Of a stretch of 64,000 nt of DNA, positions 1 through 64,000 are shown piece by piece. The stretch lies in NCBI GenBank assembly GCA_037043015.1, contig CM073323.1, positions 11,343,758 to 11,407,757 on the forward strand, read 5' to 3'. Position 1 is the stretch's first letter. Every line of letters starts with the position of its first letter. The notes under the pieces were generated by a model, which worked only from the letters and a program-made list of their open reading frames with translations, was not told where the DNA came from and ran no database searches. Position numbers and translations under genes: made by a program. This DNA comes from Bryum argenteum (Eukaryota; Streptophyta; Bryopsida; Bryales; Bryaceae).

Positions 1-893
1 GCATTATTTTCCTCTATGAAAGAGATGGTAGAGTTGATAATTAGCAAAGTTATGATGCCCACGAAATCCTGCCAATCCGGTGGACGGCCCTGTACACAAC
101 ATCGTCTGTAACATATCAAAACTCCGCTATATGCAAGTGAGCAATATCTCATATAATTTTACAAATTGAAACTCAATTATTGAATCGTTAGAGAAAGACG
201 TAATACGGTGTAAAAGATGTCACTTACATTCCCATTTGACAGTGCAATAGCCATTATTGCAGCAGCCTCCATAACCCATGACAACGGATTCCACATAAAT
301 CCAAGAAATTTCAAAAGCTTGCTTTCCTGCGCAGGGGTTACACTTCTTATTCAATAGATTACAAGTCTCTTACACTTGCTTAGATCGTGTGACACTGTTA
401 AATGCTAACTTCGTCTCGATCCTGGAGTGAGAACCACAGCATACCTTCTTCTCTTCAAGCTTGTTGTGGCCGAAGATGGTCAGGCGCTCTTCAGCATCCT
501 CTGATGATAGTCCATCTTTCGTACATCGTAAATGCTGAAAGACTTCGTCAACAGGCAATCGCTCCTACAACGTGACAGGTAATTGTACAAACTAATCATC
601 ATCATGTTACTTGATCTTCCTGACCGAAATCAGAAAACTACAGTCTTCACATGCGGACCTTATCAGATAGAAGCAAGACCAAATTGAAATAGGCGCTTAA
701 TATTCTCAACGAACACTCAATTCTCAAGGCATCACTTAACGACAGGAGGCAAATTGTCTTACTCGGAAGGTAGGTAGTCATTATCAGAAAAATTCATACA
801 AATTCAAATTTGAGCGGGGAATGAAGACACTACCAGGTCCACCGTCTCATTGTTGATAGCTTCAAGATCTGCTTTCCGGTCCTTGTCCACCAT
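1..893 (-). CDS. Plasma-membrane H+-ATPase (P3A), N-terminal part, exons 1-4
   Basis: This is the 5' end of a proton-pumping P-type ATPase, which couples ATP hydrolysis to H+ export across the plasma membrane. Reverse-strand exons are 834-893, 445-564, 228-326 and 1-89; the last runs off the window. All junctions are GT-AG and keep frame. The start is the ATG at 891-893 ([13 protein letters not shown]). The translation shows the P3A N-terminus: [15 protein letters not shown], then [24 protein letters not shown], the first membrane segment [20 protein letters not shown], and [10 protein letters not shown] followed by [13 protein letters not shown]. About 122 residues of roughly 950 are visible. 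The phosphorylation DKTGT site and the C-terminal autoinhibitory region lie outside. Nothing visible is broken. Family assignment is secure; isoform is not determinable. Confidence 0.93.
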
Positions 894-3787
894 GATGTCA
901 ATCTCTTACTCCAGCTAGGAAGTCCTCGGATCTAAATTTGAACCTCGTGATCACTTACATCGAAAATCATCGATCGCAACAATGCGGCACTACGAGCTGA
1001 AAACTCAGACTCCTGCACCAATATCTGAACGTGAGCAAGCAGACATGCATGCACCTAACATTGGCATTGAACTCGAAATAATAACTAGACAAAGCTTAAG
1101 ACCGTAACAATCAAAATGCACGAAATGCACCTTTCACTCCATGAGACCTCGGGCACTCGTACGAGGCTCCAATTTAAAAGGATCAGAAACTTGCTGATTC
1201 AATACGGCGCTGGAAACAATAAGAAGAAAGGAGAGAACCGAGTTAGAAACGTGAGGAACAGTGTTCTAGTAACAGGGGATGTGGAGAGCATTGTCCATGC
1301 AAATGCTTGGTCCACCTGCCACAAAGTAAAACGGCGTACGTACGATCGAGAGCATTGATGTTGAAAGCAGGAGATCGAATCGGGCAACAACTACCACGCA
1401 CATTGCGTTGCCGAGCTACCGCAGCAATGGCTCGCCAGGTGATGAACGTAAGAATAGTACGCCTAGCTATGGTACGCCCCTGGCTCCGTTATGGAGGTCG
1501 AGCAGCCACAAGGCACAGCAGCAGCGATGGCGGACGGAAGGTGCAGCAGCACTGCAAGCCTGACGTTCGTTTGTGCACGTACGGACCAGAGGACGACGAC
1601 CGTTCCCACCACGCTCTGCCTGGCCCCTCGACCCCTGGACGGATGCCCCGCCCCCTACACTTGTCCGCCCCTCAGCGCCTGGCACGAGTGCGCGGCCTTA
1701 CGAGCCTCATGACAGTTGGTTGAATTTAATGTCACCTCATATTAACACCTTTGCTTGACGTACTCAAATCTCCTTTCCACTTCCAGTGCCTAAGAGCACC
1801 CGCACTGGAGGTCCTCAAGCCTGTAAATCACGAAATATTGAGGGGCCGGAGGCTGAGCAGTGCCGCACCGGTGCTCCAAACCGCTTATTCAAGTTTGCGA
1901 GCTCGAGAGAATGTTACCCGGGCTCTGGCAACTACTGAGTTATGTGGGGGCCCTCTAGCTTTTTTATCGGGTGATTGATGCGTGACTAATGCTTATTAAT
2001 GGGCGGGTTAGGGCTTCCCTTTACTGTTCGCAAAACGGAACTAGAGTTTGTTGCAAGACTCCGCCCCTGTTCTGATGTTGTATTCACTCGTGTCTGGCTC
2101 CTCTTTATGGACCCAAACAAGACGTGCAAGATGAAGGTTCTAATGCCTCCATGTGGACCTACCGGAATGGCGTGTCAGGGTTCGCGGAGGCCACACAAGT
2201 AAACTCGTTAAGCGGCCGCGTCAAACCTCCACTTTGGAGCCCGTGTTTAGGCCTCGCATAGGGATGCTATAACCTTCGTAGCTCATCGTTGGGAACGCCC
2301 TGATAGAGCTGAAAAATGTTCATCCGTTGAACATTTCAGAGCATGTCAGAAAAGGGTGAATTTGATTGCAAATAACTTAGCTTTGTAAATTTGTGATCGA
2401 CCAGCTTGTGTGTATTGTAGAAATAAGCACAGCGACGGTGAGGACAAGGCATGACAAGGCGATTCCCAACGTGATTGCCTTACGTAAACCACTAATGGAT
2501 GTTATCTGAAGGTGAATGAGCAATTTGTTCTAGTACAACTTTTCCTTGTCTGATAGCCAGGGGCTACATGCAAATAACTAACTGACCATGAAAATGAGTG
2601 GCACGATCCACAGTAATGGCTTACGTAGAGAAGGCAATACATTTTGTGGAGTACAGCCACTTTGTTACATGATAAGCATCATGAGAAAAGCACATGGCAA
2701 TTATGGAATTTTTGAATTCGGAGACCAGCTTAGCTTGAGTTACGATGTCTGCACTTCGACTGGAGTTGCTAAACTGTATACATCTTTCAGAGACTTTCCC
2801 TTCGTTTCTCCTGGCTCATTTCTTCGATTCAGTGTACATAGCAACTCCAACCGCCACAATCGCATGCACATCCGTTCCACAGCAAAGATTAGTGCTTTTC
2901 TATATGAAAATCAACAAATTGGCATGTCCACTTGTGGAGGAAGGCTTACTGTATTTGTAGGACACCCTCAAGGCATGCTCTAGTATGAGAGTTTAATGAA
3001 TGAAAGTGCACTTTAATAATGGAAGTATTAATGGCAGTGGCAGAAGGACTGGCAAGTAACGAGAAGAGTTACATATGATAAAGAACTTGGATTGCGAAGT
3101 ACTTTGCAAGAGGCATAACAACTCATCTAAATCATATAAAACAGCTGTTCAAAGTACAAGTGTTTTCCAAGTAAGTAAAATTATTGAGCTATCAAGCCTG
3201 ACATTGAAGGGTTCTAGCTACGAATTTACAAAGGGCAAGTGCTCCCCTGCCATAGGCCGGACCGCAACCCTGCAATGGTGGTGATTCCAATCTTGCTGCA
3301 AGCAAAGCCAAGGTTGAGAGAGATTTGATGAATAAGCTGCTGTTCCCAGATAGGATCCCACCCACGAATCTAACAAGTTCAGGGTATAGTATGTACTAAT
3401 TAATCGAGTGTGTCTACTGATCTCCGACTTGACTAACTAGCTAGCAACAACCCAGCCAAAGCGCTTTGCTTTGAAGGAGCACCAGCAGCTGCATCAAGTC
3501 CGCGAGAGCATGGTCGCTTTCATTAGTTCCATTGCATGAGGGGCTGGAGCTCCTGCAGTATTGCACGGTAGTAACTCCTTCAAATTCGCCGTGACTGCAG
3601 CTTATCAAGTTATTGTGGAAGGGGACAGCCTCATGCAATAGAGACTTCCAAGGGGATAGATTTTCATTCTATATCTTAGTATTCCTTACATCTGAATCTG
3701 CAGACAGTGTCGACCTTGTCATCAACGCAAGAATCAATTAGTGTAGAACTGTGGTGGGTTCAGGTATGACGGCTCGCATGAACAGCT
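894..3787. other. Upstream region of the H+-ATPase / downstream of FAR; no gene recognised
   Basis: The H+-ATPase and FAR genes lie head-to-tail on the minus strand, so this stretch should hold the H+-ATPase promoter and 5' UTR and the FAR 3' UTR. A GC-rich island at about 1480-1700 breaks the AT-rich background. An open frame at 2588-2983 (+) shows no recognisable motif and I do not call it a gene. No TATA box or UTR intron can be assigned with confidence. Confidence 0.4.
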
Positions 3788-6700
3788 TCAGTTCCTTGTA
3801 CCGCGTCCTTTCAGCACGTAATTTCGCAAGCCAGGGATATGAACATTGTAGAGGTAGTCCGCCCAATCAAGTTGTCGGACATTGAAGGAAAACGTGTCAA
3901 GTTCTTCCGCAGAAAGCTCCTTAGATAGAGATTCAGTGTTCTCTATTCCAAACCTGAACATAATTCACCGGCTACATGTTAGGCTTGGATCAGCTGGCTG
4001 GGTAAGACCAGTTTACTTTCTGCAGAGCATGGAATCAGTATGAGAAGTATACAAGAAGCAGACTGCATAATGAAATGTGAAATCATTTGAAAGTGCTGCG
4101 AACATGTGAACTACTCTGCTGATGAAATGATTACGCGGTGTACACATAAATTCTCTGCTTCAGGTACTGTGACTCAACTGTCGCACCTCCGGCAAATTAA
4201 AACCCACGATGATGGGTTTCTGTCCCACTCCTTGATGACATTATATCATCAACTTCAATCTCACACAAGGATGCACAAGGAAAGTGAGGAAGAACTCGGG
4301 AAAGAGAGTACGCACCTGCCAGCGTAGAACGTGTACGGCTTGTAAATGTAAGCCAGGTATTTAAATTGTTCAAGTGTTTTTTGGATAATTAGTTCCCGCC
4401 TTGCAGAGGCCTTCCCCTTCTTCATCCAAGGAAAAAATTTCGATATCTGCAAGACATCACATTCTCCTGGATCTATCAACTGCGACAACGATTTGATTCC
4501 GACGGATGAGGCAATAATTATAAGAATAATGTGAAATTGTTGGCCATTTCACATTTCCAATCTCAAGATCATGTTCCTCTCTTGCTAAAAGAGAACGAGT
4601 AATAGAGAAACTTGAGTCGCACTGGATAGTGGACATACCAGTAGTGGTAATTGATACACAAACCACATATAGACGTTGAAAGCGACCATGCTCTGCACAA
4701 AACGCATTCGCTTCACTTTAATCGGTTTTCCAGCTCGGTCAAGCATCGGATCCTTCGTGAAAAGCTCCAACGCTACGTCAGCCAGTATATTGAACGTCAT
4801 AGGATTCACGACCGACGACGCCACTTGATAAACTTGTAGTCCGGGGCTCTTAGCGTGTTTTGTCATGGCAGACAATAGAGCATTCACAACCAAGTCGGCT
4901 GGGATCTGTTCATGCATACCATCGTTACTTTGCTGAAGCTGATACTTCATACCATGTGATCATAACCCAAAGCATACAGAGAACTTTGTGCGCGCAACAC
5001 AGCTTCAATTACTGCATTAATAAGGAGCTGATTAAAGCAAAGAAACGACCATAGAATTTGACAATAGCATTTGAATCATAGATTGAGGTACTAACCACGT
5101 CGAGTACCCCTTCAGGATTTGCCAGAAACCCAGTCATCTGTCCTTTCCCGTAAGCCAGCACAATAGGGTCCATCATTCTGCACGGAGAGATGGCAATGAA
5201 GCTTAGAGGTTGAAGAGGACTGACAGATTGCCACAATATTTTTCTGAGCAGAAATGAGCTGTTTAAACCCCACGTTTTCCTATGCAACTACGAAACAATC
5301 GAGAAGTAGATTTTTTATGCATATATCAAGAAATAATTCAGGTTAAATAGACTGACCGAATACCCTCCATCCAACCAGGGAAGGGCTCCGTAAGGGTACT
5401 CTCCACAACACTCGGACGTAAAACTACCACTGGTATGTCGCTATGTAAAGATTCAACCAACATTTCTCCCATGGCCTTCGAGAAAACATAAGTATCTTGC
5501 CACCCAAAAAGCTTAGCCCTGAGAGAGTCAAATCAACGAAGAACGTCAATACGATGTGGTTGCTCAAAGAAAATTTTCTTAACTTCTTCTAGGATTTGCT
5601 GGAGGTCATCCATCATCCAACAGAATCGGCGTAAAATTTCAGCTTCCGCCAATGCAAACTTCTTAATCACAAACCTAGACATGCCCAACTCCTTCATTTT
5701 CTTGTCAACAGCTTGTTGTCGCTCTTCAGCTGAGAGACTGCTTTGACTCATATCAGCAACAATTTCCTCCAAGGTTTTTTCACATAGCGCAAGCTCGGTT
5801 GCAACATTTAGATCAGGAACTCTTTCGTCAGACATCTCCCTCGCGATACTATCGCCCATCTTGAAAGGTTTCTCAGGAGTGTGACCCTGTCTCTGGCCGT
5901 TGACAAATGCTGCAAAGTGCCGTCCAAAAAGTCAGAGGATTTCTATCAAGAATAAGGTGTTGAACGATTCTACACAAGGTGTCTGATGCGTGAGATACTT
6001 ACATGAACAAACATCTTATACAGATAATTAATTGAAAAGAGACGATACCGAAAATTGTACTAAATTGATGCAATGATTCTCTTATACCAACTTCTCGCGA
6101 GAAGTTGACTCACCGGTGGAGACATGTAGGAAGAGTTGAAGGTTAGGGCAGCCTTGAGCGAAATCAAGTATTCTGCGTGGACCCTGAGTGTTGATGTTCA
6201 TTGCGACATCGTACCTGCAGGTGTCAGCAGAAATAAAATTCAAGATCTAATATTTTTTGTAAATGAACAACTTTGTGCTTCTCCAGCTTCGAATCAAAAG
6301 ACTGCAGCAACCCTCGCAGAAACAATTGTTTCGGAAGTCAAGGACACGGTTCATGAATATCGATGCGTAAGTGGGTACGATGCGTGTATTAAAAATGGCA
6401 TCCCACTTCTCGGGAAAAACCCTTGTGAGTGCGCGCCTCAAAAATAAACCATGACATTCTTCAGAACAGAAATCTAACCCGTTTACCTCTCATCGAAGGT
6501 AGTTGTTGCAGCAGAATTCACGATAACATCTACACTTCTTGAGAGGTCCTTTGCTACATCATTTGATATCCCAAGACCGTCAGTGGAAATGGTGCCACTG
6601 ACTGCGGTAAGCTTCCTGTTCATAAATGTCTCATAGTTATCCCCATGAGTAGCCTTCAGCACCTTGAAGAGCGGAGACTTGATAACCTACAATTCGACCC

Positions 6701-8147
6701 CAGAAGATTTTTAAAAGGTTATGGCAATGCTGTCGGATCTGTCGGTATTGGCCTAACAAGTCGCAGGTGAATCACGAACTTGATGTAACTAACGTCCGTA
6801 TTGTAGTTTAAGATCTAAAATATCTCTAAGATTGGCGAAATTTTACCAGATCGAGGGGAGAAAATTACTTACATTATTTTTCAGTCTATCCTCAGCTGTC
6901 ACGTTCTTCTGCGGTTGAATGAGTAGATACAACTGCCCAACGTCCGGCTGGACTCTCAAAATCTTCTCCACCATGACTGTAGTCAATGTATAACGGAATC
7001 AGACAGGTGGATCAACCTCAACAGAGACCTCAGATATAATGATGAGCATACAACAAAGGATAAAAGAAGTGGGATGATGAAAATACACTCATGAATTTGA
7101 AAGTAAAGAAGTCACAAATCAGTCAGGACGAAAAGAGAGTAGAATAGTGCTTTAGTTACCCTTCGCGAGGAATCCCGTGGCTCCTGTGACAAGAAGCTTT
7201 TTACCCTTCAAAAAATTTATGATACCGAGTCCGCTGGCAGTGTCGGAAGCACTCGATTGTTCTCTTGCTGTGTCCCACCCGATCCCATCGACAACAGCAG
7301 TTGCGCTATGCAATGTAGTCATGGCCGTGGTAGTGAACGCCAGAGGATCCTCAAGTTGATGGAGCAACTCCATCAAGGCTTCGACATCGGTCTGTTTCGT
7401 AGGAACACTTAAGGGCGCCTGAACTAGCCTCTCCAGTTCTGGTACTACAGAGGTAGCGCCGTCCGCAATTGGAGCCTTGGAATATCCGTTGACAGCTCCG
7501 TTGACAGCAACAGCGTTGTGAGGACGTCCGTTCTGATAAATTCCATTCACAGAGTTGACTGATTTTTCCTGCCCAGCATAGATCGAAGCACCGTTCGCGA
7601 TGGTACCGTTGGTGGATCCATTCAACGTCGGTGACCTCTTGAAGCCATTTCCGTTCGCGGAGCCATTTCGCATAGCTCTTTTCACGCTGTTCCCGTTTGC
7701 CGATCCATTTCGCGAATTTACAACAGCGCAGCTTGCGTCGCTGGTCAAGGCATGACGAACTTCGTTAGCGACGTCTGCGTGAAGCTTTTCGCCGCTATCA
7801 GCGTCTTCAGCAGTGGAATATCCATTTAAATTGCCACGGTGAACGCCAGTAGCCACCACTTCTCTACATTTCTTCGCAGATTGAGGATTTTTTTTTCCCA
7901 CGATGGAATCCTCAATACCGTCTGTAGCTTCACTGCGCAATTCAAGGCCCCACAGCTGACCACCTCGCTTGATCCTGTTGGTACGGTGCGACGGATATGT
8001 CCTTGGCTTGCACTGTAGAGGTTGGCGAATGAGTGCGCCTCCCAATCCGCGCTCTACGTATGATGTATTGACCGAGTTTGACTGACGTAAACCAACAAAG
8101 CTACAGTGAACAACAGGAACTGTACTCTTACTACAAACTGCCTCCAT
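3788..8147 (-). CDS. Fatty acyl-CoA/ACP reductase, MS2 (MALE STERILITY 2) type
   Basis: The gene encodes an NADPH-dependent reductase turning activated fatty acids into primary alcohols; MS2-type members act in plastids and supply sporopollenin and cuticle precursors. Exons (-): 7160-8147, 6873-6976, 6487-6686, 6114-6214, 5675-5909, 5357-5518, 5096-5177, 4639-4905, 4316-4446, 3788-3953. Together they give 811 aa with no stop. The Rossmann motif TGATGFL is at residues 321-327 and the catalytic YVFSK (Y553, K557) is present. MDPIVLAYGKGQMTGFL and IPADLVVNAL are typical, and the C-terminal FAR_C part ends in DWADYLYNVHIPG. The first ~320 residues are unusually long for the family. They begin with a basic, Ser/Arg-rich stretch compatible with a transit peptide and contain Asn-Gly-rich repeats. 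Expression is not deducible. Confidence 0.93.
7540..7735 (-). repeat. Asn/Gly-rich coding repeat in FAR exon 1
   Basis: Within FAR exon 1 the motif NGSANGN recurs with variants (NGSANGNSVKR, NGSANGNGFKR, LNGSTNGT), each followed by a basic patch. It lies between the presumed transit peptide and the reductase domain, where MS2 homologues normally have a shorter linker. It looks like an expanded disordered linker encoded by a degenerate DNA repeat. Confidence 0.6.
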
Positions 8148-9500
8148 GTCGTCGCAAGAACTACTTCGTCACTGCTGTGTAGCTCTACTCTGGCAAAATG
8201 TTCTGGACTCGGGAGCTGTAAGTAAACCAGCTTCAGCTATCTAAAATTCGCCGAACGATCAACTAATACACAAAGACCAAGTACACGAACGCCGTCGAAC
8301 AGGAAACAAACTACAAGGCAGCCCTTCCCGAGGCGAAAAGCGCCCTTGCATAAACTGCGCAGCGAAGCTAATGCTCAACAGCCAGCTAAATTTGGCGGTC
8401 CGTTGAAGCTCCACACGATGCTAACAGTTCAGGTCTAAGCAATTCAAGAAGCTGATTATTTCTATGTGCCAATGCCGACGGTCGTTGAAGCCCTAAAGCT
8501 TGGATGAAGTCGAAGATGCAGGCAGCCTAACCTCCACATGCTCGGCTCGTACCTGCACACTACACCAACTGCTAAGTGAATATACGCGTGTCCAGAGAAA
8601 CTTCATCAACAATAGATGACAAACTCAATCTTCATGCTTATTATTATGTCCCTCTGACTATATAATATCGCAACGTACACTGTATTCACTACTCCAAAAA
8701 CGTTCGAGCTTAACACTACTACAGAAACGAGATTAACACTAATCTTAAGTAACAACCGGAGTCAACGTTGTCCGTAGTGGCTACATTGCGTGCCAGACAC
8801 TGTAGACCTGAAGCTGTTCAAAAGATGCATGCGCACATCACTCCATAACTGCCACTTCCGACGAGGAAAAATAATTCCTACCTCACCAAACCGTCACTCG
8901 GATCCAAATTAACATTGGCTGACAACCACCGGCACGACACACGCCTGCGAGCTTCCAGGTGCGCGCTCACAGTCACAAGAAAGTGTGAACCAATGCAGCA
9001 GTATAAGTCTGAGCGCGGACTTTGGTGGAGTCGCCGTTAATTCGTCGGCTCCGGTGGGTGGCGGAGGACTGATGAAGCAACCGGATGGTGGTTGATGCAG
9101 CAGCACGACACAAATGGCGTGGCAGGGACACAGGCGACTGAGGCGAACGCTAGCTTTGGCGATGGCAAACCAGGAACGCAGCACAGCAGTAGTAGCAAGA
9201 GCAGCAGTCAAAGAAGTGATGAATGAGCTCGATCGGCAGCTGCAGAGTTCATGAGAATTAATGAAGCTAAGAGGTTGTTCCAACAATCAATGCAATTTGC
9301 AGCGCTTGCAGCTGGATCGACAATGGCATTTGAAGGCGCGCCTGGCCGGACCCGGGACGTCGTCATCGTCGTCCTCTCCGTTCCCCGCTTTCTCTTTCCA
9401 AGGGCTTTCATGACTCGTTTCCCACCTACCTCCCTAGCGCCCTTCCTTGCTAAAGTTTCCACCGCTAGGACCCACCCCCTTTGACCGTCCCTTTCTCTCT
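8148..9500. other. FAR upstream region; no gene recognised
   Basis: This is the promoter and 5' UTR side of FAR. A GC-richer block at about 8930-9480 has open frames on both strands, but none shows a family motif, so none is called. A TATA-like sequence is listed separately. Confidence 0.4.
8658..8664 (-). promoter_or_regulatory. Possible TATA box for FAR
   Basis: On the minus strand this reads TATATAG, about 510 nt before the FAR start codon. It would imply a 5' leader of roughly 480 nt. Only the motif supports it. Confidence 0.25.
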
Positions 9501-10662
9501 CTCACTCCCACGGTCGTAGGCTCCGGTCTCTGGTGCTTGGACCTGACCTAATTTGGAACATCATGAGGGGGGGGGGTGCATATTATCATGACGAGATTGT
9601 CTGGCCCGTTCAATTAGATGGACATAACCAGTGTAACCAGTCGTGGCACTTTCATGAGAACCCATTCGAGTACGGGGTGCCCGTCACTCATAAATCCCAC
9701 ATCATGTGTGTTCGCGACCCTCTTCACAACACATCCCACATACCAAGTCTACGTCGTGCATGATGTACCCCCGATACATCAACAAATATTTCTTGTGTCA
9801 AGTGTTACTACAAGTATATCAAATGCGATCATTTTTTGGACAAATCATGTCCTACGACACACAAAACATGACCAACTTTCTTGACATCAAAAAGTGTTTC
9901 TTACAATTATACAAAATGATCATGTATTGGAGTTTCGATATATTAGTGATCAAAACAATTGAAAGCAATGCAAATTCGCCTCGCCCTTGAAAGTGATCAT
10001 ATTTCTTTAGCTCAATTTTTGTTAGTTTTTGAGAAACTTTAGGTAACGTACTTTGTGTATGTTCCAAAATTGCGTAGGGTTTCTAATAATCTTCGAACAA
10101 GCTTTATGAAATTTTGTTTCAATTTTTAACTTATGTTTAAATAATTACGTATGAAACTTTAGAATAGTGATTCATTTATGGGGAATTTTTATACAAGGGA
10201 ACACTTTTGTAAAATATTTTGAGACAGGAGAACAATCTGAAAATATTTGCAATGAGGGGAAGTAATAAAGTCCCACTATCACTTTTAAGTAGGAAAAAGA
10301 AGCTACATATTAGCTTCAATATGCTAAGATGCCAATTTTCTTCATATCAGCTTTAGTATGTTTAGTAGTGATGAGAAAGTCAAATTTTTTTTCCCCTTCT
10401 TGCATATATTATGAAATTCTTCCCTTGTTTGGAAACATTTTACAAAAGTGATCCCCTATATGAAAATTTCCCTTTGTCTAACCATGTTCACTTCTTCAAA
10501 TTTTGACTTTATTTCCCGTCATGAAGCCTAAAGTATGAACTTTTTTTATAGTACAACACTTTTGATGAGTATAACCATTAATAGTATTTCATTGTTAACA
10601 TAGTAAAAGACAAGGGCAAGATATAAGCCTATCATAGTTAGAAACAAAATCAATTGCACGAT
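9500..10662. other. AT-rich intergenic DNA
   Basis: No gene is visible. There is a short G-run near 9567 and otherwise low-complexity AT-rich sequence. The short open frames have no coding signature. Confidence 0.5.
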
Positions 10663-10666
10663 TTAA

Positions 10667-11656
10667 GCCCTCAACGCCGTACTTTCCTTAACTCCTAATG
10701 TTATTTTTCTATATTTAGGATGAAGGGCAGAAACTTTGAACAACCATAACTCCATTATCCAAACTCTATTTTCTACAAAATCACTTGGGTTGCATCCAAA
10801 ACCAAGCCTAATTTGTGTGGAAAATACTTCCAAACCCATACAATGAAGTTTGAATTGATGGCATGCATTATAGTGATGGTAGCTTTTAGTTTTGGGTTTT
10901 TCATACATTAGGCATTTTATACCATTGCAAGCCAATTATGTGAAACCAAAATAATTACTAATTATTATTTCTAACATGAAAATAATGTTAAGAGAAAATA
11001 TAACAAATTTTTAGTATGAAGGTTTTGTTCCAAATAGTTATGGTATTAGATTCGCAACAATGTTTCCATGATGAAAAAAGGTGTAAAGATGGATTATTTT
11101 TGAAGCACTATATCTCCCTCATTTACCATTAGATTTCAACTTTATTTTTTGAAATGGATTCAGTCTATTCAGAGTCTAGTCTTAGAAGTAGAAATCTTGA
11201 ATAAATCAAAGTTGTTTCCTATGTAAGGCATATATTTGAGTGCAAAGGGTCTTGTTTGGACTTTTTTTTGCTTTGTAAATTTCTTGGCAGTATTCACTAT
11301 TGCAAGGCTATAATTGGAGCCGAGAGATTCTTTGATGATTTTTTTGCTACAAGGGCAATATTGACATGAAGGTGAACAACTTTCTAGTTGAAAATATTTT
11401 CATTGGAGTAGCTTTGTTTGTTGAATTTCCACTTTGAAGTGAAAACGAGGAATTTTCGGTTGTTTTTTCACAAACTAAAATGTTATGATCTCACAAGTTA
11501 TAAGGCCATATGACTCAAACTTTGGTCCACATGACCTACATGAAGTCTACTCGAACTTTGTACTATTGAGAATTGAAGAGCTTATCTTTAGTTTCAGCTT
11601 CAACACTTTTTCAAGCATTTGTTTTTGGCTAAACTCAGGCTAGGCCGTACAGGGGT
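10667..11656. mobile_element. TTAA-flanked non-autonomous element, family A
   Basis: TTAA stands at 10663-10666 and 11657-11660. The left end reads GCCCTCAACGCC and the right end, read inward, ACCCCTGTACGG. The interior left part matches, in inverted orientation, the right part of the element at 28735-30064 (shared TTTTGGATGAA-like block, then CAAAATCACTTGGGTTG). No coding capacity is recognised. TTAA flanks plus CCCT-type ends suggest a PiggyBac-type non-autonomous element. Confidence 0.5.
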
Positions 11657-11794
11657 TTAAACCCAAAATGAATTCGGTTCTTACAAGAGAAATATTTAGC
11701 CAACTCTGACCATTATAATGTTACAAATGAAGCACTCCTGAAAATGCCGCGAAGCACGCCTGAAAATGCGGAGAAGAGGGGGTATGGGAGGAGT

Positions 11795-11873
11795 CTAGCC
11801 CCTAAAGGCCCAAGCAAGCCAAAACGGCTTGATCTTCAATGTAATTTGGTAACCTTGGGCCTTTAGGGGCTAG
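11795..11873. repeat. 20-bp perfect inverted repeat (hairpin)
   Basis: The arms 11795-11814 and 11854-11873 are exact reverse complements, CTAGCCCCTAAAGGCCCAAG and its complement, separated by 39 bp. A smaller hairpin (AAGCC/GGCTT) lies inside the loop. It could be a transposon remnant or a small-RNA hairpin; no flanking duplication is evident. Confidence 0.7.
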
Positions 11874-13064
11874 CTGGAGAGGTCTTGGAGGCGGGGAGTC
11901 TTGGGGGAGCGGATTTACCCCATATTGTTTGTGGTTGCTTCCTCCCCCTTAGAAAGTACAAGAGGCTGAGGGCTGTACTCGAAGAATAAATTTTTAGTGC
12001 ACACATGGAGTCCATGTGACACTCCCTTAAAGGGGTTCATGTGGTAGGAAAAGCCCAACATTAATCAATTAAGGTAAAACTAAGTGAAGGTCACTATGCA
12101 ACAACATCTCAATCTCAATAGAATGAGACGCCTTCACTTGAGAAACAAGTCAATCATTTGCCAAGCAAAACAAAACAATATCATAACCATAACCATATGA
12201 TCCTACTTAACAAATACTTTGAAATGACAATAACTGAGAGTATTCATTTTAGGGCATTGAGAGTATACCTAGGCCTAGTTATCATTAACAAGATAATGGC
12301 AGAATTTGATTCCAAAGGTGCAGGTAGTTGGTAATTAATCAATAAGGAAGAACAAAATGCCCTATTATTTATGAAAGCGTGGGCCTAACTGCCTAAGCAT
12401 GGGGTTGGTAATCAGACTTTTAAAATCAAATCAACCACTACAATTAATTAATACACGACGACTTCCTTGCATTCCCCAGTCCCACTTTAATTGTGCCTAC
12501 CCCACAATAAACAAGTGTCCACCAAATCACCCACCGCTCATGCTATTAACTTGAACATTTAAATTATGTATGTGATTAGGTGTTGAGGCTGTTTCACAAT
12601 ATGGCTATCGCCGTGGGATCGAGAGTCCAAAATTTGTAGAGAGTTTAAAGAAATCTACTGAAATAGTCAATAAAATATTGTAATTGAAGCTTTTGACAGG
12701 GCATAGTGTGAAGCTTCCAAAGGCAAAGCCCAAAGTCAAAAGAGTAGTTACTACCAAGAAGCAAGAGAGAGAGAGAGAGAAAACTGGAGCATTCCACTTC
12801 ATTCTAAACGCCAAGTTCTTGTCACTTTTTGAGTTTTTTATGAATAAAACATGACACCCTCATAACCATGTTTAAGGTCTTGCAATATGCAAGACCCAAA
12901 CAAACACCAAGAGGCATCGGTCAAAAAGTGCTGCCACGAAGGCCATTTGGAAAGCAACGGCCAGTGGACTTTGGCTTCAAGAGGCCGAAACGAAGGTTTT
13001 TTGTGCAATTTTATTGGCTAAAGTTGATAGCCTCTTGACCTTTAGCTACAGTGTGAGGCGGCCC
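11874..13064. other. AT-rich intergenic DNA
   Basis: No gene is seen. There is a short GA microsatellite at about 12765-12782. The remainder resembles degraded transposon sequence. Confidence 0.45.
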
Positions 13065-13068
13065 TTAA

Positions 13069-13458
13069 CCCTTAAACGCCCATGGGGTTTGAAACGGGCA
13101 GCCCAAGATTGGATCACAACATCTTTTGGACTTGGGCATCGTGAATAGTGCACTTTTTGAACTTGGGCATCGTGAATAGTGCACTTTTTGAACTTGGGCA
13201 TCATGAATAGACCAATCAATGATGAGCTTGCAACCTCCTACAAGGTTATGTACAACCCCAACCTACCTACCACAATCCTTTCAAAGCATAAAATCATTCA
13301 TACAAATTGTGATTTGAATTGTGAAATTTCACTTTTTGAATGCATCAGAAGAAGGTGACCAATTTGACATCAAAATATAAGTGAAATGTTGAGTACAGTG
13401 AGAGGTACATGGAAGATTTTGTTGGAATCATGCCCCTCGGGCTTGCTTGGGCGTTTAA
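13069..13458. mobile_element. PiggyBac-derived MITE, copy 1
   Basis: TTAA at 13065-13068 is followed by the end CCCTTAAACGCCCATGGGG, and the other end reads GCTTGGGCGTTTAA. These termini, including the subterminal CGGGCAGCCC, are shared with the autonomous PiggyBac at 53116-57782. The interior is nearly identical to copy 2 at 30718-31079, except that a 31-bp segment (GAACTTGGGCATCGTG...) is present twice here and once there. The right TTAA abuts CCCCTAACTCTCC, which looks like the end of another element. Confidence 0.75.
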
Positions 13459-16400
13459 CCCCTAACTCTCCTTAAAACCCGAAACGAGTTTTGGAGGTTC
13501 CGGCAGGAGAAAAACTCAGCCAACTTTGACCATTCTAATCTCACAGATGAGGAAGAATGAACGGTTCAAATTTGGTTTGTGAGAAGAATGTCAAGTGAAA
13601 TTTGAGATCTTACGGTTGAATCCTTCAAATAATGCTTAGATTGAGATTTTTTGAGCTTAATCTAAGGGAAGGTCAAATTTTGTGTATTAGACCATTTTGC
13701 AACAAGGAGATTTAGGGGTTGAGGGTTAATCTCCAAAATCCCTTATCCTCATAAGTTTCTTTTTTTTTTCTTTCTTTTTTCTTTTTTCTTTTTTTTTTTT
13801 TTTTTTTTCTTTTTCTTTTTTTTCCTTCCCCATATCTTATGAGGCATACGCCATCAATTCCTATCAAACTTTAGTGTACGGATCTTGAGATATACAGAGC
13901 CAAAGTTTTAGTTTCTATAAAAACAACACATTTATTCGAACTAATTGACCCAAATCACGCAACTCTCTCCTTTAAGGCAGTGTTGTCTTTTTTGACAACT
14001 TGACAAAGGGCCACCAATGGTGACCCTATGCCTACCTCCGGTTGCCCCACATGCTCGGTGGAGTATATGGGGCGACTGAGGGTCGATCAAAGGGCAACCG
14101 TATATATAGTAACTGCAGATTTGGTGAACATTTACAACTAAGATGGCTTTTTTGCGGACTTCATGTAGTGCCCATCTGCATGACAACAAAGTTTTGGATA
14201 CAACAGCATATAAAACATGACAAATAAACTCAATCTTCAATACTTAACCAACAATTATTGTATAGTTTCACAAACTTCAACTTCAACTTGCAAAAAAAAT
14301 ACAATCAATATCTTTCATAGACAAACTGCTTACACAATAAATAGTGAATCCTGTCTACGATGTAGCTAAATAAATAAGAACATCAAACTCTTGTGGGGTT
14401 GGCTCGAATAAAATGTCCATTCGACCTACCCTTGATGATCTGCCCTCATTAGCTACAAATGATGACAAAACTTCAAATCTCATATAAGAATGTCAACAAT
14501 GTAGGTTACGACTTCAATTTAACTTGAATTTCTAAAAAAATTCTTTGCTTTTCTTGGGTATCCTCATATTTCTTTTGTTCTTTAAAAAATCATAAACATA
14601 TTTTTTTCTTCCTTAAAAAAATCGTAAACATATTTCTTTTGTTCTTAACAAAATTGTGAACGTATTTCTTTTGTTCTTTAAAAAGTCGTTAATATGTTTC
14701 TTTTCTTCTTTAAAAAATCATGAACGTATTTCTTTTGTTCTTTAAAAAAACACGTACGAGTGCTTAGTGTAAATAGGGTTGTGCGTTAAAAAATGTACTA
14801 CTCTTTTGTTGACTGAATGATCTCACCCACATAAGGTTGTTGTACCTATGGCATTATGTATAATAGGCTCGCGACACAATGGGATGTCACACCTCAATGA
14901 CGCACCCGCAACAACAACATCTTGATCGATCGTCAAGAAAATTGGATGCACACGTCAACGTCCCCACTGGCTTGGCTTGCTTGAAGCGTCAAGTCAATGG
15001 ACGTCAACCACCGCTCTACGAGAGGGCCAATTACGCTTTTTTAAAAAAAATACCGGCAAGTTTTAGATCATTTTGGACACTCGTATGCATAATTTCTCTC
15101 GCAATCTCGTACGTACGTTCACTTGGGCGGTCCTTGCAACAAAGCCGACGTGTTCGTTTTTGAACCATCCGTTTTTTTGCGTATGGAAAATAATGCATAT
15201 TGTTTCGATTCTAGATATTAGTTCTTGACTTTTGAGAATGAGGTATTTGTTTGTGGGTGGAGATTGTGAGAAGTTCTTATTTCTTAAATGCTCACATGCT
15301 TGTTTTTGTTTTTTGTTTTTTATTTTTATTTTTGTTTTGTTATTTTTAAAAAAATACAATGTATACTTTGAATAGTCGTTTTTTGAATATTATGTTTTTC
15401 ATTTGATGTTTCTAGATGTCTGATGTTTATTATAATTTGCTATTGCAAGTTGGCTTGTCGGAAGCCAAATTGAAGCTCCGAGGACTCCTTTTGGGAAGTT
15501 TTAAGAGATTTTTTTAGCTCTTTGGAGCTTAGAAGAGATGATGGCACTTGGTCATTCTTGAGACATAGTAATGAATATGGAATAAGATTTAGAACTTACA
15601 ATAGAGTTGTTTGGAAGGGGGAGAATATAATGAACTCGTTGTCAAGAAAAAATTGAATAGAGAAATCTATTTGTAACATAAAGTCAAAATCTAACACTTG
15701 TGCATACAATGCACGAAAGTTAATTTTGCATGATTGTATTGTATATTTTTGCACTTTGAATACTTCAATAAGAAAAATATAAATTTATTCTCCAATGAGA
15801 ATATTGCAATGAGAATTTCGTCATATATTGTGAGTGGAGGCATTACGTTTTCTCTGTTCATCAAATTGGGTGTGGGTTATAATATTCACTTTGGTATACA
15901 GTTACTAAGTGGTTGTTGCGGCACTAATGTTTGCATATCAACGACGACCACCTTCTATTGAACCCCAAGCACCTTGGCATGGTCTTTGCAAGAAACCATT
16001 TTCTAGTTGTGTAAGTGAAAGAGGACGTATACTTTGCCAATCAGGTTGTAAAAGTACATTGAAGGTGACCAAAGAACGCCGGAAAACAACATATGTGTGA
16101 AGGTCTGAGCTACCAGGAGGAGATTCATTCTAGTTTATGGAATGTGAGATAAATGTGTTCAACACATTCGATGAGAATATTTGTGTAACAAAAAGAAGGC
16201 ATAAAGTTCAAGGGTGTCAAACTTCTACTTAATTCCGGAAGGAAAAGCATGACGTACGAAAACGTACACCGTCTATCTAACTCTCAGGCTAAACATATAG
16301 AGTAAGGTAGAAGAGATGAAGTTACTCTTGATAATGTTACTAAGGTTGAGGTCGACATTAAAGGATCAAGCAATGAAAGGTAGCTAGTTAAGAATGTCAA

Positions 16401-16736
16401 AAATAGTAATCCTGAATACCTAGGTAGTGGCCACTCTAGGTATCTTGAAGTGTCCTCGGAATTGGACAATTTTATCAGCTTGTCACGCGGCCAGAGGTGT
16501 GGGATGCAATGGCAATGCATTCCATCCCCGATTTCTTCAAGTTTTGAAGCAGCAATGGAGCAAGGTAGTTTTTATCAAGAGGCATGCCATTCCGTTCATC
16601 ATCAAATTGATTGCATCAAACACCACAAAGGTTCTATAACAATCATAAAGTAGTGCAATGCATTCATAAAAACTTTTCTTGTTTAGTGTTCGTTGTCTAT
16701 TTTTTCTCACAAATGTATAAGTAGGTTTGAGTGAAC
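13459..16736. other. Repeat-rich gene-free region
   Basis: It contains a fragment similar to the family A/C elements (13459-13700), a long pyrimidine-rich T tract (about 13760-13835), a degenerate tandem repeat (listed separately) and a short segment at 14390-14455 resembling the element at 59087-59220. The open frames at 14879-15163 and 15909-16100 show no recognisable domain. Confidence 0.5.
14565..14755. repeat. Degenerate tandem repeat of about 40 bp, roughly 5 units
   Basis: The phrase TTTCTTTTGTTCTTTAAAAA, followed by a CGT/CAT-containing spacer and AACATA or AACGTA, recurs about every 40 bp with substitutions and indels. Confidence 0.65.
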
Positions 16737-16740
16737 TTAA

Positions 16741-17670
16741 TCCCTACAAGCGCTTGGCTACTTTTGGACAAAAATGAAAAGTTTAGGGAAAGTGTTATGG
16801 ATAAAAATGAATGCAGGCTATTTAGATTTTAACCGTACAAACTTGTAATGACTTATTGTGAACCATGTCAACCAAGATTTGAGTCACGAGGCCTTATAGA
16901 TTGCAAGATCACAATGTATTAGTACTAAGAAGAGACTACAAAATTTCAACATTTTCATTCTAGAGTTGACATATCACCAACTACAAAGTTGTTCAAATTC
17001 ATGTCAAAAATGCCCTTGTACCGAAAAAAATTCATCAAACAAAATTTTTGGCTTGAATGATTGCCTTGCAATGGAGAAAATTGCCAAAAAATTTACGAAG
17101 GAAAAAATGTTCAAATCTAGACCTCCGCACTCAAATGCATGCCATGTCTTCAAGAAATATTAGATCAAACTAAGCTATCTAACACAAAAACTAAAGTTAA
17201 ATCACAATTTAACCCAAACATAGAGTTGAAATTCAACAGTAGATGAAGGAGATGCAACCCTCTTCTTGAGTACCATTCCTTTTTTTCACTTTTTTCAATA
17301 GAAAAACATCATCAAAAATCTATTACCGAAATGATTCTAATTCAAAAAATTCCAACAAGAAATTTGCTAAAAATCATCCCAAGATCATGCTTGAGTAAAA
17401 AAAATTATGAAAATAATTTCTCAATTCAAAATAAAGGATTGTAAGAGTAAAACATGTCACATATTTCAGAAAGCAATAACTAATGAAACCGTCACAAGAA
17501 TTCATGCCATAATTCAACAACATTAAATTGAAATATAGCTTTTACCACAAGAAAATAGACTTTATTTGGAACCCAACCCAACACAACGTTCAGATGAACA
17601 AAATACAACTCTTCAAAAATGTCAATTCTTATTCAAAATGATCAAATTCAACACCTCGCACGTTTAGGGA
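16741..17670. mobile_element. TTAA-flanked element, family A, degraded copy
   Basis: The left TTAA is at 16737-16740 and the end reads TCCCTACAAGC. The interior shares long stretches with 28735-30064 (GATTGCAAGATC..., CACCAACTACAAAGTTGTTC). The right end, CGCACGTTTAGGG, has lost the TTAA (now ATGA). Non-coding. Confidence 0.5.
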
Positions 17671-18726
17671 TGATCACCAACACTACGACCTCTTACACCT
17701 ACCAATCTATTTCTTGAAAACATAAGTCAGTTCCACTCCACTTAACCAAGAGGTGTACCTTATCTCAACAACAATATTATGTCTACATCACAAAATGAAG
17801 AAGAAAAGAAAAAGAATACACATAACTAGTATAGACACATGGCGAACGTAACATAACATAGTACGATATGGTAGTTGAAGTTGTCAAAAAATTAGATACA
17901 AAAGTGTGACAAACGTTATTTAAAACTCCACCAAAAAACCCACCAAGAAACATCACTTTCTACAAAGCGTGGAAAAATGTCTAATAACACCATTTCCAAG
18001 GAAAAAAATCTCTCCGACAATAAATACAAAAAAGGAAAAAAAAAAAAATCCGCACTTATTCCAATACTTTTCCTCCGACCACATTAGACTACCATGTGAG
18101 AAAAAGCTCATGAAGAATTGATGGTTTGTCATCTGATCGGGACTTGTCCTTCACTTTTTGCTCCTCACTCCTCTCTCTCGTGTGAATTTGCGTAGCATAG
18201 ATAGATCCAAATTCTCATGGGTTGTCACTTTAATGAATGTAAGTCGAGCGAAGTCAACAACAACATTGATCGATCATTCAAATGTATGAATGATGTCCCC
18301 TATGCGTACATTTACATGATCAATGCGTACTTTACGTGTTACGTCGTCTCGAAGAATTTTTTGTGCCTCGCATTTCCTTGTGTAAAGAAGTACTACGACC
18401 CCATCAATGAACTCTATCAATGTTGTTCACATTGTTCACAATGTACGGGCAATATTTTCGAGGTCCCATTTTTAATGTTTGTATTTAGTGTTTCTTGTAG
18501 AATAGTCTGTCGTTCCTTGAACTGGCACTGTGAAAATCAATCTAGGTTGGTGCTTTAGTCATCTCGTTTTTGGATGAAAGTGCTAAAAATAGACGAACTT
18601 ATGCTGAAATGGATGAAAACTGTGGGAATGGATGAAGTTTTGATGATAGAGTTTTGATTTTAAGGTCCAAGTTTCAGCTCCGGGTAAAAAAAATTCTTTG
18701 CCTTTTTGGCCTTTATCCGTCGGTAA
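17671..18726. other. AT-rich intergenic DNA
   Basis: An open frame at 18217-18558 (+) is Cys/Tyr-rich but has no recognised motif and sits among repeats, so it is not called as a gene. Nothing else is supported. Confidence 0.4.
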
Positions 18727-18730
18727 TTAA

Positions 18731-18989
18731 CCCCTGAGCGCCCCCTCCATATCAAGCAAAATTAGGCTGTGGTGAACCTTGATCTGTTTAAAATGACGTG
18801 GCGCAAAGAAACTTGGGATCAAGTAGATCCAACCGTTGAAGTTGGATTATGATTAGGGTATGAATGTGTGTTGAAAATTTGAGTCAAAATGACCGTATGG
18901 ATTTATTTATTATACTAGTCAAAGTTGGGTTGACTTCTGATCGGACAAATTCTTGGCGGACAGATTTAGTCCGTTGGGGCGCTCAGGGG
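18731..18989. mobile_element. PiggyBac-type MITE with perfect 14-bp terminal inverted repeats
   Basis: TTAA at 18727-18730 and 18990-18993 directly flank the inverted termini CCCCTGAGCGCCCC and GGGGCGCTCAGGGG. The element is 259 bp and non-coding. A TTAA target duplication next to CCC-starting ends is the PiggyBac superfamily signature. The TIR differs from that of the 53-kb element, so a different transposase may have moved it. Confidence 0.8.
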
Positions 18990-18993
18990 TTAA

Positions 18994-20141
18994 ACACTGT
19001 ATGTATCCTAGAACGGAATTACATTTCCGGAATTACGTAGAATCGCTTGTTGTTTTCCTATGACTTTGCGTCATTCAATTAAAAGATCCAATTCGCAATT
19101 TTCATCAAATTTCTATTGATCTAATAATAGTGTAGGTTGGTCTACTACAATAATGAAAATTAATGAAATATTGGTAGTTCTATTGATTGATTTGAGAATA
19201 CAAAGTTGGTAGGAAAATATAAGTGGTGCTATGTGATTTCGGACATGTAATTACGGACAAATTTTGGAGACCAGTTCTTCCACAACCATTGTTCTCATTC
19301 ATTATTCAGTTACCTCGGAAAGGGGGATAGCAACTTCAAATTTGAAAGCTATTCTTTTCCACCGAATAAGGTTAATATTTATAAGAATAAGGTGAGTGTT
19401 AAACTATTATTATTTGGTAACTTTCTTTTTTGTACTTCATTTCATTACGTATCATACAACCATTGTCTATCGATGATTAGTTTGGAAAAAAACTTGCAAC
19501 AACATACATATCAAGGCACGTTGCTCAAAAACTAGAGGAAAGTAATGGCTCATAATGTTATAGATCTTGTGAGGTACATAATAGCATTACACTCCAATTA
19601 TTCATGATGAACATTATAGGGTCATTTTTGGGGACCATCTTGGGAATAGTTGTGAGTCGAGCTTTGAAGATTCATAGCAGATTGTAAAAGAGACCAAAAT
19701 TGATGATTCCACTTGGTTTAATTTTCCACTTACTTTGCCCATGTGTAAAAATTGCTATACAATGTTATGTTCATTCCAGATTTCCCAATTTCCGCCATTA
19801 TTGAGTAGTCCACCAAACATAAGATTTTTTTTTTAATGCCAAGTTATGTTTGCCCAATATAACTTGAAAGTTGTTGACAATAGGTAACTGAAGTTGATAT
19901 CCGGGCCTGCAATAGCCTTCGGCCCCGAGAATACCCGGCTCTAATCCTACAAAAGAAAACCGACCCTGCGATACTCGCCTGCACGATACCCGGATCTGCC
20001 CCATCCAACACTCGGTAACCGAAGCCCATCACCTTAAACCCTAAACCGTGGCGCGGAGGGAGCCACACAAGCCCCACCCTGACTACAGTCAGGTTTCTTT
20101 CACCAATTTGGCCAAGGAGTCTGCGCGCAATTGTTGGCGAG
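18994..20141. other. Intergenic DNA and promoter/leader of the CobW gene
   Basis: The first ~800 bp are AT-rich and featureless. From about 19890 the base composition rises and short motifs ATACCCGG/GATACTCG recur, followed by a telo-box near 20040. This is probably the promoter and 5' UTR of the gene starting at 20142. Confidence 0.5.
20036..20047. promoter_or_regulatory. Telo-box (AAACCCTAAACC)
   Basis: It lies about 95 nt before the CobW start codon. The telo-box (AAACCCTAA) is an established plant promoter motif, frequent near transcription starts of housekeeping and biosynthetic genes. Its use here is inferred. Confidence 0.5.
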
Positions 20142-23100
20142 ATGCAAATTAGCAGGGTTTTGCAGCGGTCAATGGCGATGGCATCAACAGCATTGCGCTC
20201 AGGGAGTTACGGAGCTTCCGGAGCGTGCTTGAAGCATCCCGCGGGGCTCCGAAATGGCGCGGGAATGGGAATGTGCCGCGCTAGGTTTTCCTCGTTGCCC
20301 AGGGCGTTGGGAGGGATGCGAGGGTTCAGGCAAGTGGCGGTGCTGCCTGCTACTACCAGAATTAGGTTTCCGCGACTTCACTCCAGCCGGTTCTTGAGAA
20401 CGACTGCCAGCGTCAGTGAAGTGGAGGATAGCCCGATGGAGACCTCTAGTTATGTCGATAATCGTGTTGCCGTGACTATCATCACAGGGTTCCTTGGTGC
20501 TGGCAAGGTACGTTCACCTCCAAAATTGACCAATTGAAGACACATTGTATCATTGAAGCTCCGTCCGTGAATTTATTGAGCTGATTAGACGAATTTAATG
20601 AGCGTCTGGTTCACAATTCATGTCACCGCAGAACTGAATCACGAAATCGTAATTACTGTAACGACTCAAAGACTTAAATACTTAAGTTAGGGTAGAGAAG
20701 GCTCTTCTTCCTTAATGACCTAACTTTGCGAGGGTTTTGTGAATCATTTGAAGAGGATCGTTGAGAATTATTTGACTTATTCATCTGGATTCCGTGTGAA
20801 TAAGTTCTGAGCCTTGAAGTCTGCTTGGTTGGAATATCCGTGAATCGCCTTAGCTGGGTCACATTTTTACAGATTCTGCAAATCTTCAATTAAAGGTTTC
20901 AATGAGTACCTTGTACCCGAATGAGTAGGGTCAGTAAGAGATACGTCAACGAACAGCAGATCTTGATGAGTTCTATGCATTTCAGCTTAATTTAGGATTT
21001 ACTGACTGTAATTCAAGCTGATATAGTGTAATATCGTCATTATGTACAGACTACGCTTTTGAATCACATTCTTACCGCGGAGCATGGCAAACGGATTGCT
21101 GTCATTGAAAATGAGGTATCAGTCGAAACTCCTTTCTTCTGGCGGCATCTTCCTCGTTTGTGCTTTGTGCGGAGTCAATAGCTCTAGATACCTCGATTTC
21201 CTTATTGAAATGAAGTCAATTCTGTGGTTTTGCAGTTTGGTGAGGTGGATATTGACGGTTCTCTGGTAGCAGCAAGGCAGCAAGGAGACGAAGATATCGT
21301 AATGCTTAACAACGGTTGCCTGTGTTGCACTGTCCGTGGGGATCTTGTGCGGATGCTGGGTGACCTAATCAAGAAAAAGGGTGGCAAGTTTGATCATATC
21401 ATAATTGAGACTACAGGTGAGTAATGATCCTTGTGCTTCCACAGAAGTAGTCAAACCTATCAGTTAGTGTATACGGTGTACTTGGTAGAATGTCTCTTGT
21501 CCTCTGTTGTCACAGGCTGGTTGCAAGATGATCCTCCCGGCACATGCTTTTTTCAAGTTAGGTTAGTCCTTGACTCGAAGGAACTTGGACCCGCAAATGA
21601 AAATTGAGCATGTGCAGGTCTTGCAAATCCTGCTCCAATCATCCAGACGTTTTACCTTGAGGAGCACCTAGCACACAACTTGCGTCTAGATGGAGTTGTG
21701 ACACTAGTCGATGCAAAGCACGCAACACAGCACATAGAGGAAGTTAAGCCAGATGGTGTAGTAAATGAAGCAGTGGAGCAGATTGCATATGCAGATCGTA
21801 TCATCTTGAACAAGGTACTCTATTTCGAGTTCTGTCCAGCTTAATGTCTGTAACTGACAAATGCTAGTGACAGATTGTTCTATTCTTCGTACGTACGCTC
21901 GGATTTTGCATCGAGTTTCTGTGTTGGCTCGATTCTTTTTGTGAGTTTCTGAATCTTACTTTTTCCTATCAGATTGATCTCGTGAAAGAAGCTGAGAAGG
22001 ATGCGGTGATGCGTCAGATAAAGGTCAGTAGCTCTGAATAGTTATTACTAAATGAGATTGGCGTGTGTATCACGTGAATATGCATTTCATGGTTAGTTTG
22101 TCCACTCAGAATTACAGAATTAAATTCAGCCTGCTCAATCATGATGAGCTGAACTGCATTTTTCGCAATTTTAGGACGAGGCCCCGCTGCCCTTCTCGTC
22201 ATTATACTGTTCTAGAGTCCATTGAGGTTGATGAGTTAGCGAGTATCTCACTTACCGTGAATCTTCTTTCTGGCAGCGTATCAACGGAATGGCCCAAGTT
22301 CGTAGCGCTAAGTTGGCCGAAGTAGACTTGGACTACGTTCTAGGTGTAGGTGGATTTGATCTGGAAAGGTAAGGTCATGGTTGCATCAACTATTATTCTG
22401 ACTGGGAGGCTTTTAAAATTTGAGCGAAGTTTCAAGTTTCTGGTAGTGAACATGTTGTTGATGCCTGTCATCTTGTTGTGTGTTTGCAGAGTTGAAGACG
22501 TGATCATGCAGGGTGTTAAAAATTCTGCTCAAGAAGCACATTCTCACGATCATGGTCATGAGCATGAGCATGGCCATGACCACGGCCATAGCCATGAGCA
22601 CGATCACAAGAACGAATGTAAAGAGGATCACGTTCACACTGCCGACTGTGGTTAGTTTCTTTCCAACGCCTTCACATAGTAGACTCTTCTTTCTACCTAC
22701 CTACCTGATTGTCTTGAGTTGAGATGAGTGATAGATTTAAGTTTTCCCCTTTTGACAAATACAGGCTTTGACATTGATGTGTGTATGATTGTTTGCAATT
22801 TCCTGCAGGGCACAGCCATGATGACCATGTTCATGACCACGTTCATGATCCAGGAGTCTCCTCTGTTTCCATAGTATGTGATGGTGCTCTCGATCTTGAC
22901 AAGGTACCTACTAAATCCGGCCATAAAATATTGACAAGTCTCCACTTTTGACAAATCACGTATCATCATTCGCCGTTGAAAAATTATTTGTATAGGAGGA
23001 TCGGATCTTCTGTCAATTCGCACCTGTACAAATTGTAGGTTCATTAATCATGTCTCCGAAGTATGATCATTGACACTTGCCTAGTTGCGTAAGATTGTCG

Positions 23101-23525
23101 TAATGGATTTTCTCATCGAGTTCCTTCTTTTGTGGCTGGTCACACCTTCTTTTGTACTTCAATATGAACTCCGTGGATCTTGCAGATCAACTTTTGGTTA
23201 GAAAACCTCATGAACGAGCGCAGTGAAGACCTGTACCGGACGAAGGGTGTATTATCAATCGATGGTTGGGACGAAAGATTCGTATTTCAGGTAAATCCGC
23301 AGTACTCTTTTTCTCCCAAGTATGAAATTTTCAACCTCAATCTTAGGTACTCATTAGCCGCTGTTTCATTTCCAGGGTGTTCACTCGCTGCTCGAAGGCG
23401 CTCCGGAACGGAATTGGGGATCAGATGAAAAGCGCGTTAACAAGATTGTATTTATCGGCAAGAATTTAGACGAATCTTTACTTAGGAAAGGCTTTCAAGA
23501 TTGCTTAGTACCTGCTAAAGCGTAA
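20142..23525 (+). CDS. COG0523/CobW-family GTP-dependent metallochaperone, organelle-targeted
   Basis: This is a G3E-family P-loop GTPase; members deliver zinc or other metals to target proteins. Exons: 20142-20507, 21050-21115, 21236-21416, 21618-21814, 21973-22023, 22277-22368, 22490-22650, 22809-22903, 23186-23290, 23376-23525, together 487 aa. Walker A GFLGAGKT is at residues 116-123 and is split by intron 1 between K122 and T123. The metal-binding CLCC lies at about 172-175, preceded by MLNNG. NKID at 269-272 is the guanine-specificity motif. A His-rich loop covers roughly 335-385 (repeated HDHGHEHEH), followed by the CobW C-terminal domain (GVLSIDGWDERFVFQGVHSL). The first ~95 residues are Arg/Ser/Ala-rich and nearly free of acidic residues, so a plastid or mitochondrial transit peptide is likely. 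Metal identity is not determinable. Confidence 0.93.
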
Positions 23526-25566
23526 CTGAAAATCAGGTGGTCTACTTCTACTTCCCGCAACTTTACATCACATTTTAGACCCTGTAGGCCAGATTGGGTA
23601 CACAGTATGAACAGTCTCTGACAAGACAGATCCGTCTGCTCTGTCCAAAGTATCTCAATTCTCACACAGGAATTTTGCCAGTAGAGTAGTTATACGCTAC
23701 TTTCATGCATGCCATTCGAAACGGTTCTCACATATGAAAGTGAAAGTTCTACTGTATCTATCGAAAATTGTTCATCTTTAGTACTACGGGGCATTTAAGC
23801 TCCTTCATCTAAGTTGGTGAGTTGGTGTCAGTCTCTGTTGAGAAGAAGTGTCTTATTTGATCTGTGCAGACCACTTGGTTGACCAACGGGCTCCTTTTGG
23901 TAACTGATGACTTCTAATTCTCCGAGCTTTTCACATTCCTTCTCAGACCTGAAGGGTATTGTCACATCTTTGGCCCTGATGGGGTGGGTGTTAGGTGCAA
24001 CAGGACTTGGTCATTAAACTACTCCACCTGTTTGTTTGACTTGGGCATTTAATTGTTGTCTTGTTTCATCTGAAATGTCTATGTTTATGCTGATTTGTAT
24101 CTACTCTACTTCATCTGTTTGTTTGACTTGGGCATTAGGGCGTTAAAACGTCTCTGTTCATGTTGGTATGTATCTACTTTCCAGTAGGTAATTTCTGGTG
24201 TTGGAAGTGACGTCGTGCAGCTTTTTATACTTGACATGTATGGAAGTGCTCTTTGTGGTTGATTTTCCACTATTTGGTGATATCTTTTCTATAGGAACTA
24301 AAGTGGAATCTTTTCCATTCCAATTATTCAAATTTTAGTCTTGTAATCATGTAATTTTATAGGCATGATAGATCAACTTCAAAACTGATAAAGTCGATGA
24401 TTTCTTCTTGAGATCTTTCAGAAGATGATTCTCAAAAATTTAACTCTAGGATCTTGTATCGGGGTTCCCACTGGAAGTTTTAAATATGGAGGGGCTAATA
24501 AAAGGGTGTCCTGTATTTTTTTGCGTATAATCCCTTAAAATTTAAAATTCCATGGAGAGGTCCCCATTGGTAAACTGGGGGCATAGACCCCAATTTTCCA
24601 AATCGAAAGAAAAAGAAATATATATTACCTTGAGGGAATCAAAAATGAAAGAATGCAGATTGGCTTTATTGAGCGGCGTAGTTCACTAGTATTCAAAATT
24701 TCATACTTGACAAAAAAAATTGTTTCATTGTTTAGATTGAGAATCCAAACTTTCATGAAAATCAAGCACTTCAAAATATTTTGGTCAGTGAACTTAGACC
24801 ATGCAACACAACATTTTATTGAGACAAAAACAAGGCCCCTCTTGTCTTTCAAGGTCATGAAGGCAAGAATGATCTTTAGATGAAGCTCATCATCTTTCTA
24901 ATTAAAAGTAATTTATTTGAAATAATTTTGGTATTAGACTTACATCGTCTTAAGTACACAAGCTTGGTGTCTACATTTTGATGAATGCTTATGTGACCAT
25001 GTGATGGAGTTTAGGAAAAAAATAACGTACACTTCCAAGTCCAACCAATGCCCCATTATAGGCATATATTACTCCCTCACTTTAAGAGATTACTTAAAAT
25101 TTCTTCATTCAACTTAAAACATCTTCTCACTAAAAAAAACTCACACTTCACTCTTGTTGTCCAACTATAAAAAGCAGAAAATGTGCTTATATCAATCGAG
25201 GGTGTAGTGACGAGGTCTAACTATATGGGTATGCTAAAACCCTTTGCGCACTATCTTGAAAATACCTACCTAGTGGCTAGGTAGGAACTAACATAATTTT
25301 CACATGGAGAGGGGTTAGTAGTTCTACCATTAGTGTGATGACTTCCAAGTATATATCCAAGAACATGTCAAACAAACACTCTATTCATGCCGAGTTGTTC
25401 TTCTAGTTGAACCTGAATTTAATGGTGCTACTCCAAACCTTGACTTAGATTGCCAAATGTAAGGTATGTAGGATGATGACAAGGCTAACAAGCACACTTC
25501 AAGTGCCATGCGTCATTAAATTAATCCATTTCATGGAGCTCAGCATGGTGATTAAGTGATTCATAA
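23526..25566. other. CobW 3' flank and AT-rich intergenic DNA
   Basis: The 3' UTR presumably occupies the first few hundred bases. A duplicated phrase (TTTGTTTGACTTGGGCATT) occurs near 24030 and 24120. No other gene is seen. Confidence 0.45.
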
Positions 25567-25568
25567 TA

Positions 25569-25670
25569 CTCCCTTCGTCCCATTCTTATTGTCCAGTGAG
25601 TTCTCACAAATTTACCTCCCAAGGTAGGTTTGAGAGAACCTAGTGGACAATAATAATGTGAAAGAGGGAG
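25569..25670. mobile_element. Stowaway-like MITE
   Basis: A TA dinucleotide flanks both ends (25567-25568 and 25671-25672). The ends are imperfect inverted repeats, CTCCCTTCGTCCCATTCTTA versus, read inward, CTCCCTCTTTCACATTATTA, and the pairing continues through TTGTCCA. At 102 bp with CTCCCT ends and a TA duplication, it fits Tc1/mariner-derived Stowaway elements. Confidence 0.75.
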
Positions 25671-25672
25671 TA

Positions 25673-26525
25673 CCTTACGTCCAGTGCCATATATAAACTG
25701 TACTCGACTCGTCTTGAGCCTAACACATGGTGCGCATATGTCCGCCTCGTCAACCTAGATCAGCTTTTTCTTATTTTGGCATGCGGAGTTGCCACGAATT
25801 TTTTATTTTTTGGTATTGAATATGTAGCTCCAATCTACATGATTCTTGCGTGGTTGGGTTCTCTTGTTTCCTCCTGGAGGTGTCGTTAGGCTATTTTTGT
25901 AAGTTTTGGTGATTTGGGGGCCATAAATACTTCAGGATTTAGTATCTCAGGTTCTGTTTTCCTCCTTATAGCAATCCATTTTTTATAAAACAACTCTGCG
26001 AGAAAATCCGCTTCCAACAAGACCTCATGCAACCCGATCCGAGCGACGGTCACACAAATCAAAATGTCACAAAAAACAAACTAATTAGGTGCCTCAAATA
26101 ATAGATAGTGTAGCTCCAAACAACGTGATTCATACGTGAGTGGGTTCTCTTGTTTTTCTGCTAGATTTTGTAAGGTCACTTTTGTAATTTCTCGTGATTT
26201 GGGGGTCATAAGAACTTGGAAACTCAATATCTCGGGAATCTCTTGACTCCTTTTACTGATCCGATAATCTTCCACCTTTCTACCCAAATTTTTTTTATTA
26301 AAAAAAAAAAAAAAAAAAAAAAACTAACCAACTGCTTCCAACGACACCTCATGCGCACCAATGTGATTGGCACTTCCCAAGATCATTGTTTCACTCGCAA
26401 ATCAAAAGAATACAAAACAAAGTACCGGCCTTAAATAATAGATCTCAAAAGATCCAAATAATGTAGTATAGTGAAATGCTTCGTAATGGCTCAGCAATGT
26501 AAACAGACTCTTCTCCAGTGCTACT
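25673..26525. other. AT-rich intergenic DNA
   Basis: A partly duplicated phrase occurs at about 25830-25930 and 26110-26220 (around ATGATTC...TGCGTGGTTGGGTTCTCTTGTTT). There is an A-tract at 26299-26323. No gene is supported. Confidence 0.4.
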
Positions 26526-26918
26526 AAGGTCGAATGCCCTAAAACCACCAACTTGAGCTTTTTGAGGTTTTTTTAGAATGGTTATTTTTGGGGTATATTT
26601 TTCCCATGTAGGAAAGAAATTTTCTCATAGGATGCAAATTTTTTCAAAATTTAACTCCCATCACATAAATAAATATAAATTTTCAAAGGCAAAAGTACTT
26701 GGTGACCCAAAACTAATCTGTAGACTTTCCCATTGTCACACCTAGCTGGTACAAATTTCCATTCATGATTCGACCCAAAACCACCAACTTTCTTAATGTT
26801 TTGATTGGTCAGTTTGAATCGAGTGTTCTGACAATGCTAGTTCAGGCTAGGTGCGGTTATAGGGAGACCTATAGGTTGATACTGGGGGTGCTGGTGGTTT
26901 TAGGTACTTCTACCTTAC
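26526..26918. mobile_element. MITE with 24-bp imperfect inverted ends, copy 1
   Basis: The left end AAGGTCGAATGCCCTAAAACC and the right end, read inward, AAGGTAGAAGTACCTAAAACC are inverted repeats that continue with ACC. The interior phrase TTGGGGTATATTTTTCCCATG is shared with the element at 27178-27532. Non-coding. Confidence 0.6.
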
Positions 26919-27177
26919 ACCATCCATTCCAAATATAGAAACACATTCATTCCAACTAGCACTTTTTAAATAGAAAGTACAGTACAGAAGTCAGAGCGGG
27001 GATGTCGGGAGTGATTCTAAAAGTGTCAAGCACAACATTAAAAGACGAGAGTAGTCAGGGAATTTCTGGGGTCAGTCAGTCAGTGGGCAAGTTAGAATAA
27101 GATATTTCAACAATCAATCTTTAACAACAACATCATCCAGATCTCTTGCAATTCAATGCCGAAGTCAGAACTCTGGT

Positions 27178-27532
27178 AAGGTTGACTGCCCTAAAACCAC
27201 CAACTTAAGGATTCTGAGCTTTTTTTTGCAGAGTTATTCTTGGGGTATATTTTTCCCATGTAGGAAAGTTATTTTCTAACAGAATGCAAATTTTTTCGGA
27301 ATTTTCTGCCCAATACTGAAATAGATACAAATTTCTGAAGGCAAAAGTACTTCGTGACCCAAACCCGATCTGTAGGTTTTCCCATTGTCACACCATGCGG
27401 TACCCAAAACCACCAGCTTTTTCTTTGCAGGGATTGGTCAATATTTGGTGTTTCTGGATATCGACTGTGGTGGTTTAAGAAAGGTCTACATATCAGAGAT
27501 GGGGAAGGTGGTGGTTTTAGGACACTCGACCG
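27178..27532. mobile_element. MITE with 24-bp imperfect inverted ends, copy 2
   Basis: The ends GGTTGACTGCCCTAAAACC and, read inward, GGTCGAGTGTCCTAAAACC match those of 26526-26918, as does much of the interior. The two copies lie about 260 bp apart in the same orientation. Confidence 0.6.
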
Positions 27533-28730
27533 TAATCTTCACTCACTTGCTGTGAGTGAAGATTAGCAAAGTCAGAACTCATGTCTTTGACATTTGGAAC
27601 ACAAATCCACATTTGGTGTGCCGGTGCAATTAACATGAATTGCATCGTGGTAACATGTTTATCATATGAAAAATATTTTTGAATTTTTCACGTATTTTGA
27701 AGTATGTAACTGTTAAATGTAAGTGCTGAGCTTATACAATGTATGTGTATGTCAAATTTATCTTAGATGTGGGTTTCTCACCATTTGTAGAATCCGGAGT
27801 TCAAAGATGAAAGAAAACTTTTATTCTCCTTGTTGTAGAAAGGGAAATTAGTGGTTTAACATCTAAATGTCGCAACATTTTTTCTTTGGGTCAAAATATA
27901 GATTTTTGAGAGTGTCATGGATGAACATAGTTGTGACTTCTTTAGATCTCGCCTCCAGGTTCTTATGGTAGACCTAATTGTAGGTCATGTGAATCAGATT
28001 TTCACTCATGAAGCTACATAGATTGCAAGATCGTAACATCTTAGTACTAAAAATACAAACTTCGAAATTTCATCGTTTTCACTTCAGTGTGGAATTCTAT
28101 CAACAAACTAAGTACAATCGACCGTGATGTTTCCTTGTGGCATTGGGAGCTTGAAACTCCAAAACTGCGATTTTTTAACCTCTATGGACTCTAGGGGGGT
28201 GTGTAACATTTTTCTTTATAGTTCTTATATTTCCCACCGTAAGATCTTGTACCTAAGCCCATTTTTAGGTACTTTTTTAGAAATTGAATTTTGGATGCTT
28301 CTCATTTGTGAGATCATATATTCAAAGTTGTAGCATAAGTTTATTCAGGTATTGCCTAAGAAGTATGGCAAATGGGCCAAAAGGCAAGTTGATGATTTTT
28401 ACCCTTAATATTTTGATCATATTTTTTTTTCCATGTAGGTAACTGAGTTCGGCATGTGTGTGCAAACATTTAGAGTTCCCCTTCACTTCCAAGGAAAAAA
28501 CAAAAACTATGTCGTAAACAAAGTTCACCTTAGATGTTTGAAATTTGAATATTGAACATTGTGGGATGACAATTTTAAATTTGAAAATAGTAAATGGTAA
28601 GGACATCGCCTTTTGCAACTTCAGAATTTGAGTAAAATTGTATTTCAAAAAGGTTCAAACTTCTATACTTGTGATACCCTAATACAATGATCAACAACAA
28701 TCCTTGCCATGATTGTCTATAGATCCATCC
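27533..28730. other. Degraded repeat DNA
   Basis: The sequence around 27900-28120 (AGATTGCAAGATCGTAAC..., fused to blocks typical of family A) indicates another truncated family A copy. No coding gene is seen. Confidence 0.4.
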
Positions 28731-28734
28731 TTAA

Positions 28735-30064
28735 CCCCTAAACGTCCAAACCTATTTTTAGCCAAAAAAACACATTTTCAAAAAATGTGTCATTCATAAA
28801 AATGAAGACAAGCTATTAAGATCTCAACTGTACAAACTTGTAATAGAGTTGTTGTAGGTCATGTGAACCATAATTTGAGTCATCAAGCCTAAAAGATCGG
28901 GAGATCCTAACCTAGTATTACCAAAAACAAACTGAAAATTTCATCCCTTTCACTTTGGAGTGAAAATCCTACCAACAAACCTATTGTATCGAAAAATCAC
29001 CAAATACGAAGTTGTTTACCTTCATCTCAATAGCACATCTACTTCAAAACAAATCATCAAAACAATATCTTGGCTCAATAAGCAGCCTTGTAGTGGTGAA
29101 AACCCACAAAAGATTACAAATGAAAAATTGTGTGAAAATAGGCTCTTTGCACTCAAATGCATGCCTTATCTTCAAAATATCTTCAAGATCTTTATCACTA
29201 GAACTAGACTTTAATTGGGAGCTATCCCAAAAGTAGTCCAAAACTACACCCTTTGGACTAAAACCTATGCCTTATCTTTGAAACACCTTTGATTGGGTCA
29301 AGGTTTCTACCACCGATACACACACTAATACTAGTCTCTAATTGGAACCTATCCTAGAAAAAAACAAAGTTGAAATTGAACAATGGATGGAGATATAGCT
29401 CCTCAAAAACCATTCGCTTTTCCTATCATTTCATTGTAAAAACATCGTTGCAAGAAAACATTTGGATCAATATTCCTCCAACAACAAAAATTTTAGTATT
29501 CATATTAATAGCATACTTATGTAAAAAGATTCAAGATTAGCTAATTTCACAATTGGCTTGCAATGGTAAAACATGCCCTATGTTTGAAAATCCAAAAACA
29601 AAAGCTGCTTCCATCAAAATGCATGCCATCAATTGATATATTATTTTCCGAGTATATCCCCAATTCCGTTAAAATGGCGTTATGCCGCTAAAATGGCACA
29701 CCTCAACTTTCTGAACTGTAGTTCAAAAACCATGTGATATAACAGAATTTGAAGGTGATATTATGGAAAACCAGTGACACTGTATATAAAGGAGTGATAT
29801 TATTCAAAAAATTATGATATCATAGAATACACCATTCCATGTGAGCACATATGTAAGATTTGGTGTGACAAAATGGCACATGGCATAGTGCCATTTTAAC
29901 GGAATTGAGGTTGTATGCAAGTTTCACCCCCAAGACTTGACTTGATTGGGAACCCAACCTAAGTGATTTTGTCAAAAACAAAGTTTGGATGCACAAGTTT
30001 TGGCTCTTCAAAGTTCCAACCTTTCATCCAAAATGTATAAATTGACACTAGGGACGTCTAGGGC
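28735..30064. mobile_element. TTAA-flanked element, family A, reference copy (1.33 kb)
   Basis: TTAA at 28731-28734 and 30065-30068 flank the ends CCCCTAAACGTCC and, read inward, GCCCTAGACGTCC. No long coding frame is present. Related copies occur at 10667-11656, 16741-17670, 30600-31400 (interrupted) and 61800-62615 (left-truncated). A separate MITE is nested at 29661-29907. The signature suggests PiggyBac-type mobilisation. Confidence 0.65.
29661..29907. mobile_element. Nested MITE with 18-bp perfect inverted repeats
   Basis: The ends are CAATTCCGTTAAAATGGC (29661-29678) and its exact complement (29890-29907). It lies inside the family A element. Related sequence, with the phrase CCTCAATTTTG...GCGGTATTCCTTGTGCCATTTT, appears near 51140 and 60400. 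Confidence 0.7.
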
Positions 30065-30599
30065 TTAAAAAATCCATTTAAAAGAAAAACGTAGACTTCG
30101 GGGTATTCAAAGTCTTGTCCTATGTGACTTAGGTACATGTTTAAATTCTTCTAATCCTCATTGAACCTATAAATTGTGAAAGATGCTTGATTTTTCACAT
30201 GGAGGTAGAATAATGAAACTCAAATGCAAAAGTCATTTACATAGCATGTAAGATTAAATTGAGTATTAGATTGAGAATCCGAACAACAAAATTAGGCCTA
30301 ATAAGTACAAAAATACGTATCTTCAAAAACGATATTATATTTTGGTGAACTTTGGAGGTACTACAACCCAATTGACTTTCAAACTTGGGGCATGTTAATC
30401 AAAATTAGTCTATTATTAGTTTCATGATTTTTTCCTCACATAAGTGTGCTCCTTAGATGAAATCCAACATCCTTCTAGTTTGATCCAAATTATTTGGTAT
30501 TGGACTTAAAATGATATTTGTACACCAATCTATTATTATTGCATGAATGTTCACTATATTTCTACACCAATCTATTATTATTGCATGAATGTTCACTAG

Positions 30600-31400
30600 T
30601 TTAACCCCTTAAATGTCCTTAGTGTTGAAAAACAACATTTTGGATGAAGGAAAGAAACTTTGAATAGCCATAACTTCTTCATGAAGACTCGATTTTTAGC
30701 GAAAGCACTTGGATTAATCCTTAAACGCCCATGGGGTTTGAAACAGGCAGCCCGAAATTGTATCACAACATCTTTTGGGCTTGGGCATCATGAATAGTGC
30801 ACTTTTTGAACTTGGGCATCATGAATAGACCAATCAATGATGAGCTTGCAACCTCCTACAAGGTTATGTACAACCCCAACCTACCTACCACAATCCTTTC
30901 AAAGCACAAAATCACTCATACAAATTGTGATTTGAATTGTGAAATTTCACTTTTTGAATGCATCAGAAGAAGGTGACCAATTTGACATCAAAATATAAGT
31001 GAAATGTTTAGTACAGTGAGAGCTACAGGGAAGATTCTGTTGGAATCATGCCCCTCGGGCTTGCTTGGGCGTTTAAGGGTTAAATCTCAAATCAAGTCTA
31101 CTTCAAGTTGTTAAAATTGGAGACCCATATGGTAAATCATGAATAAATGGCAGGCAACTTTTGTTTTTGGGTTTTCAGGCAAAGGAATTTTAATATATTT
31201 TTTTGGCACAATGGTATTTTGAGATAAGATTAAAGAACTTTCTAGCTGGAAATATTTTCGCCATTAAAGCTTTGTTAGTAGAATGAGAATAATAAAATTT
31301 TGAAATTTGTTTTGAGGACAAGTATGGTGAGATTTCACAATCTATGTGACCTCATTGCTCAAATTTGGTTCACAAGACATACCAAAGGCTCATTACATAT
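30600..31400. mobile_element. Family A element interrupted by a PiggyBac MITE and truncated by the minisatellite
   Basis: TTTAACCCCTTAAATGTCC at about 30600 starts a family A-like right end (TTTTGGATGAAGG..., AGCACTTGG). It is broken at 30714-30717 by the MITE at 30718-31079 and resumes at 31080. It fades where the GC-rich array begins near 31410. Confidence 0.5.
30718..31079. mobile_element. PiggyBac-derived MITE, copy 2
   Basis: TTAA duplications are at 30714-30717 and 31080-31083. The ends are TCCTTAAACGCCCATGGGG and, read inward, CCCTTAAACGCCCAAGC, matching the autonomous element at 53116-57782. The interior is nearly identical to copy 1 but has one rather than two units of its 31-bp internal repeat. 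It inserted into a family A element, which dates it as the younger of the two. Confidence 0.85.
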
Positions 31401-31424
31401 GCCTGACAAAAGCCCCCGACCCGA

Positions 31425-31960
31425 CCCAAGCGGACAGACCCAAACACTGGACCCAATCGGGACGGACCCAATCGGATGGACCAAAGCGGACGGACGGGCG
31501 AACCCAGCGGACGGACCCAACGGACGGACGGACCCAACGGGCGAACGGGCGGATGGGCGGACGGGCGGACGGGCGGACCCAAGCGGACGGACGGGCGGAC
31601 CCAAGCAGACGGACGGATGGACCCAACAAGCGGACGGACGGGCGGACCCAAGCAGACGGACAGACGGCCCAACGGGCGGACGGACGGACCCAACGGGCGG
31701 ACGGACGGACCCAACGGGCGGACGGACGGACCCAACGGGCGGACGGACGGACCCAACGGGCGGACGGACGGACCCAACGGGCGGACGGACGGACCCAACG
31801 GGCGGACGGACGGACCCAACGGACGGACGGACCCAACGGACGGACGGACCCAACGGACGGACGGACGGACCCAACGGGCGGACGGACGGACGGACGGACG
31901 GACGGACGGGCGGACGGGCGGACCCAAGCACCGCACCCAAGCACCGGACCCAAGCCGACG
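31425..31960. repeat. GC-rich 21-bp minisatellite
   Basis: A core of about seven near-identical 21-bp units (GGACGGACGGACCCAACGGGC) at about 31665-31825 is flanked by degenerate GGAC/GGGC-based units. Because 21 is a multiple of three, no stop codon arises in most frames and both strands look open for 190-260 codons. The encoded periodic RTQRADG-type peptides are an artefact of the repeat and not evidence of a gene. The base composition contrasts sharply with the AT-rich surroundings. Confidence 0.9.
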
Positions 31961-33217
31961 GACCCAAGCACCTCGACGACACGACCGACTACAGACGGAC
32001 TCGAACGACCCCGATACCGACAACGACTGGACTGCTGACATCACATGGGCGACAGCCGGGCGTTAGTCCGGCGCATGCCTAGCGGCAACGCTGTCCAGCA
32101 AACACGAAAACTCACATATATATAGCAAGTCATTCAAGGGCGACCGCGGCTGGCTTCCAATCTCAATCAACCACCCCAGTCCCCCAGCACTGCCAGCATC
32201 CCACTCTGGTTCAATCCAGAAATCTTACGAGATAACTCTCAGTAGTCAAGCAGCCACATATTCAAAGGACGCAACGGCAGGTTTAGTACGTAGTACTCAT
32301 CCCTAAGGAACCGCAGCACCAAACCCCAACTTTGATGCCTTCTACAACTAGCGCTCCAGCTCGATCGGTCGATGCAGGAGGTCCTTTGCATGCATTGGTC
32401 CTGCTGACCATCTTGGTTAATGTTCGACCACCATTTCAATTAACCATTTATCGAAAGACAAACAACACCAGTCAAATCTGTGCAATGATTTGATATCGTA
32501 TTACAATGCAATGTCTTCACAAAGTACAAAGCGAGAAACCCAAACCCTTGCACTATATTGGTTGATAGCTTTCAGATTGAAATTTTCACTTCGATCTGTA
32601 GTTTAATCGAACCTAGAATCAAACTGTACTATGATGTTTCCAAATTTCACTTCTATTGCCATGCATAGTTGGAATGGAAAGGTACTTACCTGAATTCCAT
32701 GAGAATCGGAGTCCCTGCTAACTCACGTATGTTTGTGTTATCCCCCGCCTGACTCAATATAGCTCCTTGCCTTCATTCAAGAGCCGCTCCACATCATTCA
32801 CATCAAAACCCATTACGGAGCAAGCAGCAATATATACGAGCACAAGATTCAGCTGCTTAGTGCAGCAATATATACGAGCACCAAACAGCAAGTCCTGGCA
32901 GGTTCAGTACAGCAACATCAAACAGAAAGTCTGACATGCATAACACAGAACTGAACGCCCACGAGTCACAGCAAATGGAAATTGTTTGAACGAGCGACAC
33001 ATTTCAACAGCAATGTGTTTGATTACACCTCTCACTGAATGCTCTAACTAATGTTGCTCTGACATCCGAAAATATTTTACATTCACTAAACCCCTGCTGC
33101 TATCACTCAGCCACTAGCTGAGCAAGTGGGAGACTACTACCTGGGGGCCTTATCAACAACGGAGCTATCATAAATCTCTGGGGCTGATGTTCTTCTGGAA
33201 AAATGTCATTTACATAA
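31961..33217. other. DUF300 3' flank
   Basis: A 20-bp direct repeat, GCAGCAATATATACGAGCAC, occurs near 32825 and 32864. The rest is probably 3' UTR and spacer of the minus-strand DUF300 gene. No gene is seen. Confidence 0.45.
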
Positions 33218-35165
33218 TCATTGAGCTGGTCGAACTTTGCCAGGCTCCAAAGGAACGTCCACCGTGTGATGCGGAACGACAGCAGACATGGGCTCCATGG
33301 GCGTCATGTCATAACTCCGCCTGAAATCTGCTTCGTTGATAAGAGGACCACCTTGCATGTCAACAACCGCCCCTTGCCCTTGCCCTGCTGAAGGAGGTTG
33401 ATCACTCGCTCTGGGACTTTTCCTTGCATTTTCCATCTCCTGCCCCGTCGGCACAAACGTTCGTGTTCTATACCGCTTTGGAGCCCCCTCCGAGTCGTTG
33501 CTGTATAGCACGTAGTCATGATAAGTGGGAGCAAACTGCAACACAGTTGTTATTGTCAGAATCGTGCATCATGAATCTTTTTTTTTCGAAGTTGAAAAGG
33601 GCTGTAGGTAGGTACCTGATGCATTGTGTCCTGGACCACATCGACAAGATTCACCACATGGAACAAGCTCTGCCAAGCAGTAGGCTCCGTGCCTCCTCCA
33701 ACATTAGCCTCGGCGTATTCCTTATAAGGGAAAGCATAAAGATGAGCAAAAGCCGCTATGAGCATCTCTCCACATATCAGGACGTTCTGATAATCGGCAG
33801 CCTCCTGAGGACTCTTGATGCTGCCACCCTCCGAGAACAGGAAGATCACCAGCCCCTGCAATAACCCGGAACTCAGTAAACTCGCAAAACATAGAACATA
33901 CCAGAGATAGTATAGGAACGAGTACTCACTTGCCAATACGTGAGGAAAACGACGGACTTGACGAGGATGAACTTGGGCAGAGCCTTGTATGGAATCAGAA
34001 GATCCCTGCAAGCCACGTAGAACAGCACGAGCGCCCCAAGAGCTGCAGAGTACGAGAATGTGTACACGATCGTGATGTATAAGTAGCCTCCTCCGATGTA
34101 AAAGCTTCCTTCTTCGTATTTGTCGTTGTAGTAAAGAATAAATGCTGCGAGAACCAGCAGTGGCTTCAATATGACAAACTGTAGCACTCCTTGCTTACAC
34201 CTTCGGATAAATCGCCTGCGACAACAACACACGCCAATCTGTCACTCGTTCCAAAATATCAACATACGTCAATCTGTCAACTGATCTTAAAGGTGAACGA
34301 TAACAAACTAGAGTATGATAACAGACTCTCACCCGTCCAAAGGAATCGCCTGAAAGCAACATGTCATAAGATGCCACGATGGCTGCAGCATCTTTCCTTG
34401 TAAGCTCGTCACTACCTCCCCTGGTCCGCCCACCCAGGCCAGACACAAGGACAGAAAATTGTAGATCACCCATGCCTCGTATCTGCCATGATGCCATTTT
34501 GCATTAGAAACCCTAAACCCGTATCTGTTTCAACCCAATGAGATACTACTAGATTCATCAATACATGAAACTAACATGAGCTTGCATCCACATACAACTT
34601 TATGGCAATAATATTACGTAGTGCCAAAATTCAAGAATGTCAACAATGTATCGAGATACTCACATTCCAATGATCGAGTTAAAGATGATCGCGTGCTTTG
34701 GTAGTATTAAAGCCAGAAAGGACATTACAGAGTAGACCTGCACATAAAGGTGGATCCAAGTCAAGCTCGTAGCGAAGGGAAGTGAAACCCTAAATCACTC
34801 GTACGCTAGACTACAGTCTATAGAGTGATAGCAAACCTTATTCAAATTCAAGAATTTACATACGCTAGAAAATGGAGAGTAGTATTTTAAAATGCTGCAA
34901 AATTATCACGATCGGATAAGGACTAAACCATACAATTCAAAAATAGCAAGTTATGATTATTATACAGAGAGAGAGCGAGAGGGAGAGGGAGAAATAATTC
35001 AAGAATGGAGCTGCTTACAGGGATCATCATAATAATCCGCACAGTGTAGCGCTGGTAAATAGGCTCAGTGTAGTTGCAAAGGTGGCGATAAATGTGCTGG
35101 AGCGCCACTGTACACGCCCCGCATGTGCACAGAAACGCGAACAAAACTTCCACAAACCCCGCCAT
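33218..35165 (-). CDS. DUF300/TMEM184 (LAZ1-like) multi-pass membrane protein
   Basis: Members of this family are about 7-TM proteins related to the OST-alpha organic solute transporter. Plant LAZ1 homologues act at tonoplast or endomembranes and affect vacuole integrity, brassinosteroid signalling and cell death. Exons (-): 35019-35165, 34664-34737, 34333-34482, 33930-34215, 33616-33855, 33218-33535, together 404 aa with every phase kept. Diagnostic stretches are YTEPIYQRYTVRIIMMIPVY, PKHAIIFNSIIGIYEAWVIY, CKQGVLQFVILKPL and the ALPKFILVKSVVFLTYWQ segment, followed by GEMLIAAFAHLYAFPYKEY. After the last membrane segment a soluble, Pro/Ser-rich tail of about 110 residues begins at FAPTYHDYVLY and ends in KVRPAQ. 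Start chosen at the first ATG, matching family N-termini. No break is seen. Confidence 0.92.
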
Positions 35166-35726
35166 GCTCGCTCGCTCGCTCGCTGCACTCTCACCTCGTC
35201 GTCGTCGTCGGTAAGGAAAAGATTCGTCCTACTACTCTAAAACTCCCATGCGTCCTACTACTACTCTAAAGCTCCCATGGCTCCATGCTCGCTTCTGCCC
35301 TGCTTGGCGTGCACACCAAACCCCAAGCGAGCAAGCGCCTGCGAAATCCCCGGGGAAAGACAAGCAAAGAATACCTCACTACTTCCGTGAGCTAAGCTAG
35401 TGGCGCCATCGACAAGCACTGACCCATGTGAGAAGCGATTGCGGCGAGCGAGAGAGATGAAGTGGGTCGAGCCTTCTTCCTTCGGGGAAGGGGAAGGGGA
35501 ATGGCCCTCAAAGTCCTTACAATGCTTTCTTTCCTCAAGAGCAAGTGGAAGGTGATAGTGGGTTTCGTTACAAGGATGACTTTTGTTAGGTTTGGTTAGA
35601 AGGGTGAGTTTTGTTATGAGAAAATGTGAGTTTTGGTATGAGAAATGTGGGTTTTGTCAAAAATGAGAGCTTTGTTAAAAGTGAGGGTTTTGTAACATTT
35701 TTAAAAAAATTTGTAGATAAATAGAA
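35166..35726. other. Upstream region of the DUF300 gene
   Basis: A GCTC microsatellite lies directly before the start codon (about 35167-35183), followed by a GTC run. This is probably 5' UTR and promoter. At 35575-35700 the phrase GTGAGTTTTG(T/G)TA is repeated several times. No gene is seen. Confidence 0.45.
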
Positions 35727-35730
35727 AGAA

Positions 35731-36160
35731 ACTCCGGTCCCTTTCTAAGGGGCCGACGTGAATGAAGTGTTTGTTCGTAATGCTAATATCCTGATGGCCA
35801 CCAGACAAGGGGAAATTGAAACAATACTACTTCCCCCTCTCGAGGGTGGACACTATAACTATGCTAGTTTCTAGCCTAGTTACTAATGCCTTGAAAATAC
35901 TTGACATAGTGTCTTCCCAAAGGGCTTTGAGGTATCCATACAACAAGGTCCAAGGACCCCCCACAATAGTTGGGTGGACTAGAGTGGTGAGCATCACGCT
36001 AGCATGGGGAATAAAAACTTGTATAATGTATAGCTTTTGGTACAACACTCATAATTCTATAGTGAGTATTCCAATTTCGCCTTGTGTGGTGGTCATCGGG
36101 ACATTAGCATTACGAACCGATACTTCATTCACGTCGGCCACTTAGAAAGGGACCGGAGTT
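35731..36160. mobile_element. MITE with ~75-bp terminal inverted repeats
   Basis: The left end starts ACTCCGGTCCCTTTCTAAG and continues through GGCCGACGTGAATGAAGT. The right end, read inward, starts ACTCCGGTCCCTTTCTAAG and continues in the same way for about 75 bp. The interior is unrelated to any gene. Isolated ends of the same family occur at 38466-38525 and 40788-40845. Confidence 0.8.
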
Positions 36161-39091
36161 TTTTATCTATAGTGAGTGTATGTAAACATGATTTTTTATA
36201 CTCATAGGACATGTAGAGCCTATAGAAGAATTTGACTTTTCACATGGAAGTATATTGAAATTCTAAAGCAAAGAATGTGTTATGATAGTAACAAAGAACT
36301 ATTGTATTGAGAATCCAATTGGTGAGAATATATGGTGAGAATGTTGAAGGACCAAGCATGTTTCTGAGCCTTCACAACCAAAAACTTTGATCTTATGACT
36401 ACTTTGTGCAAGTTGAGGTATGATTTTATTTTTTTGGTATTTCCAACCGTAAGATCTTCGAGATAACTACTAACTAAGGCCATGTTGAGTTTCAGTTGTT
36501 GAATCTTTACCATTCGTGAAATTTTTACGTTCAAAATCTATGCGAAAGTTTTGTTTGCAACATATCAAAGGTTGCTTTTGTTAATTGTAGAGGTTGCCCT
36601 TGTAAAATTGGTAATCTTTTTGACTAGGGGAACTTTGGAACTCAAGTAGTGATATAATTATGAAATTATTTTCAAATATACAATTCTAGAAAAGACTAGT
36701 CTCACACGTGGCCAAACAACCGTTTCTGAGCTTGAGAACTAAAATCTGCTTTGAAAAAATTCCTAATTTGGGAATTGACTTTGAAAATTCTCACACTTAC
36801 ACCTTGTAGTGTAGGGGGCACCTAGTAAAAAATCTTAGGAGAAAATTAAATTGAATCCCTTCATTTAAGTTGTCGGAAATTGCAAAAGCTACTTTTTACA
36901 TCCTTGATCCTTTAGGAGTTAATACCTTTTCTTTGCTAAGAAAACAATGACTTGGAGAAATATGAATTTTAATTTTTGATGAGATTTGAATTTTTTTGCA
37001 ATTTAATCCATTTTGAGAGATTTTGTATAAGTTGATGAGGATATACTGAAATTTTGAACATATTGTGATTTCGTACTTTGTTAAATGGGTTGTTGTATTT
37101 ACAATGTTCACATACATGCAACATTCTTCACTTGGAAGTGTATACAATCAAATGTCACTACTACGTGCACGACTGTTTTGACATTGTAGTGCCAAATAGT
37201 TAGTGAAATTTAAATTCGTGAATTTGACTCACCTACTTTGTTTAAGTTGGGTGTCTTAAAGTACAAATGTAAGTGATTTAAAATTAATATTTGGAAGAAA
37301 TTGGCACTTCCAAAAATGATATAGATTTTGCATCGTTGCCATGCAAGTGCAGGTAATCATTTTCAACCCTGTGATTTCTTTAACTCCATATTCCAAAGGT
37401 TCTATAAAATCTTGAAAAAATGAAGAGCTCAATCGTAAAGAAGTACTGCAAATGACCCACTAGGGTGAACTTTGAGGTTAACTGCCATTGTATCCATTGC
37501 AAACATTCCGGACTGCACTATTTTAGAAACACCTACTAATCTCACTTCAAAAATCAGAACACAATCTAGAGTAGTATAAGTGTAATGATTCAAATATGTC
37601 TTCTACTTCGGCCAGCTTTACATTAGAATCCAGAATCCTCGTGCCAAACTCCACTTAGGCCTTAGCCTATACTTGAAAGGCAAATGCTTTAACTATCAAT
37701 AGATTCTTGGAAGAAATATGTTACTCTGAATGGAATTGGTCTACATGTGCACTAGGTTAATCTTTGCAATATCATATCATTTGTGAAAAGAAGCTTCATA
37801 TACAATCAAGGATGACTATTTTGCATCAATGTACTTAAATATATTCAAAAATATTCCAAACTTATACACATCAAACATAAAGTTTAGATGTGAGGAGAGA
37901 GTTCAATCAATGTTTGATCAAAATTGATAACAAAGCTTGATCAAAATTTCAAACTGAAATCAACCATGTCCATGTGCATGAAATAAAACATACTATGTGG
38001 TATGGTATTGACTACATTTTTGTGTATCTTATGTTGTATTCTTAATTATTCGAACTCATAGAACTCACATAGGTAAAGATTGTACGTATAATATTTAGGC
38101 ATATCTATTCAGGGAACCTCAAAGGACATTTTGCAATAAATTTGATAAAAATTGAGTTGAAGCATGCAAATCTCATTGAAAGTTGACCCACTCGAGCCCA
38201 TCTCAAGATCAAAGGGTTCAATAATGATACGTAATTGGTTGTGGTTTTTCAAGTTAATGGTCCCCCGGATTTATTGTTAGGATCACCTCATTGAGGTAGG
38301 CTTGACTAAAATCCCTAGGGCCTTTATCATCGTGTCGTTTTGTTGCCACCGAGGACAAAAGTGTTGTTCATGTTATTCTTTCATTTTCTTGTCCCTTCGA
38401 CTCAAATCTGCAAGCGTTTCTTGGCTTCTCAGCTTCTAAGCCTCCCGTTGGATCAAGTTTGATTCTCTTGTAGCCTTACGAACGGACACTATATTCACAC
38501 TCGCCCCTTAGAAAGGGACAGGAGTTTCTATATATCTGTTTGATTCTCTTGACTTCCTGACTCTAATGCACAACTGCCCTTAGTTCACTCATGCACAAAA
38601 CTTACTAGCATGGCTAACTTCACTTCAGATTTGCCATGCTGAAATTTGAGCTATAAATGAGCAGGGTACCTTCCAGCATTTCATAACGGCTGCCTCCTGC
38701 GCCTACTTTTCCAATTTTCGTAGATCCTTCAATTGCATGCGAAGTGACACTTTGGGTTGAAGGATTGAATGCGCCACTTTCAAGGCACGCACCACGGAAA
38801 CCCACCAAGAATGCATCCTGCGGAGCTCCAGGGGTAGCTCACAGTGATTCTGAATCGAGAGAGGGTTTTGTTCAAGGTTTCTCTTGTAGGCAACCCCTGA
38901 AATTGCATTGCACAATCGGAATTGCATTGCATGCGATCATCGGTACTTACTGCTTTTAGGTCTTGATACCACGCAAAGCTTGATGAATCGGGTTTGAACT
39001 TCGATCTTGAAGCAGGGAGGAGCTTCCGCGATGATCTTGATTCTAGGTCACAGTAGCAAATTCATCGCGAAACGAGAGCGAGTTTCGATCG
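36161..39091. other. AT-rich intergenic DNA upstream of the DCD gene
   Basis: Mostly featureless AT-rich DNA to 38400. It then holds a solo end of the 35731-36160 MITE family (about 38466-38525) and a short DCD-like coding remnant (about 38787-38823). The last 100 bp are presumably DCD promoter or leader. Confidence 0.45.
38787..38823 (+). pseudogene. Short DCD-domain remnant
   Basis: The sequence around ACCACGGAAACCCACCAAGA matches the DCD gene downstream (ACCACGGAAACCTACCAAGA, about 39734) and continues as ATGCAT in both. It would encode TTETHQEC against TTETYQEC in the gene. It stops after about 37 bp and no wider homology is apparent, so it looks like a decayed duplication. Confidence 0.45.
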
Positions 39092-40436
39092 ATGGGTAGC
39101 TATGCCAATACCAATGAGGCCTCTTACAGGTATGGAGGAGTGGGTGAATCTTTCCCAGCGGCCGGGTTGTTTCCCCCACCTCCTAGCAACGAAACGGTAC
39201 CGCAGGGAGGAGGAGCTTGGGTGGATACCAATGAGACTCCGTATTGGTATGTAGCAGTAGGTGAATCTGGCCCAACTTTGTTACCGGCGCCGCTCTCAAG
39301 TAGGTATAGCAGCGAGATACTAACGGGGAGAACAAGCGACGGAGGTCCTTGGGCTAATCACCAAGATGGTGTCTCACGCAATTTCGACAATGCTTCTTCG
39401 TTTGGGGTATTGCACACCAGGGCCGGCGGTAATCCTCCTGTAGACAATGGCGCTTACCGCAATATGGCCGCCTCTTTGTTAGGTAGTCCTCCTGTAGACA
39501 AAGGCGCTTATCACAGTACGCCCTACAGAACGAGTCCACCAGATTACAGGGCTGACTTGACCGAAGGTTATGTACCTCAGTTCGTGGTGCCGCGAGCTTC
39601 CCATGATTATAGGCCCGAGGGAGAGATCTATCCTGCTCGCAGAATTGACGGGGAGTCAAGCCCTCCAAGAACTCGACTGAGGTTGTCCTGGCAGCCTTCT
39701 CCTCCTCCTCTACCAGGAATGATCTTCGGGTGCACCACGGAAACCTACCAAGAATGCATTCGACTGCAGCTCTTCGGCTTGCCCTCTACGAACATCGCCA
39801 TGGTATCAATTAATCTCTCGCACTACATCGCGTTCTAGAGTTCCCCACATCGAAACTTCAATCGCTGAAAGCTTGCTTGTGATGCAGGTGAGGCGTGTCA
39901 TTCCCGGCTCCAAGCTTTTCCTCTACAACTTCCGGGAGAAAGAATTGTCAGGAATCTTCGAGGCTACATCGTGCGGTGACTCAGATCTGGTACCGACTGC
40001 GTTTCGGCGATGGGGCTCTTATCCAGCTCAGGTCTCTCTCTCTCACTCACTCCCTCACTCACTCTTTCACTCACTCACTCACTCTAATGCAGAATTTCCT
40101 GATGCAGGTTAGAATCCGTTTGCTACAGAAGTGTCCAAATTTGCCACTCTCGGTGTTCAAGGTTGCCATTATCGACAATTTCTATGATAAGTGGAAGTTT
40201 CGGTATGGCTTGAACGAAGCACAGGTGAAGCTCCATGGCCATCGATCAAACGACTGCTTCTTTTTCTTGATGATTGCTTCAAATTCTCAATGCCTCTTTT
40301 TGTTGCTTGCTTGCAGGTGCGGGATTTGATAGAGCTGTTTAGGTTAGAGGCAGACAATTGGGATCGCGAAGAGCAGCAGCAGGAGATGCATACAACACAC
40401 AGGATGAGCTCTCTGCTCAACATCAACACGAGATGA
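39092..40436 (+). CDS. DCD (Development and Cell Death) domain protein
   Basis: The DCD domain is plant-specific and occurs in proteins induced during development, stress and programmed cell death; its molecular function is unclear. Exons: 39092-39802, 39888-40031, 40108-40224, 40317-40436, together 363 aa with all phases intact. The domain covers about residues 208-345: PGMIFGCTTETYQECIRLQL, then FGLP, VIPGSKLFLYNFREKELSGI, then FEAT, YPAQVRIRLLQKCPNLPLSV, and a closing EAQVRDLIELF. The N-terminal ~205 residues are low-complexity, rich in Gly, Pro, Ser and Tyr, with internal duplications (NPPVDNGAYRN / SPPVDKGAYHS and ANTNEASYRYGGVGES / VDTNETPYWYVAVGES). The C-terminal tail after the domain is only about 20 residues. 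Function beyond the domain is unknown. Confidence 0.88.
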
Positions 40437-42385
40437 ATTCTCTCTCTGCAGCAAACCATTGGTTGTGGACGAGCTCTTAGCTTCATGTGAATTTCTTTTT
40501 GCCAGTATCAGCAAGACTATCATCTCCTCAGTAGAAAGGACTGAACTTTTAGAGTTGCGAGCTTCATTATCAATGTCTGCCATCATTCAATTTGTGCTAC
40601 AAGCTGTTGAAAGCTTGCTTTTGGCATGCAATCATGCTGGAATTGGTTCGTGAAGGTCAGTGTATTCTTGTTTTTGCAAGTTGAAGGAGATCTTTAACAT
40701 TTTGGAGGAATTGGAGTTTGTACTCTGGTTGATGCTGAGTATACTTATCATGGGTAGAATGGGATTTCGGTTATCAGTGGCCATCAGGATATTAGCATTA
40801 CGAACGGACACTTCATTCACGCCGGCCCCTAGAAAGGGACCGGAGTTTCTATCTATCTGGTTAGAATGGGAAGAATCTTACTTATAATCACATGACGGGA
40901 AGGAATTTACATACACTTGTAGATATGTTCAATAGGACATTAGTTTAACAAACTCTTCAAGTGGGTAGAATAATTGAACAAGAGTAAAAACTTAGAACAT
41001 GTTTATGTAAATCAGTGTATCTAACACTAATTATCAAATTTAGTGTAGTTAGATAACACCCTGTGTCTTTTCAGCTCAAAATCCCATTGGTCAAATAACA
41101 CCCTATGTCTTTTTAGCTCAAAATCCCACTAGTCAAATAACACCTTGTGTCTTTTTAGCTCAAATCTTTGTATGCACGTTCGTTTTTATTTTTATTTTTA
41201 TTGTTAAGATTTATTTCTATGAATTCACTTTTGAGTTTATATGAGTGTACACTACGCACACTTCTATAAAGAAGTGAGTGTTGAAATAATGCACGAACAT
41301 AATTTGATTATATAAGTTTTCTCATCACGTAGGTAAGGTATAAGGTATAAATACCACCAGAGAATATAGTCCCACCATAGCTATTACCATGTACAATATC
41401 TTGTAACAAATCTTTGCAACCATTTTGTGATGTGTTGAAATTCTCTTATTCGTTTCCAATGCAAGAGGATTCTATGAGATCTCTCCTATTAAATCTTTTG
41501 CATTACAGACCCTTCATGTGTTTATAAAATGTCAATGTCAAAAAATGAGATTTCTATTTTTGGGGAATAATTTTATCTTATTCACTTAGTTTTATAAAAA
41601 ACTATTGAGGAATATGTATGATGTTTTTTAAGAATTTGATCGCACCAATTTCTAAGATACAACATTGTTCACATTCTTGGTATTGCAAACTATATAGCTA
41701 AAATTCTCCTCCATGTGGCTCCAAAGTATTTTTGCAGTTTCCATTCTTTCATACTCAGACGCTTATAACAGATCAAATTTTGATCAAATAAAGTAAACTA
41801 AGGTATTAGTACAAAGCTATAGCAATGTAAGAGTCCAATATGATACGGAATTTATAAATTGTCTTTTTTATTAGCAACTATTAATGAATAAAGTACAGCA
41901 CCTACATCCACCAAGTTCTACCACCTTGAGCTAGTATCGAGCTTCCATTTAATTTGGCATTGTAGGAATCAACTTCCTAATACTTCCTTGAGGCTTAACC
42001 TTTTATGCCAAATTGGCTAATGTCTACAGTTTGTTTTTATTTTGTGATTTATTTCTTAGTATTACTTTGCTTTTACATGTCCTATATGGAATTGAGTTTA
42101 AGTAAAGTCGGTGGTCAATAAATAATCTTTTACACACCATTTGGAACATAGTTCCAACATTCAAGGAATTTACAATCTCACAAAGTTGACTTAAAGAGCT
42201 CTTAAGAAAAATATATGTACAATATCTTGACAAAAACAATTTCACAATTTTCTAAGATATGTTTCTAAGTAACATACTCTCCAAGCAAGTATTCGCATTT
42301 GTGAATACTCAAACTTTGTGAATACCCAAAAATAGATAATGCTAGAGAATGGGGAGAGATTGCAAGCTGGGACTGCAAGACTTGT
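40437..42385. other. DCD 3' flank and repeat-rich spacer
   Basis: A solo end of the 35731-36160 MITE family lies at about 40788-40845, and a 42-bp tandem repeat follows at 41053 (listed separately). The rest is AT-rich with no gene visible. Confidence 0.45.
41053..41167. repeat. Tandem repeat, 42-bp unit, about 2.7 copies
   Basis: The units begin ATAACACC(C/T)TGTGTCTTTT or close variants at 41053, 41095 and 41137, each followed by AGCTCAAAATCCCA. The divergence is small, indicating a recent local duplication. Confidence 0.75.
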
Positions 42386-42907
42386 TAGAGCATCCTCAAT
42401 GGACACTCAATAAGCTTCCTCTGAAGCAAATTCTATCTTTTGACTGATTTAAAATTAGAAATTAAAATTATCATCATTAGAAGCGCATGTAAATAAACGT
42501 GAGATATTTCTCAAGAAATTTTTTTGGTTAATTGGGGCGTAGGTGAAATTCCTTATTGAAAATACCACATTTTCAAAATTTAGAGAGAGTGCACCAAATC
42601 TTGCTTAAAAAGTAGGTGACCCCCCCTTATTCCCTCTATATTTCTAAAATTTAGAGGGATTGTGTGAGGATCTTCCCATTTTTAAGCAAGATTTGGTGCA
42701 CTCCCTCTAAATTTTGAAAATGTGATGTTTTCAATGGGGGATTTCACCTACGTCCCAATTTCACAAATTTTTTTCTTGAGAAGTATCTCACGTTTATTTA
42801 CATGCGCATCTAATGATGATATTTTTAATTTCTAATTTTAGATCAGTCAAAAGATAGAATTTGGTTTAGAGGGAGTGTATTCCGTGTCCATTGAGGATGC
42901 CCTTAGA
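42386..42907. mobile_element. Foldback MITE with ~220-bp arms
   Basis: The left arm (about 42390-42612) and right arm (about 42678-42903) are inverted copies over their whole length and are separated by about 65 bp. The ends read GCATCCTCAATGGACAC and its complement, and a TTAGAG motif stands at both outer edges, possibly the target duplication. Transcription would give a long near-perfect hairpin, a plausible small-RNA precursor. Non-coding. Confidence 0.8.
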
Positions 42908-43065
42908 GGGTATTGTACATGCAAAAACAAAGATGTCAATGTAATGTACGACCAAAACCCTAACTACTATGCTTACAAGAACTACCCTACAAACCAAACC
43001 CCCTACATCCCCAACATCAATTTGAAAGTATGATTTATAAGAACTCATGTTGTAATGACAGGTTC

Positions 43066-43356
43066 TCACATAATACCATTGAGAGAAAGATAAAAAAAAT
43101 ACCAACCTCTCATTGACAATATTAATAATATGAGCAAAGGATTGATAGTTGAAAAACTAATAGTGATTGTAGCATATGCCAACGCATCTACATATCTTCC
43201 TTTTATGAAAATCCTAAAATCCAAACTTAAATACCAAATCAAGTAATAAAATAGATTTAGAGAAATAGAAACAATTTCTAAATACCATGCCATGTCTATA
43301 ATATCACACAAAAGAAATATAGAAAGCCGAGAGCCACGGCTAGCAACAATTACCAA
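43066..43356 (-). CDS. Hydrophobic small ORF in a repeated element, copy 1
   Basis: The open frame encodes about 96 residues that are mostly hydrophobic, with two or three possible membrane segments. It shares SIFLLCDIIDMAW, FRIFIKGRYVDALA and ITISFSTINPLL with the frame at 59545-59790 on the other strand (SIFLLCNIIDMAW, FRICIEGMYIDALA, ITISGSTIQPLL). Conservation at protein level in two copies hints at a coding element. I recognise no family. It could also be a non-coding repeat that happens to be open. Confidence 0.3.
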   Translation of the reverse strand: MVIVASRGSRLSIFLLCDIIDMAWYLEIVSISLNLFYYLIWYLSLDFRIFIKGRYVDALAYATITISFSTINPLLILLILSMRGWYFFYLSLNGIM

Positions 43357-43779
43357 AATCCAACAACCGATAAAGCTTTTTTAACAAAAACTTTGAACTA
43401 CTATTTTTTTTGAATTGCACGTCAAAAAATCTCAATGATGCCGTTGCCTGCAAAAAACTCTATACTATTTTAGTAAGGTGCTCAAGAATGATTCAATTAT
43501 AAGCACAAGAAATCCATGAAGTTGTTATTTGTGTAAGCATTTTTCGTACATGGGACAATTAGTAGAAAGATGGAGTATTGTGGAAGCATCACTTCAAGAC
43601 TCTTCTACAATGAGTTATGAATTTTCAAAGTTGGAAATTTAGATGTATCTAAACCGATGCCCTAAAATAAGTACATGATATTATTGTATGGACGAAGCTA
43701 TTATGTACCTGTTGTACGTGGAAGCTATTGTGTACATGCTGTGTAGAGAAGCTATTATGTACCTTTGAGTGAAGCTTAA

Positions 43780-44705
43780 CCCCTAAAAATCCAGGAAAAC
43801 CGATTCAGTTTTCTGAGATCTTGGGCAGCTCATTTTAAGCATTTAAATTGATATTTTTGCCTAAGATTTTTATTGGGTGCTCCCCATACAGTAATGTGTA
43901 TGTGGTAAAATTTTCAAAGTCAAATTTTAATTTTATAACCTTCACCTAGAAATTTTAGGTTTCAAGTCCAAAACGGGCAGTTTAAAATATTTTTTTAATT
44001 TTTTTTTTTCTAAAGAAATATGTTCATTACCAAATGACTATTCAAATTCCAAAGTATCTGAAGTAAAAACGTTTACCAATTTTACAAGGGCAGCCTCCAA
44101 AACTTTCAAAAACAATCTTCACAATTTCTAGTAATTTTACAATTTTTTCTTTCAAAAATTGCCAAAATTCGAGATTTTGGATTTTTTCCAAGATTTTTTT
44201 TTCAAAACTCACATTATCATAAATGCACCTTCTCACCGTCAAGATTTTTCTCAAACTAAATATAGCATACATGGTGCTTGTTTTACTATATGGTTGTTTT
44301 TAGACCTTCCTTCATAAAATATTTTACATTAAGGTCAAAAAGTGGAATTGGTCTCTAAACTTTTGCATGAGCATACCCAACTTGATTACCTACATGAAAA
44401 AAAATGAGGGAAAAATATTTGGAATAACAATCATCAAGTTGCCCTTGGCACCATTTAGACAATGCCTCTCACGCAGCGGCAAAAAAAACTGTTGGTCAAA
44501 CTTTGATTGTTATGATCTCACAAATGACAAACATCCAACGGTTGAAATTTTGACCAGTACTTTTTATACAAGTTAGGTACAAGATCTTACGGTTCAAAGT
44601 CTAAAACCGGAAAAAAAAGTTTCTCCATTTCCCCATTTCCCAACGAAGGTGAAAAATGGCAGTTTTTGGTTCCGGAGGTCGAGGAAACCCCTAGATTTTT
44701 AGGGT
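43780..44705. mobile_element. TTAA-flanked element, family C, 926 bp
   Basis: TTAA at 43776-43779 and 44706-44709 flank the ends CCCCTAAAAATCCAGG and, read inward, ACCCTAAAAATCTAGG. A second copy (58601-60316) matches almost end to end. No coding frame is shared. It shows the same PiggyBac-like signature as families A and the MITEs, with a distinct sequence. Confidence 0.65.
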
Positions 44706-44709
44706 TTAA

Positions 44710-45517
44710 TAGAGCTCCATTATGGATCCTTGTTCATTTTAGACCACAACACAATATATTCCAAGGCAACGTGAATAAAATCTGTATCCAAGTAAGGTGA
44801 CCAATTTTCAACACGAAAAATCTACAAGGATGTCACCAGTGCAAGCAATTTTCGTGCATGGGGAAATTTAGTAGAAACTAGAGCAAGTGGAATCATTATT
44901 TTCTTAAATTTTTACATTGAGTTATAAATTACTGCAGTTGGAAATATAGGTGTTCTTAAAATGATGCCCTAAAGTGACACCCTGTAATGTTTGCAGCGAG
45001 TACATAGTACAAGCCATTATGTACATGTGAGTGAAGATTACTAAAGTTACCTTTTCGGCACTGCACCATTATTGACTGTTCTACTCTAAATCTTGTGAAA
45101 TCCATGGCTGTAGGTAAACAAGCTCACGGTGACCAGTGACCGCTCCAGCCGCCGCGCCCATAATAGCAAGCGCGTCAACATCCATGACAGCTGGAGCAGG
45201 AATGCCGCGTTCATAGGGGCCACAATTCTACAGGAGCACATTCAATAAGTTTATTCCCGCGGCCACCCACTCTCCTTCCTCGTTACTTCCCCTTCTTCCC
45301 TCTCCTTTCCAGATTTGCCCTCCCGCGCATCGCCATAGCCATCCATCTTCTCCTCCATTCCTTTCCGCCATAGCCATCTCGTCCATCCCTCCCTCCCCCT
45401 CGCGACACACGACGAACTTCCTTCCTTCCTTCTTCAAACTCTCATCGACTTCGATCTTGGCGCGGAAGTCTCATCCCACGGCGCGCTTTATGTACCCGCC
45501 GTCGGTACCGTACAACA
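44710..45517. other. Spacer and MAF1 promoter/leader
   Basis: The first ~400 bp are AT-rich. From about 45130 the sequence becomes GC- and pyrimidine-rich (CCTTCCTTCCTTC runs near 45420), as expected for a plant 5' UTR or core promoter. No TATA box is clear. Confidence 0.45.
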
Positions 45518-48265
45518 ATGAAGTTCCTCGAATACACGCCGCTCGCTCGGTAACAATCAAACCCTTTGCATTTCCATTCCTCTATTTCTTGCGTTTTTTG
45601 GCCTCACCTTTCGTGCCATGCAGAATAAACGCGTTTCTAAGCCATCTGGATGTCGGAGGATGTACGATCCAAGGTCTCATGGAGGCGTATTCCTGTAAGT
45701 CATTTTACTTTTCCTCTTGATTTCTTATTTAGTGTTTTTTGTCTGCATTTTGGCATCAGGACAGTGAAATTTAGTTTCTTAGCTAGTTTGTTTCATGAAA
45801 GGAGGTTTATTCTACAGGTAAACTCGCAGGAGCTGACAAAAAGCTGTCGCGGAGTCTGGAGCAAGAGGTGACAATTTGAAGCCTTTATTTGGATCTTGAT
45901 GTGATGTTATTTTTTGGAATTCGTTGTGTGAGATTTTATGTATTACTGACTGTTTTATTTTCTTTTGACAGGTCGTGGATTCACTAGCTTATTCCCCGTT
46001 GGACCTGTCCACCTCTCCCGTTGGACCGCTCTCTAATACTGCAAGGTATGTCCCGGGTTGTGAAAGAACTCGAATTCTCCAAGTAATTCTTGTGTGTCTT
46101 CAGAGACGTCCTTCTTGGCTTGACGTTCAGAAATTGGTTGATGAGGGGTTGTCGTTGTGTGCTTACAGATGAACCTCTAGATAGCTTGCATCGGAAATTG
46201 ATCTTTGAGGAAGTACTGTATTTTTGAGTTATTGTTCTGCATTGAGGATAATTATCAGGAGCATGGCTGCTACACCTCAACTTGCACCATGTTATTGATT
46301 AAATTCCTTAAAGTCCTAATCTGCATATTTAATCGAGACCTCGTTGCAATAAGGAATCGATGATAACCATGTAGATTGAAACTTGAATAGCATTTGTCGT
46401 GTCTACATCGCAAGCAAAAAATTGATAGTTAAGTCCTGGTAGTAGCCTGATGACTCCTCAGTTTCTGTCTTCGAGATTGTGAGCTTGGGTATGAGTGTTG
46501 ATAGCAGAGGAATTTTTTCACGTGGCTTAGTTATTATCGGTCTCGTTCTGATTCTTTGTGAGAATGGTGAGTGTTCACCCTTCTGTTCACTTGTTTTCAG
46601 TCGCAGGACATTAATTCACCTGATTCTGACCTTGAATCATATGTATCCTGACTACGATTTCAGGTAATGGCATCACTCAAAGTATTTGTTTTTTATGGTC
46701 TTTCCATTGTGCACTCCTCAGCAATCATCGAAGGAGGCACATACTATTCAGGTTATTGTCTTTTATGTGTATTAGTAATGTTTAGGTTGTCATGGGTACT
46801 GTGAGTGCCTACATGGCCGGCAACCCATTCTTTTGAAAGGAACTAGGAAGTGTTGTCAATGGTTGACAAGCGGTTTGAAGCCGTTGCTCCTGAGGAGCTG
46901 AGAGTTCAAGTCTCTCCATTTCCTATTATTTCCTACGTAGTCTGTCCTTCTGGTGTTTTACCGGTTTTTTCATTGTCGGGTAAGCGTTGAAAGTGAAGAA
47001 AACTAACGATTCAATACTCTCATGTCTATACTGACCAGTATGTTGCGACCTCACCACTTCGCTAAAGAACACGGTGTTCTTGCTGCAAAGCAAAAGATTG
47101 AAGTTGCTTTGGTTGAAGCATCAAAGGTAGAAATTAACCGTTGCTGGTATAGCTAATGCTTTGTGTGATTTTGCTACCTCCCAATTTTTTCTGAATTACA
47201 TGATACTTACAACATGCGACTCTGGAGTCGTTCATATTGTGAGTGGTTTGTACTTGATGCTGGACTTCCAAACTCTTCGAGCGTGGGGCCTGTTTAACAC
47301 ATTCTGAATAACAGATATGGGCTATAGAAGCTGGTGAAAAAACAACATTAGTTGACAGTATATGGAACGCCATTGACGAGGTTAGTAACAAACCGCTTGA
47401 GAATGACGGAAGGGCTTTGTTATAGAGCACGCATGCAATCTCTGTTTGTGACTGAATTCTAGATTCATAAAAAAAAAAAAACAGCGACGATTGCCTTCGA
47501 TTAATAACATGCTCACCATCCAGCAGGTAATCAACTTAGACGAATGTGAAGTATATGTCTATGCGCCTGATGCTGAAGGGGATCCTTTCGCTGACACTGG
47601 CAGCATGTGAGTTCCAACCGCTTTGAATTCTATACAGTATTTTGAGTTTCCAGTATCTTGGGTTTCTGTTTTTGCCGTCTATATCCTGCTACCATGAATA
47701 GTTCAAAATGTAGTTCCACCCGTTTGAAAAGTTACGAGATAAGTTGCCCTTACGCTTTGAAGCTTATGATGCACGTACTGATAGCTGGCTAACGCCTATA
47801 CTTTGAAGCAAAACGGAACCATAAAAATGGTTGTGATGCGGTCATACCAAGGCTACTACACCAGATCCCATCAGAACTCTGAAGTTAAGCGCCTTGGGCC
47901 GGCATAGTACTGGGAGGGTGACCTCCCGGGAAGTCCCGGTGCTGCATCCAGTCTTTGCTTAACGTTGTATGCTTTCTGTGCGCTTAGATGGTCCTTTAAC
48001 TTCTTCTTCTACAACAAGAAACTCAAGCGTGTACTATACTTCAGTTCCCGATGCACGGGGTAAATTCTCATACTTCTACACTACTTCGTCTGCTTCAAAT
48101 AAACTGCGAGATGAATCAATTTACTAATCAAGTTGTAGCTGAACTAATCTATTGAACACTTCTTGCTTTTCTTTCAGAAAGCAGTTCCTGGACAACTCAT
48201 CCAGCGACGATGGCTCTGGGGACTGGGACAACGACTTCGTGGACGGTATGGACCTCGAAGGCTGA
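45518..48265 (+). CDS. MAF1: MAF1, repressor of RNA polymerase III
   Basis: MAF1 binds RNA polymerase III and represses tRNA and 5S rRNA synthesis; its activity is controlled by TOR-dependent phosphorylation. Exons: 45518-45549, 45624-45694, 45818-45867, 45972-46045, 46601-46663, 47039-47126, 47315-47380, 47527-47606, 47988-48059, 48178-48265. They give 227 aa, close to plant homologues, with all phases kept. Conserved blocks are MKFLEYTPLA, the INAFLSHLDVG...LMEAYSCK block, SRRTLIHLILTLNHMYPDYD, then F, VYVYAPDAEGDPF, and WSFNFFFYNKKLKRVLYFS (from W176). The C-terminus is acidic (SSSDDGSGDWDNDFVDGMD). Introns 5 and 8 hold tRNA-like and 5S rRNA-like sequences, listed separately. The start ATG matches the family N-terminus exactly. 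Confidence 0.94.
46846..46923 (+). tRNA. tRNA-Ser(UGA)-like sequence in MAF1 intron 5
   Basis: Hand folding gives a full class-II cloverleaf. Acceptor stem GGAAGTG/CATTTCC has 7 pairs including one G-T. The D arm is GTC-AATGGTT-GAC. The anticodon arm is AGCGG-TTTGAAG-CCGTT, with anticodon TGA, T33 and A37. The long variable arm GCTCC/GGAGC is typical of Ser. The T arm is GAGAG-TTCAAGT-CTCTC, and its GTTCAAGTC fits the B-box; TGTCAATGG is a weak A-box. The D loop is short and the total of 78 nt is compact. T runs at about 46955 and 46965 could terminate Pol III. It could be a functional tRNA, a tRNA-derived remnant or an organelle-derived copy. Confidence 0.6.
47834..47950 (+). rRNA. 5S rRNA-like sequence in MAF1 intron 8
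   Basis: The sequence runs from GATGCGGTCATACCAAGG to GGTGCTGCATCC and aligns with plant 5S rRNA over its full length. Helix I (GATGC/GCATC) and helix II (AAGGC/GCCTT) are intact. Helix III reads CAGA/TCTG where many plants have CGGA/TCCG, a compensated change. The internal A-box AGTTAAGCG and C-box TGACCTCCCGGGAAGTCC are present. The intermediate element reads GGGAGGGTGACC, one base shorter than the usual GGGATGGGTGACC. Only three T residues follow within 10 nt, a weak terminator. It is sense to MAF1 and ends 38 nt before the 3' splice site. It may be a dispersed 5S gene, a regulatory mimic or a 5S-derived repeat. Confidence 0.85.
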
Positions 48266-51200
48266 GAAACATGTGATATCTAGCGTAGTCTGTGTACATA
48301 TTATGTACATACCACCTGGTAGCTTTTGGTGATTGTGGAAGCATTGTAGCATATTCAGCTTAGAATGTGCTTCCCATGTACATTTACACCTTCATTACTT
48401 GGACTCATCAGTGAAAGCTGCTGGGGAATCATCTTACTTGGGCTGCTTGCTCTCTTTGTAATTGTATGTAGCCTTCCACAATCACCAACTTTAGGTTAGA
48501 TTGCAAAACTCATCTCGTCGACGTTGAATCTGATAGCTACATGTAGTGAAAGTAGCTTGCAATGTTAGGCTGAAGTTGAGCCGAAACCGAATGTTCTTGG
48601 GTCCTATTTGCAAGTGAAACATTCCATTGCATGTGACCAGTTCTGAAAGTCCTCGTTTTGTATCATGCAGCATGTCTGTATGAGTTGTTTCCAGATCTAT
48701 TCCTTTCGTTTGGATGGTCTCGAAATGGTTCTGAAAGTAGAACTTTCTTATCACTTCCCTCGCTAATTCAAAAACTACTTCGTAAAGGTCATTTTATTGC
48801 ACAATGAGGATTGATGCAACTTTTTGAGACCAGAGATACATGATCAACACAACGGGTGTGCTTCTATGTATACTGACCAATATATTGTGGTGGCACCCAA
48901 AACAACTTAACAGACTGATCCACGTAATATCTCAGTGTAAGCATCAATGTAAGCATCGAAGAACCTCGTTGATTTTCTGTAATCGTACACACTTTTTCTG
49001 AGAAATCGCTTAAGGCCTTAATTAGAGTTTGTGCCCTTCATCAAACTCGGGGGTGGTAGGAGCAGCCCCTGCGGTTGCCCAGACCAGTCGGTCGCAATTT
49101 CAGTTGGACCGTGCTCTTTCCCCCTCAGGATTGAGACGTTTGCGATCAGGTGAAGCAGTGGGTTTCTGCTGAACCAATATCCTGACTTGTGCTGGACAAT
49201 GTGAACGTAGGAGATGGCTCAGTGGGAAAACGGCAACCATCATCTCCTCTCCGCTGGATTTCAGTACTAGGTGGTTCAAGCGGAAGCGTGAAATTCTCCA
49301 GCAAGAACCGCATCGAAGCTTCTGTACATCTATTTCGCTGCCACCTAAGTTCGACGGCGGGGACTAGCTAGCTGTAAACTGGTATGAATCCGATCATCAC
49401 CTACTGGAGTATTGATGTGCAGTCTAATTTTCAGCGTTTGCCCTTTTGACGGAGAATACACTAACTACTCCTTGCCCCTGTCCACCTTGACCAAAGAAGA
49501 AGCTGTTCTTCGATATTAGTGCATGAGGTTGCCGACCCGGGCTGCACCGCGTGCAGGTATCGTTGTCCGGAAGTTTGAGTTTCGAGTGGACGCTCACGCA
49601 CTACAATTAGACTGAGGAGAAAGATCAAGTTACCGACCTTCTACTGTAAGTTGCCGTCTCCAGCATCTACCTCACTTACTCGTCTATTGTGATGCACATG
49701 GTTGGGTTGATCTAAGTTCTTCAGAGGTATGGCTCGGAAATAATAATCTGATACCGCTCACAAACATCAACATTGAAAGAATCCTCACTAGTATCAATGA
49801 TCCAAACCGTCCGGTTGTATCAATAATTCGAAGGGGCACATGATCCTTCAACTGATGTCCAAAGTTCAAAATCATAAGGTAGACAATGCTAAATCCGTGC
49901 ATCTCCTTGAACTGCCCACTCATGTTTCTTTGAACTGCCCACTCATGTTTCTTGCCTACTTTCTAGATTTTATGGAAAAGGATGTACCTCATGTGCACAT
50001 GGAGCATGTGAACGGTTTTAGGTAATGTGGTATTTGTCACTTCTAAATTTAAATTTAATATTTTTACAATTGCTTAAAATATGGAAACTTCTTTATTTCA
50101 TCATATATATAATTGAAAAATATTGATTCACATATTCCAAGCTTACAACTATAGTGTAGTCTGTAAATGCATGAATTTAGCATTGTCTACCTTGATGTTT
50201 CTCTATCTAAATCTTGTTTAGGAATAGCTATTTTTTGCAGTCGACTTTTTGGACGAAAATAAGTAGTTATTTTTTGCATACGACTTCTTGGATGCAATCA
50301 GAGTGGCACTCCGGAGTCTCTCCATAATCGTTGAATTGGCAAAATTCATGAAATCCTGGATTGGAAATTGCATTTCGAAATGCAGTTAGAAACAAGATGA
50401 TCATAACACTGCAAAACGAATGAATACGTTCCTTAAAATGATTACACTCTGTAATGAGAGACTTTAGGGGACACGCTCAGTAGATAATAGCTTGAAGATC
50501 CACCATCTTAAATCTCTTCAACTCCTTGGACCTAATAAATGATATCGGAGAAATTCTCTAAACAATCTTTCAACACATAATTGTTTGTCTTTCTTTTAGC
50601 GACACCATGTATTTGGATGATGCATATATTTCAAACACAAAACTGATATCTTGAAATGAACGGCACTAGAAAAGACAACGAAGAGCATTACAAATACTTT
50701 GAGAAACTACAATCTAGAGGTTTTGAGACTCAAAGTGTATAATACAAGACATTGAAAAAGTGGAGAGGATACATAGGAGGTAAATGTAACACCATCATCT
50801 ACATAGTCGCTAGGAATTTGCTAATTACTGCATTCCTTAGAGATGATCGATAATTGTTTAGAACGAGCTCGCAAAGGTCCACAGGTATATTTCCAAATTT
50901 AGTGCAATTACCTAATTGAATGGTGGTATTAGTTAGAATCAAACAAAAATAAAAGTCTTACATTTCTTGAAAAGACAATAAAATATATGAATATAAATAT
51001 GTTTGTATACATAGGTACACATAATAAATAGAAATCTTAGAAATGAAGTTATTTTGAAAATTAAAGATCTGTTCAATCTCATCCCTCAATCATGTAGTTC
51101 TCAGCACAAATCAGTGCCTGAAAATGTTGGTATTACTCTAACCTCAATTTTGGTAATATGGCGGTATTCCTTGTGCCATTTTGGCGAAGCCTTGATGTGC

Positions 51201-52079
51201 AGGTTTGCCACGTTCTAAAGGCATCTTAGAGGCATATTTTTAAACTAAAATTCAAAAATATTTATGCCTGTAAAATTATACATTTTCAATATTATACACG
51301 TTCTTCCTAATATAAAGTGATTTCTTTAATATCACCAAATATCACATAATATCACAATTTTAATGTTTTTTGACCTTTAAACATGGTCAAAAAACAATAT
51401 TTTTGATCGATTGTTCAAAACCATTGTTGATTTTGAACAGTCGCTTAGAAGCATTTCGTCGATAGGCAAATATTTGTGAACGCCCATTCAATAACTTTGT
51501 AATTAACATCAACTTTTGTAAATACTTATATAGTAATGGATTTTTGTCTGTATAGGGTACCGTATCTAAGATGTCACACGGAGGGGCAACAAAGCTTATG
51601 ATTGAAGTCAAATACAATTTAAATAACTCAAGTGTAATATGGAATTAAATTTATTGTACATTATATTCATTCGAATTGCTTCTTATTATGCTTATATTTA
51701 CTTCAAAATGAAATGTTTATATCATTTAAGTCTCTCTGATGTACCTCTTTTGATTCTTTCTAAAGTATTTTATTTGAATCCCTCCCAAGAAAGTTATTTA
51801 AATCGCTCTCAAGTACGTCAATAATGTGAGTGTGTTGCTTGTACGCAAGTTGTTTCAATTTTGGAAGTGGATCATAAGCTAAAGTTTATTAGAAAGGTTT
51901 GAGTCTCCTACTTACGCCATTTTGCAACTGCGCAAAGTCTAAAAACACCGAAGTCTAGAACTGGTTGCCATAGCCATAGTGCGAGCGGAGCTTTCTAGCA
52001 TTGTTTCCAAACTAAGTAATCAATCGCTACAAACAGTGATGAGCAATTCAATAACAAACTCGTGTCTTTACAATGATAG
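48266..52079. other. MAF1 3' flank and gene-poor spacer
   Basis: The MAF1 3' UTR should occupy roughly the first 200-250 bp. The open frames at 48491-48754, 49189-49371 and 49684-49923 show no recognisable motif. A segment at about 51060-51600 is repeated at about 60320-60780 (TGGTATTACTCTAACCTCAA..., GTATTCCTTGTGCCATTTTG). No gene is supported. Confidence 0.45.
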
Positions 52080-52088
52080 GTTACTTAC

Positions 52089-52416
52089 CCTTATGTGTCT
52101 TACGTGAGTTGGACTACTTCCGTCCAATTCTACCATCACCTGCTGTACGTAAACTGCCGCTAACTTCCGCATTGCTCCTTCTTCATTGACAGCTATGGCT
52201 TGTAGGCCGCGCATACTACTCTTCACCTTCCTCACCTGCACACACAAGTATTCTCCCCTTATTGCATAGATATTCAAATCATCACTTTCAATGTCCTCAA
52301 GGGAAGAATTTCAAGAAGGACATGGTCTACCTCTCGTGCAGGCCAACGCCTCACTCTAAAGTGTCTGCAAGCCCTCATCAGTGTCTCCAGTGAGACACCC
52401 AAGTCCCTTGCCGCGG
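52089..52416 (-). pseudogene. RWP-RK domain gene fragment
   Basis: Two apparent exons remain. The first (about 52331-52416) encodes AAARDLGVSLETLMRACRHF followed by RVRRWPARE, the core helix-turn-helix of RWP-RK transcription factors (consensus AA..LGV..T.LK..CR..GI.RWP.R). It is followed by GTAGAC. The second exon (52089-52235) starts after TGTGCAG with VRKVKSSMRGLQAI and ends at a perfect donor, GGTAAGT. In-frame stops lie upstream of the first exon, and no further exons were found in the AT-rich flanks. RWP-RK proteins control nitrogen responses (NLP) or germ-cell fate (RKD); the subgroup cannot be set. The fragment could be a relic or part of a longer uncharacterised gene. Confidence 0.6.
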
Positions 52417-53111
52417 CTACTCAGTCATGTGATAACATGCCGACACCTTCAAAATTGTTAATTGCCGCTGCTGAACACCTATTTTGCACGGCTCCTACAC
52501 AATCTAACCGAAACAATATCAAAGAGCTTAATTAACCGCAAATGCATCACAAAAACGCAAAGTCAATTGGAATTGTCAATACATTATATCTTATTTATCT
52601 TACAAAACTTGAAATAAGAAATCATTGATATTTAATTAAACTAACTTTGGTTATTTTTTAAGAAACGTTCTTGTTCCAAAATGTTGTTGTATCTGAGTAA
52701 CATTTGAGAAGAAAATATTGCGAACCCCCCAATTTTGAATAGTAAGTTAGTACGTTCAAATAATTAGTTGAATAAGAAATACTTTAAAAAACTTGTATTT
52801 TGATATTTAAGATTATGAGCCAAACAACAGCTTAGTAGTTCCTTATTTAACAATTTAGTTTTAAATAATTCTTGAGCTTATTTATTGTTAGATTTTGGTG
52901 ATTTTGAGATATATTAAAATAAAATTTGAGCTCTTCTTTTTTATTTAGGATATTATATATTGCAAAGAACTCGCAATGTTTTTTTTTCTAAATATGAATT
53001 TGTATGTCGTAGAACTAGCAACATTCTTCAAACAGTAATCAACGTTATCTATGATCCTATATACTAGGGATTGAAAAGGTTGTTGGAGCAAGTTCCACGA
53101 TGTTTCTTCAC
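52417..53111. other. AT-rich flank of the PiggyBac insertion
   Basis: Nothing is recognised up to 52960. The last ~130 bp (GTTATCTATGATCCTATATA...) are one half of a repeat whose uninterrupted sister copy lies at about 61490-61805. Confidence 0.55.
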
Positions 53112-53665
53112 CTAACCCTTAAACGCCCAGGGCTCAATTATCGGGCAGCCCGGAGCATCTGGGGCGCATCTTGGAGGTATCGGGCAGAGTAAGGATGTGG
53201 GGTCGGGCCCAAGCATACCGCGCAGGCAATCGTGTGGGAAGCCGTGCAGTCCTTGGCCGCAGCGGGTTCCGGAACAGTGCCGGCAGCTCATCGCACGGGC
53301 CACCTCACAACTGCTAACCACCCCCCCCCCCATGGATCCCCCCTCTTCCCCCCCCCCCCCAAAGGCCCCCTCCCCCAAGGCCCCCTCCCCCAAGGTCAGC
53401 CCCACAGACTGTGCCTCTCTTACTCTCCCCCCAACATGCTTAGAATAAAAGACATGGTGCTTACTTGGGGTGCCCAAGTACTTACTTGGCAAATGTATAC
53501 TAGGCATATTTAAAGAAATAATACGTGATAAAATCACAATAAATTACACATGGGTATAAATTATGCTTTATTGATGAGAAATGTAAAAAACATGCTTAGA
53601 ATAAATGGCATGGTGAATTACAAAGCATTCGTGGGCTGGCAAAATAAAACTAAATAATATATGTG

Positions 53666-56269
53666 TCATGAGTTGCTACGGTGAATTACAAAGCACTCAC
53701 CCATACAAACAGAAACATTGCAAGTAGGGCAATACCATTGCCGGACTTTCTTGCAAACCACACAACGACGTCGGATACGGTTTTCATGACCACTCCAAAC
53801 CATAGTATAGTGTAATTTGTTAGAATTTGGAACCGCCGCCCCGGGCATGCATGTGGGTTTGTCTACGGGCACCTCGGTCAAAACGTTAGCTATTTCAACA
53901 TAGAATTGCAAATGAGACATAGGTGTAGTACCCCTCAATACCATGGCTTTTTTGTATAAAATATAGGCATTCAAAAAAGATTGATCTAAAATATGATAAA
54001 AGATCTTATGCCACCATTTGTGATCTCTTCTTTGCAATGAGTAATAACCCCGCAATTGGTCATGCACATCAACACCTCTCATGTGTTGTTGGTAATGCAA
54101 CAAAACCGGGGACGCCGGAATTTGAATATAACCCCCGGCATGCCATCGGGTTATAAACAAAGACCGTGAGGTATCAACCGGACTACACGCCGTAGAAAGC
54201 AAAAAGACGGGTTTATTATCGTACCAAGTCACGGCGCACATTCGTTTGCTTGCGTGCACCCGGTACCAAAGTTGTCCCCGGGATCCCGTGGGTGAGTTAG
54301 TGAGCGCTTGAGGCCACCCAATTCGGTTTGTCCTACAAGTGCCTGTCGCAAAAATACCATGTTCCAACAAAGACCAAAATAATGCCGGTGAGGTAAAAAA
54401 ATTGTCACATGTAACAATGTGCCCCTTACCTTCCAAACCGAACATGAGGTTTAGCACAACTCTCCCCCCGACGTTCCCCTCCTCTTGGGAATCGCTTGCC
54501 CCGCAATGAATATCGATTCTTTGCACGTACTTTGATTCACAATTAGCCAAACACCAAATTTTCAAACCATATTGTGTGGGTTTGGCTTTCATGTATTGTT
54601 TTATAGGTGCATACTTACCCGTGTATTTTATCATCATTTCGTCAACGCATACATTTTGTTCCGGGTTATAATACAAAGAACATAAATCATTATGTTTGTT
54701 CACTAACCACTCGGTTTTTGCTAATTTATTGTAATTAGGACTAGATTTATCCGTGGTAACATTCCTATTATCAACTAAGTGCAAACATCTCAATATGTCT
54801 TCAAACCTATTTTTTGACATGCATTTTCTAATTGCATTGGTTAGAAATAACTCATCAAAACATTTTGACCAATGTAATCGAACATTAGGTAACTTTTTAG
54901 TAGCCATGAACATAAGTATACCAAAAAAGGTTAGTAGCTCCTTTACCGTCAACGGGACCCAACGGGCTCCTCCACGTGTCTTGCCTTCCTCATTGCTTGA
55001 TGCGGCATACAAATTAGACATTCTAACAATTCTCACCAACACGTCATTAGGCCAAAACAACAAAAAGAAGTCAAGGGGATTTCGGCATAATGTCAAAGGC
55101 TCAACCAAACCTTGTTTGCCCCCTAACCAATGAACGGGGGGAATTTGAGTGCAAGGTGAATTCCACATACCGGGTGCAAAGTGTTCATTTACCGGTAAAC
55201 TAGAAAATTCGGTAAATGTCAAATTGCATCCTAAACCTATTTCATTTGATGCATTAGAGTTGTTTATAAACCACTTCTTCAAATTTGGGGTCAATTCCAT
55301 CTTTTCTAATTTATCCATGTCATTTGAAACTTGGGATTCTGATTGCCCGGGGTAATATGTATAATCCGAAGAGTCGTTTGTGGATGGACTTGGAGTTCTA
55401 AGTCTTGAACCCCAAAGTTGGACTTCACTTACCATACCATACTCACCATTTTCATCCACAAATTTTACTACGGCCTCTGGGACACTATATCTCCCCCATG
55501 GTCCAAACAATAAGACTTCTAGCATATCAATGGCAATCAATGGGTCATAGAATTCATTCACAACCGTTCCCCAAAACATGTCTAAATACCGTGCTTCACT
55601 ATCTAAAGGGATGTTCAAGTCAAGTAATTCACATTTTGGGACAATTACACACCTACCAAGGCATCCAAGATTGTACAATGGCATGTGCAAAGATTTTTGA
55701 AGTTCACTTCTTAAGGTAACATTTCGATTATGCAAACTAGAAGCCCAAACAAGCTCAAATTCACTTGTAGCTTGGCTATCTAATTGACAAATGTCATTGT
55801 CCCTAAGTGCCTCCAGAAGCTCCTCCACATGTGCTCCGTCTTCACCCTGCACAAACCAACAACCACGGGCATGAGGATTCTCAAGAAGAGAATCCATTGC
55901 CATAAAATCAAAAGGAAGTGGTGAGTGTGGGGGCAACGAGTTACCAGCTGATGGCGGGATGCGTCGTTTTTGGCTTGCGTGATACGACGCCTCTGTTGGC
56001 TCCGGAGCTTGAGGTTCTCGAGAACTGTTACCAGCGCCAGGCACTGGTGAACTAGGCAGCCCCTCCACGGACTGTTCCAATGTCAGCTGGCCATCGTGAC
56101 CCAGCTCGAGCTGTTGGCGCACCAATCGGGCAGTCCCTGGCCGTAACTCACCCGGACGAAGGATTATGCTCTGGTTGAGGTTGCTCATGGGCTGTTCCAG
56201 AGCCTGCACAGACAACAAACCACCTCGGTCAAATCTCATCAACACTCTGGTGGTAAGAATGAGGTTCAT
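53666..56269 (-). CDS. PiggyBac transposase (DDE_Tnp_1_7)
   Basis: The enzyme excises and inserts DNA at TTAA sites without leaving a footprint. The 867-codon frame has the catalytic triad at D543 (VCVDEMMIKYTGK), D622 (IVTCDNFFTS) and D734 (MRGVDVHDQLRGYYS). The domain starts at about residue 385 (NPLDFFLLFWPNDVLVRIV) and is followed by a C-terminal Cys-rich zinc-binding region (RRRCVVCKKVRQWYCPTCN, then VSVC, about 836-862). There is no stop or frameshift. The annotated ATG at 56269 may not be the true start. A splice acceptor, TGTGCAG, at 56204-56210 precedes ALEQPMSNLNQ, and a perfect donor at 56771 ends an upstream open frame in the same phase. The ~360 residues before the domain are of unknown function. 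Confidence 0.9.
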   Translation of the reverse strand: MNLILTTRVLMRFDRGGLLSVQALEQPMSNLNQSIILRPGELRPGTARLVRQQLELGHDGQLTLEQSVEGLPSSPVPGAGNSSREPQAPEPTEASYHASQKRRIPPSAGNSLPPHSPLPFDFMAMDSLLENPHARGCWFVQGEDGAHVEELLEALRDNDICQLDSQATSEFELVWASSLHNRNVTLRSELQKSLHMPLYNLGCLGRCVIVPKCELLDLNIPLDSEARYLDMFWGTVVNEFYDPLIAIDMLEVLLFGPWGRYSVPEAVVKFVDENGEYGMVSEVQLWGSRLRTPSPSTNDSSDYTYYPGQSESQVSNDMDKLEKMELTPNLKKWFINNSNASNEIGLGCNLTFTEFSSLPVNEHFAPGMWNSPCTQIPPVHWLGGKQGLVEPLTLCRNPLDFFLLFWPNDVLVRIVRMSNLYAASSNEEGKTRGGARWVPLTVKELLTFFGILMFMATKKLPNVRLHWSKCFDELFLTNAIRKCMSKNRFEDILRCLHLVDNRNVTTDKSSPNYNKLAKTEWLVNKHNDLCSLYYNPEQNVCVDEMMIKYTGKYAPIKQYMKAKPTQYGLKIWCLANCESKYVQRIDIHCGASDSQEEGNVGGRVVLNLMFGLEGKGHIVTCDNFFTSPALFWSLLEHGIFATGTCRTNRIGWPQALTNSPTGSRGQLWYRVHASKRMCAVTWYDNKPVFLLSTACSPVDTSRSLFITRWHAGGYIQIPASPVLLHYQQHMRGVDVHDQLRGYYSLQRRDHKWWHKIFYHILDQSFLNAYILYKKAMVLRGTTPMSHLQFYVEIANVLTEVPVDKPTCMPGAAVPNSNKLHYTMVWSGHENRIRRRCVVCKKVRQWYCPTCNVSVCMGECFVIHRSNS

Positions 56270-56770
56270 GCTTGAATATACGGACTCAAGCAGTTACGGG
56301 TGGCCATCAGTACCAATTCCCCGAATTCCACAGCCTGGCCTAGAAAGAAAAAACAGAAGCAAAGCTTTGTAGCTCCCTATCATCGTTGCACGACTTCCCG
56401 ACTCTGAAACCAAAAGCGAGCGATTGATACATTGATTGGTAAAGAAGGAGCTGCTCACACATCTCTTGCCACCGGATGTGAGCAGCCTGTGGAATATAAA
56501 CAGCTTGTGACTAGCGTCCACGAGGAAAGCACGGTGAGATACGTCATAGTCCAAGTCCATGCAGACCAGTGCATCGGACAAAATGAAAAAGAGTCCAAAT
56601 ATTGACAAGAAAATGCTTTCCATCGTGCTTTATTCTTTGTCGATTCATCCGAAAGGATACTCGAGGAGTCTGCTTCCGTGGAAGAGTTGGAAACAGAACG
56701 AGTGCGAGTGGCACAAATTGCGAGTGGTACCACTTTCAGCAGGCTACTAGACTTTGAACAAGGGACTTAC

Positions 56771-57623
56771 CGGAAGTGCCATTCTTTCGCTGCTTGCACG
56801 TCGCCTTGCCTGTCCGAGAGTAGGCTGTCGGCGAGTTCGAGTCGAAGACCGGGGGGCCATCGTGACGCCATCGCCGATGATGGCTGACTCTGGCGAGTAC
56901 GCGAAATCCTCTGACCTCCCCTGTCCAACTGAAACCCCACTATGCAAGCAACCAGACTCACCAATAACCGGATTGCTCAAAAACCCTAATTCGTGAAAAG
57001 TAGAATCGCTGGTTTCATTTTCACCTGGAGTTCTGTCGACCGTGACGATCGCCATGGAGCGCCTCTGCTTCTCTATCCGGCCACCAGGATTCCTGAATAA
57101 ACTTGTTGATAGCGTCACTAAAGCCACCACCTTCGCCTTCTCTGCGTCAATCCGACCACCGCAGGAGCTCTGCGATATTTCTACGAAACAGAAATCAAAA
57201 GTTTCTTGGACCGGGAATTCGCGGCAAGACAACACCAGGTAGAAGAGGACGTGAGAGAAGATAACTGTCGTCCAAGAACCGTAAACACTCATCGATTATC
57301 GATTGTGGTTGATTCTGCTCATGTTCAAGCCAACGTTGCAATTCATTGCGGAAATCGTCCCCGCAGCTATCCCGTCGTTCACGAATCCAGTCTGCAACCA
57401 TCCTGCCGTTTTCGAGTCCGTTGCCCAACGGTCGAGCAAAAGTCACAAGAAACGGAACAGCTAAATATAAAACAACGGCTTTGACAGATGATCGAACAAA
57501 AGGCACCCGGCTTGCGAGCACCAAGCCAGGAAATCGAGAGTCCAACGACGCTCGCCAGCATCGGGCAGCAGCAAAACGAACTTTCTCACCAGCCGTAACC
57601 AGCGGTATACAAATCGTGACCAC
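56771..57623 (-). CDS. Possible 5' exons of the PiggyBac transposase transcript
   Basis: Two open blocks in the same strand can be joined in phase. Exon A is 57236-57623 (from MVTICIPLVTAG) and exon B is 56771-57180, ending CTTCCG then GTAAGT, which would splice to 56203 and give a protein of about 1111 aa. The A-B intron (57181-57235, CTG/GTGTTG to TTTCGTAG) is only 55 bp and less certain. An alternative start is MVADWIRERRDSCGDDFRNE within exon A. The translation is Arg/Ser-rich and matches no family that I recognise. It may be 5' UTR, an N-terminal transposase extension or a captured host fragment. Confidence 0.35.
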
Positions 57624-57786
57624 GACACAGCCGAATTGTTACCGCAGATTGGAGGACGTCGGAGAGGGTCCTTGCCCGACCAGTTTGACCCCAGCCGCGC
57701 AAGATTCCGTCCGACGAAGCCGGAGGTACAGTAGCTCGAACTTTCAGAACGTGCCCCAGGGGCACGCTTGGGCGTTTAAGGGTTAA

Positions 57787-58600
57787 GCAGCAATTACAAA
57801 AGAAATGTTCCAAGAAACGTTGCTAACCTCCCTTCTCTTGTGATAGTGAATACTTCAAGGTCATATTTTGAATCCAATAATAACCTATATAGAATAAGTC
57901 TTGGTTCATAAAACATAATAACCTATATAGAATTAAACTGAAGCTTTAAATATTAAAAGCTCAATATACATGTAAATTGATTTACAGTTGATGTCAAATA
58001 AAATATCCTCAAATACTCCCTTTTTAGGAAAAAATAGTATATTAAGAGTGGCTCATATTTTGGTATCCAAAATCATAAGAACTCCTATTTAGCCACCAAT
58101 TTTCCCCGGGTCCAGAAAGTAGACCCAAAAGTTCGATGGTCGTGGAGGAGTTGCATCTCCTTTATCCATCGTTGGATTCAAATTTTATTTTTTAAAATTG
58201 GAATCTAATTTAAGTCTAGTTCATGTTGTAGAAATCTTAATGTGGTTGGATATGATTTAAAGACATGGCATGGATAGGTTAAGAATTGGACGATTCTTTC
58301 TTCTTAAAATATGAGACAATTTTCACCATTTCAAGGCTATTATTTGAGTCAAATATATATTTTAGTGTATTTTTAAGTTCAAGAGTTTTTTTTGAGATGA
58401 TGGTGAACAACTTTCTTGTTGGTGAAATTTCAATTACAATTGGGTTGTTAATTGTATTTCCACTTCAAGATGAAAATAATAAATTTTCATAATTGTTTTT
58501 GAGCACAAAAATGATCTACTCTAACTGTACGACAAGATTGGACAGTTAAGATTACGTAAGTAGAGATAATAAATAGAAATTCATAAATAAAGTTATTTTA
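57787..58600. other. Repeat DNA flanking PiggyBac
   Basis: The first ~220 bp are the right half of the repeat interrupted by PiggyBac (CTCCCTTCTCTTGTGATAGTG...). The remainder (58100-58560) resembles family A interior. No gene is seen. Confidence 0.5.
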
Positions 58601-59086
58601 CCCCTAAAAATCCAGGAAAACTGATTTGGTTTTCTGAGATTTTGCGCAGCTCATTTTAAGAAGATAAATTGATGTTTTTGCTAAAGATTTTTATTGGGTG
58701 CTCCCCATACTGTAATGTACATGTGGTAAAATTTGCAAAGCCAAATCTAAATTTTAAAACCTTCATCTAGAAATTTTAGGTTTCAATTCTAGAACGGGCA
58801 ATTTAAATTTAGCTTTTTAAAAGTTTTTTAAAAAAAAATAAAAAATGTTCATTACCAAATTATAATTCAAACTTCAAAGTGTCCGAAGTCAAAAAATTTA
58901 CCAATTTTACAAGGGCAGCCTCCAAAACTTCCAAAAACAATCTTCACAATTTTTAATAATTTTACAATTTTTTCTTCAAAAATTGCCAAAATTTGGGATT
59001 TTGGATATTTTCAAAGATTTTTTTTTCAAAATTCATATACTCATAAAAGCACCTACTCACCGTCCAAATTTTTCTTAAACTTAATA

Positions 59087-59835
59087 GAAAGAAAGAAGAA
59101 CACCAAACCCTTACGAGTTGGCGTGAATATAGTGTCCGTTCGACCTACCCTTGATGGTATGCCCACAGGACATAACAACAGTGGTATAGGACTACTAACC
59201 CCTCTCAGGGTGGACACTCTATAACAAAGAACCGAGAACCAATAACTTGTAAAGTGGTTGTTTGGGGTGTATTCTGTTGTATAAAAGTGGAAGGTTGGTT
59301 TTGTTGGTCGTCACATTGTTGACATATCAGGTTGTTTGGAAAGGACATGGTTGTGTTATAGCGGTGGTCCGGGTTCGATTCTCGTTGATCTTGTTTGAGC
59401 ATCCTTACAATCATCCGGCGCTATCGAGCTAGAGGGGCAGGAAATTCCAACAGCCTGGGCCCCTATGTTGTGACAAGGTTACTATTATAAATAAAGGTCA
59501 TTATTTACCACTACTTTTTTGAGTATTTTCTTTATGGTGGTTGTGTGTTTGTTGGTAGTGGCTCTCCGCTTTCTATTTTTCTTTTGTGTAATATTATAGA
59601 CATGGCATGGTGTATAGCAATTGTGTTAATTTCTCTGAATGTATTTTTTATAAGTTTCTTTGGTATTTTGAGTTTGGTTTTTAGGATTTGCATAGAAGGC
59701 ATGTATATAGATGCTCTGGCACCTGATGTAATAACTATTAGTGGTTCAACTATCCAACCTTTGTTAGTAATATCGTTGATGAGAGGTTGATATTTATCTA
59801 TCTTTCTCTCAATGGTATCTGGCTTAAACTTAATA
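59087..59835. mobile_element. Nested insertion with 13-bp target duplication
   Basis: CTTAAACTTAATA occurs at 59074-59086 and 59823-59835, while copy 1 of family C has only one such site. A duplication of this length suggests a retroelement-like or other non-PiggyBac mechanism. Inside lies an open frame (59545-59790, +) resembling the one at 43066-43356. A GGGTTCGATTC motif near 59367 resembles a tRNA B-box. Confidence 0.6.
59545..59790 (+). CDS. Hydrophobic small ORF in a repeated element, copy 2
   Basis: It encodes about 81 hydrophobic residues, homologous over most of its length to the frame at 43066-43356 on the opposite strand; see that entry for the shared blocks. It ends at ISLMRG, where copy 1 continues GWYFFYLSLNG; a comparable sequence follows the stop here in another frame, so this copy is probably truncated. 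Confidence 0.3.
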   Translation: MFVGSGSPLSIFLLCNIIDMAWCIAIVLISLNVFFISFFGILSLVFRICIEGMYIDALAPDVITISGSTIQPLLVISLMRG

Positions 59836-60320
59836 CATCATATGTGGTGCTTGTTTTACTACATTGTTGTTTTTAGACCTTCTTTCATAAAATAATTTAC
59901 ATTAAGGTTTAAACGTGGAATAATTCTCAAAAATATTGCATGAGCTTACCCAAATTGATTACCTACATGAATTAAAATGAGGGAAAAAATGTTTGGAGTA
60001 ACAAATCATCAAGTTGCCCTTGGCACCATTTAGACAATGCCTCTCGGACAACGGCAAAAGAAAGTGTTGGACAAACTTTGATTGTTACGATCTCACAAAT
60101 GACAAACATCCAACGGTTGAAGTTTTGACTAGTCCTTTGTATACAAGTTAGTTACAAGATCTTACGGTTCGAAGTCTAAAACAAGAAATAAAAGTTTCTC
60201 CATTTCCCCATTTCCAAACAGAGGTGAAAATTGGTTATTGGTTATTGGGAAAATTGGTTATTGAGAAAATTAGTTTTTGGTTTTGGCAGGTGAGGAAACG
60301 CTTGGATTTTTAGGGGTTAA

Positions 60321-61490
60321 GAATTAATAATCTGTTCAATATGACCCCCTCAATCATGTAGTTTTTAGCACAAATCAATGCTTAGAAATGCTGGTATTCC
60401 TTTAACCTCAATTTTGTTAAAGTAGCGGTATTCCTTGTGCCATTTTGCCAAAGCCTTGATGTGCCACTTTGCCTCGTTCTAAGACGTGCCATTTTAGAGG
60501 CATATTATTGAACTACAGTTTACAAATTTATGTCTGTAAAAGGCACGTTTTTTATATCACGCACGTCCTCCATAATATCAAATCAATTCTATGATATCAC
60601 AAAAATTCCATAATATCATACTTTTGATGTTTTTTGACCTTTAAACGCGGTCAAAAAACAATATTTCCGAACGATCGTTCGAACACATTGTTGTTTTTGA
60701 ATGGTCGCTGAGAAGTATATTGTTCAAAGGGAAATATTTATGAATGGCCATTTAATAACTTTGTAAATAACATCACTTTTGTGAATACACCGCAGGTTAG
60801 ATTGCCAACGCAATTGCGCTAAAGTTTCAGTTTGGTTTGCATGAGACCGTCGAAGAATGTGTAGTTGAAGGTTTGGTTGCGACCGCAATCCACGTGCCCA
60901 AGTTTGATGGCCCGAGACTACCAGATTAACCATTAATTCCTAATGCAGACCTAACAATGTTATGTTTGGGGATTATTGGTCTTTTAGCTTCATTAGGTGT
61001 GTAGACTATGAATATGAATCCTCAAGCTCCTCATGACAATAACATTATTGAGACCTGGTTGTTGTTATCAACCATTCTTATTGACTATTCAACAACACAA
61101 GATTTTTGTGTTACCACATGATAAAGGATTCACAAATTTAGAGGTGATTGTGAATCTTATCAACATTGCCGCCTTTACTATCGCCATTAACTTCTTCAAT
61201 AGCGTGTTCTTTATCATTTATGGAATACCAACATTCCGTTTCGATAATCGGCCCACCATCACGTTGAAAGATAGAGTAGTTCCTACAACGTAAAAGTACG
61301 CATATAAAGGCCATTTCTAAACATGCCAAAGCTCTTGTATTTCTTTGCATGAAAAGTAAATTTTTATTAAGAATTTGCTTCTCTTACATTACATTTCAAG
61401 AACACCACATTCATGGTTATTTTGAGGTGGTGAGTGATGTGTATTTCTAGTAAGAAGTTGCTCCTGACCATCATGGAATTAGCAACATTT
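60321..61490. other. Repeat-rich spacer
   Basis: 60320-60780 repeats 51060-51600. The open frames at 60724-60933 (-) and 61138-61350 (-) have no recognisable motif. The rest is AT-rich. Confidence 0.4.
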
Positions 61491-61805
61491 TTCAAAAAAT
61501 AACCAATGTTAGCATATTGGTGCACTGTTATCTATGATCCTATATATTAGGGCTTGAAAATGTTGCTGGAGTAAGTTTTACGATGTTTCTTCACTTAAGC
61601 AACATTTACAAAAAAATGTTGCCATTAAGGTTGCAAACCTCCCTTCTCTTATGATAGTGAATACTTCAAGGTCACATTTTAAATCCAATAATAACCTATA
61701 TAGAATAAGTCTTGGTTCATAAAACATAATAACCTATATGGAATAAACCTATAACTTAAAATGTTAAGAGCTTTATATACTTGTAAATTGATTTACGGTT
61801 GATGT
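61490..61805. repeat. Uninterrupted paralogue of the PiggyBac insertion site
   Basis: The sequence matches 52980-53115 and then 57783-58010 without the 4.67-kb element. TTCTTCACTTAAGCAAC has a single TTAA at 61595-61598. It documents the pre-insertion state of the PiggyBac target. Confidence 0.85.
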
Positions 61806-62615
61806 CAATAGATTGCAAGATCATAATGTTTTAGTGCGCAAAACATGCAACAAAATACTATTGTTTTTAATTTTGAAGTGAAAAATAACACCAACATGTA
61901 CAATAAAAAAATCACCAGCTAGAAATTTGTTCATCTTCATCTCAAAGACTCTATTGTACCAGAAAATTCATAAAAATAAATATCTTAGCTCAAGTAGTAG
62001 CCTTGCAAAGGTGAAAAAACTAAAACCTTTTACAAAGGAAATATAGTCCAAAACTAAATTCTTTGCTGTCAAATCAATGCTTATCTTCAGTACATCATTG
62101 ATTGGTCAAGGTTCCTACTACTGAAACTAGACTATAATTTGATTCCATTCCAAATAATAAACTCAAAATTACAATGGATGAAGGAGATCTAGCTCCTCAA
62201 AAATCATCCACTTTTCACGTTTTCATCATAGATCATTGCCCCCATCCAATACCAAAGTTATCTAAACCAAAAATCTTCCAACTACAAAGTTGTTAGAATG
62301 CATCTAAAGATCACACTCATGAAAAAAATTTCATGATGAAAGACTATTCTAGATCTCACATAATTGACTTACACTAGCAAAAAATCCTGAATGTTTGAAA
62401 ACCAAAAACAAAAGCTACTTTCAATAAAATGCATGCCATATATTCATACTATATTGTGTAGGTTTGCAATTTTCACCACACAAACACGAATTGATCTGTG
62501 ACTCAACCTAAGTGATTTCATTCAAACGGAGTTCGATTGAAGAAATTATGGCTCTTCAAGATTTATGCCCTTCATCCAAAATGTTGTTTTTCGACATTAG
62601 GGACGTTTAGGGGTT
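61806..62615. mobile_element. Family A element, left-truncated copy
   Basis: It starts with AGATTGCAAGATCATAATG and follows the family A interior through to TTTTCGACATTAGGGACG and TTTAGGGG, the family right end. The TTAA has changed to TTGA. Non-coding. Confidence 0.5.
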
Positions 62616-63515
62616 GACCAACTTCTAATTTCTTAAGTATCCACTCAAGTATCTTCATTATTGTGATTTCAGAGCATCATATGTAAGTAATAACTATTCA
62701 AACACTTCTAAAACCACATCAAAAAGTTCACAAACTCTTAAAAAGATCCTTGACTTTGTGAGCTTTAACTTTTATGTGATTAAATCTTGAAGTAAATAAA
62801 CAATCCATTATTAACTACACTTTAAGTTTTCTATATCATCTTTCATAATAGTCTTCATTTAGAAAGAAATACCACATGACATTCAAATGTCTCATAATAA
62901 TATACTTAAAAAAAGTTATAGAATTGGATAATAATATACCACATACAATCAGTTGTTTACAAATGTCTTGAAGTCTCTAGCATTGTTACAACATAAGTAT
63001 TATCAACTATTGTTTGTATATCTAAAAATAAAAAGTTGTATAGGTAGAGCAACATCTTGGTACTTACTCCATCAATGTTTTTATTCCTACTTTATGAAAA
63101 TTATAAATAGCTATGTTACCTCATAGAGCAAGTATAGAGATATTGTTTACTTTTCACAATGATTGACACAAAAATGTTGAAAAACCCATGATATTGACAT
63201 AGATATGGACTCAAAATTTTAAAGTCGGATAAAAAATTTAAAAAAATACATAGCATGGATAGTAATTTAAACATGAAATTCTTCACTTTTGAAAAGTCAA
63301 TGGAAAGATCTCTCCACAAATTTTCAAAATCTAAACAACCACATTTAAATTTGATTGAAATAAATTAAAATAGATTGTTTGCACATTTGCCAAAGTTCAA
63401 AGTCACATTCCTTTCTTGTACTTCCAAGATTATAAAATGAGTTTAAATTGGGCTTATTGTACAGCTGGAGAGCACGGTCAAAGGGTCAGGAGTTTAAGGA
63501 TTAAGATAAAGCGAA
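62616..63515. other. AT-rich intergenic DNA
   Basis: No gene, repeat family or structured element is recognised here. Confidence 0.5.
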
Positions 63516-64000
63516 GTGATTGAATTAAGGGGATCTGTGTCCACGCGGGAATGGGTGCCCGCGGGCGGCCTGGTAGGAGTGGCAAGCCCCTTCACGAGCT
63601 GGAGTTCGAGGCGTGACTCGCCCAGCGCGCCCCTGCGCCCTCTTCTCACCTGCTTGCGTGCTCACCCTCTCCCGGACTGCTCGCTACTCCATTTGCACTC
63701 CTCGCACGCTTCTCAATTCCCTTCCATCGCACCGGCCTCGTCGGCCTCTTTCCAACGAGCTCCGGGACGCCCTCTGAGGCCATCTCTCCCAAAAGATCTA
63801 GATCCCAGGTTGCCACAGCCTGGCAATGTCCGGCCTGCGGTGATCTGCTCTCCCCTGGTGCGATGATCTGCCCCCTGTGCCACTCACTCTTGTAGCTTAA
63901 TCAAGTTTTCAGCCTGTGGCGATCTGATAGGTTTTCTTCAGTGTAGGTACGATTCGGCTGTGCATTTGAATTTGCATTGAGAGTACTTTACCGACATGCC
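63516..64000. other. GC-rich island at the window edge
   Basis: An abrupt rise in GC begins near 63530. An open frame at 63516-63866 (+) is Pro/Ser/Arg-rich with no recognised domain. It could be the 5' exon or leader of a gene beyond the window, or the end of a transposon. Undecidable from here. Confidence 0.3.

Follow-up and report, generated by a model that had tools for sequence, protein, structure and literature searches.

Several described systems place 5S rRNA-like or Pol III-type sequences within genes or repeats, and together they form the frame in which a new case can be read. The closest is the plant 5S rRNA mimic P5SM, which lies in an intron of the TFIIIA gene, where it is bounded by splice sites, alternatively spliced, and conserved across land plants. 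Its splicing is controlled by the ribosomal protein L5, which helps the removal of the mimic intron (PMC6164485, excerpt). In mammals, intron 1 of Polr3e contains a MIR element that is transcribed by Pol III. The excerpt of that study reports that a Pol III element placed in the intron in sense orientation has no measurable effect on a reporter, whereas the antisense element is effective (PMC5358760). Among repeats, 5S sequence forms the head of SINEs of the SINE3 type and is also carried by the Cassandra TRIM retrotransposons of plants (PMC10886601, excerpt). Moreover, a tool paper on plant SINEs includes 5S among the head types that it allows for (PMC8825457), so that plant cases may be known. 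The titles and abstract openings of the literature searched contain no case of a plant 5S-derived SINE, and no description of 5S inside a MAF1 intron.

Here we describe a 5S rRNA-like sequence in an intron of MAF1, the gene of the main Pol III repressor, in Bryum argenteum, and compare it with these systems. The reading that we favor, with a probability of roughly 0.6 as judged from sequence comparison, is that a young, tail-less 5S retrocopy came to lie in sense orientation in MAF1 intron 8 by chance, and that it has little or no effect on the gene.

MAF1 contains a full-length 5S sequence in intron 8

The window analyzed is a stretch of 64,000 nucleotides from an assembly of 258.8 Mb in 25 contigs. 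The MAF1 coding region extends over 45518-48265 on the forward strand, with the stop codon at 48263-48265, and is divided into ten exons whose introns are all of the GT-AG type. This exon model gives the MAF1 protein exactly, and Pfam PF09174 (Maf1) matches the conceptual protein from residue 1 to 174 of 174 over the whole profile (190.7 bits). MAF1 is a single-copy gene, as all nine matches in the genome correspond to this same gene; hence no paralogue is at hand for dating the insert. Two introns are of interest, namely intron 5 (46664-47038, forward strand, 375 nt) and intron 8 (47607-47987, forward strand, 381 nt), both placed by the exon model. The AG of the 3' splice site of intron 8 ends at 47987, and exon 9 starts from 47988. 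Elsewhere in the window, an open frame of 875 aa on the reverse strand (53669-56293) matches the full DDE_Tnp_1_7 profile of Pfam with 258 bits, and presumably encodes a piggyBac-type transposase.

Intron 8 harbors a full-length 5S rRNA-like sequence of 117 nt at 47834-47950 on the forward strand. Positions 1-120 of the 120 positions of the Rfam 5S model are matched here, with a score of 95.8 bits (gathering score, 38) and an E value of 1.6e-19 over the whole window, far beyond chance. The full-length forward-strand match and the exon model agree with an earlier sequence-only reading, which had placed a 5S sequence end to end and in sense orientation in this intron. That reading had also noted that the 5S sequence stops shortly before CTTAAC and the 3' splice site, and both are found where expected: the motif, read directly in the sequence, occupies 47958-47963 on the forward strand, 8-13 nt past the 5S end, and we take it to be branch-point-like. 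At position -1 of the copy (47833, forward strand) stands a G, which is found at the same place in 43 of 46 5S copies of the genome. The commonest 5S copy of the genome is hereafter termed the head; relative to it, the MAF1 copy lacks a single T at two places and carries one substitution. Conceptual retention of intron 8 leads to a stop codon directly past the exon boundary, and hindered splicing would therefore lower MAF1.

Dispersed 5S copies in the genome

Searching the genome with the 5S model gives at least 46 matches that exceed the family cut-off, distributed over 11 contigs. One of these is the MAF1 copy, which ranks 21st by bits within the 46 listed. The count is a lower bound, as 47 of 8049 first-look candidates were scored. 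BLAST with the MAF1 copy gives at least 44 matches, including itself and some split pieces, and the others reach up to 97% identity. The uniqueness implied by the earlier reading is therefore not borne out, since near-identical copies are dispersed through the same genome. Outside the 46, one of seven examined regions, locus L062, passes the 5S gathering score, with 38.6 bits. In addition, a pattern search with an embryophyte 5S 27-mer lists 31 places with one or two mismatches each, and the exact 27-mer occurs at none of them. One place with two mismatches, C3:8133440, was considered as a TFIIIA mimic and rejected, since it sits in a copia-like reading frame. The 5S helix III fragment at this place (L061, ~4435-4466, forward strand) lies, as judged by eye, between integrase-like and reverse-transcriptase-like parts.

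Relative to embryophyte 5S, the MAF1 copy differs in several helices with compensation, as seen by eye. We considered that these compensatory changes had evolved in the MAF1 copy itself and rejected the idea, because the dispersed copies share them; the changes therefore belong to the 5S of the species, not to MAF1. Six 5S copies are identical to one another and are followed by differing downstream sequences, a pattern suggesting that the head probably represents the endogenous 5S of the cell. Neither a tandem 5S array nor a 5S copy beside 5.8S loci is present among the matches listed. We also discarded the possibility that the genome's 5S lies within the 45S unit, as none of the 46 5S matches is near the six listed 5.8S matches; both searches scored part of their candidates, and their counts are to be read as "at least". 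The true 5S genes may be scattered through the genome or missing from the assembly.

The flanks of all 46 copies were read. TTT directly follows the 5S sequence in 37 of them, and in 39 the downstream sequence within 900 nt is common to at least one other copy. The main downstream types are a body of ~370 nt and a body of ~105 nt with a TATCTATCT end. Of the 46 copies, 21 have a target-site duplication no shorter than 12 nt within a distance of 700 nt, compared with one of 184 mispaired controls, in which the upstream sequence of one copy was paired with the downstream sequence of another. This excess indicates that many copies are 5S-headed retroposons. The SINE-like system as a whole (L009-L053) combines the 5S head with TTTTAAA and varied bodies. 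Three loci, L015, L042, and L050, hold the 5S sequence inside a longer repeat with a downstream part common to all three; an upstream repeat is shared by L042 and L015 as well as by L042 and L050, unlike the SINE-like copies. At L012, a candidate junction of 5S with a LINE end is suggested by a duplication and by motifs seen by eye; Pfam gives no match at this locus. Reverse transcription of 5S RNA would account for the dozens of dispersed copies, many of which head SINE-like elements.

Retroposition marks at the MAF1 copy

Like the 5S-headed SINEs of the SINE3 type (PMC10886601, excerpt), the MAF1 copy has a full-length 5S head with a G at -1, and this head is near-identical to the dispersed heads of the genome; it differs from these elements in the lack of a T-run, body, tail, and target-site duplication. 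No T-run follows the 5S sequence, as the copy stops at the 5S 3' end. The tail common to other copies is absent from the 900 nt downstream, and no target-site duplication is present within 3000 nt. Flanking direct repeats such as LTRs are likewise absent from 45518-49500, which sets the MAF1 copy apart from Cassandra, whose 5S sequence sits in the LTRs (PMC10886601, excerpt).

Most of these absences have counterparts elsewhere in the genome. Six of the 46, namely L012, L017, L021, L037, L038, and L053, also have no shared tail, and L015, L017, and L021 are little-changed copies (one or two substitutions) with no detected duplication. The missing T-run is the only lacking mark that is rare among young copies, and L009 likewise has none. 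Two of the three changes in the MAF1 copy are deletions, whereas the 46 copies together show 282 substitutions and 33 insertion/deletion events; like the missing marks, this counts against the retrocopy reading. The tail-less copy L038 (560-916, reverse strand) is ~1.2 kb away from an open stretch that gives a Pfam Mo-co_dimer match of 61.4 bits, so that other tail-less copies may also be located in or near genes.

The missing marks could also be explained by a 5S-headed SINE that inserted in full and from which a later deletion removed the tail and the 3' duplication. Such elements are common in the genome, and the 5' end of the MAF1 copy, with its G at -1, is the one found in 43 of the 46 copies. 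However, the deletion must then have stopped at the 5S 3' end, and no likeness to the downstream sequence of any other copy is found within 900 nt. We consider this course of events quite improbable. The MAF1 copy probably arose by the same machinery as the others, in this case as a tail-less product that landed in sense orientation in intron 8, and probably has no function. The number of 5S copies expected in a gene of MAF1 length is 0.0005, or ~0.05 over 100 such genes, where 100 is a guess at the number of Pol III-related genes; with such a value, chance is not absurd.

The tRNA-like element in intron 5

On the forward strand of MAF1 intron 5, positions 46845-46925 form a tRNA-Ser(UGA)-like element with a fully paired cloverleaf and a long variable arm. 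It scores 36.2 bits with the Rfam tRNA model in a 4-kb search (gathering score 29), and every pair of the model is a standard one. The gathering search over the whole window, with its faster filters, does not report the element, nor is it among the 64 matches listed in the genome search with the tRNA family. ARAGORN gives no hit in 5.12 Mb of shuffled window sequence and none in the 55 loci, of 71, that were scanned. No other BLAST match of the element is present in the genome, and its similarity to three longer tRNAs (81-87 nt) taken from the 64 listed is loose, the best being 56 of 92 columns with a tRNA on contig C12. This small contig (114,600 bases) carries several tRNAs and is plastid-like in our judgement. 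The presence of such a neighbor suggests that pure chance is a less comfortable explanation for the 5S copy, with the reservation that the pairing was noticed after the fact.

Pol III promoter features

Head positions 49-97, which comprise box A, IE, and box C, are intact in 10 of the 46 copies. The MAF1 copy has both deletions and its substitution in this segment. The first TTTT 3' of the copy is found at 48167, past exon 9. Thus, the two features of a functional 5S gene, a terminator T-run and an intact internal promoter region, are both missing. Taken with the lack of tail and duplication, these features make it unlikely that the MAF1 copy is an active Pol III gene; it would instead be removed with the spliced intron.

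A related proposal is that TFIIIA, TFIIIC, or Pol III might assemble on the intronic 5S sequence, together with the tRNA-like element, and thereby hinder Pol II on MAF1, by analogy with the Pol III-transcribed MIR in Polr3e. The tRNA-like element would lend itself to this role through its GTTCAAGTC sequence, a B-box-like motif, and through TTTT at 46956. The location within a gene for a Pol III regulator also resembles Polr3e, since in both cases the host gene belongs to the Pol III machinery and carries a Pol III-type element in an intron. However, Pol III occupies the Polr3e MIR, which is conserved and in antisense orientation, whereas the MAF1 5S sequence is sense and damaged in its promoter region; for the sense arrangement, no effect could be measured with the Polr3e reporter, as described in the excerpt (PMC5358760). 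The damage in head positions 49-97, the absence of TTTT up to 48167, and this reporter result together disfavor occupancy by Pol III or TFIIIA, which had been one form of the sensor suggested by the sequence-only reading, and make it very unlikely.

Comparison with the 5S mimics of TFIIIA-like loci

Two TFIIIA-like zinc-finger loci are located on contig C4, ~9 kb apart and in opposite orientation. We assume their TFIIIA identity from a match to a frog query and from C2H2 matches in one exon. The 5S model detects a mimic in each locus, at L072 1789-1900 (reverse strand) and L073 1271-1381 (forward strand), with 41.7 and 31.9 bits, the second being below the gathering score. Both mimics precede the exon containing KSYVCPVENC, where the published plant mimic presumably also lies. 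In both, helix III agrees with the dispersed head apart from a T/C change and one or two letters of the loop. These mimics, presumed to be functional, are far more diverged from 5S than the MAF1 copy, and they fold at -37.0 and -34.2 kcal/mol, less stably than 5S, so that extra stability is no mark of function. The AAG-GT of the TFIIIA mimics reads AAGCG in the MAF1 copy. In addition, CCTTGGGCCGGC is common to the MAF1 copy and both mimics, where the head has CCTTTGGGCCGGA; this sharing may be a coincidence.

The MAF1 copy resembles P5SM in that a 5S-like fold, predicted here for the pre-mRNA, is intronic and the host gene acts in the 5S/Pol III pathway (PMC6164485, excerpt). The likeness extends to the retained helix III/loop C segment and to the premature stop that retention of the intron would give. 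The differences concern location and sequence: P5SM belongs to TFIIIA and has diverged, whereas the MAF1 copy lies outside TFIIIA, is near-identical to cellular 5S, and has no AAG-GT.

On this basis, the MAF1 copy might be an exapted 5S mimic, with L5 (or TFIIIA) binding the intronic 5S fold beside the putative branch site. When 5S is scarce, free L5 would bind MAF1 pre-mRNA and hinder the removal of intron 8, leading to less MAF1 and more Pol III output, an outcome for 5S that would resemble that of the TFIIIA mimic. The two mimic-bearing TFIIIA-like loci, the published control of the TFIIIA mimic by L5 (PMC6164485, excerpt), and the immediate stop codon upon retention of intron 8 are in line with this model. 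However, L5 would then have to impede splicing, contrary to its published action (PMC6164485, excerpt); if L5 instead helped the removal of intron 8, a shortage of 5S would increase the repressor, whereas a homeostatic loop requires the reverse. Moreover, the full-length 97% identity suggests youth rather than long constraint, the TFIIIA mimics fold less stably than 5S, and AAGCG stands where they have AAG-GT. We regard exaptation as unlikely.

Predicted folding of the MAF1 copy

The MAF1 copy alone is predicted to adopt a 5S-like fold at -49.2 kcal/mol, and the same fold is predicted within intron 8 and the start of exon 9. Its helix III/loop C segment is intact, with the exact helix III that is found in 18 of the 46 copies. 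Both features speak for an exapted mimic, as does the folding energy, which is the lowest among the 46 copies (head, -41.6; next copy, -44.7 kcal/mol). This low energy arises because the two deletions remove two bulges: each drops one bulged U and adds 3.8 kcal/mol of stability, the largest gain for any single deletion of the head, and both belong to the four most stabilizing single deletions. Random combinations of one substitution and two deletions in the head reach the MAF1 stability in 3 of 5000 cases, and in 68 of 5000 when both deletions are of a T.

The composition-matched test, which was chosen after the data had been seen, covers the 40 copies not identical to the head, with 4000 draws for the MAF1 copy and 600 for each other copy. 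The MAF1 value of 0.0015 is the lowest of these 40 and becomes ~0.06 after correction for 40 tests. L019 (0.0033) and L040 (0.0067) have low values as well, which together with the corrected value and the lower stability of the TFIIIA mimics renders the stability signal suggestive only, and this weighs against exaptation. Furthermore, the whole 434-nt stretch of intron 8 and the exon 9 start is no more stable than its shuffles (z -0.22).

Three points make exaptation conceivable: the 5S fold is not only intact but tightened, another intron of the same gene holds a tRNA-like fold, and a TFIIIA version is apparently present in the genome. A wider model would regard the MAF1 pre-mRNA as carrying two mimics, tRNA-Ser-like in intron 5 and hyper-stable 5S in intron 8, that tune splicing via their binding proteins and add a further RNA-sensing loop to that of the TFIIIA mimic; we hold this to be rather unlikely. 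The idea of a 5S sensor in MAF1, raised from the sequence alone, thus survives in part. The predicted 5S fold and the helix III segment are kept, but the genome contains many dispersed 5S repeats, which the sequence-only reading had itself named as one of two signs of a chance insertion, and the favored reading remains that of a retrocopy with little or no effect on MAF1.

Implications for Pol III regulation

If the sensor model were true, the plant would have coupled its main Pol III repressor directly to how much of a Pol III product is present. It would also show how such feedback loops start, in this case from a fresh insertion and not from an ancient exon. If the insert is inert, the locus calls for caution against inferring function from a single striking insertion, and the genome of this plant, with its repeated retroposition of 5S RNA, would represent a ready supply of intronic 5S mimics.
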